The notes under the pieces are model-generated. The model made no database searches. It saw only the letters and a list, made by a program, of their open reading frames with translations, and was not told where the DNA came from. DNA of 64,000 bases from positions 1 to 64,000 of the forward strand of contig QHPD01000106.1 in assembly GCA_003218975.1 (NCBI GenBank), written 5' to 3'. Within the stretch, counting starts at the first letter, position 1. Each line of letters opens with the position of its first letter. The translations under genes were made by a program, and so were the position numbers. Shown one piece after another: positions 1 through 64,000 of the stretch. Source of the stretch: Verrucomicrobiota bacterium (lineage in GTDB: Bacteria > Verrucomicrobiota > Verrucomicrobiia > Chthoniobacterales > UBA10450).

Positions 1-132
1 CTGGTGCTGATTGGATTTCTGATTTTGGTCCTGCTGCACATTTTGAATGTGGTGCTGGTGATCGTGGCCTCCATTCAGGCGAGCGAAGGAAAATTCTACC
101 GTTATCCGCTCGCCATCCGGCTGATCAGGTAA
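1..132 (+). CDS. C-terminal fragment of a small membrane protein (DUF4870-like)
   Basis: Open frame from base 1 to TAA at 130-132: LVLIGFLILVLLHILNVVLVIVASIQASEGKFYRYPLAIRLIR*, resembling a DUF4870 C-terminus. Confidence 0.6.
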   Translation: MVLIGFLILVLLHILNVVLVIVASIQASEGKFYRYPLAIRLIR

Positions 133-141
133 AACGCTCGC

Positions 142-175
142 GTCATCCCGAGCGGAGCTTCGTTCAGAACGACGC
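142..175. repeat. Dispersed GTCATCC...-type repeat (family A), short copy
   Basis: gtcatcccgagcggagcttcgttcagaacgac; same GTCATCCCGAGC start as the copy at 12954. Confidence 0.5.
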
Positions 176-296
176 GCTGAGTTAGTGCGGCGCGGGCGCT
201 CAGAGAAGCACGGCCTGGAATCGAAAAACAAACACGCGAAAAGCGGTTTCGCTGGGAAATTACAGAGGGCAATCCCAAATCAGAAAGGAGTCAACT

Positions 297-773
297 ATGG
301 CGATTATTCCATGGAGAAGAGGCAACCAGCGTTGGCTGGCGGAGCGCGAGGGCGAGCCGTTCAGTTATTTACGGCAGCAAATCAATCGTGTGTTTGATGA
401 TTTTTGGGGCGAGCCGTGGCTGGTGCGTGGCGAAACCTGGAGCGGGTTTGCGCCACAGGTGGACGTCACTGAAACCGAGAAGGACATGAAAGTCTGCGCG
501 GAAATTCCCGGCGTCGAAGCCAAAGATATCGACGTGAGCGTAGAGGGTGGGATGCTCAGAATCCGGAGTGAAAAGAAATACGAGCGAGAGGAAAACGAGA
601 AAGGACAATATCGGATGGAGCGCAGCTATGGCTCTTTTGAACGAGCCATCCCGTTGCCGGTGGAAGTGGACGAGGCCAAAGCGAAAGCCGAGTTCAAAAA
701 CGGCGTTTTGCGATTGACTTTGCCGAAACGTCCAGGAGCGCAGTCCCGACGGAAGAAAATTCCAGTGAAATAA
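297..773 (+). CDS. Hsp20/alpha-crystallin family small heat shock protein
   Basis: 158 aa with alpha-crystallin domain (VDVTETEKDMKVCAEIPGVEAKDIDVSVEGGMLRIRSEKK...GVLRLTLPK); AGAAAGGAG upstream of ATG. Confidence 0.93.
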   Translation: MAIIPWRRGNQRWLAEREGEPFSYLRQQINRVFDDFWGEPWLVRGETWSGFAPQVDVTETEKDMKVCAEIPGVEAKDIDVSVEGGMLRIRSEKKYEREENEKGQYRMERSYGSFERAIPLPVEVDEAKAKAEFKNGVLRLTLPKRPGAQSRRKKIPVK

Positions 774-876
774 CCGAGTGCTTTTCCGAGCGTGGTGCGC
801 CGGTGAAGCGTAAACACCCGCCGCGCTTGCGGCTTCGGTTGAAAACGGAGCGCGAGAGGCCGAGGTTTACTTTGCG

Positions 877-1284
877 ATGGATCCAACCCGCAACATCAAA
901 TTGCGCTGGATGCACGGCATGCTTCACGACGTGACGTCCGAGCTGGCGCGTCTGCATTTGTCGCGGGTTGGCTCGCACACATGGGAACCAGCCATCAATG
1001 CCTATCGCTGTGATAAATGCATTCGCGTATGTGTCGATCTTGCCGGCGTTGACCGGTCACGGATCGATCTGACGGTCGAGCCCGAGCGCCTCATCCTGCG
1101 CGGCGAGCGCGACGTGCCAGAGCCCACGCACGAAGAGGGTCGCGCGGTGCAATTGCTGGCCATGGAAATCGACTACGGGCCGTTCGAACGCGAGGTGCGT
1201 TTCCCGGCGTCAGTGGATATTGAGAAGGTGCATGCTGAACAGCGCAACGGGCTCCTCTGGATTTCGCTCCCATTAAAAGAATGA
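877..1284 (+). CDS. Second Hsp20-like small heat shock protein
   Basis: 135 aa; VCVDLAGVDRSRIDLTVEPERLILRGER...NGLLWISLPLKE. Confidence 0.85.
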   Translation: MDPTRNIKLRWMHGMLHDVTSELARLHLSRVGSHTWEPAINAYRCDKCIRVCVDLAGVDRSRIDLTVEPERLILRGERDVPEPTHEEGRAVQLLAMEIDYGPFEREVRFPASVDIEKVHAEQRNGLLWISLPLKE

Positions 1285-3728
1285 ACGACGACCCACTCAT
1301 TGCCTTGAAATCAGGTACCGATGCGAAATCGGCTTCGGGAGACGCAGCTGCGATCGGAAACATCGCGGAGCGAGCGGGGCAATCGATCCCCGATGTCCTT
1401 TCTATTCTGCCACTCCGCAGCTTTGTCATTTTTCCCGGGACAATTCTCCCTCTGACAGTGGGCCGCGCTGCATCGATCAAGCTTCTGGATGAAACATTGC
1501 CGCAGACCAAAATCATCGGTTTGCTGACACAGCGCGACGAAACCAAGGAGGAGCCAGAGCCACAAGATCTCTACCCAGTTGGAACTGCCGCGATCGTTTT
1601 GAAACTTCTACGGCAGTCGGACAGTCACGTCATCCTTGTGGTGCAAGGCCTCCGCCGGTTTGCCCTGCGAACAATTGTCGCCGCACATCCCTACCTTCGG
1701 GCGGAAGTAGAACTGCTACATTCCAAATTCCCAACGCAAACCAAAGAATGGGAAGCAACTTTCCGGAACTTGCGCGACTCTTCGGCGAAGCTTCTTGAGC
1801 TCACTCCGGATATGCCCGAGCAGGCGCGCGCCGTAGTGTTGAGCATTGAGGATCCCGAGCAACTCGCCGATTTCCTCGCGCCGAATTTGAATGTCGACAC
1901 GGCACAGAAACAGGCCATCCTTGAGGAGCTCGATGTCGAAAAGCGGCTCGCCGCCGTGCAGAAAGGCATTTCAGCGCAACTGGAGATCGCGCAGATTCAA
2001 CAAAAGCTGCATCAGGACGTCCAATCGCAGTTTTCCGAGGCGCAGCGGCGCGCTTATCTGCGTGAACAGATGAAAGCGATCCAGCGCGAGCTAGGCGAAG
2101 ATGCGGGCACAGCCGACCAGATCGAGCGACTAAGCAAGCGCTTGGAAGAAGCAAAGCCGCCAGAAGAAGTTCTCAAGCAGGCCGATCGGGAATTGAAGCG
2201 GCTAGACGTCATTCCCCCAGCCAGCCCGGAGTATTCGGTGATCGTGAGCTACGTCGAAACCATTGCCGAACTTCCCTGGTCAAAACTGAGCAAAGACAAT
2301 CTCGATCTTAATCAGGCACAGCAAATTCTTGATCGCGATCATTACGATCTGGAAAAGGTAAAAAGGCGACTCATCGAGTATCTGGCCGTCCGCAAATTGA
2401 ACCCGCAGGGGCATGGCCCGATTCTTTGTTTTCTTGGGCCACCCGGGGTAGGCAAAACAAGTCTCGGTCAATCAATCGCCGATGCGCTTGGGCGGAAATT
2501 TGTACGAATGAGTTTGGGTGGCATTCGGGACGAAGCCGAGATTCGCGGCCATCGCCGCACTTACATTGGCTCAATGCCAGGCCGCATCATTCAGGAGCTG
2601 CGCCGCGCCGGTACGCGCAACCCCGTGATGATGCTCGATGAAGTCGATAAGATCGGGGCCGATTTCCGCGGTGATCCGGCGAGCGCGCTTCTGGAAGTGC
2701 TCGATCCACGCCAGAACCATACATTTTCGGATCGTTACCTCGATGTGCCGTTCGATTTGTCGCAGGTGCTATTCATCGCGACCGCCAATTATATCGATGC
2801 TGTCCCGGAACCGCTGCGTGACCGGATGGAAGTGATCTCGCTCCCGGGTTACACCGAGCGAGAGAAGCTTGAGATCGCGAAGCGATATTTAGTCCGGCGA
2901 CAGTTAGAGGAGAACGGCCTCAAGCCGGAACAATGCGAATGGCAGGAAGAAGCTTTCCGCCGCATCATCAATGACTACACGCACGAGGCTGGAGTCCGCG
3001 AATTGGAACGACAAATCGGCGCGGTTTGTCGTGCCGTGGCAGCGCAAGTCGCGCGTAGAGAGACCGAGCGCGCCACAATTACGCCGGAGCGAGTGGCCGA
3101 ATTACTTGGCCCAGCAAAGTACGTCCGTGAAACAAAACTCAAAACGAGTCAGCCAGGTGTCGTCACTGGACTAGCTTACACGCCCGCCGGCGGCGAAGTG
3201 CTCCACATTGAAGCGACGCGTTATCCTGGCAAGGGCAACGTAACGCTCACCGGACACATCGGCGAGGTGATGAAGGAATCTGTGCAGGCCGCGCTCAGCT
3301 TGGTGCGCAGCCGCGATGGACAGCTCGGGACAAATGCAGAAGATTTCCGAAAGATCGACATTCACGTGCACGTTCCAGCCGGCGCAGTACCGAAAGACGG
3401 ACCGTCGGCAGGCATCGCTATGTTCACGGCGCTCGCCTCGCTTTTCAGCAAGAGACCGGTCCGTCCAGATGTCGCCATGACCGGTGAAATCACTTTGCGC
3501 GGACTGGTTCTACCGATTGGCGGCCTGAAGGAAAAGAGCCTCGCGGCGATGCGCGCCGGCATTTCCACCGTCATCATCCCAAAGCTCAACGAGAAAGACC
3601 TTGTCGATGTACCGGAAGAAGCAAAACAAAAACTCAAATTCATTCCGGTCGAAAATGTCGATGAGGTCCTTGCCGCCGCGCTGGAGGAAAACGGCGCTGC
3701 GCACGCGTCAGAATCGAAAGTGGCCTAA
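1281..3728 (+). CDS. lon: ATP-dependent endopeptidase Lon
   Basis: 815 aa; N-terminal LON domain, Walker A GPPGVGKTS, catalytic KDGPSAGIAMFTAL; ATGA overlap with the preceding Hsp20 gene. Confidence 0.97.
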   Translation: MNDDPLIALKSGTDAKSASGDAAAIGNIAERAGQSIPDVLSILPLRSFVIFPGTILPLTVGRAASIKLLDETLPQTKIIGLLTQRDETKEEPEPQDLYPVGTAAIVLKLLRQSDSHVILVVQGLRRFALRTIVAAHPYLRAEVELLHSKFPTQTKEWEATFRNLRDSSAKLLELTPDMPEQARAVVLSIEDPEQLADFLAPNLNVDTAQKQAILEELDVEKRLAAVQKGISAQLEIAQIQQKLHQDVQSQFSEAQRRAYLREQMKAIQRELGEDAGTADQIERLSKRLEEAKPPEEVLKQADRELKRLDVIPPASPEYSVIVSYVETIAELPWSKLSKDNLDLNQAQQILDRDHYDLEKVKRRLIEYLAVRKLNPQGHGPILCFLGPPGVGKTSLGQSIADALGRKFVRMSLGGIRDEAEIRGHRRTYIGSMPGRIIQELRRAGTRNPVMMLDEVDKIGADFRGDPASALLEVLDPRQNHTFSDRYLDVPFDLSQVLFIATANYIDAVPEPLRDRMEVISLPGYTEREKLEIAKRYLVRRQLEENGLKPEQCEWQEEAFRRIINDYTHEAGVRELERQIGAVCRAVAAQVARRETERATITPERVAELLGPAKYVRETKLKTSQPGVVTGLAYTPAGGEVLHIEATRYPGKGNVTLTGHIGEVMKESVQAALSLVRSRDGQLGTNAEDFRKIDIHVHVPAGAVPKDGPSAGIAMFTALASLFSKRPVRPDVAMTGEITLRGLVLPIGGLKEKSLAAMRAGISTVIIPKLNEKDLVDVPEEAKQKLKFIPVENVDEVLAAALEENGAAHASESKVA

Positions 3729-3756
3729 TAGGATTTCACGCCTTTCGGGCTGGGAG

Positions 3757-4161
3757 CTATTTCCATTCCCAGGCTTCCGAGCGTGAGTTGCCCTGCCCGT
3801 CCACCTCGTATTCGAAGACAGCCGCAACCTTGTTGAGCCGCGACCATTTTTGGGAGGAAGTTTGATAATAAACTGCGCCGCGATAACTCACGGTCCCGCC
3901 TTTCTTCATCGTGCCGACACCTTGTCCAACCCAAGTGGCCATTTTCCCGTCCTTGGCCATCACCACACCTTGGCCCTCGCCGTAGAGTGTTCCATCCGTC
4001 CGGACAACGGACCAATACGTGCCCGTCTCCGTTATGTCTGTGCCCAGCAGCGATCCGGTTGCCTGAAACGACGTTTCCATCTTTGGACCGCCGCCCGGGT
4101 TTGGCAATACCCGCTGCGAATTAACCTTGCCTGACGTTCCACCAATCTTCTCACCTAGCAT
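3757..4161 (-). CDS. Hypothetical protein
   Basis: ORF on minus strand; likely start at MLGEKIGGTSGKVNSQRV with an AGGAGG-like site upstream; the longer ORF to 4215 is possible. Confidence 0.55.
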   Translation of the reverse strand: MLGEKIGGTSGKVNSQRVLPNPGGGPKMETSFQATGSLLGTDITETGTYWSVVRTDGTLYGEGQGVVMAKDGKMATWVGQGVGTMKKGGTVSYRGAVYYQTSSQKWSRLNKVAAVFEYEVDGQGNSRSEAWEWK

Positions 4162-4504
4162 AAATATCCTCCTGTTAGAGTTTCCTTTCTCGAATCCGTT
4201 GGATTCGGCTCCCAAAACTATAGCGAAGAAAGTTCGACCGTCTACGAAGGCAGTTCAGCGGTCTTCAGCGTCAGTTCTTTGATCAATCTCGTCCAGTGTG
4301 AGATTAGTGCTGCGAATCCCATTCGTGTGCTTCGGTGAATTCCATTGGAGAAAAACCGTAGCCTCCTGCATCGGAATTGAAACCAGCCTGAGAGATATCA
4401 CTCACTGCTAGTGACATTACAGCCAGCATCGTCGATGCCGGCTTCTCTCTAAGACGCTTTTGCATCGTCCAAAGTGTCGCCTAACATCCATTGTTCTTCG
4501 CATG

Positions 4505-5155
4505 ATGGAGGTGCCACGAGATCCTGCTGCGTCCCGCTATGAGCATGTCGGGAAGGGCCTGCGCCGGAGTGATCTTGATCCCGATCCAATCAAACAATTT
4601 TCGAACTGGTTTACCGCCGCCATCGAGGCCGGTATTCGCGATGTGAACGCGATGAGCCTCGCCACCGCCGGCCCCGACGCCAAGCCGACAGTGCGCATCG
4701 TTCTGTTGAAAGGTTTCGACCAGAACGGCTTCGTGTTCTTTACAAATTACGAAAGCGAAAAAGGAAAGCAGCTCGCCGCGAATCCGTACGCGGCGATGGC
4801 ATTTTATTGGATCGAACTGGACCGGCAGATCCGAATCAGCGGAGAAGTGGAAAAGACCTCCCGCGAAGAATCGCAAATTTATTTTCATTCACGCCCCATC
4901 GGAAGCCAGCTCGGTGCCTGGGCCTCGCGCCAAAGCGACGTGATCGACGGCCGTCGCGTCTTGGACGCGCGTATGTCTGAGATGACCGAGCGCTTCGCTA
5001 ACAAAACGATCCCGGTCCCGCCGCACTGGGGCGGATATCGGTTGAAACCCGACGTGTTTGAGTTCTGGCAGGGACGCCCAAACCGCTTGCACGATCGTTT
5101 CCGTTACACGCGGCAGGCGAACGGCAGTTGGCTCATTGAACGACTCGCGCCGTAA
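4505..5155 (+). CDS. pdxH: Pyridoxamine 5'-phosphate oxidase
   Basis: PdxH-type sequence (AMSLATAGPDAKPTVRIVLLKGFDQNGFVFFTNYESEKGKQL...RLHDRFRYTR...WLIERLAP); ORF opens at 4460, internal ATG at 4505 preferred. Confidence 0.93.
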   Translation: MEVPRDPAASRYEHVGKGLRRSDLDPDPIKQFSNWFTAAIEAGIRDVNAMSLATAGPDAKPTVRIVLLKGFDQNGFVFFTNYESEKGKQLAANPYAAMAFYWIELDRQIRISGEVEKTSREESQIYFHSRPIGSQLGAWASRQSDVIDGRRVLDARMSEMTERFANKTIPVPPHWGGYRLKPDVFEFWQGRPNRLHDRFRYTRQANGSWLIERLAP

Positions 5156-5156
5156 A

Positions 5157-5669
5157 ATGAAGACTCCCAGGGAAAGGATCGACATCGTCCGCGGAGATAT
5201 CACGACCCTGGACGTGGACGCCATCGTCAACGCGGCGAACAGCACGTTGCTGGGCGGCGGCGGAGTGGACGGAGCAATTCATCGCGCTGCCGGGGCGGAA
5301 TTGCTCGCCGAATGCCGAACGCTCGGTGGTTGCCAGCCCGGCGAAGCGAAATTGACCCGCGGTTATCGTTTGCCCGCGCGATTCGTCATTCACACTGTTG
5401 GCCCGGTGTGGACCGGCGGCAATCGCGACGAGGCGCAGACTTTGGCGAACTGTTACCGGAATTCGTTGCAGCTCGCGGTTGAAAACGGAATCAAAACCAT
5501 TGCGTTTCCGGCAATCAGTTGCGGCGCCTACCGTTACCCGATCCGGCAAGCCGCGCAGATTGCTCTGGAGACGACGAAAGATTTCCTGAGCAGCAGCGAC
5601 AAGATCGACAAAGTCTTCTTGGTCCTTTGGAGCAAAGAGATTTACGACGCCTATCGCGAGTCACTGTAG
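5157..5669 (+). CDS. Macrodomain protein (O-acetyl-ADP-ribose deacetylase-like)
   Basis: IVRGDITTLDVDAIVNAANSTLLGGGGVDGAIHRAAG...FPAISCGAYRYP; ATG immediately after the pdxH stop. Confidence 0.92.
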   Translation: MKTPRERIDIVRGDITTLDVDAIVNAANSTLLGGGGVDGAIHRAAGAELLAECRTLGGCQPGEAKLTRGYRLPARFVIHTVGPVWTGGNRDEAQTLANCYRNSLQLAVENGIKTIAFPAISCGAYRYPIRQAAQIALETTKDFLSSSDKIDKVFLVLWSKEIYDAYRESL

Positions 5670-5769
5670 CGGCGCGTTTCCTCGCGCGCACTCCGTGATC
5701 ACCTAGTTCTAGCTGACAAAGCCACAATTTTGGGAAACGCAATCATGCCGCCGGTTACGATTCCTTTGT

Positions 5770-6270
5770 ATGATCAATCCAAACGAAAACAAGCTTGCCA
5801 GGGACGAAGCGCTTCAGATGCCACCGCAGTTGGGCGAGGAAGAAATTGCCTCAACAGGGCGCGAGCCGTTTCGTCGAACATCCAGAAAAATTTCCACCGC
5901 GATGAGCCACACCTGGGGCGAGACAAAGCACAGAGCCGGGCGGGCCCGCGAGCGGACCGAATATTTCGTGCGCGAAAATCCCGTGCCGACCATTCTCGGC
6001 GCGCTTGGTCTTGGAATCGCGATTGGATTAGCAATCCGTTACGCCTCGAGCAGCGAAGAAAAAGCAGAAGTCCAGGTGAAATCGCCACTCGGAAATCTGA
6101 ACTGGAGTTTTCTGTCGCTGCCTTTTCTCTGGCCGTTGTTCAAAACAGCCAAGGAAAAATACGAGAGATCGACTGAAGTGATGAAAGACGGCGTCAAGCG
6201 CCTGAAAAAGATCGACGTCGACCGTTACGCCAAACCGATCCGGAAACGCTGGAAAGCGTGGACGCGCTGA
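5770..6270 (+). CDS. Hypothetical membrane-anchored protein (DUF883-like)
   Basis: ENPVPTILGALGLGIAIGLAIRY hydrophobic segment after a charged N-terminus. Confidence 0.6.
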   Translation: MINPNENKLARDEALQMPPQLGEEEIASTGREPFRRTSRKISTAMSHTWGETKHRAGRARERTEYFVRENPVPTILGALGLGIAIGLAIRYASSSEEKAEVQVKSPLGNLNWSFLSLPFLWPLFKTAKEKYERSTEVMKDGVKRLKKIDVDRYAKPIRKRWKAWTR

Positions 6271-6338
6271 GCAGGTGGGATTTGACTCTCAAGATGGGTC
6301 GGTAAGCGCCAGGTGCGGAATCTTGCAAAATTTCGTCT

Positions 6339-6716
6339 TTACGTTTCTTCCGGGCCGATGACGAGATGAATCACGCCGTTAGGCGCAGAGATGAAGAAGC
6401 CGTTGAAATCTTCGCGTAGTTGTTCGACCTCATCGCGCTGCGTAACGCCGTGCACTTTCAGAAACGCCGCGGCTGCCTCGGTATCGTTGGTTTCCAGTTC
6501 CAGCCAGATATCCGGATGACTCAGGTTCGGCACATTGTCGATCCACAACCGGTTTGGACCGAATTGAAAAATGCAGCCGTCCTTTTCTTCCTCGATCAAC
6601 GGCAACCCAAGCGTGTCGCGATAAAAAGCAACTGTCTGTTCGTAGGTGTGGCTGGGGCATTTGATCGCAATATTCGCTCCGCCTGAAAACTGAGGTCCTT
6701 CCAGTTTAGCAACCAT
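6339..6716 (-). CDS. VOC (glyoxalase/bleomycin resistance) family protein
   Basis: HTYEQTVAFYRDTLGLPLIEEE...DIWLELETNDTEAAAAFL. Confidence 0.8.
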   Translation of the reverse strand: MVAKLEGPQFSGGANIAIKCPSHTYEQTVAFYRDTLGLPLIEEEKDGCIFQFGPNRLWIDNVPNLSHPDIWLELETNDTEAAAAFLKVHGVTQRDEVEQLREDFNGFFISAPNGVIHLVIGPEET

Positions 6717-6744
6717 CGCATTCGCGGCGAAAAGCGCGCTGCTA

Positions 6745-8148
6745 TTATTTGCCGCCGGGCTCGGTCATTTTGACCGGGTCGAGTGCGCGTTCGAGTTCTT
6801 TTTCCGGCAACACTTTTTTCTCCCGGGCAATTTCGCGAACAGTGCGCCCGGTTTTCGCACTCTCTTTCGCAATTTCAGCTGCGCGATCGTAACCGATCTT
6901 CGGAGTGAGGCTGGTCACCATTGCCATCGAAAGCTCTACTAACTCGCGGCACCGCGCTTCGTTCGCCAGAATGCCGCGCACGCATTTGTCGCAAAAAATA
7001 TCGACCACGTTCGCTAGCAACCGGATCGATTCGAGAAGATTGTGCGCCATTACTGGCATCATGACGTTGAGCTCGAAATTTCCGTTAGCGCCTGCCCAGG
7101 TGATGGCCGTGTCGTTGCCGATCACCTGCCCGCATACCATCATCACCGATTCGCACATCACGGGATTGACTTTTCCCGGCATGATCGAGCTGCCGGGTTG
7201 CGTCGCGGGCAATTGGATTTCGCCGAGTGCGCAACGCGGCCCGCTTCCGAGCCAGCGAATGTCGTTCGCGACCTTGAAAAGACTCACCGCGATCGTTTTT
7301 AAGTGGCCGCTCGCTTCGACAACCGCATCCTTTGTGCCTTGCGCTTCGAAATGATTTTTTGCCTCGTAAAATGCGATGCCCGTGCGCTGCTCCAAGTGCC
7401 GCAGCATTTTTCTCGGAAGATCGAGATGCCGATTCAGACCCGTGCCCACGGCTGTTCCACCTAGCGCAAGCTCGCGCAGAGCTTCAATCGATTTTTGGGC
7501 GCGCACCTTCGCGTAAGCAACTTGCTGCGCGTAACCGGAAAATTCCTGGCCGAGCCGGATCGGAGTCGCGTCCATCAAATGGGTCCGCCCGATCTTGATG
7601 ATGTCCCAGAATTCTTCGGCCTTCGCCTCAAACGCGCCATGTAATTTTTCCAAGGCCGGAATCAGAGAATTCTTTAACTGTTCGGCCGCGCTAATGTGGA
7701 TCGCGGACGGAATCACATCATTGCTGGACTGGCCCATGTTGACGTGATCGTTCGGATGAACAGGCTCACGTGATCCGATCGGCTTGCCTACAAGCTGGGC
7801 GCACCGGTTCGCGATCACTTCGTTTGCGTTGGTGTTTGTGCTCGTGCCGGAGCCGGTCTGAAAAATGTCGAGCGGAAAATGGTCATCGAGCTTTCCATCT
7901 GCGACTTCTTCGGCTGCCTGCACGATCAGAGCGGCGCGCTCTGCGTCGAGTAAGCCGAGGTCATGATTGGCTTGGGCAGCTGCCCACTTGATCAAGCCCA
8001 ACGCGCGAATAAACGGCCGCGAAAATCGATAGCCGCTCACCGGAAAATTCAGCACCGCGCGATGCGTGGAGGCACCGTGAAGCGCAGACGCCGGAAGCGA
8101 CATTTCGCCCATCGAATCTTTTTCTGCTCGCGTCGGCTTCTCCGTCAT
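6745..8148 (-). CDS. fumC: Class II fumarate hydratase
   Basis: 467 aa; NANEVIANR, GRTHLMDATPIRLGQEFSGY, fumarase signature GSSIMPGKVNP. Confidence 0.95.
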   Translation of the reverse strand: MTEKPTRAEKDSMGEMSLPASALHGASTHRAVLNFPVSGYRFSRPFIRALGLIKWAAAQANHDLGLLDAERAALIVQAAEEVADGKLDDHFPLDIFQTGSGTSTNTNANEVIANRCAQLVGKPIGSREPVHPNDHVNMGQSSNDVIPSAIHISAAEQLKNSLIPALEKLHGAFEAKAEEFWDIIKIGRTHLMDATPIRLGQEFSGYAQQVAYAKVRAQKSIEALRELALGGTAVGTGLNRHLDLPRKMLRHLEQRTGIAFYEAKNHFEAQGTKDAVVEASGHLKTIAVSLFKVANDIRWLGSGPRCALGEIQLPATQPGSSIMPGKVNPVMCESVMMVCGQVIGNDTAITWAGANGNFELNVMMPVMAHNLLESIRLLANVVDIFCDKCVRGILANEARCRELVELSMAMVTSLTPKIGYDRAAEIAKESAKTGRTVREIAREKKVLPEKELERALDPVKMTEPGGK

Positions 8149-8882
8149 GCCGAGCGATCTGCGCCAACCAACGCTGAAACTTTTCGGGATTGCCCAGTGC
8201 GGCGCTCGCGGCTCTGCAGCGAAGGCGTCTTGTGAAAAACGGTAATAAACATCGGGGGGATATTTTGCAGGAAATATTCCGATTCGGCGCGCTCAAAAAT
8301 CGTGGCGTGCTGTTTCAATTCGTTTGTGACCTGGTAAATAATGAAACTGCCGCTAGGCCCGAGCGCATCATACGTTTTTCGCAGGAGCGCGCGTTTCTTG
8401 TCGATCTTGAGAATGCTGAATGGAATGCCAGAAAGAATGTAATCGCAGCAAGCGATGCCGCGACGTTTCAGCTCGAATGGCAAAGACGCTGCGTCACCAT
8501 GGATCACATGCACGCGCGGATCGCCTGCAAATTGCCGCTCAAGAGCACGCGAGAACGCCGCATCGAGTTCGAACAGGAGCAGATGTGAATCCGCGCTCAT
8601 CCGTCGGGCAATCTCGCGTGAGTGCACGCCCTCGCCCGGGCCGTACTCGGCGATCACGCGCGCCTGGCTGAAATCCATTTTGCTGGCGACACGTTCCACC
8701 AGCGCTTTCGAGCTGGGGACAATGGAAGCGATCTGAAATGGCCGCTTCAGAAAACGCTTGAAAAACAGTGTGCTCACGGGGAAACGAATAGTCGTCCCGC
8801 GCTTTCGAGTTGTCCAGTGATGAAGTAGGCGAATCAACGTTCCCGAGTTTGTTATGCAATGGGATCTCCGAGCGCGTTGCAT
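8145..8882 (-). CDS. SAM-dependent methyltransferase (phospholipid N-methyltransferase/rRNA-adenine-methylase-like)
   Basis: FLKRPFQIASIVPSSKALVERVASKMDFSQARVIAEYGPGEGVHSREIA; overlaps fumC start by ATGA; true start may be GTG at 8777. Confidence 0.75.
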   Translation of the reverse strand: MQRARRSHCITNSGTLIRLLHHWTTRKRGTTIRFPVSTLFFKRFLKRPFQIASIVPSSKALVERVASKMDFSQARVIAEYGPGEGVHSREIARRMSADSHLLLFELDAAFSRALERQFAGDPRVHVIHGDAASLPFELKRRGIACCDYILSGIPFSILKIDKKRALLRKTYDALGPSGSFIIYQVTNELKQHATIFERAESEYFLQNIPPMFITVFHKTPSLQSRERRTGQSRKVSALVGADRSA

Positions 8883-8971
8883 GTCATCGAGCTCGGAGAG
8901 CTCGATCCACCTACCGAGCTTGGTCTTGACTGATCAGCGATCACCGATCACTTATCACTTCTGATCCAAGC

Positions 8972-9046
<75 letters not shown>

Positions 9047-9057
9047 TTTCCTTCAAC

Positions 9058-9420
9058 ATGCTCCGCAGATTTACGCCCCCTGCTTTGACAATCGCGGTTA
9101 TTTCAGGCGCTGTGGGAGTCGCGAGTGCTCAGTCAAAGGAGAAACCTCTCGTGGGTGAGCGAAAGGACCTTGTGATATATGGACCGCGACCACAGTATCC
9201 GTACGAAGCGCGCGTCAAACGGCCAACCGGACATGGAATAGTCTGGTTGTATGTTGACCCGGGAACTGGGTATGTCACGTCGGCTCGAATGCTGCCAAGC
9301 ACAGGACATAAGATTCTTGACGATGCAGCTCTGGACGCATTTCGACAGTCGCGATTCAAACCGAACGCGGTCGTGAAAGTAAGGATGCCGATCACATTTA
9401 CGCTGGGACGTGTTAGGTAG
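9058..9420 (+). CDS. TonB C-terminal domain-like secreted protein
   Basis: Signal peptide-like N-terminus (MLRRFTPPALTIAVISGAVGVASA), then YPYEARVKRPTGHGIVWLYVDPGTGYVTSARMLPSTGHKILDDAALDAFRQSRFKP. Confidence 0.75.
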   Translation: MLRRFTPPALTIAVISGAVGVASAQSKEKPLVGERKDLVIYGPRPQYPYEARVKRPTGHGIVWLYVDPGTGYVTSARMLPSTGHKILDDAALDAFRQSRFKPNAVVKVRMPITFTLGRVR

Positions 9421-9428
9421 CAACGCCG

Positions 9429-10001
9429 ATGCGCAGCTCGTCTGAAATTTTAAAGAGCGCACTCGCTGCAGCGACAAAAACGCTGGAATCCCTCGCGAAT
9501 CTGGACGAGCAACTCGCTAAGGCTGCCGATCTGATCGAGCGATCTTTACGCGCGGAAAACAAATTGCTCGTTTGCGGGAATGGCGGTAGCGCAGCCGATG
9601 CAGCGCATTTTGCGACCGAGCTCGTGGTACGTTTTGCCAAGGATCGGCGCGCGTATCCGGCGATTTGTCTTGCAAGTGACGGTGGTCTTCTCACCGCCGC
9701 CGGAAACGATTATGGATTCGATGAAATTTTCGCGCGCCAGGTCGCGGCGTTCGGTATGCCAGGCGATGTGCTCATTTGCCTGACCACTTCCGGCAAATCG
9801 AAAAACGTGCAGCGCGCCTTGGAAGAAGCGAAAGCGCGCAAATTGAAAACGATCGCGTTTCTCGGGCGCGACGGCGGATCGAGTGTCGGCATGGCCGATG
9901 TCGATCTTTTGGTTACGGCCGATTCAACCGCCCGGATTCAGGAAGCGCACCAGCTCCTTTTGCACGTTCTGTGCGAGACTATCGAGTCGCGTCTCACCTG
10001 A
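9429..10001 (+). CDS. gmhA: SIS-domain phosphoheptose isomerase
   Basis: LLVCGNGGSAADAAHFATELVVRF...LTTSGKSKNVQRALEEAK. Confidence 0.88.
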   Translation: MRSSSEILKSALAAATKTLESLANLDEQLAKAADLIERSLRAENKLLVCGNGGSAADAAHFATELVVRFAKDRRAYPAICLASDGGLLTAAGNDYGFDEIFARQVAAFGMPGDVLICLTTSGKSKNVQRALEEAKARKLKTIAFLGRDGGSSVGMADVDLLVTADSTARIQEAHQLLLHVLCETIESRLT

Positions 10002-10011
10002 CAGAAAAAGC

Positions 10012-10075
10012 TGTAGGGCCAGGCGTGCCGCCTGCATTTCCAGAGAAGCAGCAGCCGACACGGCTGCCACGACAG
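10012..10075. repeat. Dispersed repeat (family B), intergenic copy
   Basis: gtagggccaggcgtgccgcctgcatttccagagaagcagcagccgacacggctgccacgacag; similar to 13880-13940 inside uvrA. Confidence 0.75.
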
Positions 10076-10079
10076 GAGA

Positions 10080-10925
10080 TCACTGCGATTTTTTCAGCAG
10101 ACGCTCGCGTTCGCGATTCAGTTGCCGCCGCTCGCTCGGGGTTAAACTTCCAATGCCGAACTTGGAGATTTTATCGAGAATCGGATCGATCGAGGCATAA
10201 ACATCATCCCGCTCCGCAGGACGTCGCGGGCGCGTTTTCTGCACGACCGTAAGCTTCGGTTTAGGGCCAATGCGTGCTTTCAAGGCGTTCCACCAGGCGA
10301 GTTCCGGCCCGGCGCCGCGCAATTCAATAAACAGGAAAGCAGCGCCGATGCTTGTCCAGACAACGACCAGATCGCTCCATGCATGGTAGGCGAGCAGCTG
10401 AAATGTGTAAACGGCAGCGAGAATCAGGGCGACCCATTTCGCCATGATCCGCAGGAACAATTCGACGCGTGGATAAATGGTGGCGAAAGCAATAAAAATT
10501 CCAAAGTGCAACGCTGGCGAACCGGTGAGGGCGGACTGTTGCCAGAGTCCCCAGATCGTGAGCAGCACTGCCGGTGTGATCAGCAAGATGAGATAGAGCG
10601 CTATGTAGGCGCGCCGCCCGATGAAACGTTCCACTTCGCGGCCGAACACGAATAGCATGTACATCTCGACCGCAAACCAAAGCAGACCCGACGGCACATG
10701 AACAAATGCGTAAGTAAAAAGGCGCCAAATCTGGCCGCTGTACCAAATAGCCCCACTATCGAATTGCAGATAAACCAAAATCGCACTTGCACCAATCGCA
10801 TAGAGGATGGCTGCGAGAATCGCGGCTGCGACGTGCAACCCGACCAGCATCGTGGTCACATCGACGGGATAACGCCCCATCCACGCAACCGGCCGGTAAT
10901 CATCGGAGGTAGTCACTCCGAACAT
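10080..10925 (-). CDS. Rhomboid-like membrane protein (possibly catalytically inactive)
   Basis: Polytopic; FTYAFVHVPSGLLWFAVEMYMLFVFGREVER is rhomboid-like, but the usual GxSG is read as TGSPALHFGIF. Confidence 0.7.
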   Translation of the reverse strand: MFGVTTSDDYRPVAWMGRYPVDVTTMLVGLHVAAAILAAILYAIGASAILVYLQFDSGAIWYSGQIWRLFTYAFVHVPSGLLWFAVEMYMLFVFGREVERFIGRRAYIALYLILLITPAVLLTIWGLWQQSALTGSPALHFGIFIAFATIYPRVELFLRIMAKWVALILAAVYTFQLLAYHAWSDLVVVWTSIGAAFLFIELRGAGPELAWWNALKARIGPKPKLTVVQKTRPRRPAERDDVYASIDPILDKISKFGIGSLTPSERRQLNRERERLLKKSQ

Positions 10926-11135
10926 GCTTTCAATTAATGCCGCGCTTCCGTTTGCGCAAGCGCAACGGGAAGTTAAAAGCATTACAAAGTTAAAAAAGCT
11001 TAAAGAGGTTACGAATTCAGGTAAACGACGCAGGAAAAAGATAGCGGCGTCTAAAACGTTGTAACTCTTTTACCGCTTCGAACGATTCAACGTGGCGAAG
11101 CCGTCATTCGTGATTAAGATGAACATCTTCGCTTT

Positions 11136-12941
11136 ATGAAAAATATCGCGCCCGCCATATTCCCGCCAAATGGGATCGGTGACGCAAGGCCCGCTAACCA
11201 GGGGGTGCTCCATTGGGTACACGAAATCGGAAAACTGACAAAACCGGAAAACATTTTCTGGTGTGACGGCTCCGAGCGCGAGAACGAATTCCTGATCGCG
11301 GAATCGTTAAAGCAGAACGTGCTGATCAAGCTGAACGAGAGAAAAGTTCCGCGGTCGTATTTGCACCGCTCCAACCCGAACGACGTCGCGCGCGTCGAGC
11401 GGGTCACGTTCATTTGCACACCGACCAAAGAGGGAGCCGGGCCGACAAACAACTGGTCGGAAGCGGCGGATACTTATTCGAAGTTATATGGACTACTGAA
11501 TGGCGCGATGCGCGGGCGCACCATGTTTGTTGTGCCTTACATCATGGGCCCGCCCGATTCGCCGCTAACGAAAGTCGGGTTCGAAATCACCGATTCAAAA
11601 TACGTCGTGCTCAGCATGCGAATCATGACGCGCATGGGTGAAATCGCGCTGAAACGACTTGGTGATGATCCAAAAGCGGAATGGAACCGCGGCGTGCATT
11701 CATTGTTAGATGTCGATCCTGACCGGCGGTTTATTTGTCATTTTCCGCAGGACAACACGATCATCTCGGTCGGCTCCGGTTACGGCGGAAACGTTTTGCT
11801 GAGCAAGAAATGTCTCGCGTTGCGCATCGGGTCGTATCTCGCGCGCGAGCAAGGTTGGATGGCTGAGCACATGTTGATCCTCGGCGTTGAATCACCCGAA
11901 GGAAAAAAACATTACGTGGCAGCAGCCTTCCCCAGCGCATGCGGAAAAACCAATTTCGCGATGTTGATTCCACCGAGACATTTCAAAGGATGGAAGATTA
12001 CCACCGTCGGTGACGATATCGCGTGGATGGAAATTCGCGATGGACGTTTGTTTGCTGTGAACCCGGAGAACGGTTATTTCGGCGTTGTCCCGGGCACGAG
12101 TTACAAATCGAATCCGAACGCGATGAGGTCAATCGAGCACGACACGCTTTACACGAACGTGGCCCTCACTGATGACAGCGATGTTTGGTGGGAAGGAAAA
12201 GACGGCGCGCCGCCGAAACACGCTATCGATTGGCGTGGGAACGATTGGACGCCGGACTCGAAAGAAAAGGCCGCGCATCCGAATAGCCGGTTTGCCACGC
12301 CGATGCGCAATAATCCTGCTCTCGACGTCGATGTTGGAAAAGGCGAAGGCGTTCCCATCAGCGCCATCATTTTCGGCGGACGCCGCAGTGATACGGTGCC
12401 ACTGGTTTATCAGGCGTTCGATTGGACTCACGGCGTTTACCTCGGCGCCACCATGGCCTCCGAGACAACCGCCGCCGCGACGGGCGCTGTCGGACAAGTC
12501 CGCCGCGATCCGATGGCGATGTTGCCTTTCTGTGGATACAACATCGGCGATTATTTCCAGCATTGGATCGACATCGGAAAGCGTCTCACCAATCCGTCGC
12601 TCATCTTTAACGTGAACTGGTTCCGCAAAGGCACGAATGGAAAATTCCTTTGGCCAGGCTTCGGCGAGAACATGCGGGTGCTCAAATGGGTCATCGATCG
12701 CTGCGAGGGAATCGGCGGCGCACTCGAATCACCCGTTGGCTGGTTGCCCAGCCCGCATGATCTCGATCTCGAAGAACTCGATATCGATCACAAATCTGTC
12801 GCCGACCTTCTCGGAGTCGATCACGAGGAATGGCAAAAAGAACTCGCCGAACACAAGAAGTTTTTCGACTCCCTCGGCGGCGTGGTTCCGGAAGAACTCG
12901 AGAAACAGCGTGAAAATCTCGAAGGGCGATTCGCTGAATAA
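11136..12941 (+). CDS. pckG: Phosphoenolpyruvate carboxykinase (GTP)
   Basis: 601 aa; AAFPSACGKTNFAML P-loop/active site, FGGRRSDTVPLVYQAFDWTHGVYLGA. Confidence 0.97.
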   Translation: MKNIAPAIFPPNGIGDARPANQGVLHWVHEIGKLTKPENIFWCDGSERENEFLIAESLKQNVLIKLNERKVPRSYLHRSNPNDVARVERVTFICTPTKEGAGPTNNWSEAADTYSKLYGLLNGAMRGRTMFVVPYIMGPPDSPLTKVGFEITDSKYVVLSMRIMTRMGEIALKRLGDDPKAEWNRGVHSLLDVDPDRRFICHFPQDNTIISVGSGYGGNVLLSKKCLALRIGSYLAREQGWMAEHMLILGVESPEGKKHYVAAAFPSACGKTNFAMLIPPRHFKGWKITTVGDDIAWMEIRDGRLFAVNPENGYFGVVPGTSYKSNPNAMRSIEHDTLYTNVALTDDSDVWWEGKDGAPPKHAIDWRGNDWTPDSKEKAAHPNSRFATPMRNNPALDVDVGKGEGVPISAIIFGGRRSDTVPLVYQAFDWTHGVYLGATMASETTAAATGAVGQVRRDPMAMLPFCGYNIGDYFQHWIDIGKRLTNPSLIFNVNWFRKGTNGKFLWPGFGENMRVLKWVIDRCEGIGGALESPVGWLPSPHDLDLEELDIDHKSVADLLGVDHEEWQKELAEHKKFFDSLGGVVPEELEKQRENLEGRFAE

Positions 12942-12953
12942 TCACCCGCGGCG

Positions 12954-13066
12954 GTCATCCCGAGCCGCGCAGACGGCGAGCGACCTCGCATTTCGTGGTG
13001 GAGCATGCAAGTCACCTCGCGTGGCACGCCAGCTTGTGTGAGGTCCCTCACTTTGTTCCGGATGAC
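12954..13066. repeat. Dispersed palindromic repeat family A, long copy upstream of uvrA
   Basis: Starts gtcatcccgagccgcgcag, ends ttccggatgac (inverted termini). Confidence 0.7.
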
Positions 13067-16000
13067 ACCGCGTCCCGTGCTGCGAAAATTTGCGCTCGGC
13101 GTCCGCATCTGGAATTGTTTCCAGTGGGTTCGAAGGTTGGGAAAAAAAAGCGCGTCAGAGTGTCGCCCGCGAACGATTGCATCGAGATTCGTGGGGCGCG
13201 CCAGAACAATCTCAAAGGCATCGACATTGATCTTCCCCTGGGGAAATTGACGCTAGTCACGGGCCCCAGCGGGAGCGGCAAATCGAGCCTGGCATTCGAG
13301 ACCATTTACGCCGAAGGCCAGCGACGTTACGTCGAAACATTCAGCCCTTACATGCGACAGTTTCTCGATCGCATGGACAAGCCGCGTGTGGACGACATCC
13401 GCGGTATCCCTCCTGCGATCGCAATCGAGCAATCGAATCCGGTCAAGAGCTCGCGCTCGACTGTCGGCACGATGACCGAGATCAACGATTATTTGAAACT
13501 TCTTTGGCCACGTGTCGCTCACGCCTTCTGTCCAAATTGCAGCCGCGAAATCCGGCCTGAAACCGCGCAATCGATCGCCCAGCAAGTGCTGCATGACTGC
13601 GCAGGAAAAAATATTCTCATCACTTTTTGGGTCGCAGTCCCAGCGAAAACGCAGCCGCGCGCATTTTTCGATTTCCTTCAGCAGCAGGGTTATTTGCGCG
13701 TTTGGATCGAAGACAAAGTCGTGCGCGTCGACGCCGATCCAAAAATCAAACGGTTTGGCGCCCGGGTGCAGGTAATTCAGGATCGCATCGCAATCACTGA
13801 AGAAAATCGCGCGCGATTAGTTGAGGCAATCGAAACGGCGCTGCGTTTTGGGAAAGGCAAGATCAACATCATTCCAAGTGTAGAGGCAGGCGTGTCGCCT
13901 GCGATCTCAACGAACGCGGCCGACACGGCCGCCACTGCAGCTCTTCCCTTCTCCACCGGCTGGCACTGTGCCCACTGCGATCTCGACATCCGCCCGCCCA
14001 CACCCGGGCTGTTCAGTTTCAATAATCCGCTCGGCGCGTGCCCGGAATGTCGAGGATTCGGCCGCACCATTGCGATCGATCTTAACAAAGCGATTCCCGA
14101 CCGTAGCTTGAGTATCAAACAAGGCGTGGTGCGCGTTTTTCGCGGCGCCGAGTTTGGCGAATCGCAGAAAGATTTGCTTCGGGCATGCGCGCGCGAGGAG
14201 ATCGACGTCAATGTGCCCTTCGAGGAATTGCCCAAGGCCGATCAGGACTTCGTTATCGAAGGCGAAAAGCGATCCGGCGATTACACCGAAGAAGATTACG
14301 AATACGATCGATGGTACGGCGTCCGCGGCTTTTTTCGGTGGCTCGAGAGCAAGACTTACAAGATGCATGTGCGCGTTTTGCTCAGCCGCTATCGCGCCTA
14401 CGTCACCTGTCCCAGCTGCAAGGGCGGACGCTATCAGCCAGAAACGGTCAATTACAAAATCTGGGGAGCGCACGCGCCCTCGCGTGCCGTTTCCGGCGCC
14501 TCGCCGGAAACCCTTCTTACCCTTCCACAATTTCAGGCGCTTTCGATTTCCGATGCGCGCGATCTTCTCCGCAAGATCGACATCCCTGCGGGCGACAAAA
14601 CCGTCCAGATGTTGCGTAATGAAATCAGCGCGCGCCTCAATTATCTTTGCGAGGTCGGCGTCGGTTATCTCACGCTCGACCGGTCCACGCGCACATTGAG
14701 CGGCGGCGAAGTCCAGCGCGTTAACCTCACAACATGTCTTGGCGCATCACTAGTCAACACACTCTTTGTTATGGATGAACCGAGCATCGGTTTGCATCCA
14801 CGCGACGTGGGCCGGCTGGTGCGTGTGATGCACGATTTGCGCGACAAAGGCAACACGCTGCTGGTGGTCGAGCATGAAGAACAAATCATTCGCGCCGCCG
14901 ACAATCTGGTCGACATCGGGCCGGGACGCGGCGAACGCGGAGGCGAGTTGGTTTGGAATGGCGCGCTCGACGATTTTCTTTTGCGCTCTAGCCGATCCTT
15001 AACGCGTGATTATCTCGCGGGCCGAAAATCGATTCCCATCCCAAAATCTCGCCGGAAATCCACATTATCGATCAAGATCATTGGCGCGCGACAGCACAAC
15101 CTTAAAAACATCGACGTCGATCTTCCATTGGGCGTTTTCACATGTGTCACCGGCGTTTCCGGTTCCGGGAAATCCACGCTGATTCACGACGTGCTCTACC
15201 GGAATCTGCTGATCGCGAAGGGGCAGTCGTCCGAACAGGAGCCGGGTGCATGCAAATCAGTCGCCGGCGCGCATCGCGTCCGCGACGTAATCATGGTGGA
15301 TCAGGCACCGCTTGCGCGCACGCCGCGGTCAACGCCGCTGCTTTATTTGGGGCTTTACGATCGTGTCCGCGAATTGTTCGCCGCGCAACCGGAAGCAGTA
15401 TCACAGGGACTCACGGCGGGCACATTCTCGTTTAATTCCGGCAGCGGCCGCTGTGAACGTTGTTCCGGCACAGGATACGAGAAAATTGAGATGCAATTTT
15501 TGAGCGATCTTTTTGTGCGCTGCGCAGAATGCGAAGGCAAACGGTTTCAGTCGCATGTTCTGAAAGTTCAACTGCACGGCAAATCAATTCACGATCTGCT
15601 CAAACTCACCGTAAGCGAGGCGATCGCATTTTTCGCGCAAATCGGCGAGGACAAGAGCTTGTCCGAACCGCTTGGCGTGCTTGAAGAAGTAGGCCTTGGT
15701 TATCTGCGCTTAGGGCAACCTCTCAACACTCTTTCCGGCGGCGAATCGCAAAGACTGAAACTGGTTGGCCACCTCGCGGAATCAGAAATCGCCCGATCCC
15801 TGAATGGGAAGGGAACTCCGATGAAACGCGAGCACGCGACGAAAGTCGGTGTCGGCAATCTGTTTATCTTCGATGAGCCGACCACCGGACTCCACTTCGA
15901 TGACGTGGCCATGCTGCTGCGATTATTTCAGCGGCTGGTCGATGGCGGTCATTCCATCGTGGTGATCGAGCACAATCTCGAAGTGATCAAATGCGCCGAT

Positions 16001-18910
16001 TGGATTGTCGATCTTGGTCCGGAAGCAGGAGATGCGGGCGGCGATGTGGTCGCTGTCGGAACTCCAGAGCAAATCCCGAAGGCGGGTGCATCACACACAG
16101 GACATTTCTTACAACGAGTGTTCACACAATCTCGGAAAAAGTTGCATGTCATCCCCAGCCGTGAAGACGGCGAGGGACCTCGCAAAGCACCGCGCGAGTT
16201 GGAGAGGTCCTTCGCTTACGCTCAGGATGACAACGTGGAAATGGCTCGAGCTGCTGAAGAAGCTCCACGTTTTCGCGTAGATGGAGCGAATGGCGCAATC
16301 CAGGTCCACGGTGCGCGCGAGCACAACCTGAAAAACATCGACGTAAAAATTCCGCGAGAGCAGCTCGTCGTAATTACCGGTCTGAGTGGCTCCGGCAAAT
16401 CCACGCTCGCATTTGATATTCTTTTCGCGGAGGGGCAACGACGTTTTCTCGACAGTATGTCGCCATATGCACGGCAATTCGTCGAGCAGCTGGAGAAGCC
16501 GGATGTCGATTTGATCAGCGGGTTGCCTCCCAGTGTCGCGATCGAGCAGCGAGTTACACGCGGCGGAGGGAAATCGACCGTCGCTACGGTGACGGAGGTG
16601 TACCACTTTCTCCGATTGCTTTTCGCAAAGACCGGAACGCAATTTTGCCCGGACTGTGATTTGCCGGTGGAGAAAAAAAGCCTCGCCGCCATTGCCAAAC
16701 AAATTGAATCAACAGCGAAGCGCGGGCCGGTGAGAGTGCTTGCGCCACTGGTCAAGGCTCGAAAAGGTTTTCACACCGAAGTCGCGCGCTGGGCGGAACG
16801 TCAGGGATTCGACACGCTGTATGTGGATGGAAAATTGGTTCCTATCCCGCATTTTCGAAAATTGGAGCGGTTCAAAGAGCATACGATCGACGTGGTCGTT
16901 AGTCTCATCGATCGGAAGCGAATTTCGAAAACGCGCGAAGTCGTTCGTCGGGCGCTGGAGATCGGCCGCGGAACGGGGCGTCTGCTTGACTCCAAAAACA
17001 GGCTCACAGTCATGAGCACCGAAATGAGCTGTCCAAACTGTGGCCGCGCGTTTGAGGAGCTCGATCCGCGTTTGTTTTCGTTTAATTCACCTCACGGGGC
17101 CTGTGAAGAATGCGGCGGATTCGGCGAAATTTGGGACCAGGATCTGCAAACCGGTGCCAGCCCCGACGGTGATTCGGTTCTGGAAACCGAGCTCGCTGCC
17201 GAGCGCGAGTCCGAACGGATCGAGGAAGGCGAAGCGCGGGAATGCCCGAGTTGTCACGGTTCGCGCTTGAACGCCGTGGCGCGTTACGTGCGTGTCCAAG
17301 GTTACACGATCGATCAGTTCACGAATCTTTCGGCCAGTGAAGCAGCGCGCAAGGTCGAGAGATTAAAGTTCCGGGGAACGCATCAAACGATCGCTGCCGG
17401 TCTCGTTCCTGAAATTCAGCAGCGATTACGTTTCATGGAAAAAGTTGGCCTCGGCTACCTCGCGCTCGGGCGCTCGGCTAAGACGTTAAGCGGTGGAGAA
17501 TCGCAGCGGATTCGGTTAGCAGCACAACTCGGCTCGAACCTGCGCGGGGTCCTTTACGTACTGGATGAGCCGACAATCGGTCTTCATCCGCGCGATAACT
17601 TGCGATTGCTCGACACGCTCACCGCGCTGCGGAACAAAGGAAACTCGCTGATTGTTGTCGAACACGACGAGGAGACGATGCGGCGCGCCGATCACATCGT
17701 CGATCTTGGTCCGCGTGCAGGAATTCACGGCGGTGAGGTCGTGGCGACTGGCACGCTGCGCGACGTCGAAAGGAATCCAAGTTCCGAAACGGCACGCTGC
17801 CTGAAAACACCGCTTCACCATCCTACCCGCGGATTACGCCGGTCTCTGCGCGACGTTGAAGACTGGATCGAAGTCCATGGCGCGAGGGCGAATAATTTGA
17901 AGGATATCGATGTTCGATTCCCCGTTGGCAGGCTTTCAGTGATCACAGGAATTTCCGGCAGCGGTAAATCGACATTGATGCACGAGGTAATTTGGCCTGC
18001 GGTGCGCGACCAGCTGAAAGAAAGAAAACGCGCAGGAAATGGCGATCTGTTCAAACTGGTTAGTGGCGCGCAAGAGATCGAAGCCGTTTACGAGGTCGAT
18101 CAATCGCCGATCGGGAAAACGTCCCGTTCGACGCCGGGCACCTACGTCAAGGTGTTCGACGAGATCCGGAATCTTTACGCGCAACTGCCGGTCTCCCGCG
18201 TGCGCGGCTATTCCGCGAGCCGATTCTCGTTCAACGCCGAAGGCGGTCGTTGCGAGACTTGCAAGGGTCAGGGCGTGATCAAACTGGAGATGAATTTTCT
18301 GCCGCGTAGCTATGTGCCGTGCGAAGACTGCGGCGGTAAACGTTACAATCCGCAAACGCTTGAGGTACTTTACAGCGACAAATCGATCGGCGACGTGATG
18401 GAAATGACGATCGAAGAAGCGGCGGAATTCTTTTCCGCGCATCCGAAAATTGCGCGTCCGCTTTCCCTTTTGGTCGATACCGGACTTGGGTACCTTAAGC
18501 TGGGACAACCGAGTCCGACGCTGAGCGGCGGCGAAGCGCAGCGGCTGAAGCTGGTGACGCAACTAAAACGGGGCGTTAGCCGTGCGGCGGATGAGCGGAT
18601 TCGCAAAATGCGCAGGCCAGGCTCGACATTGTATTTGCTTGAGGAGCCCACGATTGGCCTGCACATGGCCGACATTGAATTGCTTCTCAACGTGCTGCAT
18701 CGGCTCGTCGACGAAGGAAACACGGTGATTGTCATCGAACACAATCTTAGCGTGATCTCAGAAGCCGATTACATTGTTGATCTTGGCCCAGAGGCCGGCG
18801 CGGATGGAGGCGAAGTTGTCGCCTGCGGGACGCCGGAACAAGTCGCAAAGAACCGCGTGAGCCGCACCGCACCGTTTTTGCGAAAGACGCTTCAAGCGAC
18901 GCGCCGCTAA
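12995..18910 (+). CDS. uvrA: Double-length excinuclease ABC subunit A (two UvrA units in one polypeptide)
   Basis: Four Walker A motifs ([36 protein letters not shown]), four LSGGE signatures, CxxC zinc motifs; the ORF 5' end lies in repeat A, so the true start may be GTG 13160. Confidence 0.93.
13880..13940. repeat. Family B repeat inside uvrA coding sequence
   Basis: gtagaggcaggcgtgtcgcctgcgatctcaacgaacgcggccgacacggccgccac; encodes [20 protein letters not shown] in frame. Confidence 0.75.
14461..14512. repeat. Family C repeat inside uvrA coding sequence
   Basis: ctggggagcgcacgcgccctcgcgtgccgtttccggcgcctcgccggaaac; encodes [17 protein letters not shown] in frame; similar to intergenic 22308 and 42821. 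Confidence 0.75.
16148..16231. repeat. Family A repeat inside uvrA coding sequence, between the two UvrA units
   Basis: gtcatccccagccgtgaagacggcgagggacctcgc...gctcaggatgac, 84 bp; encodes [28 protein letters not shown]. Confidence 0.85.
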
Positions 18911-19011
18911 ACCGCGTGATCACCCTGAACCAGCTACTTGGTTAGTTCTTCCACTGGAATGATCTCAACGCCTTGCAAGTAGCTGGGGAAGGATCTCGCG
19001 ATCGAAGCGCG

Positions 19012-19078
19012 CGTCATGCAGCGCAGATTGAGTAATCCACGCCCGTTTGCGAGATCCCTTACATTCGTTCGGGATGAC
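19012..19078. repeat. Family A repeat, intergenic copy upstream of lgt
   Basis: gtcatgcagcgcagattgagtaatccacgcccgtttgcgagatcccttacattcgttcgggatgac. Confidence 0.6.
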
Positions 19079-19125
19079 GCGCGTTTTCGTTGCGAGTCCT
19101 GCGGACATCACGGACAATCGGCGCA

Positions 19126-20070
19126 ATGCTCGCGTATTATCTGCACAATCTCGATCCAATTATTTTTCGGATTTCCGACAATGTTGGCCCCCGGTGGTAC
19201 GGCCTGGCTTACGTGCTCGCTTTTATCTCCAGCTATCTCCTTCTTCTGTGGCTTGCTAAGCGCGGCTTTGCTGATCTCCCGCCGCAACGAGTGGGCGACT
19301 TCATCACTGGCTGCGCGTTGTTTGGCGTGATCATCGGCGGGCGTCTCGGCTACGTTTTCTTCTACAAGCCCGAAATGCTGCGCGAGCCGCTGTCGATCTT
19401 CCGTGTTTGGGAAGGCGGAATGTCGAGCCACGGCGGAATGCTCGGCCTGTTGCTTTTCACTTTGTACTACACCCACCGGCACAAAATCTCGTGGACAAAT
19501 CTCGGCGACAATCTGGTTGTCACCGCGCCGATCGGCTTGTTCTTTGGGCGCTGCGCCAATTTCATCAACGGCGAACTTTACGGACGGATGACCAAGGTCC
19601 CCTGGGCGATGCAATTCCCCAAGGAACTGTTCGATCATCCCCAGGAGGCCGAGCGCGCGGTGGCGGCATGCACGCGAATCGATCCATCGCTCACCACACC
19701 CGACGCAATCCTTGAGGCGGTTCGTGGCCAGCCACAACTGACCACTGCATTGCGCTCAATCCTTTCGCCGCGCCATCCCTCCCAGCTTTACGAGGCTTTT
19801 TTTGAAGGAATCGTTCTGTTCGCGATTTTGTGGTTCGTACGTACGCGCAGGCGTGAGCCGAATGGCGTTTTGACCGGATTGTTCTTTATCTGTTACGCGA
19901 TTTTTCGGATCGTAATTGAATATTTTCGCGAACCCGACGCGACGCTGATCGGTCCCTTCACGCGAGGCCAATTCTTCTCATTTTTTCTGATTGTGATTGG
20001 AGCCGGGTTTATTACGGCGGCCAAAATGCGACCGACGTTTCCGAGAAAGATGTCCGTCGAACCAGGGTAG
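19126..20070 (+). CDS. lgt: Prolipoprotein diacylglyceryl transferase
   Basis: MLAYYLHNLDPIIFRI...GGMSSHGGMLGLLLF...GRCANFINGELYGR...RHPSQLYEAFFEG. Confidence 0.95.
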   Translation: MLAYYLHNLDPIIFRISDNVGPRWYGLAYVLAFISSYLLLLWLAKRGFADLPPQRVGDFITGCALFGVIIGGRLGYVFFYKPEMLREPLSIFRVWEGGMSSHGGMLGLLLFTLYYTHRHKISWTNLGDNLVVTAPIGLFFGRCANFINGELYGRMTKVPWAMQFPKELFDHPQEAERAVAACTRIDPSLTTPDAILEAVRGQPQLTTALRSILSPRHPSQLYEAFFEGIVLFAILWFVRTRRREPNGVLTGLFFICYAIFRIVIEYFREPDATLIGPFTRGQFFSFFLIVIGAGFITAAKMRPTFPRKMSVEPG

Positions 20071-20156
20071 GGACGGCGCACCGCTGCGCCCCTATCTCGA
20101 AATGACAAGTGGCGTTTCTTTGAAATGGCGTTATTACTTATGCCGGTGACGCGGAA

Positions 20157-20912
20157 ATGCTCTTTGCGACGCTGCTAGCGGCCGGCGGTCTCCTTTTTGC
20201 GTTCGATCACGCGACGATCGCAGGAAAGCTGGTTCTCTCTCTTTTGGCCATCGCTTCGATTTTCAGTTGGTCAATCATGATCACGAAATTCCGCGTGATC
20301 CGCTTCGCCCAAAAACAGAACGCGCGTTTCCTCACCGCTTTCCGGCAAGATCGACAACCGCTGCGTCTGTTTGAGAAGAACGCGCGATTTCCTGGATCGC
20401 CAGTTTTCAACGTGTATCGGGCTGGCTGCGAGGAAATGACATTTCATTTGCTCGGTTCGCCGGAGGTGGATGACACTTTTCGCGCGCGACTCGGGATCGC
20501 TGATAAAATTTCACCGGCGCAAATGGGCGCGGTAAACGCGGCGATGGAGCGCGCGGTAGGCGAGACAGCGCTGACATTAGAATCGCAGATGATCTTGCTC
20601 GCCACCGCGGTGAGCGGCTCGCCGTTTCTTGGTTTGCTCGGCACCGTCTGGGGCGTGATGGACGCGTTCACCGGTGTGGCCGAAGCGGGCTCGCCGAGCC
20701 TTGTCTCGATGGCGCCCGGCGTTTCCGGCGCGCTCATTACCACGGTGACCGCGCTCTGTGTCGCCATTCCCGCAATGTTCGGTTACAACTTTCTCCTCAC
20801 CAGCATTCGCGGCATCATCGTGGAAATGGATAACTTTGCCGCCGAACTCGCATCCGAGTTCGAACATAAATACGTCGATCACGGCTCGCGTGAATCGGCC
20901 TTTCGCAGATGA
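20157..20912 (+). CDS. MotA/TolQ/ExbB proton channel family protein
   Basis: 251 aa; SGSPFLGLLGTVWGVMDAFTGVAEAG...APGVSGALITTVTALCVAIPAMFGYN. Confidence 0.92.
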   Translation: MLFATLLAAGGLLFAFDHATIAGKLVLSLLAIASIFSWSIMITKFRVIRFAQKQNARFLTAFRQDRQPLRLFEKNARFPGSPVFNVYRAGCEEMTFHLLGSPEVDDTFRARLGIADKISPAQMGAVNAAMERAVGETALTLESQMILLATAVSGSPFLGLLGTVWGVMDAFTGVAEAGSPSLVSMAPGVSGALITTVTALCVAIPAMFGYNFLLTSIRGIIVEMDNFAAELASEFEHKYVDHGSRESAFRR

Positions 20913-20960
20913 TTGTCATGTCGAGCGAAGTCTCCCGCAATGGCGGGATTGCTATTTGAA

Positions 20961-21377
20961 ATGAGACGCTATTCGCAACGCCAAAGCCTCTCCACGTTAA
21001 GCGAGATCAACGTCACGCCGCTGCTCGATCTCGCGTTTGTGCTGCTCATCATATTCATGATCACCACACCGCTACTTGAAAGCAGCATGAACTTGGTGAT
21101 CCCATCCAGCGGCGCAAAGAATCCGCCGATCAGTTCTTCGCAGGTGCAAACGGTCTCGATCGATCGCACCGATACGATCCGGTTCAACAATCAAGTGGTG
21201 GACTTGGAAACCCTCAGCGCGCAATTGACCCAGGTGAAACAGACAAATCCAGATGTCGCAATCGTGATTCGACCCGATCGCGATTTGCCAGTGCAAAAAT
21301 TGATTGGACTGATGGATGCGTTGCAACGCACGGGAATCACCAAGGTCGGCATCGCTACAAGAGCGGGAACAAAATAG
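20961..21377 (+). CDS. ExbD/TolR family biopolymer transport protein
   Basis: INVTPLLDLAFVLLIIFMITTPLLESSMNLVIPS; preferred start MRRYSQRQS downstream of a repeat-like GTCATGTCGAGCG. Confidence 0.92.
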   Translation: MRRYSQRQSLSTLSEINVTPLLDLAFVLLIIFMITTPLLESSMNLVIPSSGAKNPPISSSQVQTVSIDRTDTIRFNNQVVDLETLSAQLTQVKQTNPDVAIVIRPDRDLPVQKLIGLMDALQRTGITKVGIATRAGTK

Positions 21378-22283
21378 ATGGCGAAAGACCCGCCTTCGCA
21401 GAGCTACGGCGTGGTAAGTGCGCGGTTCTGGCGAAACGTTACCTTAATCGCTGTCGCTCACGTCGCGCTCATTGCAGGATTAATTCGCTGGAGTCTGGCT
21501 GCCAGAGCGTCATCAAATGCGGAGAGCATCGTCTGGTTAGGTGGCGCGCAAGGTATCGCGGCTGGCGAACCAGAAAAAGAGCCGTCGCCATCAGCGACCC
21601 GGACAACTCCTCCGGTCGAACCCAAACCGGAAGAGGAAAAATCTGTGGCACCTGCAGTGAAAAGCGAAATCGAATTATCAACCCCGAAGCCCCCACCAAC
21701 AGCGACGCCGCATGCGAAGCCAACGGCAACTTCCACACCAAAACCGGAGGCGAGCCCAAAACCAAAGCCAAAACCGACTCCAAAGAAAATGGTAGTGGCA
21801 AAAGCCTCACCACAACCGCCGCCGAAAGTGAAGCCCAGTCCGGCGAAATCGAGCGAGGAGTCAGGGAAAAATGAAAAAAAGGCTCTGGCAAAAAACGGAC
21901 ACGCGGCTCAGAGCGGCGGCGGGAAAACAAGTTCAGCTAGCAAGGATGCCCATTCGGAAGGCGGAAGCAGCACGTCAGAGTTCGGCTGGTATGGCAACAT
22001 GCTGCACGATCGCTTTTACAGCGCATGGGTCCAGCCGACTACCAACGTCGCCACCGGCACCAAGATTTCGACCCTGGTCAAAGTCCGCATCGAGAAGGAC
22101 GGACGCGTTTCCAAATTCGAAATCATCAAGCCGTCCGAAAACATTGTGGTGAATGAATCCGTTGCTGCGGTTGCGAAACAAGTCACTCAGGTAGATCCGC
22201 CGCCGATGGAGCTTAGCAAGGGCGGCCATTACGACGTTAAAATCAATTTTGAATTAAATACCGATCGCGCACCAGCGAAATGA
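21378..22283 (+). CDS. TolA/TonB-like cell envelope protein
   Basis: N-terminal TM, Pro/Lys-rich spacer (KPEASPKPKPKPTPKK), C-terminal TonB-like domain; contiguous with ExbB/ExbD. Confidence 0.8.
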   Translation: MAKDPPSQSYGVVSARFWRNVTLIAVAHVALIAGLIRWSLAARASSNAESIVWLGGAQGIAAGEPEKEPSPSATRTTPPVEPKPEEEKSVAPAVKSEIELSTPKPPPTATPHAKPTATSTPKPEASPKPKPKPTPKKMVVAKASPQPPPKVKPSPAKSSEESGKNEKKALAKNGHAAQSGGGKTSSASKDAHSEGGSSTSEFGWYGNMLHDRFYSAWVQPTTNVATGTKISTLVKVRIEKDGRVSKFEIIKPSENIVVNESVAAVAKQVTQVDPPPMELSKGGHYDVKINFELNTDRAPAK

Positions 22284-22307
22284 ATGACCAATCGGGCGCG
22301 TCATTCT

Positions 22308-22358
22308 CTGGGGAGCACACGCGCCTCGCGTGTTCGTTTCGGCGCCCTCGCCGCAACA
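22308..22358. repeat. Family C repeat, intergenic copy
   Basis: ctggggagcacacgcgcctcgcgtgttcgtttcggcgccctcgcc. Confidence 0.7.
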
Positions 22359-22391
22359 ATCTTTTTCCGCTCTCAATCAAGATGCGGAAAG

Positions 22392-22443
22392 TCGCGATCG
22401 CGAGGGCGCAATCGCCACCACGCGAGGCGCGTGCGCTCCCCAG
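22392..22443. repeat. Family C repeat, inverted copy facing the 22308 copy
   Basis: tcgcgatcgcgagggcgcaatcgccaccacgcgaggcgcgtgcgctccccag. Confidence 0.7.
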
Positions 22444-22446
22444 ACG

Positions 22447-23766
22447 TTAGGTGGCGAATTTCTCTTCGATCAACCGATTCAAATGATCAGCGATCGCAGG
22501 ATGATTAAGGCGCTGGATCACTTCATCCAAAAATCCGGTGACGATGAGACGTTGCGCGACTGAAACAGGAATGCCGCGAGTGCGAAGATAAAAGAGTTCA
22601 TCCTCGTCGATCTGACCAGACGTGGCGCCATGGGTGCATCGGACGTTGTCGGCAAGAATTTCCAGGCCGGGCATTGAATTAGCTTCGGCGTCGTCGCTCA
22701 AGAGAAGATTGCGAACTTTTTGATAAGCGTCGGTGAAGTGGGCGTGCGGCTCCACGCGGATCAGGCCGCCGAAAATCGTGCGAGCGCGATCGTCCAGAGC
22801 GTTTTTGTAAAGCAGATCGCTCGCGGTGTGAGGTGAGATGTGGTCCTGCAATGTGCGGGCATCGAATTCCTGTTGGTGTTTGGCGACTGCGACAGCGAGC
22901 AAATCACTTCGGCCGCCCTCGCCTATGAGCCGGCTCAAACTTTCAAAACGCGAATACCGCGACCCGACATGCAAATTCAAGCTCATCGCCGAAGCATCGT
23001 GATCTACCACAGTCGAGTTCATTTGCAGCGCGACGACATTTTCTGCCCAGTTTTGGGCGCAGACATAGGTCACTTTCGCACCGGGCCCGGCTACCAGATC
23101 GTTCACTCCGCACGCAAATCCAGGCGCATGTTCATTCACCGAGCGGAAATGCTCGATCACGGTCACTTTCGCGAGCTCATCCGTGACCAGAAGCAAATGC
23201 GGAAACACCGAGGCGTTTTCGCCATTGAGCCAATGGAAAATTTCGATCGGCTGCTCGATCTCGACGCCGCGCGGCACATAAAGAAATGTTCCTGACGAAA
23301 CCAGCGCTTGATGCAAAGCCGCGAACTTAGCCGAACCGAGGATGGTCGGCTGCGACATGAAATGTTTCCGGAACAGCTCGGTGTGCTCGACCATGGCGCG
23401 CTCGAGCGATTGAAAGATCACGCCGCGCTTTTTCAGTTGATCGGAAATTACATCCCGTTCGATGAGTTCGTCGCCGGCGAAGATCATACGGCCGGCCACT
23501 TCATCCAAGCCGCGAGATCGCTCCAGAATCGCGGTGCGCTCTTCTTCACTTAATGTTCCGCCGAATTTGAACGGGGCGAGATCAAGAAGAACGACATTGG
23601 AAAATCGCCACGCCTGATCTTTTCGGGTCGGCTTCGGCAATGATTCAAATTGTTTCCAAGCCGCGCGTTGCTGATCGTGAAACCATTCGGGCAGTTCGCG
23701 CAACTCGGCCGGCCCCGAAAGGAGCGGTGAGGGTTGCTTCAGTTCTTCGTGCGTGACTAGCGACAT
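22447..23766 (-). CDS. sufD: Fe-S cluster assembly protein SufD
   Basis: 439 aa; GTFLYVPRGVEIEQPIEIFHWLNGE...CTHGATSGQIDEDELFYLRTRGI. Confidence 0.93.
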   Translation of the reverse strand: MSLVTHEELKQPSPLLSGPAELRELPEWFHDQQRAAWKQFESLPKPTRKDQAWRFSNVVLLDLAPFKFGGTLSEEERTAILERSRGLDEVAGRMIFAGDELIERDVISDQLKKRGVIFQSLERAMVEHTELFRKHFMSQPTILGSAKFAALHQALVSSGTFLYVPRGVEIEQPIEIFHWLNGENASVFPHLLLVTDELAKVTVIEHFRSVNEHAPGFACGVNDLVAGPGAKVTYVCAQNWAENVVALQMNSTVVDHDASAMSLNLHVGSRYSRFESLSRLIGEGGRSDLLAVAVAKHQQEFDARTLQDHISPHTASDLLYKNALDDRARTIFGGLIRVEPHAHFTDAYQKVRNLLLSDDAEANSMPGLEILADNVRCTHGATSGQIDEDELFYLRTRGIPVSVAQRLIVTGFLDEVIQRLNHPAIADHLNRLIEEKFAT

Positions 23767-23830
23767 ATCGATCTTAGACAGAAACGGCGGTCAGAGACCG
23801 CCGCTACAGAAAATTCGTGGAGCGGAAAAG

Positions 23831-25240
<1,410 letters not shown>

Positions 25241-25248
25241 TGTCGATG

Positions 25249-25897
25249 TTACCTCGTAAACGCTGGTTCAGCGGCTCCCTCGCGAGCCCAATCGTAACCC
25301 CTCTCTTCGAGCTCGAGAGCGAGCTCTTTCCGGCCGCTTCTAACGATTCGCCCAGCCACCATTACATGGACGTAATCGGGGATGATGTAGTTCAGGAGGC
25401 GCTGGTAGTGCGTAATTAACAATATGCCAAGATCGGGGCCGCGCAAGGAATTTACGCCGTGCGCCACGGTCTTGAGCGCGTCGATGTCACGAACGATCCA
25501 TCCCGAGCAATTCGATTTTTTCGTAAAGCTTTGCGTAATAATCCGTTGCCTCGAGTTCCTCGCCTTCAGGCAGGCGCGATTGCATCGCTGCGCGAAGAAA
25601 ATTGGCAATCGTCACGCCTGGAATTTCGCTCGGATACTGGAAAGCCATGAACAGACCGCGCCGCGCCCGTTCGTCGGGTTCAAGTTCCAGAAGGTCTTCG
25701 CCATCCATCAATACTTTGCCAGCCGTGACATGATAATCCGGATGACCAGCCAGAACCTTGGCCAGTGTGCTCTTTCCTGAGCCATTTGGGCCCATGAGTG
25801 CATGCACTTCCCCGCGGGGAAAGCGGAGACTTAAGCCGCGCACAATCTCCTGATCGCCAACGGCAATACGCAGTTTCTCTATGTTCAGTTCCTTCAT
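25249..25897 (-). pseudogene. sufC: sufC, interrupted by apparent internal deletion and frameshift
   Basis: N-half 25487-25897 ([21 protein letters not shown]...GPNGSGKST...IELLGMDRS*); C-half in another frame ([32 protein letters not shown]...). Roughly 40 residues with the ABC signature and Walker B are absent at the junction near 25488-25494. Confidence 0.85.
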
Positions 25898-26051
25898 AAG
25901 GCGAACACCAAATATACGCTGGATAGCCGGATTTGCGAACGCTCATTTGGAGTTCCGGTCAGTGGTGGTCAGCGCCTGACCAAACCACGCCGAGATTTCG
26001 CGGATTGCGCTTTAATCGAAAATCGCCGATCTAAAATCGCAAATCAGAAAT

Positions 26052-26125
26052 TACCCCGTGGTGTAACGGTAACACAGCGCCCTTTGGAGGCGTTATTCTT
26101 GGTTCGAATCCAAGCGGGGTAGCCA
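26052..26125 (+). tRNA. tRNA-Gln (TTG)
   Basis: Acceptor TACCCCG/CGGGGTA, anticodon arm GCGCC-CTTTGGA-GGCGT, T arm TTGGTTCGAATCCAAG, encoded GCCA. Confidence 0.96.
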
Positions 26126-26215
26126 TAATGAACGCGGAGCAACTCAGCGGCGAAATCGAGGTTGAATTATAGAGAGCAAGCTACTGTGATAGAGGTGGCA
26201 AACTAACTGCCGATT

Positions 26216-27664
26216 ATGGAGCGCACAACTTTTCTCGAAGACTACCGCATCCGCACTCACCGTGACGGCACGCCAATTGAGCTCCGCCGAAGTGGCACCG
26301 CGGTCACGTACGAAGCCGCAGACGAAAGGGCCGGAGAAACAGTTGCCCTCACCACTATCCCGATCGAGAGCGTTGATCCGGCGGCACAACAGCAGTTTGA
26401 AGAGCACGGACGCGCTCTCCAAAGGCTCCGGCACATCAATATTGTCAAGCTTCTGGACTTCGGCCGCGAAGGCGAAAATTTCGTCTGCGTCTCGGACTAC
26501 CTCCAAGGCACGACGCTCGCTGCATGGGTGGGCCAGCACGGCCCGATGCCGCCGGACGCCACATTGCGAATGGCCGAGCAAGTGGTGAGCGTGCTGTCAT
26601 CTGCCAATTTTCACAAGCTTGCATATCCAGCCATTCAACCGTCCAATATAATTGTCGTCCCGGGCACGACTCCCGAAGGCACCTGGCCGCTGATAAAGTT
26701 AACGGACCTCGGATTGCTTGGGTTCAAGGACGAAACAGGTATAACGGAGAAAGACGAAGAAAGTTTTCCCACTGCGGGAACGGTCGATTTCCGTTCACAA
26801 ATTTATTCTCTCGGCGCGACCATGTACTTTCTGCTCACGGGCTCAGCGCTTTCAACGCCAGTCCGCCCACGGCAGTTAAGAGTGTTTCCGAAACCGTTGC
26901 GTGCGTTGCTCTCCCAAATGCTGCGTCGCAATCCCGACCAACGCCCGAAAGACCCAGTCGCGCTCGCTGAGATGATTCGCCAATGCCTGCTGAAAACTGA
27001 ACGCCGGGAGAGATTCGCACGCCGATTTGGCATTCCGCTTATTGCAAAAATTCCAAGAACAACACCGCAACGACCTAGGCGGCTACGTCGAGTCGCGCTG
27101 GCAGCCAGCGCCCTCATTGTATTGGCCGCAGTCATCGCGGTATTTCTATTCCCGCAGCGCATCGGCGGGATCTGGCGGAAGTCCGCGCTGGCGTTCGGGG
27201 AGCAGTCGCCACCGAATACATCGACGGCGACGAGTTCAGGTCAGGCTGCATCGCCAAATGTTCAGCAAGCCCAGACATCGAGTGCGCAACCCGAAGCCAC
27301 TGCGAGCCCCGCCAATTCGCCAGGCGAAAGCCCAAATACTCCAGCAACCACCGCGGAAAACTCAACGCAAGTGAACGCTACACCGCCGCCTGCCGCCGAT
27401 ACAGATCAGACAGGTCCGCGCAGCAAAAAGAAGCGCGTTGCTTCGTCGCAAGGTCGCGCCGGTTCAACGCGCGCTCGGATGATTGGCATCACCTCTAATG
27501 GAAGGCTGATTTACCGCTTGCCCTCCGGCCGCACTAGGGTCATCGCGCCGGATGGCGAGGAAGAGGAATCCGTTCCGCGCCGGCATCGCCGCGCCTTCAT
27601 TGAGCGGGATGAGACGTTCATGCCGGCTCAACCGTTTGAGCCAAACTTTTCGCCTCACGATTAG
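26216..27664 (+). CDS. Serine/threonine protein kinase-like protein, predicted pseudokinase with TM and Pro/Thr-rich tail
   Basis: Kinase fold pattern (LRHINIVKLLDFGREGENFVCVSDYLQGTTLAAWV), but VALTTI replaces VAxK, YPAIQPSN replaces HRDLKPxN, and TDLG replaces TDFG; TM ALIVLAAVIAVFLF. Confidence 0.8.
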   Translation: MERTTFLEDYRIRTHRDGTPIELRRSGTAVTYEAADERAGETVALTTIPIESVDPAAQQQFEEHGRALQRLRHINIVKLLDFGREGENFVCVSDYLQGTTLAAWVGQHGPMPPDATLRMAEQVVSVLSSANFHKLAYPAIQPSNIIVVPGTTPEGTWPLIKLTDLGLLGFKDETGITEKDEESFPTAGTVDFRSQIYSLGATMYFLLTGSALSTPVRPRQLRVFPKPLRALLSQMLRRNPDQRPKDPVALAEMIRQCLLKTERRERFARRFGIPLIAKIPRTTPQRPRRLRRVALAASALIVLAAVIAVFLFPQRIGGIWRKSALAFGEQSPPNTSTATSSGQAASPNVQQAQTSSAQPEATASPANSPGESPNTPATTAENSTQVNATPPPAADTDQTGPRSKKKRVASSQGRAGSTRARMIGITSNGRLIYRLPSGRTRVIAPDGEEEESVPRRHRRAFIERDETFMPAQPFEPNFSPHD

Positions 27665-27706
27665 CCGCTTCGACCTGTCACGTATCAAGCGCGCGATCCA
27701 CGATTG

Positions 27707-29086
27707 TCACGGCGTTGGCTTCGCTGAAGGCGAACTAGTCGGCGCGACCGTCGGACCTGCCGGCGGAGAACCGGCCGGGCTGGGCGTTGGAAATGCAAAC
27801 GTCGGCGACGGCGACGCGCCCGGGCTTGCCGAAATGACCGGAGATTGCGAGACCGTCGGCGTGGGAGTCGGCGGAGGCGGAATAATATTTTCCCAGTGAT
27901 GCACCGGCGCGGTCGCGCCGCCGATTTCTTTGGCCAGCGCTTCGCAACGCGCCTGTAGTTTATCCAGGTTCGGCGGACCAAATGGCTTGTCTGCCGTTCC
28001 CGGAAAAATGAGGTACGTCACCTTGAGATCGCTCACCGGCCGACTATAAGGCGTGGCCAAGGGATTAATTTGCTTCGCGATCCGCAGTGAGGCTTCGCCA
28101 ACCCTGTCGTTAGGCCCGATGTCGCCCACGATTGCCGGATAAATCCCGTCCCCAAAAACGACCAGCACATAATCGCCCACTTTGACGCCATCCTTTCCTT
28201 GCGCGAAAGCACTTGGAACTACGACGTAGGGATCCGTCGTGCCAATCAGGAAACTGAATTTCTTTAGTGTGAAAACTTCCGCTCGCAGTTGTGCGATCGC
28301 GCTGCGGAGCTCGTGTTTGCGTTCCGGAGTAATCGTCTTGAGCGCATACTCATCCTCGGCGCGTTTCAGCTTTTCTTCAGTCGCAGCGAGATATGGGTTG
28401 GGCGCTGCGGTTTTCTTTGGCCAGTGATAACTCGTGGATGGCTTGAAATTGGTTGGCGCGCCGGTCCCAATGGGCATGCGGTCGGCATCGGAACCATCGG
28501 CGTCCACATCCATGTCCGCCTGTAGCAGGAGCACTTTGCGGTGCGTCTGCGGATGCTGTAATTGCAACACTGTTTGGCAATCGAAAAAATTGTGCCGCGA
28601 GAGAAGTTGATCGAGCCGAACAAGATTATCACGCAACACTCTTAGCTTTGTGTCGTAAAGCTGAGCGTAAAGCGGCGAGACTGGGTCGGCTGTGACCATG
28701 GCTGCCAACCCAGGCAAGAGCGCCGGCAGTTGCGGACTGACCTTGGCCAGCTCGTCGATCGTCCTGTTTGGCGAAGGCACTCGTGCCTGCAATTTTAAAT
28801 CGAGAACGTAACTGTTCGGATCAACCCGTTCGGTGGTCGCGTCGGCGCCCCGAAGCGGCTCGACCGTGGAGTGAAGCGTGATTCCGTTGAATAACTTACC
28901 CGTCTCCAATTTGCCAGTGATGACGGGCGGTCGAGTCGGTGTCGGCATCGGTGTCGCGACTACTTCCACTGGCGCGACGTGCTGCAGGCGCTCCAGCGAG
29001 ATCCAGCGATAAACAATGGCGGCAAAGAGCGCGCCGAACAAAACCAGCACGAGCCGCCGCCACGTCCGGAGACGAATTCTTCCCAC
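27707..29086 (-). CDS. Glycoside hydrolase family 75 (chitosanase)-like protein with N-terminal TM and Pro/Ser-rich C-terminus
   Basis: LLLQADMDVDADGSDADR and GDYVLVVFGDGIYPAIVGDIGPNDRVGEASLRIAKQIN. Confidence 0.7.
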   Translation of the reverse strand: MGRIRLRTWRRLVLVLFGALFAAIVYRWISLERLQHVAPVEVVATPMPTPTRPPVITGKLETGKLFNGITLHSTVEPLRGADATTERVDPNSYVLDLKLQARVPSPNRTIDELAKVSPQLPALLPGLAAMVTADPVSPLYAQLYDTKLRVLRDNLVRLDQLLSRHNFFDCQTVLQLQHPQTHRKVLLLQADMDVDADGSDADRMPIGTGAPTNFKPSTSYHWPKKTAAPNPYLAATEEKLKRAEDEYALKTITPERKHELRSAIAQLRAEVFTLKKFSFLIGTTDPYVVVPSAFAQGKDGVKVGDYVLVVFGDGIYPAIVGDIGPNDRVGEASLRIAKQINPLATPYSRPVSDLKVTYLIFPGTADKPFGPPNLDKLQARCEALAKEIGGATAPVHHWENIIPPPPTPTPTVSQSPVISASPGASPSPTFAFPTPSPAGSPPAGPTVAPTSSPSAKPTP

Positions 29087-29090
29087 GCGA

Positions 29091-29408
29091 TTACTTTTTT
29101 ATCCAGGCGACCAGCGCGACGATGAGCCCGATCGCGCTCAAGATCGACATCATACCGGCAGGCATCAGTCTCCCTGTCCGCAAAAATTTGGGGATGAACT
29201 GCGCAGCAAGCAGAAGAGACACGATCAACGCAGTCGCTAACCCCGCCGCGCGATGTTCAGGCAACAAAAATGCGGCTACGAGCAGCAAAACTCCCGTGAC
29301 CGAGCCGGCAATGATCGACGCTACGCTGCCCGCTTTGACGTAGCCCATGATGCCGCCGGCAATCGTCAAAACGCCAAAGACGATAAAATAAATCTTCGTT
29401 GCTTCCAT
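29091..29408 (-). CDS. Small TMEM14-like membrane protein
   Basis: FIVFGVLTIAGGIMGYVKAGSVASIIAGSVTGVLLLVAAFLL. Confidence 0.65.
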   Translation of the reverse strand: MEATKIYFIVFGVLTIAGGIMGYVKAGSVASIIAGSVTGVLLLVAAFLLPEHRAAGLATALIVSLLLAAQFIPKFLRTGRLMPAGMMSILSAIGLIVALVAWIKK

Positions 29409-29462
29409 TGGAACGCGCGAGCATTCGTAAGCCAACTGCTCGCCGCTGTCCAGCACGACTGG

Positions 29463-29513
29463 GTAGGGACATCGCGCTGCGATGTCCAGACGCCGCGGCG
29501 CGGCGTCCCTACC
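29463..29513. repeat. Intergenic hairpin repeat (family D)
   Basis: gtagggacatcgcgctgcgatgtccagacgccgcggcgcggcgtccctac, nested inverted repeats. Confidence 0.6.
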
Positions 29514-29522
29514 AATAGGTTG

Positions 29523-29753
29523 CTACAACGCGCGCTCGCTGGCGTCATTGTAAAATTCGATCTGCCGTCCTCCGAGGCGACGGATTACACGCCAGCCGTG
29601 ACTTGCAGCAAAAGCAGCGATTTCGTCTTCCGACATTCCTTGGAGAACTCTTAACTCCGCAGGCTGCGTGACAAGGTATTCGGGCCGGATCGACAGTGCC
29701 GCTGCGATCTTCGCAGCAAGTGCTGGCAAATGCTCGTGCATAACATCTGTCAA
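29523..29753 (-). CDS. Hypothetical protein
   Basis: 76 aa ORF MTDVMHEHLPALAAKIAAALSIRPEYLVTQ... Confidence 0.4.
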   Translation of the reverse strand: MTDVMHEHLPALAAKIAAALSIRPEYLVTQPAELRVLQGMSEDEIAAFAASHGWRVIRRLGGRQIEFYNDASERAL

Positions 29754-30107
29754 TCTACCGGTCGATCCGCCGACGCGCGCTGGAGAAATTTTTCTTGATC
29801 GGCAGGCGCGGCGGCCGCTTCGGTTTTCGGTTTAATCTCTCTTGCAAGGCAAGATGCGCTTTGCGGCTCGGAGAAGGCCCACGTGCATTTGGTTTTTCCA
29901 TATTGGTCTTTTGTCGCTGTAGAGGCGTTTGTGCCTGCCGCGCCGTAGCCTTGGCGAAGGCGGGCCAAACGCCTATCTATTAATTACAGTGCTCGCCGCG
30001 GCGAGCGCCGCTACAAAAAATTCTCCGAGAACCGAAAGCTCGCCGCGTACGCGCGTCCCGTGAACAGAAACCGATTATCCTAACTGGATCCGCTAATCAG
30101 TGGCTCA

Positions 30108-30482
30108 CTAAAGCTTGTCGCTCGCGGACGTCACCGACGGCACGAGCGCGATCCTTAGCCCTCCCGAGAACGGCAGATCCGGCTGGGGAATCTTCACGTG
30201 AAGAGCGGGGAAAAACGGGTGGCACAGCCGCACGATCACGGCCTGCTTGCCGCCGCCGAGAAAAAAATCGCGTACGGCATAGCTCAATGGACAAGCGGCG
30301 TCTAACACGCCGAACTGCCGCTCGAAATCGGCAAAACTGTTGATCACAATCGGATCATCTACCGGTCCTTGCTTGGCCCGGCCGATAAACGTCGTAATCG
30401 AGGTGGCGACGCCACTGATGCTGTGCACTCCACTGGGGATTTCTTCAATATAGACGCCCGGATAATTGGGTGAGAATGGCAT
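30108..30482 (-). pseudogene. N-terminal fragment of a phage/contractile tail sheath protein
   Basis: MPFSPNYPGVYIEEIPSGVHSISGVATSITTFIGRAKQGPVDDPIVINSFADFERQFG; only 124 aa, no other tail genes nearby. Confidence 0.7.
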
Positions 30483-30817
30483 AGTGAACTCCCCGCTCTA
30501 AACAAAAACGCTACTCATCTGCCTACCAAAAGATCGCGTTGGCGGGCGGAGAGATGAGGAAAACAAACAACGCCGATATGGTCAACACATAATAATGGGA
30601 TATAATCGCCGACAATCTCAGCAAGGCCGGTTGGACTTGGGCTGTGTCCTAGCCATGGATTCTGGGGGCGAACGATCTTCATTGCCGACGCGCATCGCAG
30701 CGATGGAAAGCGTTTCGTTGTGCGTGCCGATGAAAAGTTGACCGCGTTCGTGGAACTGGAATCGACGATTCGACGAGATCGGAAGCGTCAGCATCATTAC
30801 GATTCGTGAGCGGAACA

Positions 30818-31171
30818 ATGAAAACCTTACTGCTGTTTTTGTTTTCGCTGGCGACTAGCATCGTCGTGTCCGCTCAGGATCCGGCAAAGCTCGCGCCGCA
30901 GAATTACAAAGTTCTTTTCGAAAATGACCAGATACGAGTGATCGAATACCGCCTAAAACCTGGCGAGAAAGAGCCGATGCATTCGCATCTTTATGGTGTG
31001 TTTGTCTACTTTTTAAGCGATGCCAAGATCAGAACAACCTTCCCGGACGGCAAGACGAGCGAAGACTCCAAAAAGGCTGGCGACACGGTTTGGCGCGATC
31101 CAGTAACACACGCTGGGGAGAACATCGGGGACGCAGAAGCTCACGCTCTGCTGATAGAACCACGAAGATAA
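30818..31171 (+). CDS. Secreted cupin-like protein
   Basis: Signal peptide-like MKTLLLFLFSLATSIVVSA; LKPGEKEPMHSHLYGVFVYFLSDAKIRTTFPDGK. Confidence 0.65.
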   Translation: MKTLLLFLFSLATSIVVSAQDPAKLAPQNYKVLFENDQIRVIEYRLKPGEKEPMHSHLYGVFVYFLSDAKIRTTFPDGKTSEDSKKAGDTVWRDPVTHAGENIGDAEAHALLIEPRR

Positions 31172-31183
31172 AAAGGTAAAAAC

Positions 31184-31384
31184 TTACCACTCTTTGAAAT
31201 CGCCCGTGTGCTCGTGCGTTTCGATCAACTTCCCAGCTTCATCGTAAACGCGGATCACCGCGCGATGCGACCGGCTGCGAAACTTGGCAAAGCCGATTGC
31301 ATTGTTCACGGCATCTGGTTCGGCGTACCCTACTGCCATAGTAATTTTATGCTCAGCGTAATAGCAAGATAACAGAGCACCCAA
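31184..31384 (-). CDS. Hypothetical small protein
   Basis: AVIRVYDEAGKLIETHEHTGDFKEW; partial second copy near 32380-32470; start uncertain. Confidence 0.45.
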   Translation of the reverse strand: MGALLSCYYAEHKITMAVGYAEPDAVNNAIGFAKFRSRSHRAVIRVYDEAGKLIETHEHTGDFKEW

Positions 31385-31545
31385 AGAACCACCGGGCCGG
31401 AGGCGCCGCGAAATTTGAATCCAAGCGCCTCGAACTCAAGTTTTCCGGTAGTCTCACGAAGAACGAGGATAAGGAGTAGCGCTACGACGGCAGCGACTGG
31501 CAAGCCAACGGTAACGGGGAAGTGTGCTTCAAAGAATGCGGCCAA
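31330..31545 (-). CDS. Hypothetical small membrane protein
   Basis: LPVAAVVALLLILVLRET and VVLWVLCYLAITLSIKLLW TM segments. Confidence 0.4.
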   Translation of the reverse strand: MAAFFEAHFPVTVGLPVAAVVALLLILVLRETTGKLEFEALGFKFRGASGPVVLWVLCYLAITLSIKLLWQ

Positions 31546-31991
31546 CTACGGAGAAATCCCATGGTAGCTAAGAAAGGCAGCCTTGATGGCGAAATAAAGA
31601 GTGATAATGCACATCCCGAGAATGACGAAAAAGAACACCCATGTAAAAATCCGCCTAAATTTACGCTGGTCCTCGTCTTCCAGCGGTTTTGGCTCTCTCT
31701 CTGTCATCGAGGCGATTTTAGCTCGATCCTGACGGCGGGAAAGGACATTAGCGTTTTCTCAAAGCAACGAGATCGACGCCGCGTTTATCTTTGCGTGGGC
31801 TCAATTCGTAAACGTGTGCAGAAATCATCGCTGGCAGAAACGATTCTAGCGATGTGCAGCGATGTGAACAGGGCATTATCGTTTGGAAGCAAGAGCGTTA
31901 GTCGAAGCGGACACCGACATAATCGGCAAAAAAGAGCTGGCTTAGAATCTCTTTCCAAGCCAGCTCAGCGGATTTTGTGTCCTATGTCAGC

Positions 31992-32237
31992 TTAGTACCA
32001 ATGGTGGTAGTAATGATGACGGTGGTGGCGATAATAGTAACGATGCCCGCCGTACCAGTAGTACGATGGTCCATAATAGGTGCCATAGTACGGATATGGT
32101 CGGTAGTATCCATACGGATAATATCCATAGCCGTAGCCCGGATAGCCAATTCCGACCGAAATCTGAGCGTCAGAACGCTGCACGGCAACGAAAGCCAATC
32201 CACTTACCACCAATATAATTAAGAGAAGCCTTTTCAT
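31992..32237 (-). CDS. Secreted Tyr/Gly/His-rich small protein
   Basis: MKRLLLIILVVSGLAFVAVQRSDAQ signal, then GYPGYGYGYYPYGYYRPYPYYG...HRYYYRHHRHHYYHHWY. Confidence 0.65.
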   Translation of the reverse strand: MKRLLLIILVVSGLAFVAVQRSDAQISVGIGYPGYGYGYYPYGYYRPYPYYGTYYGPSYYWYGGHRYYYRHHRHHYYHHWY

Positions 32238-32377
32238 ATAGTTTTCCCTTCTTGTTTGTTGTTTCACGAGGGAATGGAAAGCTCCTGCCAAGGATTTCCT
32301 CGACGCTTTTAGAATGCGCGCCTCCCTCTACTGTAATAATCGGATGTGGACGGTCTGGCGGTTGCCGTTGTTCTGCT

Positions 32378-32470
32378 TTTAGAACTCGCGCAATTCGCTT
32401 CCTTGCTCGTGCGTCTTGATCACGTTGCCAGCTTCATCGTAAACGTGGATCACGGCATGATGTGAGCGGC
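32378..32470 (-). pseudogene. Partial copy of the 31184-31384 ORF
   Basis: ttgctcgtgcgtcttgatcacgttgccagcttcatcgtaaacgtggatcacggcatgatgtgagcgg closely resembles 31209-31275. Confidence 0.5.
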
Positions 32471-32486
32471 GGGGTAACGAAGGACC

Positions 32487-32693
32487 CTATTCTTTCTCGA
32501 CGGACACTTCAGTCGCCTTGATTACGGCAAAGACCTTGTCGCCCTTTTTGAGATTCATTCGCTCGACTGAGCCAGTTGTGATAATTGATGTTATCTCTCC
32601 AGCGGCAGTTCGGATGACAAGTTCTGACACGACTTTGTCAGAAACGATTTTCTCAATCGTACCGGGTAGGCGATTTCGGATGCTCGTGCTCAT
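32487..32693 (-). CDS. TOBE/Mop-domain (molybdopterin/oxyanion-binding) small protein
   Basis: MSTSIRNRLPGTIEKIVSDKVVSELVIRTAAGEITSIITTGSVERMNLKKGDKVFAVIKATEV. Confidence 0.85.
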   Translation of the reverse strand: MSTSIRNRLPGTIEKIVSDKVVSELVIRTAAGEITSIITTGSVERMNLKKGDKVFAVIKATEVSVEKE

Positions 32694-32825
32694 GGTAGCT
32701 TCTTTTCCACACTCGGCTCAGGTTTCAAATGGCGCGTTTTAACACGACCCTTGGTCGCAATTCGCCACCATGCGGCTCTTTTTGCGCCGGTCAGCCAACC
32801 GAACGATCAGCAATCAGGCTCGCGG

Positions 32826-33596
32826 TTAGCGCTCTCCCAGTGCGCCGGACGAACGTTCGAAGGCGCTAATTGCACTGCGGGTCTCCGGGCCCATGATTCC
32901 ATCGATCGCGCCGTGATAGTAGCCTGCTCGAGCTAGCCGACGCTGTAACTGCTCAACCGAAGATCGATCGCCATAGCCGTTGGCTTGATTGTCGTTGCCG
33001 CGGCCTTGATCGCGGTATCCGTACCCTTGACTGCCGTAGCCCTGATTGCCGTAGCCGTAGCCTTGATCGCCGTAGCCATATCCTTGATTGCCGTAGTATC
33101 CGTACCCGTAAGCGGGAGCGCTGTAATTATCATAGCCGTAACCGTACGGAGAGTCATACCCGTACCCATACGGGTACGAACCGTAGCCGTAATAATTGTA
33201 CGGATAATAGCTGTAATAGGGATACCCGTAGAAGAACGGAAAACCAAATCCGCCGATAAAAATGGACTGGTTGCCGCTCCAGTTGCCACCGCTCCAATTA
33301 CGACCAGTCCTCCAATTACGGCCGCTCCAATTACCACCAGTCCTCCAATTACGGCCGCTCCAATTGCCACCGCTCCTCCAATTACCACCAGTCCTCCAAT
33401 TACCGCCGCTCCAGTTGCGGTATGTCCCCGATGTGCTCCGACCGAATGTCGCTCCGCCTCGGGTGAACGCGTGTCCGCCTCGCGGCGACATTGAGCTAAA
33501 ATGCCGGCGACCACCGCGCGGATCAGCGTTTACTACAGACGCGGCCAACGTCACCGCCGCGAAGCAACTTAAGAAAAGTATGAATTTTGCGTTCAT
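32826..33596 (-). CDS. Secreted Gly/Tyr/Asn/Trp-repeat protein with C-terminal peptidoglycan-binding domain
   Basis: Signal peptide; repeated (S/T)GGNW/GRNWRTG; YGYG repeats; PG_binding_1-like VEQLQRRLARAGYYHGAIDGIMGPETRSAISAFE. Confidence 0.75.
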   Translation of the reverse strand: MNAKFILFLSCFAAVTLAASVVNADPRGGRRHFSSMSPRGGHAFTRGGATFGRSTSGTYRNWSGGNWRTGGNWRSGGNWSGRNWRTGGNWSGRNWRTGRNWSGGNWSGNQSIFIGGFGFPFFYGYPYYSYYPYNYYGYGSYPYGYGYDSPYGYGYDNYSAPAYGYGYYGNQGYGYGDQGYGYGNQGYGSQGYGYRDQGRGNDNQANGYGDRSSVEQLQRRLARAGYYHGAIDGIMGPETRSAISAFERSSGALGER

Positions 33597-33746
33597 GGAA
33601 TGTTTGAGTGTCTATGCATTATACACCCCAAAACGGGAAGAGTCTTAGATTTTTCGCCTTTCCACTGAAAATCTCGCCGCAACTTTGAGTGGCCTTTCAT
33701 TCTCGGGCTCACTGGCGCGATCGGTATCCTCGGCTAAATTTTGCGG

Positions 33747-34988
33747 ATGTTTTCGGAGACGATCGAGTTGCGCGGTCATATCATCGATTCGCTTATTCTG
33801 CCGAAGGTGCTGGATCAAATTCTGACTCACGGCGCAAATTTCAAGATAGGCGAGATCAAGATCGGCAAAAAACGTGCCGACCAAAGCTTCGCACGAATCG
33901 AGGTCTCTGCTGAGACGAGTGAAGCGCTCGATGAATTGATTCTGCGCCTACGACAGCACGGCGCCGAAGTGGACAAACGCGCGGATGCGCAGATCGCCAA
34001 AGCACCAGCGGACGGCGTTTTTCCGCGGGACTTTTACGTGACGACCAACCAGCAAACCTTCGTCCGGTTTGACGGCAAAGAGATCGAAGTGCGCCCTGCC
34101 ATGATGAACAGCGCGATTGTTGTGGATCGAAAAAGACGGTCCGCCCGAGCCGTAAAGTTCTTCGACGTCAGTAAAGGCGACGAGATTGTGGTTGGTCACC
34201 AGGGCGTGCGCGTCGTGCCGGTGCAGCGTTCGACGTCCCGCACGGATCTTTTTCAGTTCATCAACGCCATTATCGATGCCGACGAACCGAAATCGGCCAT
34301 CATTCGCGAGTTGGCTGGTGAATTGCAACGGGCGCGCGCGGCCAAAGGCAAAGTCGCAGTGGTCGCCGGGCCTGCGATTGTGCGGACTGGTGCCGGCCAG
34401 CATCTGGTGCGCCTCATCGAATCGCGATACGTCGATCGTCTTTTTGCCGGAAATGCGTTTGCCGCTTACGACGTCGAACGGGCGTTGTTCGGCACTTCTT
34501 TGGGAATGAGTTCCGAGCTGGCGTTCGCACGCGGCGGGCACGAGAACCTCATGCGAGCGGTCAATGTAATCCGCGAAGCAGGTGGAATCGCCGCGGCCGC
34601 TCAAAAAAAGATTCTGACCGGCGGCATCATGCATGCCTGCGTCCGTCACAACGTCGATATCGTGCTGACCGGCTCGATCCGTGACGAGGGACCGATTCCG
34701 GGAGTAACAACAGACGCGATCGAAGCGCAAAAAGTCATGCGTGAAAAACTCGCCGATGTGACGCACGCTTTGCTGCTGGCGACTATTCAACATTCGCTCG
34801 CGGTGGCGACCATGCTCGCGCCTACCGTGAAAACTGTCTGCGTTGATATCGATCCCTCGGCAGTAGAGAGAGCAGTGGAGCATCAGCCGTTGCAATCAAT
34901 CGGCTTGGTTACAGATGTGGAACCGTTCCTGCGGGAACTCGCCGATTGCGTCACCGAAGCCGAATCCTCTAGCGGCGCAAAGAAGTAG
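33747..34988 (+). CDS. LOR/SDH-family protein (TIGR00300-like; ornithine cyclodeaminase domain of AgrE type)
   Basis: MFSETIELRGHIIDSLILPKVLDQILTHGANFKIGEIKIGKKRADQSFARIEV...FPRDFYVTTNQQTFVRFDG. Confidence 0.82.
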   Translation: MFSETIELRGHIIDSLILPKVLDQILTHGANFKIGEIKIGKKRADQSFARIEVSAETSEALDELILRLRQHGAEVDKRADAQIAKAPADGVFPRDFYVTTNQQTFVRFDGKEIEVRPAMMNSAIVVDRKRRSARAVKFFDVSKGDEIVVGHQGVRVVPVQRSTSRTDLFQFINAIIDADEPKSAIIRELAGELQRARAAKGKVAVVAGPAIVRTGAGQHLVRLIESRYVDRLFAGNAFAAYDVERALFGTSLGMSSELAFARGGHENLMRAVNVIREAGGIAAAAQKKILTGGIMHACVRHNVDIVLTGSIRDEGPIPGVTTDAIEAQKVMREKLADVTHALLLATIQHSLAVATMLAPTVKTVCVDIDPSAVERAVEHQPLQSIGLVTDVEPFLRELADCVTEAESSSGAKK

Positions 34989-35010
34989 CTGCGGGTAAAT
35001 TGTCGATCGT

Positions 35011-35820
35011 ATGCGCGAGTTGCTCCTTTGTCCGCCGGACTATTACGGAATCGAATACGAGATCAATCCCTGGATGAGCCGCGCCCGCGGCGCCGAGGCC
35101 GCCCTTGCACAAAAGCAGTGGAACGAATTGCACGCGACGCTTTCAAAATTGGATTGCAAGATTCATTTGATCGCCCCGCAGCGGGGACTTCCGGACATGG
35201 TTTTCACGGCCAACGCCGGGCTCACGATTGGTCGCAAATTCATTCCCAGTAATTTCCGGCACAAAGAGCGCGCGGGCGAAGCGCCGCATTTCGCGCGCTG
35301 GATGGAAGAACATGGCTATCAAGTCGCGTGGTTGCCGGATGATCTCTACTTCGAAGGCGAAGGCGATGCTCTCTTCGGCGGCGACGTTCTTTTTTGCGGT
35401 TACAAATTTCGTTCTGATATCCAATCGCATCGCGCCGTCGCGGACATGCTCGGTTGCCTGGCCGTTTCAGTTGAGCTTGTCGATCCGCGTTTTTATCATC
35501 TCGACACCTGCTTTTGCCCGCTGCCCGATGGCGCGGCGGTCTGGTTTCCGGCGGCCTTCGATGAATACGGGCAACGCGCCATCCGCGAACACGTGGCCGA
35601 CTTGATCGATGTCCTACCGGAAGAGGCAATGCATTTTTCATGCAATGCCGTCGTGCTGGAGCGCGACATTGTGCTCCCGGAAGGCGCGCCGAAACTCGTC
35701 GCGATTCTGCAGGACCGCGGCTACCGCTGTCACGAGTTGCCAATGAGCGAATTCATCAAGGCTGGCGGCGCATGCAAATGTCTGGTGATGTTCATGCCGC
35801 AACGAGAGAGCGCGTTGTAG
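35011..35820 (+). CDS. Amidinotransferase/arginine dihydrolase-like protein (AgrE/ArgZ N-domain type)
   Basis: MRELLLCPPDYYGIEYEINPWM...LPDMVFTANAGL...YFEGEGDALF...FYHLDTCFCPL...GGACKCLVMF. Confidence 0.82.
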   Translation: MRELLLCPPDYYGIEYEINPWMSRARGAEAALAQKQWNELHATLSKLDCKIHLIAPQRGLPDMVFTANAGLTIGRKFIPSNFRHKERAGEAPHFARWMEEHGYQVAWLPDDLYFEGEGDALFGGDVLFCGYKFRSDIQSHRAVADMLGCLAVSVELVDPRFYHLDTCFCPLPDGAAVWFPAAFDEYGQRAIREHVADLIDVLPEEAMHFSCNAVVLERDIVLPEGAPKLVAILQDRGYRCHELPMSEFIKAGGACKCLVMFMPQRESAL

Positions 35821-35849
35821 CAAACGTCGGCGCGCTCGGCGATCGCGCC

Positions 35850-37607
35850 CTACCGTTCCCGTTTTGCGCGTAACGCGTGCTCGATTTTACCCAGCGGCAA
35901 ACAGTTCATCACGTCCGTTTTCGTCAGCCAGCCTTTGCGCGCGATGCCGATCCCGAACCATAAATCCTGCAAACGCTCGGCGCGATGCGCGTCCGGGTTG
36001 ATGACGCATTTGACGCCTTTTTGTTTCGCCATTGGCCACCAACGCCAGTCGAGATCGAGCCGTTTGGGCGCCGCGTTTAGCTCGATCCACGTCCCGGTGC
36101 GCGCCGCCGCGTCGAGAATGGCTGGGATGATGATCTGGTAAGACTCGCGTTTCAGCAATAACCGGCCGGTCGGATGCGCCAGCATGGTGACAAACGGGTT
36201 TTCCATCGCACGAACCATGCGTCCGGTCATTTCCGCTTCGCTCAGACCAAGAGCAGAATGAACAGAAGCGACCACGAAATCGAGTTGCGACAAAATTTCA
36301 TCGGGAAAATCAAGTGAACCGTCGCGAAGAATGTCGCATTCGACTCCCGCGAAGAGCCGAAAACCGTCGAATTTTTTGTTCAGCTTTCGAATCGCGGCGA
36401 CTTGCGCGAACAATTTTTTCTCGTCGATCCCGTGCGCTTGAATCTGGCTGCGGCTGTGATCGGCAATGCCGAGATACTCCAGCCCGAGCGCCTGTGCGGC
36501 TTCCGCCATTTCTTCAAGGGAGTTGTGGCCGTCGCTCGCCAGCGTGTGGCAGTGAAACGTGCCACGCAAATTTTCCTTCTCGATCAATTTCGGAATCGCA
36601 TTTTTCTCGGCGGCTTCGAACTCGCCCCAATTCTCCCGTAGCTCCGGCGGAATGAAATCGAGGTCCACTGCCCGGTATAAATCGGCTTCATCGCGCACCT
36701 TCGGAATTTTGTTGGCCGGTTTTTTCTTCTTCGCTTTCGCGTCGACCGGAAGCGGGGCCAGCCGGTACTCGTTAAGCGTCCAGCCCCGTTTGAGCGCGCG
36801 GCTGCGTAACTCGATGTTGTGCTCCTTATTGCCAGTAAAATAAGCCAGTGCAAACGGGTATTCCGCGGTGCTCACCACTCGCAGGTCACACTGGACTCCG
36901 GAACGAAGCCGCACACTCGACTTGGTGGGGCCCTGCGCGATGACCGATTCCACCAGCGAATGGCCGACGAAAAATTTCGTGATCGTTTCCGGTTTTTTTG
37001 TCGCCACCAGAAGATCGACATCGTGCACAATTTCTTTTCGCCGCCGATAACTGCCCGCAACCTCTGTATGGAGCGCGTCCGGATGAGCAGCGAAATCGCT
37101 TCTTAATGTCTCCGCTTCATGTGCGATTTGGCCGAATTGGAAATAACCGGAATGCCGGGTTCGTTCCTCGATCGCTTTGCAGATTTTCGCTTGCGTCGTT
37201 TCGCCAAAGCCGGGTAGCTCCGCGACGCGGCCGGTTTCGCACGCTTTTAGCAATTGCTCAATCGAGCTGATCTGGAGTTTCTCGTAAAGGGCTTTGATCT
37301 TTTTCGCGCCGAGACCCGAAATCGAGAACAATTCCAGGATGGCCGCCGGAAATTCCGCGCGCAGCTCTTGCAGATATTTCAGCGAACCAGTGGCGGCGAG
37401 CTCTTTGATCTTGAGCGCGATGCTTTTGCCGATGCCGGGAATTTTTCCCAACGCTTCTTCATCCTGCAGGTCCGAGATGTTTCCACCAAATGTTTCGATC
37501 GCGCGCGCGGCGTTGACGTACGCTCGAATCTTGAAAGGATTCTCGCCTTTCAATTCGAGCAACGTGCCGATTTCCTCCAAAACAGCGGCGACTTCACTTT
37601 TGGTCAT
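35850..37607 (-). CDS. polX: Family X DNA polymerase with C-terminal PHP domain
   Basis: 585 aa; N-terminal HhH (IPGIGKSIALKIKELAATG), VAGSYRRRKEIVHDVDLLVAT, PHP motif GTFHCHTLASDGHNSLEEMAEAA. Confidence 0.95.
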   Translation of the reverse strand: MTKSEVAAVLEEIGTLLELKGENPFKIRAYVNAARAIETFGGNISDLQDEEALGKIPGIGKSIALKIKELAATGSLKYLQELRAEFPAAILELFSISGLGAKKIKALYEKLQISSIEQLLKACETGRVAELPGFGETTQAKICKAIEERTRHSGYFQFGQIAHEAETLRSDFAAHPDALHTEVAGSYRRRKEIVHDVDLLVATKKPETITKFFVGHSLVESVIAQGPTKSSVRLRSGVQCDLRVVSTAEYPFALAYFTGNKEHNIELRSRALKRGWTLNEYRLAPLPVDAKAKKKKPANKIPKVRDEADLYRAVDLDFIPPELRENWGEFEAAEKNAIPKLIEKENLRGTFHCHTLASDGHNSLEEMAEAAQALGLEYLGIADHSRSQIQAHGIDEKKLFAQVAAIRKLNKKFDGFRLFAGVECDILRDGSLDFPDEILSQLDFVVASVHSALGLSEAEMTGRMVRAMENPFVTMLAHPTGRLLLKRESYQIIIPAILDAAARTGTWIELNAAPKRLDLDWRWWPMAKQKGVKCVINPDAHRAERLQDLWFGIGIARKGWLTKTDVMNCLPLGKIEHALRAKRER

Positions 37608-37734
37608 TACTCAACTCTTAGCGCAAAAAAACGTCGCACGCGATGCTCTCGCGCTCGCCTGCGTCTAAGTCTGCAGAACTGGAGGTAGATGCGTTCCGCG
37701 AAGCGCTTTAACCGACTAATGGTTCGGGACTTAT

Positions 37735-39882
37735 TTAAGGCGCGACCACGCTCCAACCGGCAGGAAGAGTGGGGCCGTACGCGGCGCTCACGTAAACGTT
37801 CTTATTGAGATACCATATGAGGGTTTGCCGCGTGCTAGAGTTGTAAAGCAGATAATCCGGTTTGCCGTCGCGATTGAAATCGGCTGTCCCGATCAATTCA
37901 TAACCACTGGAAAGGGTCGGGCCGGACGCGCTTGCGATGTGCGTCACTCCTGACAGATACCAGATCGCTGTTTGACGCGTACTTGGATTGAACAGCAAGT
38001 AATCTGGATGACCATCGCGATTAAAATCAGCCACAGCCACTAACTTGGAGCCGGCCGGAAGAGTCGGCCCGTATGGGCTAGCGATGCGAACGTTGTTATT
38101 CATGTAGTATATCGCTGTCTGCTGTGTGCTGGCGTTGTAAAGGACCCAATCGGGTTTTCCGTCCTTATTAAAATCGCCTGTCCCCACCATCTGCCAGCCA
38201 CTGTAGAGAGTCGGCCCGGCCGCGCCTGCGACATGCGTCACTCCTGACAGATACCAGATCGCTGTTTGACGCGTACTTGGATTGAACAGCAAGTAATCTG
38301 GATGACCCTCGCGATTAAAATCAGCCACAGTCACTAACTTGGGGCCGGCCGGAAGAGTTGGCCCGGTCGCGGAAGCGATGCGAACGTTGTTATTCATGTA
38401 GTATATCGCTGTCTGCTGTGTGCTGGCGTTGTAAAGGACCCAATCAGGCTTCCCATCGCCGTTAAAATCAGTCGGCGCAGGAGCAGGCGAATTAATCAGG
38501 TTATAACCGATGACATCGAGGTTGATGGCTTCCGGCGACGTAAGGGTGACGTCGGAATATTGGCCCGCACAGCTAAACGCATTCTGCACATACGGCTGCG
38601 CTTGCGGGCAGGCCGTGCTCTGCCAATCACCGAAGTCGCCATTGGAGTTCTGATCGAAATAGACGATCCTGCTAGTGCCGCGATTGATCGAGAAATAGCG
38701 TGTGCCGCTCGACGTGAGATTTCGGACACCAGTAGAGGACCAACTGAACAAGTCTTGTGGGCGGAGATCGCTCCCGCCGATATTTAAGCGGGATCCAAAC
38801 CCGAGGACCTCGTCCATCTCATGCTCAGTGGCACGCTGCCCGTCAAGATTGCTGCCGCTGGTAGGCCGACTGAACTGAAACCGCACCGAGGAGTTCAACG
38901 TAACGATACCATCATACGACCCGCCGATCGTGCCGCTTGCAGTTAGCCCTCCGGGCGTGTTCAACCGCACCGCTCGCCCGATCGCACTCGTCGGCCTAAT
39001 GTTAGCGGATAACGCACTCGTCGGCAGGCTCGTGTTCGCTGTGGCGTCGTAGCCGGTAATTGCATCCGCTACTAGGGCATTGATGAACGTATTCCACGGA
39101 ATTGTGTAATAGACCCAGTCACTTCGCGAGATCCAACCCGAAGGGAACGGTTTGCCGTTTGGCGCCTGGGTCGAGTAGCGGAAAAGAATCGAGACTGTGA
39201 TCGGATCGCTAAACAGCGACTCGTAAATTGCGATGGCCCGATGGATTGTTGCCTCGATTGCCGCCGCGTTTGGATTGCTGGTAATTGAGAAGTCGAATGT
39301 TGGGTTGATGATGAGTCCAAGACTAGCCGAGGTCGTGGCTGTCATTACATCCGAGTAGCTGACTGTGCCGGTCGCATCATAAGCGCTCACGCGATAGTAG
39401 TAGGTAGTGCCCTGGCTCAGGCCGGTCACGACGCGTCCAGTCACGTTCCCCACGTCCAAGTCGTGGTAACCGTCAACGTAGCTATCGAACGAAGCGCTTG
39501 TGGAGACATCGAGTCGATAGTCGATCGCGCCGCTTACTTTTTGCCAAGCCGCCATAAAGCTGCTGCGCGTCGGCGGTATCATTTGCAACGGGCCACCTTC
39601 TATTTGCGCTTGGCTTGGCATCGCGTTTTGCAAACCGAGCGCGCTTTCCGAGTCGGCCCGCGTTTCATGCGCCCCCACGGCCGCCGGGAATTCAGGAAGA
39701 TTAGGATTCCGCCTTGGCGAACTCGTGTCCGCGCCGAGTGCAGCGAGTCCCAAGACCACGCCAGCAGCAAAAATAATTGAACCCGCTATTAGAAAGCCCC
39801 ACCGCTGCATCGTTTCGCTGCGAAAGCCCGTAGCGTAAGGGCACGATCTCATTACGCAAAACGAAAAGATCCTGAAGAACAC
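37735..39882 (-). CDS. Secreted metalloprotease-like protein with FnIII-like region and five FG-GAP/VCBS repeats
   Basis: VSASTSASFDSYVDGYHDLDVGNVTGRVVTGLSQGTTYYYRVSAYDATG; RATEHEMDEVLGFGSRLNIGG; C-terminal ~49-aa repeats DFN(R/G)DGKPDWVLYN... Confidence 0.75.
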   Translation of the reverse strand: MFFRIFSFCVMRSCPYATGFRSETMQRWGFLIAGSIIFAAGVVLGLAALGADTSSPRRNPNLPEFPAAVGAHETRADSESALGLQNAMPSQAQIEGGPLQMIPPTRSSFMAAWQKVSGAIDYRLDVSTSASFDSYVDGYHDLDVGNVTGRVVTGLSQGTTYYYRVSAYDATGTVSYSDVMTATTSASLGLIINPTFDFSITSNPNAAAIEATIHRAIAIYESLFSDPITVSILFRYSTQAPNGKPFPSGWISRSDWVYYTIPWNTFINALVADAITGYDATANTSLPTSALSANIRPTSAIGRAVRLNTPGGLTASGTIGGSYDGIVTLNSSVRFQFSRPTSGSNLDGQRATEHEMDEVLGFGSRLNIGGSDLRPQDLFSWSSTGVRNLTSSGTRYFSINRGTSRIVYFDQNSNGDFGDWQSTACPQAQPYVQNAFSCAGQYSDVTLTSPEAINLDVIGYNLINSPAPAPTDFNGDGKPDWVLYNASTQQTAIYYMNNNVRIASATGPTLPAGPKLVTVADFNREGHPDYLLFNPSTRQTAIWYLSGVTHVAGAAGPTLYSGWQMVGTGDFNKDGKPDWVLYNASTQQTAIYYMNNNVRIASPYGPTLPAGSKLVAVADFNRDGHPDYLLFNPSTRQTAIWYLSGVTHIASASGPTLSSGYELIGTADFNRDGKPDYLLYNSSTRQTLIWYLNKNVYVSAAYGPTLPAGWSVVAP
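37848..38480 (-). repeat. Tandem ~147 bp repeats within CDS, with a ~294 bp higher-order duplication
   Basis: catgtagtatatcgctgtctgctgtgtgctggcgttgtaaagg at 38101 and again at 38395 (294 bp apart). Confidence 0.85.
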
Positions 39883-39912
39883 AAAGCACGCACCGGGAAA
39901 CGCGCATGTTGG

Positions 39913-40515
39913 TTACATTCGCCCACGCCGCTGGTAGAATTTGTAGCGCTCCATGATGGATTCGATGTAATTTCGTGTTCCGGGAAAATCGATATTTCGA
40001 AGGAACTTCTTTACCGGAATGTCGGCGACTTCATTTCCACCGGTCCACCGCTGGGCACGGCGGGCACCGGCGTTGTATTCCGCTAGCGCGAACGGCACTG
40101 GATCGGTTTGATGTTCCCAGTGTTCCAACGCGCGACGCAAATACCACGTGCCGGCCTCAAGATTGGTTTTTGGATCGAAAAGTTGATCGGCACGAAAGTT
40201 GTCGATTTTCTCTTCGCGCGCCCACTCGCTGGCCGCTCTTTCGCTTACTTGCATCAGCCCGCGCTCGCCGGCGGTACCATGTTTTCTCGCATCAAACCGG
40301 CTCTCCCTCCACACCACCGCCTTCACCAGCATTGGGTCGAGATGATGTTGCAGCGCGACGGCGCGAATCAACGGATCGTACTGATGAAACCGGGCCGGAC
40401 TCATCCATTCGTAAAATGTATAAATCGGATCACTGGATTGGAGAGCCAGATAAGCAAAACCCGCCGCTACCGCGAGCAATACGCAAAGGATCAGCTTGAA
40501 GAAAAATCGTATCAC
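39913..40515 (-). CDS. Lytic transglycosylase (SLT domain)
   Basis: MLVKAVVWRESRFDARKHGTAGERGLMQVSERAASEWA...FALAEYNAGARRAQRW; start estimated (GTG 40515); longer ORF is antisense to priA. Confidence 0.8.
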   Translation of the reverse strand: MIRFFFKLILCVLLAVAAGFAYLALQSSDPIYTFYEWMSPARFHQYDPLIRAVALQHHLDPMLVKAVVWRESRFDARKHGTAGERGLMQVSERAASEWAREEKIDNFRADQLFDPKTNLEAGTWYLRRALEHWEHQTDPVPFALAEYNAGARRAQRWTGGNEVADIPVKKFLRNIDFPGTRNYIESIMERYKFYQRRGRM

Positions 40516-40575
40516 TTCGGCATCAAATCTCGTGCTCCTGCTCGCCTGAGCAATTAAATTAAGCCAGTCCTTCTC

Positions 40576-42816
40576 ATGGCAAAGCCCACGTACGCCCGTA
40601 TCATCATTGATCGGGCGATCCATCGGGAGCTCGACTATTCCGTGCCGGAAACTTTGACCGAACGAGTCGGAGTCGGCTCCCGCGTACGCGTGCCGTTCCG
40701 CGACAAATCTGCGTTGGGCACGGTCGTCGCCGTTCTCGAGGAGAGCAAAGTGGAAGGCATCCGGCCGATTGAAGCGCTCGTTGGCGAGGGACCGATTCTT
40801 AGCGAGCAATTGCTCGAATTGGCGAAATGGATCGGCGCTTACTATTGCTGCCCGATCGAAACCGTCATGCGCAGCATGCTGCCTCAAGTTATCCGGCGTG
40901 CAGAAGTCGGGTGGAAAAAACAATTGTTCGTGCAGCCCGGATGTAAGATCGATAATGACCAACTCGAAAAATTGCGAAAACGCGCTCCGCGGCAGGCGGA
41001 ACTTCTGGAAGCAATCTCGCAGCTGGAAGCACCGATGCGCGCGGCACAGCTTCTGCGGCGAACCTCTCTCGACAACCAGACTCTGCGTGCGCTGGTGAAA
41101 CGCGGCCTTGCAGAGTTGCGCGAGGAAGCAGTGGTCCGCGATCCGCACGCCGACGAAGAATTCATTGCAACGTCGAATCTCGTCCTGAACGAGGAGCAAT
41201 CGTACGCACTCAAGGAAATCACGCAAGCGCTCGACGCGCCGGAAAATGCGCGCACGATTCTGTTGCACGGCGTAACCGGCTCCGGCAAAACAGAAATTTA
41301 TTTACAGGCGATCCGGGCCGCGCTCGACCGCGCACGCACCGCGATCGTTCTCGTACCGGAAATTTCGCTGACGCCGCAGACGGTTGAGCGCTTCAAAGGC
41401 CGTTTCGCCGAAGCGCAAGACGCGGTCGCGGTGTTGCATAGCCATTTATCCGAGGGCGAACGTCACGACGAATGGCATAAAATCCATTCTGGCCGCGCGC
41501 GCATCGTGATCGGCGCGCGGAGCGCGGTCTTCGCGCCGCTGAAAAACCTAGGCCTCATCGTCGTCGATGAGGAACACGAGACGACCTACAAACAGGAGGA
41601 AGCACCGCGGTATCACGCGCGCGATGTTGCAGTCGTGCGCACGAAGATCGAGAAATGCGTCGTGGTTCTTGGAAGCGCTACGCCATCGCTCGAGAGCTAT
41701 CACAACGCTGCGATCGGAAAATACCGTTTGGCCACGCTCACCCAGCGCATTGACGAAAAGCAGATGCCGCTGATACGTATTGTCGATCTGCGCCAGGAAC
41801 GACGGAAGGAAAAGAAAGCCGCTATTCTGTCGGAAAAGTTGTCGCAAGCCATTGCCACTCGTCTGGAGAAACGCGAACAGACAATTCTGTTTCTGAACCG
41901 GCGCGGCTTTTCCACGTCGTTGCTTTGCAGCAATTGCGGCGAAGCGCGCAACTGTCCGAATTGCAGTGTCGCGCTTACGTTTCACCGACATCCCGCTGTC
42001 GCCGGACGATTGAGCTGTCATTTGTGCGGGCATACTGCGGCCGTGCCAAAGAAATGTCCGGCTTGCGGAAAAGATGCGCTGATTTATTACGGCTTTGGCA
42101 CCGAGAAAGTTGAATCGACTGTAGCGCAGATTTTTCCAAAAGCCGTCGTGCGCCGCATGGACGCCGACTCCATGACGCGAAAGGAAGCGTATCGTGAAAC
42201 TTTAAGAAATTTCCGCACTGGCAAGATCGACATCCTCGTCGGTACGCAGATGATCGCGAAGGGCTTGCATTTTCCGAACGTTACGCTCGTAGGAATTATC
42301 AATGCCGATCTGGCTTTGCATTTGCCCGATTTTCGCGCAGGCGAACGCACCTTTCAGCTTCTTACGCAAGTTGCCGGGCGCGCCGGGCGGGGCGAAACAT
42401 CGGGCGAAGTGTTCGTGCAGACGTACACGCCGTTTTCGCCCTCGATTCAGTTCGCGCGGCACCACGATTTCGCCGGCTATTTCCAACAAGAACTGGAGTT
42501 TCGTGAGCGCTGCGATTTTCCGCCGTTCAAGCACGCAATCTTAATTACGGTCCGCTCGCCGCACGAAGGTCGCGCAAAACTTTCAGCCGAAACGTTAAAG
42601 CGCCGATTGAAAGAAGCGCTACCGGAAGAATTCATCCTAGGCGATGCGGCGCCTGCGCCACTGGAAAAACTGCAAGGCCAATACCGGTTTCACATCTTGA
42701 TCCGCGGCCAAGCCATCATGCGCCTGAGTCGGCTCGTCCGCGAAACGCTGGACAAACTGCCGTTCCCCGAAGACGTCACCGTTACCGTCGATGTCGATCC
42801 CCACCAACTGCTGTAA
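40576..42816 (+). CDS. priA: Primosomal protein N' (replication restart helicase)
   Basis: 746 aa; LLHGVTGSGKTEIYLQ, DEEHE, zinc-binding CSNCGEARNCPNCSVALTFH...CHLCGH...CPACGK. Confidence 0.97.
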   Translation: MAKPTYARIIIDRAIHRELDYSVPETLTERVGVGSRVRVPFRDKSALGTVVAVLEESKVEGIRPIEALVGEGPILSEQLLELAKWIGAYYCCPIETVMRSMLPQVIRRAEVGWKKQLFVQPGCKIDNDQLEKLRKRAPRQAELLEAISQLEAPMRAAQLLRRTSLDNQTLRALVKRGLAELREEAVVRDPHADEEFIATSNLVLNEEQSYALKEITQALDAPENARTILLHGVTGSGKTEIYLQAIRAALDRARTAIVLVPEISLTPQTVERFKGRFAEAQDAVAVLHSHLSEGERHDEWHKIHSGRARIVIGARSAVFAPLKNLGLIVVDEEHETTYKQEEAPRYHARDVAVVRTKIEKCVVVLGSATPSLESYHNAAIGKYRLATLTQRIDEKQMPLIRIVDLRQERRKEKKAAILSEKLSQAIATRLEKREQTILFLNRRGFSTSLLCSNCGEARNCPNCSVALTFHRHPAVAGRLSCHLCGHTAAVPKKCPACGKDALIYYGFGTEKVESTVAQIFPKAVVRRMDADSMTRKEAYRETLRNFRTGKIDILVGTQMIAKGLHFPNVTLVGIINADLALHLPDFRAGERTFQLLTQVAGRAGRGETSGEVFVQTYTPFSPSIQFARHHDFAGYFQQELEFRERCDFPPFKHAILITVRSPHEGRAKLSAETLKRRLKEALPEEFILGDAAPAPLEKLQGQYRFHILIRGQAIMRLSRLVRETLDKLPFPEDVTVTVDVDPHQLL

Positions 42817-42820
42817 TCTT

Positions 42821-42872
42821 CTGGGGAGCGCACGCGCCTCGCGTGCTGGCGATCGCGCCCTCGCGATCGCGA
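42821..42872. repeat. Family C repeat, intergenic copy
   Basis: ctggggagcgcacgcgcctcgcgtgctggcgatcgcgccctcgcgatcgcg. Confidence 0.75.
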
Positions 42873-43000
42873 ACTTCGTCAGCTAAAAGGGCCGCGCACT
42901 GCACGAACAGCGCACCTATGATAGTCGTAACACGCATCGAGGACTGCGAGGAACAAGTTCAGCCATCTGCCGTCGGTTGCAAATAGCAGGCATAACGCAT

Positions 43001-43954
43001 TCATCTTCCGGGCGGGGCCGATGGCAATACCCGGCCATACTCGGATGTCTTGCCGTGCATCTCGAAGTAGTGGTACGCCTCGAGAGCGACGTCGCTAATG
43101 GCGCGCCCCGCAGCTTTCTCGTCGCGGTCGTAAGCGGTCATCACGCTGATGGCAAACGGACGGTTTTGCGCATAAACGATTCCTGAGTCCGTCCGCACAG
43201 CTTCCAACTCTCCGGGCTTGTTAGCCACCTGAACATTCTCGGGCAAATAACGCGGAATGTAACTCTGCTTCGATGTCGAAAGCTGTTTGATGAACTCCGC
43301 GGTTGCTTGCTTGTCTAACACCTTCTCTTTGTAAATAGCTTCCAACAGCCGAACCATTTCCTGCGGCGTGGCGACGTTCTCGTCGCCACGCCGAGCGGCT
43401 GCGACATCCATCATTTTTCGGCGCAACATCGTTTTCGACAGTCCAAGGCTATGAAGCATTGCGTTTACGTTATCTTTGCCCACGCGATCGATGAGAACGT
43501 TGGTGGCAGCGTTATCGCTCACTGTAACCATGAATTGAGCCAGGTCGCGGTTGGTAACGCGTGTCACACCGGCAGTGAGACCAGCCATGATCCGGCTGTC
43601 TTCGACAAGGTCTTTGGGATCGAAGGTATAAATGTCGTCCAACCTGGCTTTTCCTTTTGCTCCTGCGCGCGCTTCTTGGTCCTGACGATACAGTTCCAGG
43701 AGGATCGCGATTTTGATCGAGCTGGCAGCGGGAAACACGCGGTCAGCGTTGCGCAAGAGAACTCGACCGTCGGTGAGATCGAGAATGGCCACACCCATCA
43801 CGCCATCGAGTCGGTTGGCAATTTCATCAACGCGCGTCTCCAGCTTTTTCCAAAGCAAATCGCTGCCCGTGTCGCGCGGTGCTGCTTCAGGTTTCTGCTG
43901 ACCAAAAGCGTTCGCGGCTAATGCGAGGCCAATAGAGAATGCGATGACCCTCAT
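43001..43954 (-). CDS. Class A beta-lactamase-like serine hydrolase
   Basis: Signal peptide; FPAASSIKIAILLEL (SxxK), MVTVSDNAATN (SDN), VANKPGELEAVRTDSGIVY (KPG). Confidence 0.85.
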   Translation of the reverse strand: MRVIAFSIGLALAANAFGQQKPEAAPRDTGSDLLWKKLETRVDEIANRLDGVMGVAILDLTDGRVLLRNADRVFPAASSIKIAILLELYRQDQEARAGAKGKARLDDIYTFDPKDLVEDSRIMAGLTAGVTRVTNRDLAQFMVTVSDNAATNVLIDRVGKDNVNAMLHSLGLSKTMLRRKMMDVAAARRGDENVATPQEMVRLLEAIYKEKVLDKQATAEFIKQLSTSKQSYIPRYLPENVQVANKPGELEAVRTDSGIVYAQNRPFAISVMTAYDRDEKAAGRAISDVALEAYHYFEMHGKTSEYGRVLPSAPPGR

Positions 43955-44128
43955 AATTCTTTGGGTTTAATTTTCAGTGCGACAAAAGCGGAAACGTGTC
44001 ACCGATTTTGCCCGGAGCAGCGTGGTCGGTCGAGAGCGATTTTAGAGTGCTACGCCGCGATCCAAACGCCGCGGTTGAAACTGCATCGTTACACGGATAG
44101 CATGAAAAAATTAAAACTGGAGGTCATA

Positions 44129-44320
44129 ATGGCAGCACAAAGAAAATCGATCGATTGCAGAAATTATCCGAGCGAAAAAAACTGTTCGCTGAAAATTTCG
44201 GGAACGGAGCAAGAAGTCCTCGACGCCGCAGTGCAACATGCGGCCTCGGCGCACGGGCACGAGAACACACCGGAACTGCGCGAGCAGATCAAATCGATGC
44301 TCAGGGACGAGTCAGACTAG
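44129..44320 (+). CDS. DUF1059-like small protein
   Basis: AQRKSIDCRNYPSEKNCSLKISGTEQEVLDAAVQHAASAHGHENTPELREQIKSML; CTGGAGG upstream. Confidence 0.7.
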   Translation: MAAQRKSIDCRNYPSEKNCSLKISGTEQEVLDAAVQHAASAHGHENTPELREQIKSMLRDESD

Positions 44321-45233
44321 AAGAATTTGCCCGGCATCGGAATTCTCTTTTTCCGAGTCGTCCCCGTTGCGTCTCCGCTTCAATGTCGAGCTCGGCCAGT
44401 AGCTGGCGCGCGATGCCGGAAAGTTTGCCGGACCATGCAACACCGACGACTACCGGCGGGAAGTGCGACAGTGGAAGAGCGCGCAGTTGTGGTGGTGGCT
44501 TGAAGCCAGGCACCGCGACCGCCAAACCGATACCGTACCCGCTGGCAACGTAACGTTCGATCAATCGCGCCGAGTTGACCTCGATTCCGCAAAACCATTC
44601 CACTCCGAGCCGCTCAAGGCCGCGCTGAAAATATGCATGAACGGGATCGGTCCGGGGAAAACTGACCAGCGTCTCTTCGATCTTATCGCGTTTCCACAAC
44701 TCTTCAGCGCGCGCCAGCTTAGATTTTTTGTGGACCAACAGAATCAACGGCAGCTCGAGCAGCGGTCGCACCTGAATTCCAGCGCGCGATTTTTTGTCGA
44801 TTAGCATGATGGCAAGATCGACATCGCGAGCCAAAAGTAATCTTTCCGCTTCAGCGCGAGCCGCTTCGTGCAGATAAAGCCGAAACGCGGGAAATTTTAG
44901 CCGGAGGCATTCCAAGATTTGCGGCAGGTAATCGTGCAGCACGATTGACGGAGCGGCGATGCGCAATTGCGGCGAACTGTTCTGGCGCAGCCTTTCGGCG
45001 ACGATGTCGATGTTATCGAAGAACGGTTTGATGAACTCGAAAAGCTCCGCGCCCGCGGGCGAGAGCGCGAATGGCCGCCGCTGAAACAGCTTGATGCCAA
45101 GTGACTCTTCCAGTTTCGCGATTTGTCCGCTGACCGCCGGTTGCTGAATGCCATACGGAATATTGCGCACCGCGGCTGCGATGCCGCCGTGTTTCGCGAC
45201 GAAATAGAACAACTCGAGGTGATGAATGTTCAT
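44301..45233 (-). CDS. LysR-family transcriptional regulator
   Basis: MNIHHLELFYFVAKHGGIAAAVRNIPYGIQQPAVSGQIAKLEESLGIKLFQRRPFALSPAG. Confidence 0.93.
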   Translation of the reverse strand: MNIHHLELFYFVAKHGGIAAAVRNIPYGIQQPAVSGQIAKLEESLGIKLFQRRPFALSPAGAELFEFIKPFFDNIDIVAERLRQNSSPQLRIAAPSIVLHDYLPQILECLRLKFPAFRLYLHEAARAEAERLLLARDVDLAIMLIDKKSRAGIQVRPLLELPLILLVHKKSKLARAEELWKRDKIEETLVSFPRTDPVHAYFQRGLERLGVEWFCGIEVNSARLIERYVASGYGIGLAVAVPGFKPPPQLRALPLSHFPPVVVGVAWSGKLSGIARQLLAELDIEAETQRGRLGKREFRCRANSSSLTRP

Positions 45234-45341
45234 GATCGAAAGCGTCGATGAAATCCGCCATTTTTATCAATTAACGCTCACTGCGCAAAGCAGCTATCCT
45301 CTCTTGCTCGCCCGGATTACGCGGCCAAGTATAACAAACAA

Positions 45342-48302
45342 ATGGAACTCTTGATTCTGTTCATCATCGGTCTGTTAATCGTGATTTTCATCCTGCCGTT
45401 TGTCGCGTTCGCAAAGGCGAACACAGCAAAGCGCGGCGTTGACGACCTAGTCACTCGACTTTCATCCCTCGAAAACGAAGTGCGCAGTTTGCGGCGGCAA
45501 ACCGTTCCTGTGCCGAAGTCGGAGGCGGTTGAGGCCATTCCGCCACCGCTTCCGACCACAATCTCCGCTCCGGTCGTGGAAGAGAAAAAATCGGTACCAC
45601 CGCCAATCTCGCAAAAAATTGCTGAAGCAACTGTTCCTCAAACCGCAAGACCGGCCAAACCTTCAATGGATTGGGAGCAGTTTATGGGCGCGAAACTGTT
45701 CGCGTGGATCGGCGGGCTGGCGCTTTTCCTCGGCGTGGCGTTTTTCGTGAAATATTCGTTTGAGCATAATCTCATCCCACCGGAGCTGCGGGTTGCGATT
45801 GGATTCCTCGTTGGCGCCAGTCTTCTCATCGGCGGTCTGCTCCTCAAACGGAAGGAAAACGCGGTCACTGCGCAGACGCTCTGCGCGACTGGGATCCTTG
45901 TGCTCTATGCCGTGACGTTTGCCTGTCGATCTTATTATCACTTTCGGTTCTTTGGTCTCATTCCGACCTTTTTGTTGATGTCGCTCATCACGGCCGTCGC
46001 GTTTCTGCTCGCCGTCCGATTGAATGCGATTGTCGTAGCTGTGCTCGGCATCGCAGGCGGTTTTCTCACGCCGGTATTGCTTTCAACGGGCCAGGATCAT
46101 CCGCTCGGACTTTTCATGTACATCGCGCTGCTCGACATCGGTCTGCTCGGAGTCGGGCAACGACAACGCTGGAATGTGCTCCCCATCCTGGGCGCGGTTG
46201 GAACTTCGCTGATGCAATTCGCCTGGATCGCGACGTTCTTTGTTTCCGAAAAATATTTCGCCGGAAACAAAGTCCTTGTTGTCATGGCCGTGTTCGCCGG
46301 ATTTCAGGCGTTGTTTCTCGCGGCGGCGGCGTGGTCGAAACGGACCGCAAAAATCAACCGTGAACTTCTCACCTGCGCCATTTGGCTCGCCGCGGTCGCG
46401 ATGTGCTCGGCGTTTTACCTGCTCTCGTTCCAAACGATCGCGCAACGGCCGACGCTGCTGTTCAGCTACCTGTTTGTTGTCGACCTTGGCTTGCTCGCGC
46501 TAACGCTAATTCAAAGCAGGCTCGTCATCGTTGAAGCGTTGGCCGGGCTGGCGGCGTTCATTTTTCTTGGCACGTGGACAGGAAACTATCTCACAACCGC
46601 CAATCTTTATGTCGCGCTGGCGTTCTATTTTGTCTTCGCGCTTTTCCATGCGACGGCGCCACTCGCCCTGCAACGTCTGCGCAGGATCGAGATCCCGTGG
46701 TGGAGCCATGCATTTCCCGCTCTCGCACTGCTACTGGTGTTGATGCCGATTTTTCAGCTCAGCCAGCTTTCGATTTTTGTCTGGCCGTTCGTGCTGATTG
46801 TCGATCTTCTCGCGATTGTTCTCGCTCTAACGACGGCTACGCTGCTCCCGATTCTTGGCGTGCTCCTGCTCACGCTTGTGACCATGGGCGCGTGGCTCTG
46901 CCGGATTCCGAGTGAACTCACCGGCTTACCAATAGCACTGTGTCTCCTCGGCGGCTTCGCGATTTTCTTTCTGCTCGCAGCGAGTTGGGCGTCCCGCCGA
47001 TTGGTTGCAAGTGGCGCAGTCACGCGCGCACCAAATCTTTTCGGCAACATCGTTGACCCAGTAAATCTTTCCGTTCAACTTCCCGCGCTCTCGGCGACGC
47101 TGCCGTTTCTGCTGCTCATCATGGTGACGCTGCGGTTACCGCTCGCGAATCCGTCTCCTGTATTCGGCTTGGCGTTATTGTTAGTCATTTTGCTTCTCGG
47201 TATGAGCGAAGCCTTTTCGCTCGATCTGCTCCCGACGGTCGCACTCGTCTCGGTGCTCGCGCTGGAGCACGCATGGCATTTTGAACATTTCGATCCAACG
47301 CGTGCCACGCTACCACTGATTTGGTATCTCGGATTTTACGCGCTGTTCACCATCTTTCCCTTCATTTTCTACCAAAAGCTTGCCGGAAAAACGGCCCCGT
47401 GGGCAACAGCCGCGCTCGCGGGTCCGTTACATTTTTATCTGGTGTATCAACTTATTCGCACTGCGTATCCAGGCGGAGTTCCCGGTTTGGTGCCAGCTGC
47501 ATTTGCAGTGCCTTCGTTACTCGGACTCTTCGTGCTGCTCAAACGCACACCGCTCACGAGTCCGGCACGCAATGCGCAGCTGGCGCTCTTTGGCGGAGCC
47601 ACCCTGTTTTTCATCACGCTGATTTTCCCGACCCAGCTCGATCGCCAATGGATCACGGTCGGTTGGGCGTTGGAAGGCGCAGCGCTTTGCTGGTTTTTTC
47701 ATCGCGTGCCGCACTCGGGACTGCGCCTGGTGGGCGTCGGTTTGCTCGTCGCCGTGTTCGCGCGCCTCGCGTTCAATCCGGCCGTGCTCAGTTATCACCC
47801 GCGCGCCGCATTCCCGATTCTTAATTGGTATCTTTACACCTACGGCATCGCGACAGTGTGCCTGTTCGCCGGCGCACGATTGCTCGCGCCGCCGCGCCAT
47901 CTAATTCTCGGTCGAGATGTGCTGCCGTTGCTTTACACGCTCGGGACCGTACTCGCATTTCTGATCGTAAACATCGAGATCGCCGATTACTTTAGTACGC
48001 CGGGCGCGGTCACGTTGACATTTCAATTCTCAGGAAATTTTGCGCGCGACATGAGCTACAGCATCGCGTGGGCGTTGTTTGCGCTGTTGCTGCTCATTGT
48101 CGGAATTCGAAAGCGAACCGCGCCGGGGCGTTACGCCAGTCTGGCTTTGCTCGGCATCACCGTCGTGAAGCTTTTCTTTCACGATCTTTCCCAGCTTGAG
48201 CAACTTTATCGCATTGGCGCGTTCGTCGTCGTCGCCGTGATCGCTATCCTCGCATCGTTTCTGTATCAGCGGTTTCTTGCAGCGGCGGAAGAAAAACAAT
48301 GA
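45342..48302 (+). CDS. DUF2339 multi-TM membrane protein
   Basis: 986 aa; many TM segments; WEQFMGAKLFAWIGGLALFLGVAFFVKYSFEHNLIPPELRVAIGF. Confidence 0.88.
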   Translation: MELLILFIIGLLIVIFILPFVAFAKANTAKRGVDDLVTRLSSLENEVRSLRRQTVPVPKSEAVEAIPPPLPTTISAPVVEEKKSVPPPISQKIAEATVPQTARPAKPSMDWEQFMGAKLFAWIGGLALFLGVAFFVKYSFEHNLIPPELRVAIGFLVGASLLIGGLLLKRKENAVTAQTLCATGILVLYAVTFACRSYYHFRFFGLIPTFLLMSLITAVAFLLAVRLNAIVVAVLGIAGGFLTPVLLSTGQDHPLGLFMYIALLDIGLLGVGQRQRWNVLPILGAVGTSLMQFAWIATFFVSEKYFAGNKVLVVMAVFAGFQALFLAAAAWSKRTAKINRELLTCAIWLAAVAMCSAFYLLSFQTIAQRPTLLFSYLFVVDLGLLALTLIQSRLVIVEALAGLAAFIFLGTWTGNYLTTANLYVALAFYFVFALFHATAPLALQRLRRIEIPWWSHAFPALALLLVLMPIFQLSQLSIFVWPFVLIVDLLAIVLALTTATLLPILGVLLLTLVTMGAWLCRIPSELTGLPIALCLLGGFAIFFLLAASWASRRLVASGAVTRAPNLFGNIVDPVNLSVQLPALSATLPFLLLIMVTLRLPLANPSPVFGLALLLVILLLGMSEAFSLDLLPTVALVSVLALEHAWHFEHFDPTRATLPLIWYLGFYALFTIFPFIFYQKLAGKTAPWATAALAGPLHFYLVYQLIRTAYPGGVPGLVPAAFAVPSLLGLFVLLKRTPLTSPARNAQLALFGGATLFFITLIFPTQLDRQWITVGWALEGAALCWFFHRVPHSGLRLVGVGLLVAVFARLAFNPAVLSYHPRAAFPILNWYLYTYGIATVCLFAGARLLAPPRHLILGRDVLPLLYTLGTVLAFLIVNIEIADYFSTPGAVTLTFQFSGNFARDMSYSIAWALFALLLLIVGIRKRTAPGRYASLALLGITVVKLFFHDLSQLEQLYRIGAFVVVAVIAILASFLYQRFLAAAEEKQ

Positions 48303-48592
48303 AGCGAAATCGACGATTTCACCGACTAGGTAAACCGCTGCGCCTTTGTATTGGCGACGATTCTCTCCACGCAGACGTCATTGTCATTCGAACCTAACGA
48401 GTGGCGCCAGACACAGGCGCTCAACGTTCCAACGGCGGGCTTGATGCGCGTGAATCTTCACGTCGCGACGTTAGACCTGGCGCGGTCCGCACTCGAAGAC
48501 TTCGCATGTCGATCCAACTGGAAACCAGCTAGCTTACCTGCGCGCAGTCATCAGTTAAATCAATGATGACGCAAAAGATTATCGATTAACGC

Positions 48593-49035
48593 ATGGCGCG
48601 CTCGCGAGCCGAGCATTTGCGCATGATTGCGAAGAAATTCGCACTCGCATTTGGCATCGCCGTTGTTTTTCCGGCGATGATTCGCTGCGGAGTAAGCACA
48701 TTCTCGCCAGAGCCGCGATGGCAGGACCACCATGTTACACCGCTGATTGATTCAAATTCTGCGGAGTACCAGAAGAAGGACGCGGCGTATAGAGCCGCCT
48801 GAGAAAATGTTCGAGAAGCATCTTTTCGCATTCGCCGTGCCGCTGGGTCGGCGCATTTCTGCCTATCCCGGCTATCGGCACCGGACTGATGTTCGGTGGT
48901 ATCTTCAGTGTCGACGATGGTTATTTTAATTACTGGTCAGAGCTTTCCGCCCAGCCTAAGTTTTCTTCGCTTCTCGCGGCTTTCATCGTCCTGCTCGTCG
49001 TTGGGTATCGGAAGCTTGAGAAGAAAGAGACCTGA
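48593..49035 (+). pseudogene. Frameshifted small membrane protein gene
   Basis: Three-frame reconstruction: MIAKKFALAFGIAVVFPAMIRCGVSTFSPEPRWQDHHV / EKMFEKHLFAFAVPLG / PIPAIGTGLMFGGIFSVDDGYFNYWSELSAQPKFSSLLAAFIVLLVVGYRKLEKKET*. Confidence 0.7.
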
Positions 49036-49098
49036 TAGTTGTGCGCAACGAAGGGGCATGCGCTGTTTCGAAACGGTGACTCCGCTAGGAACGCAAAA

Positions 49099-49947
49099 AT
49101 GAAACAGCTACTTGTCACCTTCGCGACGTTGGTCGGCATCGCCATCATGTGTGCCATTTCCGTTGGATGGCTGCTCGCGCATCCGGTTCAAACCCGGATC
49201 GGAAATCCTCCCACCGACCTAGCCGCTCAACCGCTCACCTTTGCGAGCGATTTGGGCGCAAATGTCCACGGTTGGTGGTGTCCAATCCAAAATCGTCGCG
49301 GCGCTGTCTTACTTCTGCCCGGTATTCGCGCGAATCGTTTAAGCATGATTGATCGCGCGCGATTTCTGCATCGTGCCGGTTACTCGGTCCTGCTTATTGA
49401 TTTCCAGGCAACCGGCGAAACCAAAGGCGATCACATCACGTTTGGGTGGAAAGAAAGTCGCGATGTGCTTGCTGCGATAAATTTTGTTCGCCATATCGAT
49501 CCAACCGCTCGCGTTGCGATTATCGGCAGTTCATTGGGCGGCGTAGCTGCTCTGCTCGCAACTCCGCCGCTGAGAGTTGATGGGCTTGTGCTCGAGGAAG
49601 TCTATCCCACGATTGAAATCGCAACTCGCAACCGGATGGAAAATTACCTCGGCCGCGTCGGCCGAATCTTGACGCCCGTCCTGTTGAACCAATTGCAGTG
49701 GCGGCTTGGCGTTTCGGCTTCGCAATTGCGCCCGGTCGATCACATCGCCAACGTCGAGTGCCCAGTGCTCATCATGAGCGGGGAAAAAGACAGAAACAGC
49801 AGACCATCCGATACACAGATGCTGTTTGAGCGCGCGCGATCTCCCAAGCAACTTTGGTTCGTGCCGAACGCCGGACATGTCGATCTTCATAGAGCGGCCC
49901 GAGTTGATTATGAGTCGCGCGTCCTTGCCTTCCTCGAACAGATGTGA
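49099..49947 (+). CDS. Alpha/beta hydrolase
   Basis: LLLPGIRANRLSMIDRARFLHRAGYSVLLIDFQATGETKG...VAIIGSSLGGVAALLA. Confidence 0.85.
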   Translation: MKQLLVTFATLVGIAIMCAISVGWLLAHPVQTRIGNPPTDLAAQPLTFASDLGANVHGWWCPIQNRRGAVLLLPGIRANRLSMIDRARFLHRAGYSVLLIDFQATGETKGDHITFGWKESRDVLAAINFVRHIDPTARVAIIGSSLGGVAALLATPPLRVDGLVLEEVYPTIEIATRNRMENYLGRVGRILTPVLLNQLQWRLGVSASQLRPVDHIANVECPVLIMSGEKDRNSRPSDTQMLFERARSPKQLWFVPNAGHVDLHRAARVDYESRVLAFLEQM

Positions 49948-50810
49948 AAGTGAAGATTTCCGCTGGACAGCGCCTCTTGCTCGTCGTTGCCGCTGTATAT
50001 TTCGCTGTGATCCTCTTCAGTCATTTGCCGGATCATTTGATCTTATTTCCAACAAGAGCGCCGATCGCTACCGGCGGCGCGGTTCGTAAAGCGATCCCGT
50101 TTCAGAATGGGGAATTGGAAATCTGGACAGCGAAATCGCAGCGAGCACAGAAACAGGGCAGCGCGGACGTTTACATCTTCCGCTTTTATGGCAATGCGGA
50201 TCGCGCGGAGCGCTGGGTCGCGGCGGAGGCGGAAGAATGGAATGGCCGCGCCGTAGAAATCTGGGGAATGAATTACCCCGGCTTTGGCGGCAGCACCGGA
50301 CCGGCGCGCCTTTCCAAGATCGGGCCGGGGGCGCTTGCGGCATTTGATGAATTAAAACGTCACGCGGTTGATCGGCCTATCATCACTTATGGGGCAAGCA
50401 TCGGCGCGACTGCTGCGCTCCACGTGGCTGCGTCCCGGCCCGCCGGGATCGCCGGATTGATTTTGCACAATCCTCCGCCGCTGCGCGAGATGATCCTGCG
50501 TCGGTTTGGTTGGTGGAATCTGTGGCTGTTGGCGGGTCCTGTCGCGTTGCAAATTCCGCGAGAGCTCGACAGCATTGCAAACGCTAAGGCGATTCATGCG
50601 CCGGCAATTTTTTTGTTGGCGGGAAGAGATGAAGTAGTCGCGCCTCGTTATCATCGGCTGGTGGTTGACGCTTACGCTGGGGAAAAGCGCGTGATTACAC
50701 TCCCCGGCGCTTACCACAACGATCCGATTCAAGGCACAGCGCTGACAGACTTCTATCGCGCTCTTGATTGGTTGCTGCCGAAGGCGAATTCACATTCCGT
50801 ACCGCAGTAG
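49944..50810 (+). CDS. Alpha/beta hydrolase (second, adjacent)
   Basis: AVEIWGMNYPGFGGSTGPARL...ITYGASIGATAALHVAASRP; ATGA overlap with the previous gene. Confidence 0.82.
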   Translation: MKVKISAGQRLLLVVAAVYFAVILFSHLPDHLILFPTRAPIATGGAVRKAIPFQNGELEIWTAKSQRAQKQGSADVYIFRFYGNADRAERWVAAEAEEWNGRAVEIWGMNYPGFGGSTGPARLSKIGPGALAAFDELKRHAVDRPIITYGASIGATAALHVAASRPAGIAGLILHNPPPLREMILRRFGWWNLWLLAGPVALQIPRELDSIANAKAIHAPAIFLLAGRDEVVAPRYHRLVVDAYAGEKRVITLPGAYHNDPIQGTALTDFYRALDWLLPKANSHSVPQ

Positions 50811-50870
50811 GACGTCCGAATCTGTGCGGCGCCTCTCGTCCGCTGCACCGGCCGGGATCAACGATCCCGA

Positions 50871-51887
50871 CTACAGTCCGACCAGGTCCCCGATGACTTT
50901 TTCCATCGCGCTCACGACCAGCGTGAAACGATCGTAATCGAGTTTATCGGGCGTGTCGGTGGACGAATGATAATGCGGATAGCGAAATGGCGCGGTGTCG
51001 GTGATCATGATGCCAGGGTAACCGTGCCGCCAGAATGACCATTGATCCGACCAACTGACGCCGGGAATGAACGCTGGGAGCGCCGCGCCTTCGGATGGAA
51101 TCTTTGCGTGTTTGCGAAAGAGCGCGACGACGCGGCGGAGCAGCGCCCGCGAATGAACGTTGCTGACGAATCCGATGAAGTTGCCGACCTTGGGATACAA
51201 AATGCCCAAGCCGGGCGCTGGATAGGTCTGCGAGTGCGGCGCATCGGAAAAATAGCCAATGGTTTCGAGGCTAATCATGGCGTCGATTCGATCGCCGCGC
51301 GTTTTGCATCTGCCGGCGTAAACAAAGCTTCCCATTTCATCCGACAAAAAATAAGGCGGCTCCTCGTTCACGAATGCGACGAAGCGCACCCTGTGTTGTG
51401 CGGTTTTCCCAGCAAAACGCCGCGCTAATGCAAGAAGCGCCGCGACCCCGCTCCCGTTGTCGTTTGCACCGGGCGAGCCAAAGACTGAATCATAATGTGC
51501 GCCGATAAGGATGATCGGCGGCGGTTCAGAAACCGCCGTTGCTTGCGCGCCGGAAATTTCTGCCTCGATATTGTAGCAGGCCTGCCCGTGCATCTCATAA
51601 CTGTCCCGTCGCGGGCGAAGGCCTGCGCGTGAAAAAGAATTTTCGATGAAGTCGGCAGCGGCATTCAATTGTGGATAACGCCACATGTTGCGCTCGCCGA
51701 TTTCGCCGGCGAGCGTTTGCACATCCGCACGGAGCTCTTCGCGCAACGCAACTTCATCGGGCGACAACGGCGCAGCCTTCGAAATATTTTTGCCGGGCAT
51801 CCTCACTCCAAACCACCAGAGTAACGCCAAAACCGCGGCGACGGCGATGGTAATGCGCAGGACGCTGAACAGAAACGACCGCGGCAC
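50871..51887 (-). CDS. M28 family peptidase
   Basis: IILIGAHYDSVFGSPGANDNGSGVAALLALARRFAGK...FVAFVNEEPPYF. Confidence 0.9.
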   Translation of the reverse strand: MPRSFLFSVLRITIAVAAVLALLWWFGVRMPGKNISKAAPLSPDEVALREELRADVQTLAGEIGERNMWRYPQLNAAADFIENSFSRAGLRPRRDSYEMHGQACYNIEAEISGAQATAVSEPPPIILIGAHYDSVFGSPGANDNGSGVAALLALARRFAGKTAQHRVRFVAFVNEEPPYFLSDEMGSFVYAGRCKTRGDRIDAMISLETIGYFSDAPHSQTYPAPGLGILYPKVGNFIGFVSNVHSRALLRRVVALFRKHAKIPSEGAALPAFIPGVSWSDQWSFWRHGYPGIMITDTAPFRYPHYHSSTDTPDKLDYDRFTLVVSAMEKVIGDLVGL

Positions 51888-51908
51888 AGCGTAAAAGCGT
51901 CCCTTTGT

Positions 51909-53033
51909 TCACCCGATCTTTTTTCGAAATCGCAAAGCGCAGAAAGCGAAGAGTAAGATCGACATGAGAATGAGAATGGCCAAGTTCGGCCAGTATTCAA
52001 AGAGATTTGCGCCGCGCAAAATGATCGCGCGCATGAGCGCAATAAAATACGTCGTGGGAAAGAGGGCGCCGAGCGCGTAAAAAATCCACGGCATGGTTTC
52101 ACGTGGGAAAATGAAACCGGAAAAGAAGACGCTTGGCAGCAGGAACACCATCGACATTTGGAGCGCCTGCATTTGATTTTCGGCCTTGGTCCCAACGAGC
52201 AAACCCAGGCTCAGTAATGCAAACACGTACACGAGCGTGGAAAACATCATCGCGAAGACATTGCCCACGATTGGGACAAAGAACACGAACCGCATAATCG
52301 TGAACAAGACCAGCGCCATCGCCATACCGATGCACAAATATGGAACCAGCTTGCCGAGCATGAGGCCAGCGCGGCTCAATGGGCTCACCAGTAGTTGCTC
52401 GAGCGTGCCGCGTTCCCGTTCCCGAACCAGGGCCATGGCGGCAGCAACTGTCGTCCCAATTTGCAGAACGACGCCAATCACGCCCGGCACAAAAAAGTTC
52501 GGCGCGCGCATGGCCGGGTTGTAAAGCATTTGGGGACGAACATCGATCGGCATCCCCTGCCGGCCGGTTTCACGCAGAAGCGATTCCAGTGATTGCGTCA
52601 ACGCCACGCCGAGTCCCGTTTGGAGAGCCTGCAACGCCGTCGTGGAATTCGATCCATCGACAAGCAATTGCACCTGCGCAGAGTGGCCTGCATTAAGTTC
52701 GCGAGTAAAGTTCGGCGGGATGTCCAGGGCGGCGTAGGCGCGGCCTTTGCGCATTTCACTTTTAAGCTGGTCCAGGCTTTGCACTTCGCCCACGACGCGA
52801 AATGACTCCGTGTTCACGAAACGGTCTATCAACTGCCGGCTCTCGACGGTGCGATCTTCGTTGAGAATGAGCATCGCCATGTGTTTCACGTCGTTGTCGA
52901 GCGCGTAGCCGAATGCAATCATCTCAATCAACGGCGGGAAAAAAAAGAAAAACAGAGTCAGCGGATCGCGCCAGACGACGATGAACTCCTTGAACAAGAT
53001 TGCGCCGAGCCCGCGAAACAATTTGTGTTTCAT
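51909..53033 (-). CDS. ABC-2 type transporter permease
   Basis: 374 aa; RERERGTLEQLLVSPLSRAGLMLGKLVPY; ...LPSVFFSGFIFPRETMPW. Confidence 0.93.
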   Translation of the reverse strand: MKHKLFRGLGAILFKEFIVVWRDPLTLFFFFFPPLIEMIAFGYALDNDVKHMAMLILNEDRTVESRQLIDRFVNTESFRVVGEVQSLDQLKSEMRKGRAYAALDIPPNFTRELNAGHSAQVQLLVDGSNSTTALQALQTGLGVALTQSLESLLRETGRQGMPIDVRPQMLYNPAMRAPNFFVPGVIGVVLQIGTTVAAAMALVRERERGTLEQLLVSPLSRAGLMLGKLVPYLCIGMAMALVLFTIMRFVFFVPIVGNVFAMMFSTLVYVFALLSLGLLVGTKAENQMQALQMSMVFLLPSVFFSGFIFPRETMPWIFYALGALFPTTYFIALMRAIILRGANLFEYWPNLAILILMSILLFAFCALRFRKKIG

Positions 53034-54022
53034 TACGCCGCCTTTTGTTGTTCAGCGGCGTGCTTGGCCGAAAGCTCAACAAACACGTCTTCGAGCGAAG
53101 GACCCATTTCGTGAATCTCGGCATGACCAACGCCGACTTTGTGCAGCTGTTCGTCGATCTGCGCACGCTTGACGGTTTCATCGACCAACAAATGCATCGA
53201 TTGGCCGAACACGGTGGCACTGCGCACTCCGCGCATCTCGTGCATGGCATGCAGTGCCGTGGTCACGTGATCGCAAGTCACGTCGAGCCGGCGCGTTCCG
53301 GGCGGATTCACCTCCGGCATTTTTTTTAACTCGTCCGGCTCACCGCACACGATCAATTTCGACATGTAAATATAGCCCACATGATCGCAGCGCTCCGCTT
53401 CGTCCATGTAATGGGTGGTCACAAACAGCGTCATGCCTTTGCCGGCGAACTCAAAGAGTAGATCCCAGAGTTCGCGCCGCGCGACTGGATCGATGCCCGC
53501 CGTCGGCTCATCGAGAAAGAGCACGGTCGGCTTGTGCATGAGCGAGCAAGCCATGGCCAGGCGTTGGCGCCAGCCGCCGGAAAGTTGCCCGGCGCGCCTG
53601 TCGATGTACGGCTCTAGATGCGTCGTGGCGATCATTTCGTCGCGCCGCTGGTTCAATTCGCGACCGCGCAAGCCATAAAGTTTTCCTGCAAAGATGAGGT
53701 TCTCATTTACCGTCAACTCGTCATAGAGTGAGAATTGTTGCGACATATAACCGATCATTTCCTTGATCGGCTCGGCGTCTCGCACGATGTCGTGGCCGCC
53801 GATGCGAGCGGTTCCATCACTCGGCTCGAGAATTCCACAAAGCATCCGGATCACCGTCGATTTGCCCGAACCGTTAGGTCCGAGAAACCCGAAGATTGAT
53901 CCTTTTGCCACGGAAAATGAAACATGATCAACAGCCGTGAATGCGCCGAAGCGCTTCGTCAACCTGTCCACTTCGATCATTGGCTCGGTCATTTTCCCAT
54001 CGTGAGAGACATTCGTGTCCAT
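53033..54022 (-). CDS. ABC transporter ATP-binding protein
   Basis: [43 protein letters not shown]. Confidence 0.95.
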   Translation of the reverse strand: MDTNVSHDGKMTEPMIEVDRLTKRFGAFTAVDHVSFSVAKGSIFGFLGPNGSGKSTVIRMLCGILEPSDGTARIGGHDIVRDAEPIKEMIGYMSQQFSLYDELTVNENLIFAGKLYGLRGRELNQRRDEMIATTHLEPYIDRRAGQLSGGWRQRLAMACSLMHKPTVLFLDEPTAGIDPVARRELWDLLFEFAGKGMTLFVTTHYMDEAERCDHVGYIYMSKLIVCGEPDELKKMPEVNPPGTRRLDVTCDHVTTALHAMHEMRGVRSATVFGQSMHLLVDETVKRAQIDEQLHKVGVGHAEIHEMGPSLEDVFVELSAKHAAEQQKAA

Positions 54023-54047
54023 TAGTGTCCTTTCGCGGGTGTTGAGC

Positions 54048-54932
54048 TCATTTCACATTGGGAAAATAAACATCCGCCGCCATTCCCGCGCGCAAACGGT
54101 TGTCGTCGCTCGGCAAACGAATCTTTACTCCGAACACTTGTTTGATCCGATCCGCGACGGTTTGCACGTTGCGCGGGGTAAACTCGGCCTGCCGATTGAT
54201 TTGCTCGACGACTCCATCGAAATCTTTACCCGGAAACGAATCGACACGCACCCGAACATGCTCGCCAAGTTTGATCAAACCCAGCCACGACTCCGGAACA
54301 TAAACACGCACCCAGAGATGTCCTGTCAGGAGCAACGTGGCGGCCTCGCGATTGGCCGGCAGCACATCGCCCACCTTCACGCTGAGTACTTCCAGAATCG
54401 AATCGGCCGGAGCGGTGACCTGCATTTCTGCCAGCTGTGCGTCGATGTCGGCTAGTTGTGCACGCGCTTGCGCCACGCGCATCTTCGCCGCCGCCACATT
54501 TTTCTCCTGCGCTTTCGCCGCGCTATCGGCGCGCTCGGCGTCATTTGGAGAAACCACCTTGCGTTTCAGCAGGTCTTGCTGGCGTCGGGCGTCGTCGTGC
54601 AGGAAGTGTAACTGCGCCTCCTGCGCGTCTGCGTCGTGGATTGCCGTATCGATTTGCGCAGCGGCAAGGTCGCGACGCGCGCGCAGCTCCGAAGCATCGA
54701 GCTGTACGATGACTTGGCCTTCGTGCAAATGGTCGCCTTCCCAGGCAAAAATCTTTTCCACACGCCCGCCTGCGCGCGGCCCCACGTGCGCCTCGTCCAC
54801 TTCGATCGTTCCAGAGACCGCGTTGCGGCGAGTATTACAACCAACGACAAGTGTTGAACAAACGACAAGAAGCGCGAGCAATGAGCGATTGTCGATCTTG
54901 ACGAGCGTGAACAATTTTGTCGCGAGTCGCAT
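54048..54932 (-). CDS. HlyD-family membrane fusion protein
   Basis: VGPRAGGRVEKIFAWEGDHLHEGQVIVQLDASEL...TAPADSILEVLSVKVGDVLPA. Confidence 0.9.
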   Translation of the reverse strand: MRLATKLFTLVKIDNRSLLALLVVCSTLVVGCNTRRNAVSGTIEVDEAHVGPRAGGRVEKIFAWEGDHLHEGQVIVQLDASELRARRDLAAAQIDTAIHDADAQEAQLHFLHDDARRQQDLLKRKVVSPNDAERADSAAKAQEKNVAAAKMRVAQARAQLADIDAQLAEMQVTAPADSILEVLSVKVGDVLPANREAATLLLTGHLWVRVYVPESWLGLIKLGEHVRVRVDSFPGKDFDGVVEQINRQAEFTPRNVQTVADRIKQVFGVKIRLPSDDNRLRAGMAADVYFPNVK

Positions 54933-54948
54933 TAAAGCAGAGATGCAA

Positions 54949-55578
54949 TCAGCCGGCCGTTCGGGCCTTTCCCGCGAGCGCGCCTTCGAGAACGATTTTG
55001 AGAATTCCGGCGAAACCTTCTTTTGGAGTCATTCCCAGCTCCTCTATCTTCGGCGGATTCATGATCCCCTGGACCATGGCAAGCAAAATCTCGATCATGA
55101 GCTTCACCGAAACGTCTTTGCGCACCATTCCCGTGCGTTGACCCTCGATGAAAAGCTTTCCGAAGAAATGCCCGATCAAAGCGGCCCGACGGCGTTCGAT
55201 AACCTTGAACACGTGCGGCGCTTTCTGGCGCATATCGCGAACGAATGGCGGCTTGATCTCATCCAGTTCGTGTTGCGTGTTGGTCAGCAGTTCGTGCAGC
55301 GCCGCCGGAAAATTACGCGGATGTGCATGTGTGATTTCATTCAGTTTCGCCTCGACGCCCGCGAACTTATCCTCCAGCACCGCCTCAAGTAGCTGGATCT
55401 TGCCCGGAAAATGCGCGTAAAGCGTTTTCTTGCTAATGCCCAACTCCTCGGCCAGATCGTCCATCGTCACGCTGCGAAATCCGTGGCTGAAGAAATGGAC
55501 ACGCGCCGCTTCCACGATTCGTTGCCGGCTGAAGTCAGCCTTCCGATTTCGCGGCCGCGATTTCTTTGTGTGTTTCAC
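54949..55578 (-). CDS. TetR/AcrR-family regulator
   Basis: RQRIVEAARVHFFSHGFRSVTMDDLAEELGISKKTLYAHFPGKIQLLEAVL. Confidence 0.93.
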   Translation of the reverse strand: MKHTKKSRPRNRKADFSRQRIVEAARVHFFSHGFRSVTMDDLAEELGISKKTLYAHFPGKIQLLEAVLEDKFAGVEAKLNEITHAHPRNFPAALHELLTNTQHELDEIKPPFVRDMRQKAPHVFKVIERRRAALIGHFFGKLFIEGQRTGMVRKDVSVKLMIEILLAMVQGIMNPPKIEELGMTPKEGFAGILKIVLEGALAGKARTAG

Positions 55579-55604
55579 GTCTTCTTTTCAGACCGGCGCC
55601 GCAT

Positions 55605-55937
55605 TCATGAGGATCGGTCGCCAGCGAAATGATCGTGCGACATCCGGATCAGCTCCATTGCCGGCGCCAAATCGTTTTCATTGCGCGCCATGAACGTCAC
55701 GTAGCCCTTTTCGGGCGCCCAGCGATGCGAGCGCGCTTTGTCTTCGGCAAGAACTCGTGCTTGGTCCTCTTTCGCTAATCGAATGTCGCAATGGCCATGG
55801 CCATGGATGTGCACGAACATGATTCGTCCGACAAAAAAGGCATCTTCGTGGATGCCTGCGTTCTGCCGCTCAGTCACACCTGGCAAGCTGAGAATCCGTT
55901 GTCGTAATTCCTGATGAAGCTCTTCTCCTGATTTCAT
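55605..55937 (-). CDS. DUF5519 (luciferase-domain)-like protein
   Basis: GVTERQNAGIHEDAFFVGRIMFVHIHGHGHCDIRLAKEDQARVLAEDKARSHRWAPEKGYVTFMARNEND. Confidence 0.65.
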   Translation of the reverse strand: MKSGEELHQELRQRILSLPGVTERQNAGIHEDAFFVGRIMFVHIHGHGHCDIRLAKEDQARVLAEDKARSHRWAPEKGYVTFMARNENDLAPAMELIRMSHDHFAGDRSS

Positions 55938-56234
55938 GCTAGCCTCCGTTTTTTGTTAACTGTGCGCTCCTTAGGAAACTATTCCAGTATATTTAGTTTC
56001 CCAACAACAAAAAAATTGCAACGGCGCGCCCAGCCGCCGCGGTTATCCAAACAGCAATCATCGAGATCGCGAGATCGCTAGCCAGCGTTAGTCCGACAGG
56101 CCTCTTCCGACAATCAGAACGTCGACTGTGCGGTTTTCGCTCACGTTCGGACGCCGCTCTCCCAAAGAAGGCTTCTTCGTAATTACGTCCGGCCAAAGAT
56201 CCGCGGACGTAAGGGATTGAGAGGGAGAGCGATC

Positions 56235-56657
56235 ATGAAAGCGAAACACGTATTCTACTGGGCGATGACCTTACTCATCGCACTTGAGACTTTTGCTGGC
56301 GGCGTAATGGACCTGACACACGGTCGAACAAACGTTTTCAGCGGTCCAACTGTCGTCGATGTCGTAACGAGCCTTGGGTACCCGGTGTATGTTCTCGTGA
56401 TCCTTGGGATTTGGAAAATTCCCGGAGCCATAACCCTAGTCGTGCCGGGTTTTCTACGGCTGAAGGAATGGGCATACGCCGGAATCGTCTTTGAATTATC
56501 GGGCGCGGCCGCATCGCAGGCAATACGCGGCCAGCCCAAGGACATTATCGCCCCTCTGGTCCTACTCGCTGTCGCGCTTTCTTCCTGGGCACTTCGTCCG
56601 CCAAACCGCGTTCTGGGGGGCACGCGAGATCAGAAAACGAGAGGCGCCGTCCGTTAA
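56235..56657 (+). CDS. DoxX-like membrane protein
   Basis: MKAKHVFYWAMTLLIALETFAGGVMDLTHG...LGYPVYVLVILGIWKIPGAITLV. Confidence 0.75.
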   Translation: MKAKHVFYWAMTLLIALETFAGGVMDLTHGRTNVFSGPTVVDVVTSLGYPVYVLVILGIWKIPGAITLVVPGFLRLKEWAYAGIVFELSGAAASQAIRGQPKDIIAPLVLLAVALSSWALRPPNRVLGGTRDQKTRGAVR

Positions 56658-56773
56658 TGCCGCACAGCGCAGGCCACCAATCCTGTTTCGCACAAGCATC
56701 GGGAAGCGAAACTGGCTTTCAGCTAGTTGCGCAAGCGATTGAACCCGGCGACAAACTAAGTGATGCTGTCGCC

Positions 56774-57205
56774 ATGAAAACGCGTTGTTTTGATCACATC
56801 GATCTGCGAGTGAAAGACATGGAAGTTGCAAAAAAGTTTTACGGAAAATTTCTGTCGCAGCTTGGATTTGTTCACGAGAAGCACGAACCCTCGCCAGATC
56901 AAGAAGGCCTGGGCGAAGATTTCCATACGTTTTATTCTGCTGGTGGCGATAAACCGTCGGAATTTTTTGGGTTCACCCAGGATAAAAGCCATCAGCCAAA
57001 CGGCACACGCATCGCGTTCTGGGCGGATACACGCGAAGAAGTCGACCGGATCGCGAAAATTGTACGCGATGCGGGCGGCAAAAATTTGGAAGGCCCTGAA
57101 ATCTGCGTCGATTACAGTCCCGGGTATTACGCGTTCTTTTTCGAAGATCCAGAGGGCAACAAACTGGAAATTTGCTGCCGGGAAAGTCCGATCATTGCGG
57201 AATGA
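56774..57205 (+). CDS. VOC family protein
   Basis: MKTRCFDHIDLRVKDMEVAKKFYGKFLSQLGF...YYAFFFEDPEGNKLEICCRE. Confidence 0.88.
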   Translation: MKTRCFDHIDLRVKDMEVAKKFYGKFLSQLGFVHEKHEPSPDQEGLGEDFHTFYSAGGDKPSEFFGFTQDKSHQPNGTRIAFWADTREEVDRIAKIVRDAGGKNLEGPEICVDYSPGYYAFFFEDPEGNKLEICCRESPIIAE

Positions 57206-57223
57206 GCAAAGATCGACGAACAG

Positions 57224-57772
57224 TTGGGATCAATGAGTCATCCGGCGCATCACGAACCTGCCATTTTGCAGGGACGGCGTCGCGTTCGTTATCTCAAGCT
57301 GATTGCACTCTTCAAAATCGCCAAGGGCGTGCTGCTGCTGGTGCTTGGTGTTTCGCTGCTTTTCCTCAATGCGCGCACCCGCTGGACGGATGCGATTTCG
57401 GACTGGACCGCTGACGAAATCCTTCTGGAGCACAGCAAAGCCGTCCATTTCCTGCTCAACAAACTCCAAGCGGTGCTGGCAGGCGGCGCGTTGCGCGCGA
57501 CAGGTTTTTTGGCGCTGTTTTACACGGCAGTTCTCTTTACCGAAGGCATCGGCGTTTATTTGCAGCAACGCTGGGCTGAGCTGCTGATGATATTCGCAAC
57601 TGGCGCACTCATTCCGATCGAGGTGCGCCACATTTGGCATCGTCCCGGTTTAGTGGGCGTACTGATTCTGCTGGCAAACTGTTTCATCGTTTGGTTCCTC
57701 TATCGCGTCCTTAAGCGGGACAAGACAAAGCCGCACGCCTCGCAGCGACGCGAGCTGGTTGAGACGCGTTAG
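57224..57772 (+). CDS. DUF2127-like membrane protein
   Basis: RYLKLIALFKIAKGVLLLVLGVSLLFL...LTEGIGVYLQQRWAELLMIFATGALIPIEV-type pattern. Confidence 0.78.
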   Translation: MGSMSHPAHHEPAILQGRRRVRYLKLIALFKIAKGVLLLVLGVSLLFLNARTRWTDAISDWTADEILLEHSKAVHFLLNKLQAVLAGGALRATGFLALFYTAVLFTEGIGVYLQQRWAELLMIFATGALIPIEVRHIWHRPGLVGVLILLANCFIVWFLYRVLKRDKTKPHASQRRELVETR

Positions 57773-57800
57773 GGAATTTAGGGCCGGGCGGATTGCCCAT

Positions 57801-58622
57801 TCAATCCAGCGGACTCTTCACACCGATGCCTGGTTTGTTGAGGACATGCGTGTAAATCATCGTCGTGCTCACGTCTTTGTGCCCTAACAGCTCCTGAACC
57901 GTGCGAATGTCGTAACCACGTTGCAGCAGGTGAGTAGCAAAGGAGTGACGCAGACTGTGACAGTTGGCCCGTTTTACTATCCCAGAGGCGTGGACCGCTT
58001 TCTTGAGAGCGTTCTGTAATATTCCCTCGGCGATATGATGTCGCTGTCGATTGCCGCTGTGCGGATCGAGCGAGATCCGTGAAGAAGGAAAGACATATTG
58101 CCAAGCCCACTCGCGAGCCGCGTTTGGAAACTTTCGATTCAGAGCGAAGGGAAGATGCACGCTGCCAAACCCATCTTCGAGATCTTGCTCGTGTTGCGCT
58201 TTCACCCGGAACAAATGCCGGCGCAGCGGTTCGGCCAAATTCAACGGAAGCATCGTGATGCGATCTTTGCCGCCTTTGGCGTCGCGCACCGTGATCTGGC
58301 CGAGAGAAAAATCGATATCTTTTACCCGCAATCGGACGCATTCCATCAAACGCAGGCCACAGCCATAGAGAAGTCCAGCCATTAGCTTGGGCCCGCCTTT
58401 GAGATGAGCAAAGATTTGTTTCACCTCGGCGCGGGACAAAACCACAGGGAGCTTGGGCGGTTTTTTGGCTCGCTCGACCTTCTCCAGCCAACCGATCTCG
58501 TGCTTGAGCACTTCTTTATAGAGGAAAAGCAACGCGCTGAGCGCCTGATTTTGGGTCGAAGCCGCGACGTTCATGTCTCGCGCGAGGTGCGTGAGGAACC
58601 GCGCCACTTCCTCTTCCCCCAT
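57801..58622 (-). CDS. Integron integrase (IntI-type tyrosine recombinase), N-terminally truncated
   Basis: IntI-specific insert [40 protein letters not shown]; catalytic [12 protein letters not shown] and [16 protein letters not shown]. Frame stays open upstream to 58700 ([25 protein letters not shown]), then a TAA, with no ATG/GTG/TTG. Confidence 0.92.
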
Positions 58623-58697
58623 TTCAGCGGGATGACGTTTGCCATGGAAAAGGATGAAGCGCTTAATCCAATCGATGTAAGCCTGCTCGGTGCGAAT

Positions 58698-58738
58698 GCC
58701 TTAAAAGACCCGTTTTTTGGGCCGAATTCTCGTTAGAT
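58698..58738 (+). other. First recombination site of the cassette array (attI or attC-like), core GTTAGAT at 58732-58738
   Basis: GCCTTAAAAGACCCGTTTTTTGGGCCGAATTCTCGTTAGAT between intI and the first cassette ORF. Confidence 0.6.
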
Positions 58739-59399
58739 GATGGACGTGCGAACCGCCGCAGCACTTGGATTGCGAATCATTGCGCTCTGGCTTCTCGTCG
58801 CGAGCGCTTTCGGCCAGTCGCCTTCACCGTCTCCGAGTTCCATTTCTCCAGACAAGAAATGGCAATACATTGGCGGGGACGCACCGAAAATTGTCGAGGC
58901 TGATTCCAACCAAGTCGCATTGGAGTTTTCGGAGGGATGTAGCCTCGGCGGCTTCGGTGAAAATTCGACCGTGTTTTGGCCGCCAGATTCAAGACGGCTT
59001 GCATTTTACAGCTGTGGTGAGGGAAAAGAGCATCTCACTCTGCTCTACCAACTGCGCGACGCACGCTGGGTAGCATTGAAGACGCCGGGCGATGGGGACA
59101 AGCTTTTCGAGCGGGTCGGTAACATCATAGAAGCGCAAGCAAAAAGAAAAGGCCTGCCGAAGAAGACTTTCCTTCATATGCAATGGTGGAAAGTCGAGCC
59201 GGAGCGGTGGCTCGATTCAAGGACTCTAGCGATACATGTCTCGATGGCAGAAGTGGTGCACCGCGACAACGGCGAGTACGTAGGCCCCAGTTTCGGCACT
59301 GATCTTCTTCTTACCGTAGAGTTCGATGATGCCGGCGACTGGAAGATCGTCAAAACTCACCGAATGTCGGAAAAGGAGATCAAAAAGTTCGAACACTGA
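58737..59399 (+). CDS. Integron cassette ORF 1: secreted hypothetical protein
   Basis: 220 aa; N-terminal signal-like ALGLRIIALWLLVASAFGQ; start codon overlaps the core site. Confidence 0.75.
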   Translation: MMDVRTAAALGLRIIALWLLVASAFGQSPSPSPSSISPDKKWQYIGGDAPKIVEADSNQVALEFSEGCSLGGFGENSTVFWPPDSRRLAFYSCGEGKEHLTLLYQLRDARWVALKTPGDGDKLFERVGNIIEAQAKRKGLPKKTFLHMQWWKVEPERWLDSRTLAIHVSMAEVVHRDNGEYVGPSFGTDLLLTVEFDDAGDWKIVKTHRMSEKEIKKFEH

Positions 59400-59422
59400 G
59401 CCGGACGAGAAATCACGCGGGC

Positions 59423-59518
59423 ATCTAACTAGAACGATGAAGCCAACGGCCCCACTCGAAATGCGTTCAGCGTGTTTGCCACGAGACCCTGCCGTGGCTT
59501 ATCTCTTTCTCGTTAGAT
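59423..59518 (+). other. attC site 1
   Basis: R'' ATCTAAC / R' GTTAGAT perfect complement; L'' AAGCCAACGG / L' CCGTGGCTT complementary except one extrahelical A. Confidence 0.88.
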
Positions 59519-59519
59519 C

Positions 59520-60138
59520 ATGAAACCGTGTTCGATTTGTATGCTCGCTACACTGCAACTGAGTTTGTTGTCATTGACAGCCCAAGAATCGCCAGCTCCT
59601 AGCGTGTCGACCTCACAACAGCGGTCTTCGGCGCCTTCAGAAGCATCGGCGCAAGCTGCTCCGCAGCGCGACGGAGCCCACGACTTCGACTTCCTCATCG
59701 GTAACTGGAAGGCTCACGTTCGCCGGCTTCCCGATCGTCTGGTCGGTTCGACGACTTGGATCGAGTATGACGGCATCTCGAATCACAAGAAAATTGTCGA
59801 CACCAACGCGAACTTTGAAGAGTTCGAGGTCGATAATCTCGAGAAGCACCTGCACATCAAAGCGCAGACACTCCGGTTATATAATCCGGACTCGCATCAG
59901 TGGAGTATCTACCCTCTGGACCTGGACAAAGGCGTTCTCAGCCTACCGCCAGTTGTTGGTCAATTTACCGGCAATCGCGGCGAGTTCTACGATCAGGAAC
60001 AATATAAGGGGCGCTCGATCCTGGTGCGCTACATCTGGTTGAATATCTCGCCGAAATCGGCCCCGGATGGAACAATCCTTCTCGACCGACGGCGGGAAAA
60101 CGTGGGAAACAAACTGGATCTGCGAATTAACTCGATAA
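59520..60138 (+). CDS. Integron cassette ORF 2: secreted DUF1579-like protein with 3' frameshift
   Basis: HDFDFLIGNWKAHVRRLPDRLVGSTTWIEYDG...; +1 frame near 60060 gives ARMEQSFSTDGGKTWETNWICELTR* ending at 60138, before attC; annotated frame runs to 60164. Confidence 0.75.
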
Positions 60139-60158
60139 CACAAGCGTGTCGCACGCAG

Positions 60159-60264
60159 GCCTAACTAAGCGCTCCAGCCAACCCAGCAACTTGTTGATGC
60201 CCTCGATTTTATGCATCCTTCTTGACTTCAAGATAATGGATGGCTGAGGTTACTCTCGTTAGGT
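60159..60264 (+). other. attC site 2
   Basis: R'' GCCTAAC; AGCCAACC...GGATGGCT arms; ...GGCTGAGGTTACTCTCGTTAGGT. Confidence 0.8.
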
Positions 60265-60282
60265 CTCTTCGATCCTCACCGC

Positions 60283-60852
60283 ATGAACATCGCCCAAGAA
60301 CTTGAACGACTCGCCAAGCTCCATGCCGATGGAACATTAAGCGATGAAGAATTCGCCAAAGCCAAGAACCGGCTTTTATCTGTTCCCCCGCTTTCACGCG
60401 TTCCTTTTAAAGGCATACGTCGCCAGTCTTCACGGATAGTTTGTGGCTTGCCGCTGTGGGCGATTGCCATCGGTCCGGATTTGGAACGTGGGGAGATGCG
60501 TGGACACGCTAGGGCCATCTTCGCTTTGGGCGATATGGCGACCGGCTGGTTCGCGTTTGGCGGCTTCGCACGCGGCATTTTCGCGTTCGGGGGTCTTGCC
60601 GTTGGCCTTATTGCGTTTGGTGGAGTGGCTATCGGCGTCCTTTTTGCAGTTGGAGGTCTTGCGATTGGAGGCATGGCCTTTGGTGGGGGTGCGATTGGTG
60701 GCATCGCCATCGGCGGCGGAGCTTGCGGCTATTATGCGTTTGGCGGCGCTGCCGTCGGCGTTCATACGGTATCTGGCCTGCATCAGGATCCAGAGGCGGT
60801 TAGTTTCTTTCAACATTACTTTCCGTGGCTTAAACGCCTGATTCGTCAGTGA
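60283..60852 (+). CDS. Integron cassette ORF 3: SHOCT-like N-terminus plus Gly/Ala/Phe repeat protein
   Basis: MNIAQELERLAKLHADGTLSDEEFAKAKNRLL, then FAFGGFARGIFAFGGLAVGLIAFGGVAIGVLFAVGGLAIGGMAFGGGAIGGIAIGGG. Confidence 0.75.
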   Translation: MNIAQELERLAKLHADGTLSDEEFAKAKNRLLSVPPLSRVPFKGIRRQSSRIVCGLPLWAIAIGPDLERGEMRGHARAIFALGDMATGWFAFGGFARGIFAFGGLAVGLIAFGGVAIGVLFAVGGLAIGGMAFGGGAIGGIAIGGGACGYYAFGGAAVGVHTVSGLHQDPEAVSFFQHYFPWLKRLIRQ

Positions 60853-60865
60853 CGCTTTACCTGAT

Positions 60866-60981
60866 GCCTTAAAAGTGCGCTGCATCGAACCGCTGGCGGG
60901 AAAATCAGTTGAGGTTTTTAGATGAGAGTTTACAGGGCGCTCGGCGCTACCAGGGAGGAGCTGAGATCTGTCTCGTTAGAG
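60866..60981 (+). other. attC site 3 (degenerate left half)
   Basis: Right end GCTGAGATCTGTCTCGTTAGAG; left end GCCTTAAAAG similar to 58698. Confidence 0.55.
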
Positions 60982-61105
60982 TATGAAGCCAGCTTTCTCT
61001 CCGAAGAGGGGCTCGCAATTCTTTCTTAAGCGCGACGTGACAATCTCACGAAGTCCCGTTAGCCTTGAAGCAACGATGAAAATCCATGGATCGGAGTAAC
61101 CAGTT

Positions 61106-61561
61106 ATGAAGACGCACAGTTATCGAAGCCGCAACGCCCTCGTTTTGATCGTCACCTGCCTTTTTCTTAGTGGATATACCGCTAACCATGCGATGAGCTA
61201 CGACGCGCAGTCAAGTCGCGCGGCTTTAGCATGGCCTGTCCCTGTGCGACCTGTTAACGGTCCAGCTCGTCTAAACATAAATCGGATTCCAGATCTGGGT
61301 AATTTTGTAATCGTCCGCTTGTGGATCGACGGTATGGGGGCCGGATCTATCGGGTATGGTCACACCTATGAGGGTCTCCTACCACCGGGACGGCATGTCT
61401 TAGCGGTAATGGCAAGTCCCAATCCGAAGTGGTGGACCCCATCGCAAATGATTCTGGATGTGCGAAGCGGCTACACTTATGACTTCACCGCGATGGGTGA
61501 CGGTTCAGGACGTTTGATTTTGACGGTGCCAGGCGCATTCTATCGTGTACGTAGCCGCTAG
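61106..61561 (+). CDS. Integron cassette ORF 4: secreted hypothetical protein
   Basis: 151 aa; signal-like NALVLIVTCLFLSGYTANHA. Confidence 0.65.
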   Translation: MKTHSYRSRNALVLIVTCLFLSGYTANHAMSYDAQSSRAALAWPVPVRPVNGPARLNINRIPDLGNFVIVRLWIDGMGAGSIGYGHTYEGLLPPGRHVLAVMASPNPKWWTPSQMILDVRSGYTYDFTAMGDGSGRLILTVPGAFYRVRSR

Positions 61562-61606
61562 CGATAAAAGCCGGAAGCAGTTGGGCAGACCAACTCGCTG
61601 GCCGGC

Positions 61607-61697
61607 GTTCTAAGAAAGTTGAGGGCCGATAGTTGAGTGTTGAGAGAAAGTGACGTTGCGCTCTCGCCAGCCGCAGCTAATCTTGTTCTCGTTAGGC
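61607..61697 (+). other. attC site 4 (left boundary uncertain)
   Basis: CAGCTAATCTTGTTCTCGTTAGGC right end; left end TTCTAAG weak. Confidence 0.55.
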
Positions 61698-61738
61698 GAA
61701 AATATTCGGAAACCCACAAGCCAAACCAGCGACCTCAT

Positions 61739-62563
61739 ATGAATGCTCCTATGAATCCAAACAAAGCACTTTGGGAAAAAGGCGACTTTACGCGGATTGC
61801 CGAGAGCATGCGAGAAAGCGGAGAGGCGCTTGTCCAGCGACTCGGAATCACAAAAGGGCTCAAGGTTCTGGATCTCGGATGCGGCGATGGCACGACGGCA
61901 TTGCCAGCAGCGAAACTCGGAGCGGACGTGTTGGGCGTCGATATTGCGAGGAATCTCATTGAGGCTGGAAACAAGCGAGCCCAGGAGCATGGCCTCACCA
62001 ACTGCACGTTTCAGGAAGGCGATGCATCGAATTTGCACGAGCTGAAGGATCATACTTTTGATCTCGTCCTAAGCATCTTTGGCGCGATGTTTGCACCCAA
62101 GCCGTTTGATGTGGCCAAGGAGATGGTGCGCGTGACTCGGCCCGGAGGTCGAATAATTATGGGGAACTGGATTCCAAATGATCCGACGTTGGTGGCGCAG
62201 CTCTTGAAGATCAGCTCAACCTACACGCCGCCACCGCCGGAGGGTTTCATCAGCCCGATGACCTGGGGAATCGAGAGCAACGTAATCGAGCGTTTTGCCG
62301 GCGCCGGAGTTCCGGCGGAGAAGATATCCTTCGTGCGAGACACGTTTACATTCAACTTCCCCAGTGCACCCTCAGCGCTCGTGGATGAATTCAGGAAATA
62401 CTACGGGCCAACCATGAATGCATTCGAAGCCGCAGAAAAGAACGGCCGAGCCGCTGACCTGCAGAAAGAGCTGGAAGATCTGTTCAACAGCCAAAACAAA
62501 AGCCCTAGCAAGGATACCACCTCCATTCCTGCAACCTTCTTGCGCGTTACGGTTGCGCTTTGA
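61739..62563 (+). CDS. Integron cassette ORF 5: class I SAM-dependent methyltransferase
   Basis: LKVLDLGCGDGTTALPAAKLGADVLGVDIARNLIEAG...VTRPGGRIIMGNW. Confidence 0.9.
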   Translation: MNAPMNPNKALWEKGDFTRIAESMRESGEALVQRLGITKGLKVLDLGCGDGTTALPAAKLGADVLGVDIARNLIEAGNKRAQEHGLTNCTFQEGDASNLHELKDHTFDLVLSIFGAMFAPKPFDVAKEMVRVTRPGGRIIMGNWIPNDPTLVAQLLKISSTYTPPPPEGFISPMTWGIESNVIERFAGAGVPAEKISFVRDTFTFNFPSAPSALVDEFRKYYGPTMNAFEAAEKNGRAADLQKELEDLFNSQNKSPSKDTTSIPATFLRVTVAL

Positions 62564-62606
62564 AGGAGTGATACGCGGGCACGAAAGAAATAATGGTGCC
62601 ACAAAC

Positions 62607-62655
62607 GCCTAAGTTCGCCCTTGGCAGCGGTGGCTGAGCTTGTTCTCGTTTAGAC
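62607..62655 (+). other. attC site 5 (short, variant core GTTTAGA)
   Basis: GCCTAAG...GGTGGCTGAGCTTGTTCTCGTTTAGA. Confidence 0.6.
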
Positions 62656-62658
62656 CTC

Positions 62659-63111
62659 ATGCGCGCTTTCACATCGTCATTAATCCTCGCGCTGGTCATC
62701 ATCGGCACAGTCTCCAAGGCTGCTGATATCAGGCCAGCCGACACAAACACGCCTTTGTTTCGTATCTTCGCGCCCATTCCCATGAAGCGGGCAACCAGCG
62801 CGATTGGTACTCAACTCACGTTCGACAACAAGCGCCCGTTGCTAGTGGTTCATTCGGTGAGCGATTTGCGATTGGCTCGCGACAATAAAAGCGTGCTTAT
62901 TACTCTCACTCGGGCAGACGCGAAGAAATTCGCTGAGATGACGCAAAAGTACAATCAGGGTTTACTACTTTTTGAGGCTGAGGGTCGCGTTCTGGAGGCG
63001 ATGCAGATTACCACGCCTGTTGTAGATGGCGTTCTTGGATTCAAGTATCCCGACGAGGCAGCAGTTGCTGAATATTTGCGCCGCCGGTTTCGCATCGGCG
63101 AGTTCCGATGA
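62659..63111 (+). CDS. Integron cassette ORF 6: secreted hypothetical protein
   Basis: 150 aa; MRAFTSSLILALVIIGTVSKA signal, starts a few nt after the core site. Confidence 0.65.
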   Translation: MRAFTSSLILALVIIGTVSKAADIRPADTNTPLFRIFAPIPMKRATSAIGTQLTFDNKRPLLVVHSVSDLRLARDNKSVLITLTRADAKKFAEMTQKYNQGLLLFEAEGRVLEAMQITTPVVDGVLGFKYPDEAAVAEYLRRRFRIGEFR

Positions 63112-63162
63112 GAGCCGGCGAGTAAACTTCATTCTTGATGATCAAAAACACTCACTTCGCAT

Positions 63163-63363
63163 TTGGCTGCGCTGCTGAAAGATCGGGTGATCGGATTCGC
63201 CAAGGAAGCTTTCGCCTTGGTTCCGAAAGCTAATATGCCGGTGGTGATGGAGCTGACGCCGAGAAAATTTCTGAGCACGCCCGGCCTCTGGATCGGGTTG
63301 GCATTTCCCGCCGCATTCCTCGCCGCAGCAGTCCGGCTGCATCGCTACCGAGGACCAATTTGA
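63163..63363 (+). CDS. Hypothetical protein, probably C-terminal fragment of a membrane protein
   Basis: TPGLWIGLAFPAAFLAAAVRLHRYRGPI*. Confidence 0.35.
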   Translation: MAALLKDRVIGFAKEAFALVPKANMPVVMELTPRKFLSTPGLWIGLAFPAAFLAAAVRLHRYRGPI

Positions 63364-63397
63364 TTCGTCTGCAGACCTACTAACAAAGGAGAAATTC

Positions 63398-64000
63398 ATG
63401 CATCCAACTAAAAAAGCAGCACGCATCGCAGGAGCGGTGTACCTATCCATGGTGCTCACCGGTCCGATCAGCCTAATCTATATTCCCAACAAGCTTATTG
63501 TCCGCGGCAACGCTGCGGCGACGGCGATCAACGTTGTAGGTCACGAAAGTCTCGCCCGGATGTGGATCATCGGTGATCTCTGGACGCATGTGATTTTCAT
63601 CTGTCTCGGCGTGGCCCTCTACCGATTGCTCAGTGATGTGAACAAGACCTGGGCACACCTGATGATTGGATTTGTTCTCGTCTCTGCGGCAGTCGGATTT
63701 TCAAATGCGCTGAATAATATCGCCGCTTTCATCCTTTTCCGGGGCGGAGAGTTTCTGAGTGTCATCGACAAACCTCAACGTGAGGCGCTCGGCATGTTGT
63801 TTATGCGGTTGCATAGTCAGGGGAACTTTATCAACGAGCTATTTTGGGGACTGTGGCTCTTCCCGTTTGGGCTGCTTGTTTTTCGATCGGGATTTCTGCC
63901 GCGGTTCATCGGCATTTGGCTGATGATCAATTGCTTCGGCTGGCTGGTGCTGAGTCCGATCGCGTTGTTTGATCCAAGTCATTACGACGTCGCGTTTCGT
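63398..64000 (+). CDS. DUF4386-like membrane protein (partial, runs off window)
   Basis: AARIAGAVYLSMVLTGPISLIYIPNKLIVRGNAAATAINVVGHESLARMWIIGDLWTHVIFICLGVALYRLL; AAAGGAG upstream of ATG. Confidence 0.82.
   Translation, partial: MHPTKKAARIAGAVYLSMVLTGPISLIYIPNKLIVRGNAAATAINVVGHESLARMWIIGDLWTHVIFICLGVALYRLLSDVNKTWAHLMIGFVLVSAAVGFSNALNNIAAFILFRGGEFLSVIDKPQREALGMLFMRLHSQGNFINELFWGLWLFPFGLLVFRSGFLPRFIGIWLMINCFGWLVLSPIALFDPSHYDVAFR

Follow-up and report, generated by a model that had tools for sequence, protein, structure and literature searches.

An attC site in a 5'-truncated chromosomal integron of a Chthoniobacterales bacterium, and a lineage-wide variant of its second extrahelical base

Results and discussion

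Organization of the locus

The window, i.e. the whole stretch of 64,000 nucleotides that was analysed, belongs to a Udaeobacter-like soil bacterium (Verrucomicrobiota, Chthoniobacterales), whose best-named relatives are Verrucomicrobia AV42, Candidatus Udaeobacter and other Chthoniobacterales MAGs. An integrase gene, intI, lies on the - strand at 57801-58700; beside it, on the + strand, are the remaining half of an attI site (58700-58738) and five co-oriented cassettes. This is the orientation expected of such an array: intI on -, attC sites and cassette genes on +. The intI product matches TIGR02249 with 458 bits, from profile position 14, and contains the Pfam Phage_integrase and SAM-like domains.

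The gene of cassette 1 (58737-59399, 220 aa) has homologs in the bacterial family and is bordered by the hairpin under study, attC1 (59423-59518). The gene of cassette 2 (59520-60164, 214 aa), of which several other genomes carry homologs that are 80-89% identical and in some cases directly flanked by attC, is followed by attC2 (60159-60264; 45.4 bits, E=1.4e-10 with the covariance model described below). Cassette 3 (60283-60852) encodes a SHOCT domain protein (Pfam PF09851), cassette 4 (61106-61561) a protein of 151 aa, and cassette 5 (61742-62563) a SAM-dependent methyltransferase (Pfam PF13847). The proteins of cassettes 1, 2 and 4 have no match in Pfam or NCBIfam. At the ends of cassettes 3 to 5 the model gives 11.4 bits (attC3, 60867-60981, E=0.52), 12.0 bits (attC4, 61608-61697, E=0.36) and 11.6 bits (attC5, 62607-62655, E=0.47), the last two sites retaining their L'-R' half. 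These are the next three hits of the model in the window after attC1 and attC2. Individually their scores of 11-12 bits are at chance level; we read the three sites as decayed attC because all are on the + strand and end exactly on cassette borders. The array is thus composed of five cassettes with two clear attC sites (attC1 and attC2) and three decayed ones. Directly 3' of the last R' box lies another ORF (62659-63111, +), and scanning the window with the covariance model revealed no attC behind it.

A preliminary description of this DNA had taken the array for a real integron, and the integrase, the attI site, the run of five cassettes and the well-scoring attC2 bear this out. It had also ranked the attC1 hairpin as the strongest evidence for an integron, a rank that belongs to the adjoining IntI match. 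The integron is not intact: intI has lost its 5' end and 3 of the 5 cassette-end sites are decayed.

The attC1 hairpin

From 5' to 3' on the + strand, the site reads ATCTAAC-TAGAAC-GATGAAGCCAACGGC-...-GCCGTGGCTTATC-TCTTTCTC-GTTAGAT, i.e. R'' (59423-59429), L'' (59436-59450), a terminal loop region, L' (59491-59503) and R' (59512-59518). The R boxes (consensus RYYYAAC / GTTRRRY) are ATCTAAC and GTTAGAT, paired at 7 of 7 positions, so their perfect complementarity, already pointed out in the preliminary description, holds to the letter. In the inner arm, stem alignment gives 13 paired bp and two extrahelical bases, both of them on the 5' arm: L'', GAT[G]AAGCC[A]ACGGC, pairs with GATAAGCCACGGC, and the surplus unpaired bases are on the L'' side. 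The pairing of AAGCCAACGG with CCGTGGCTT, one A being left out, had been correctly seen; the conclusion that the hairpin has a single extrahelical base has to be amended, as GAT at 59436-59438 also pairs with ATC at 59501-59503 and exposes a second unpaired base, G59439. This outer (second) base, G on the top strand and C on the bottom strand, is at the G20'' position of VCR. The inner (first) base is one of the two A's at 59445-59446, a T on the bottom strand, at the T12'' position. The two are 5 or 6 nt apart, 5-7 nt being the spacing used as criterion.

Folding with DNA parameters, which had been proposed as a check, places the R and L boxes of the bottom strand in a stem (-20.8 kcal/mol, z=-4.1 compared to shuffles; -19.3 kcal/mol for the top strand), with pair probabilities of 0.96 for the R box and 0.89-0.95 for the L box. 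The GAT/ATC pairs reach only 0.08 in the free ensemble, because the partly paired spacer competes with them; the second extrahelical base is unpaired with a probability of 0.72, and the other bulge is distributed over two neighbouring T's. In the predicted fold, 4 bp (AGAA/TTCT) could form within the central spacer, and the left side of the spacer is one base longer than in relatives. A fully paired attC spacer is reported to lower integration (PMC2727003), and the predicted spacer pairing and the extra left base could reduce the activity of attC1.

Covariation among related sites

A foldable segment between two co-oriented ORFs could also be an ordinary transcription terminator or a chance palindrome. 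In a scan for boxes and inner stem, a score at the level of attC1 occurs once in the 64 kb, for 0.017 expected per window from dinucleotide-preserving shuffles. The R/L box consensus, the constant placement of the two bulged bases and the compensatory changes seen within the family also speak against these readings. The compensatory changes were analysed on 38 attC mined from the integrons of relatives, none of them from the window, which were aligned and from which a covariance model was built. In this 38-site alignment, 94.9% of the cells are paired as proposed; 12 pairs have changed on both sides, with 124 double-change cells compared to 48 in shuffles, and shifting the pairing partners along the alignment abolishes the structure. 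Against the model, attC1 scores 58.5 bits (E=2.8e-14) on the + strand and 11.3 bits on the - strand, one training sequence (L131) being about 90% identical to attC1, which limits the independence of the model from this site. Rfam scans, which found two tRNAs only in the window and no match at all in the other loci, are neutral on the question. On the basis of the scan against shuffles, the covariation and the covariance model match, the terminator and chance palindrome readings were rejected, and we regard their probability as negligible.

The preliminary identification of the hairpin as an attC is supported by a model built from attC of other genomes: judged by its sequence, 59423-59518 is a genuine attC of the standard kind within a true integron. 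We are highly confident that cassette 1, the first of a sedentary chromosomal integron of this genome with a 5'-truncated local intI, has its 3' recombination site here.

The truncated integrase gene and its attI site

The frame of intI is open from stop to stop over about 299 codons and has no start, with a TAA at 58701-58703 falling just ahead of residue 33 of an intact copy. This intact intI is carried by another contig of the same genome (C76), and its product, 85% identical to that of the window, is colinear with V. cholerae IntIA (VchIntIA, PDB 2a3v) through the additional domain. Relative to the C76 copy and to the closest relative (G061), the window lacks about 154 bp, which comprise the start codon, some 32 codons and one attI repeat. 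Codon 33 is joined to the middle of attI at a junction around 58698-58700 (window 58697-58740; L009, L134); the genome being a fragmented MAG, this deletion rests on one assembled junction. By the same comparison, what is left of attI includes the crossover GTTAGAT (58732-58738) and a single GACCC-type repeat out of two. We considered whether the deletion is shared with the intI copies of G072 (AV42) that start near residue 34, and rejected this possibility: those are contig-end cuts.

Most of the gene is present and open, the loss being confined to its 5' end. The retained part keeps the catalytic residues RKHRHY and the pocket residues P, H, H and W (P, H and H for the T12'' pocket). As the residual frame contains no stop and shows a dN/dS of about 0.03 against the C76 copy (dS being saturated), the 5' loss looks recent.

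Flanks of attI are similar across the family (CTAACGAGAA ... AATCCG) and the repeat pair differs between genomes (L093, L098, L102, L104 and others), as if the repeats were coevolving with each IntI. A third intI, a C-terminal fragment, is found at the start of another contig (G000:C38:14-256; L011).

Proposed recombination at attC1 and present mobility

By analogy with characterized systems (PMC2727003, PMC3053210), recombination would take place on the bottom strand at the R' box of attC1. The bottom strand, once single-stranded, would adopt the R/L hairpin structure and be bound by IntI protomers, to which the central spacer and the two extrahelical bases (T and C) would indicate strand and polarity. 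Strand exchange would occur at R' (GTTAGAT), so that cassette 1 could leave as an excised circle or cassettes could be joined at attC1.

Which integrase could act is a distinct matter. Since the local intI lacks a start and half of attI is gone, we infer that the window copy no longer yields a normal integrase. One may suppose on the contrary that it is translated from an unusual upstream start (e.g. ATT) and that the integron is fully active in cis; the 299 open codons, the intact catalytic residues and purifying selection until recently are compatible with this. The first in-frame ATG, GTG or TTG is however at 58622, well within the N-terminal domain. The initial residues are lost, as is the half of attI nearest to intI, and nearly all sampled relatives, leaving aside copies truncated in 5' by a contig end, code the missing residues. 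We consider activity in cis improbable, and any present mobility probably depends on the intact IntI of contig C76.

A further question, which is part of the attC reading and not an exclusive alternative to it, is whether attC1 is a fossil, i.e. an inert relic of the right shape on which no integrase acts. The startless intI with its halved attI and the decay of 3 of the 5 cassette-end sites speak for a fossil. Against it, R and L boxes are still paired in attC1 and attC2, an intact IntI is encoded elsewhere in the genome, and 15 attC matches persist there, on 8 contigs. We find a relic conceivable but rather doubtful.

One attC of this genome (G000:C30:74388-74513; L010:18389-18514) is located 10 kb past the window, near the contig end, in reversed orientation, which suggests a second array facing that of the window.

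Integrons in the family and the phylum

Verrucomicrobiota are among the phyla listed as containing integrons (PMC8618304). Our literature search, in the library searched, found no paper on the integrons of the host's family. IntI is detected (E<=1e-60) in 38 of the 83 genomes of this family and attC (E<=1e-5) in 82 of them, often in at least a dozen copies; many of these genomes have no detectable intI. Across the phylum, the same covariance model detects attC at E<=1e-6 in 12 of 155 genomes, a figure which, the model being trained on the host's family, is a specificity check and not a total integron count.

A lineage variant of the second extrahelical base

The commonest described attC subclass is T-N6-G, with a bottom-strand G at the second extrahelical position. 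At this position attC1 has C; attC2 has the canonical bottom-strand G (C on top). In a base-neutral stem scan, 34 of 36 Chthoniobacterales sites have G on top and C on the bottom as outer base; the reverse, C on top and G on the bottom, holds for 19 of the 22 sites from other groups (Fisher p=1.6e-12, uncorrected for kinship). A wider set of 131 attC contains 109 G and 18 C on the top strand, with some bias as the model was trained on such sites. The few sites seen in other Verrucomicrobiota have G or A as top-strand outer base.

In an older survey the bottom-strand G was called absolutely conserved (PMC2727003), and another older survey named the blaVIM-2 attC as the only example with C (PMC3053210). 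G is nevertheless not required for membership of the attC class: a VCR carrying a G-to-C change remains able to recombine (PMC2727003), and the blaVIM-2 attC has C (PMC3053210). In laboratory assays, C at the second extrahelical position even raised excision by 3 of 4 integrases (PMC3053210).

The integrases also differ. At the position of VchIntIA Y210, almost all IntI sampled outside Chthoniobacterales have Y, and many enzymes of Chthoniobacterales have F, S, C, I, M, A or N (F in the window). Within the family, residue 210 and the extrahelical base are not strictly linked: Y210 enzymes such as those of L093, L098 and L118 adjoin C-type sites. We lean towards the view that in Chthoniobacterales, and perhaps more widely in Verrucomicrobiota, attC use a bottom-strand C as second base and IntI has relaxed the equivalent of Y210, the VchIntIA residue in contact with this base, which would constitute a naturally diverged recognition code. 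What is new is the lineage-wide C at the second base; as a single site, attC1 is ordinary. In a soil family where integron sites look near-universal, the base described as essential for strand choice differs systematically, and the many natural C-type attC with their own integrases make its role testable in natural pairs.

Comparison with known systems

attC1 shares with the VCR of Vibrio cholerae and with the attC of proteobacterial sedentary chromosomal integrons the R''-L''-L'-R' layout, the GTTRRRY crossover, and two extrahelical bases on the L'' arm, the inner being T on the bottom strand (PMC2727003). It differs from them by its outer base, C instead of G on the bottom strand, and by the phylum of its host, Verrucomicrobiota. 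The blaVIM-2 attC belongs to a mobile resistance cassette, whereas here C is the rule across a bacterial family.
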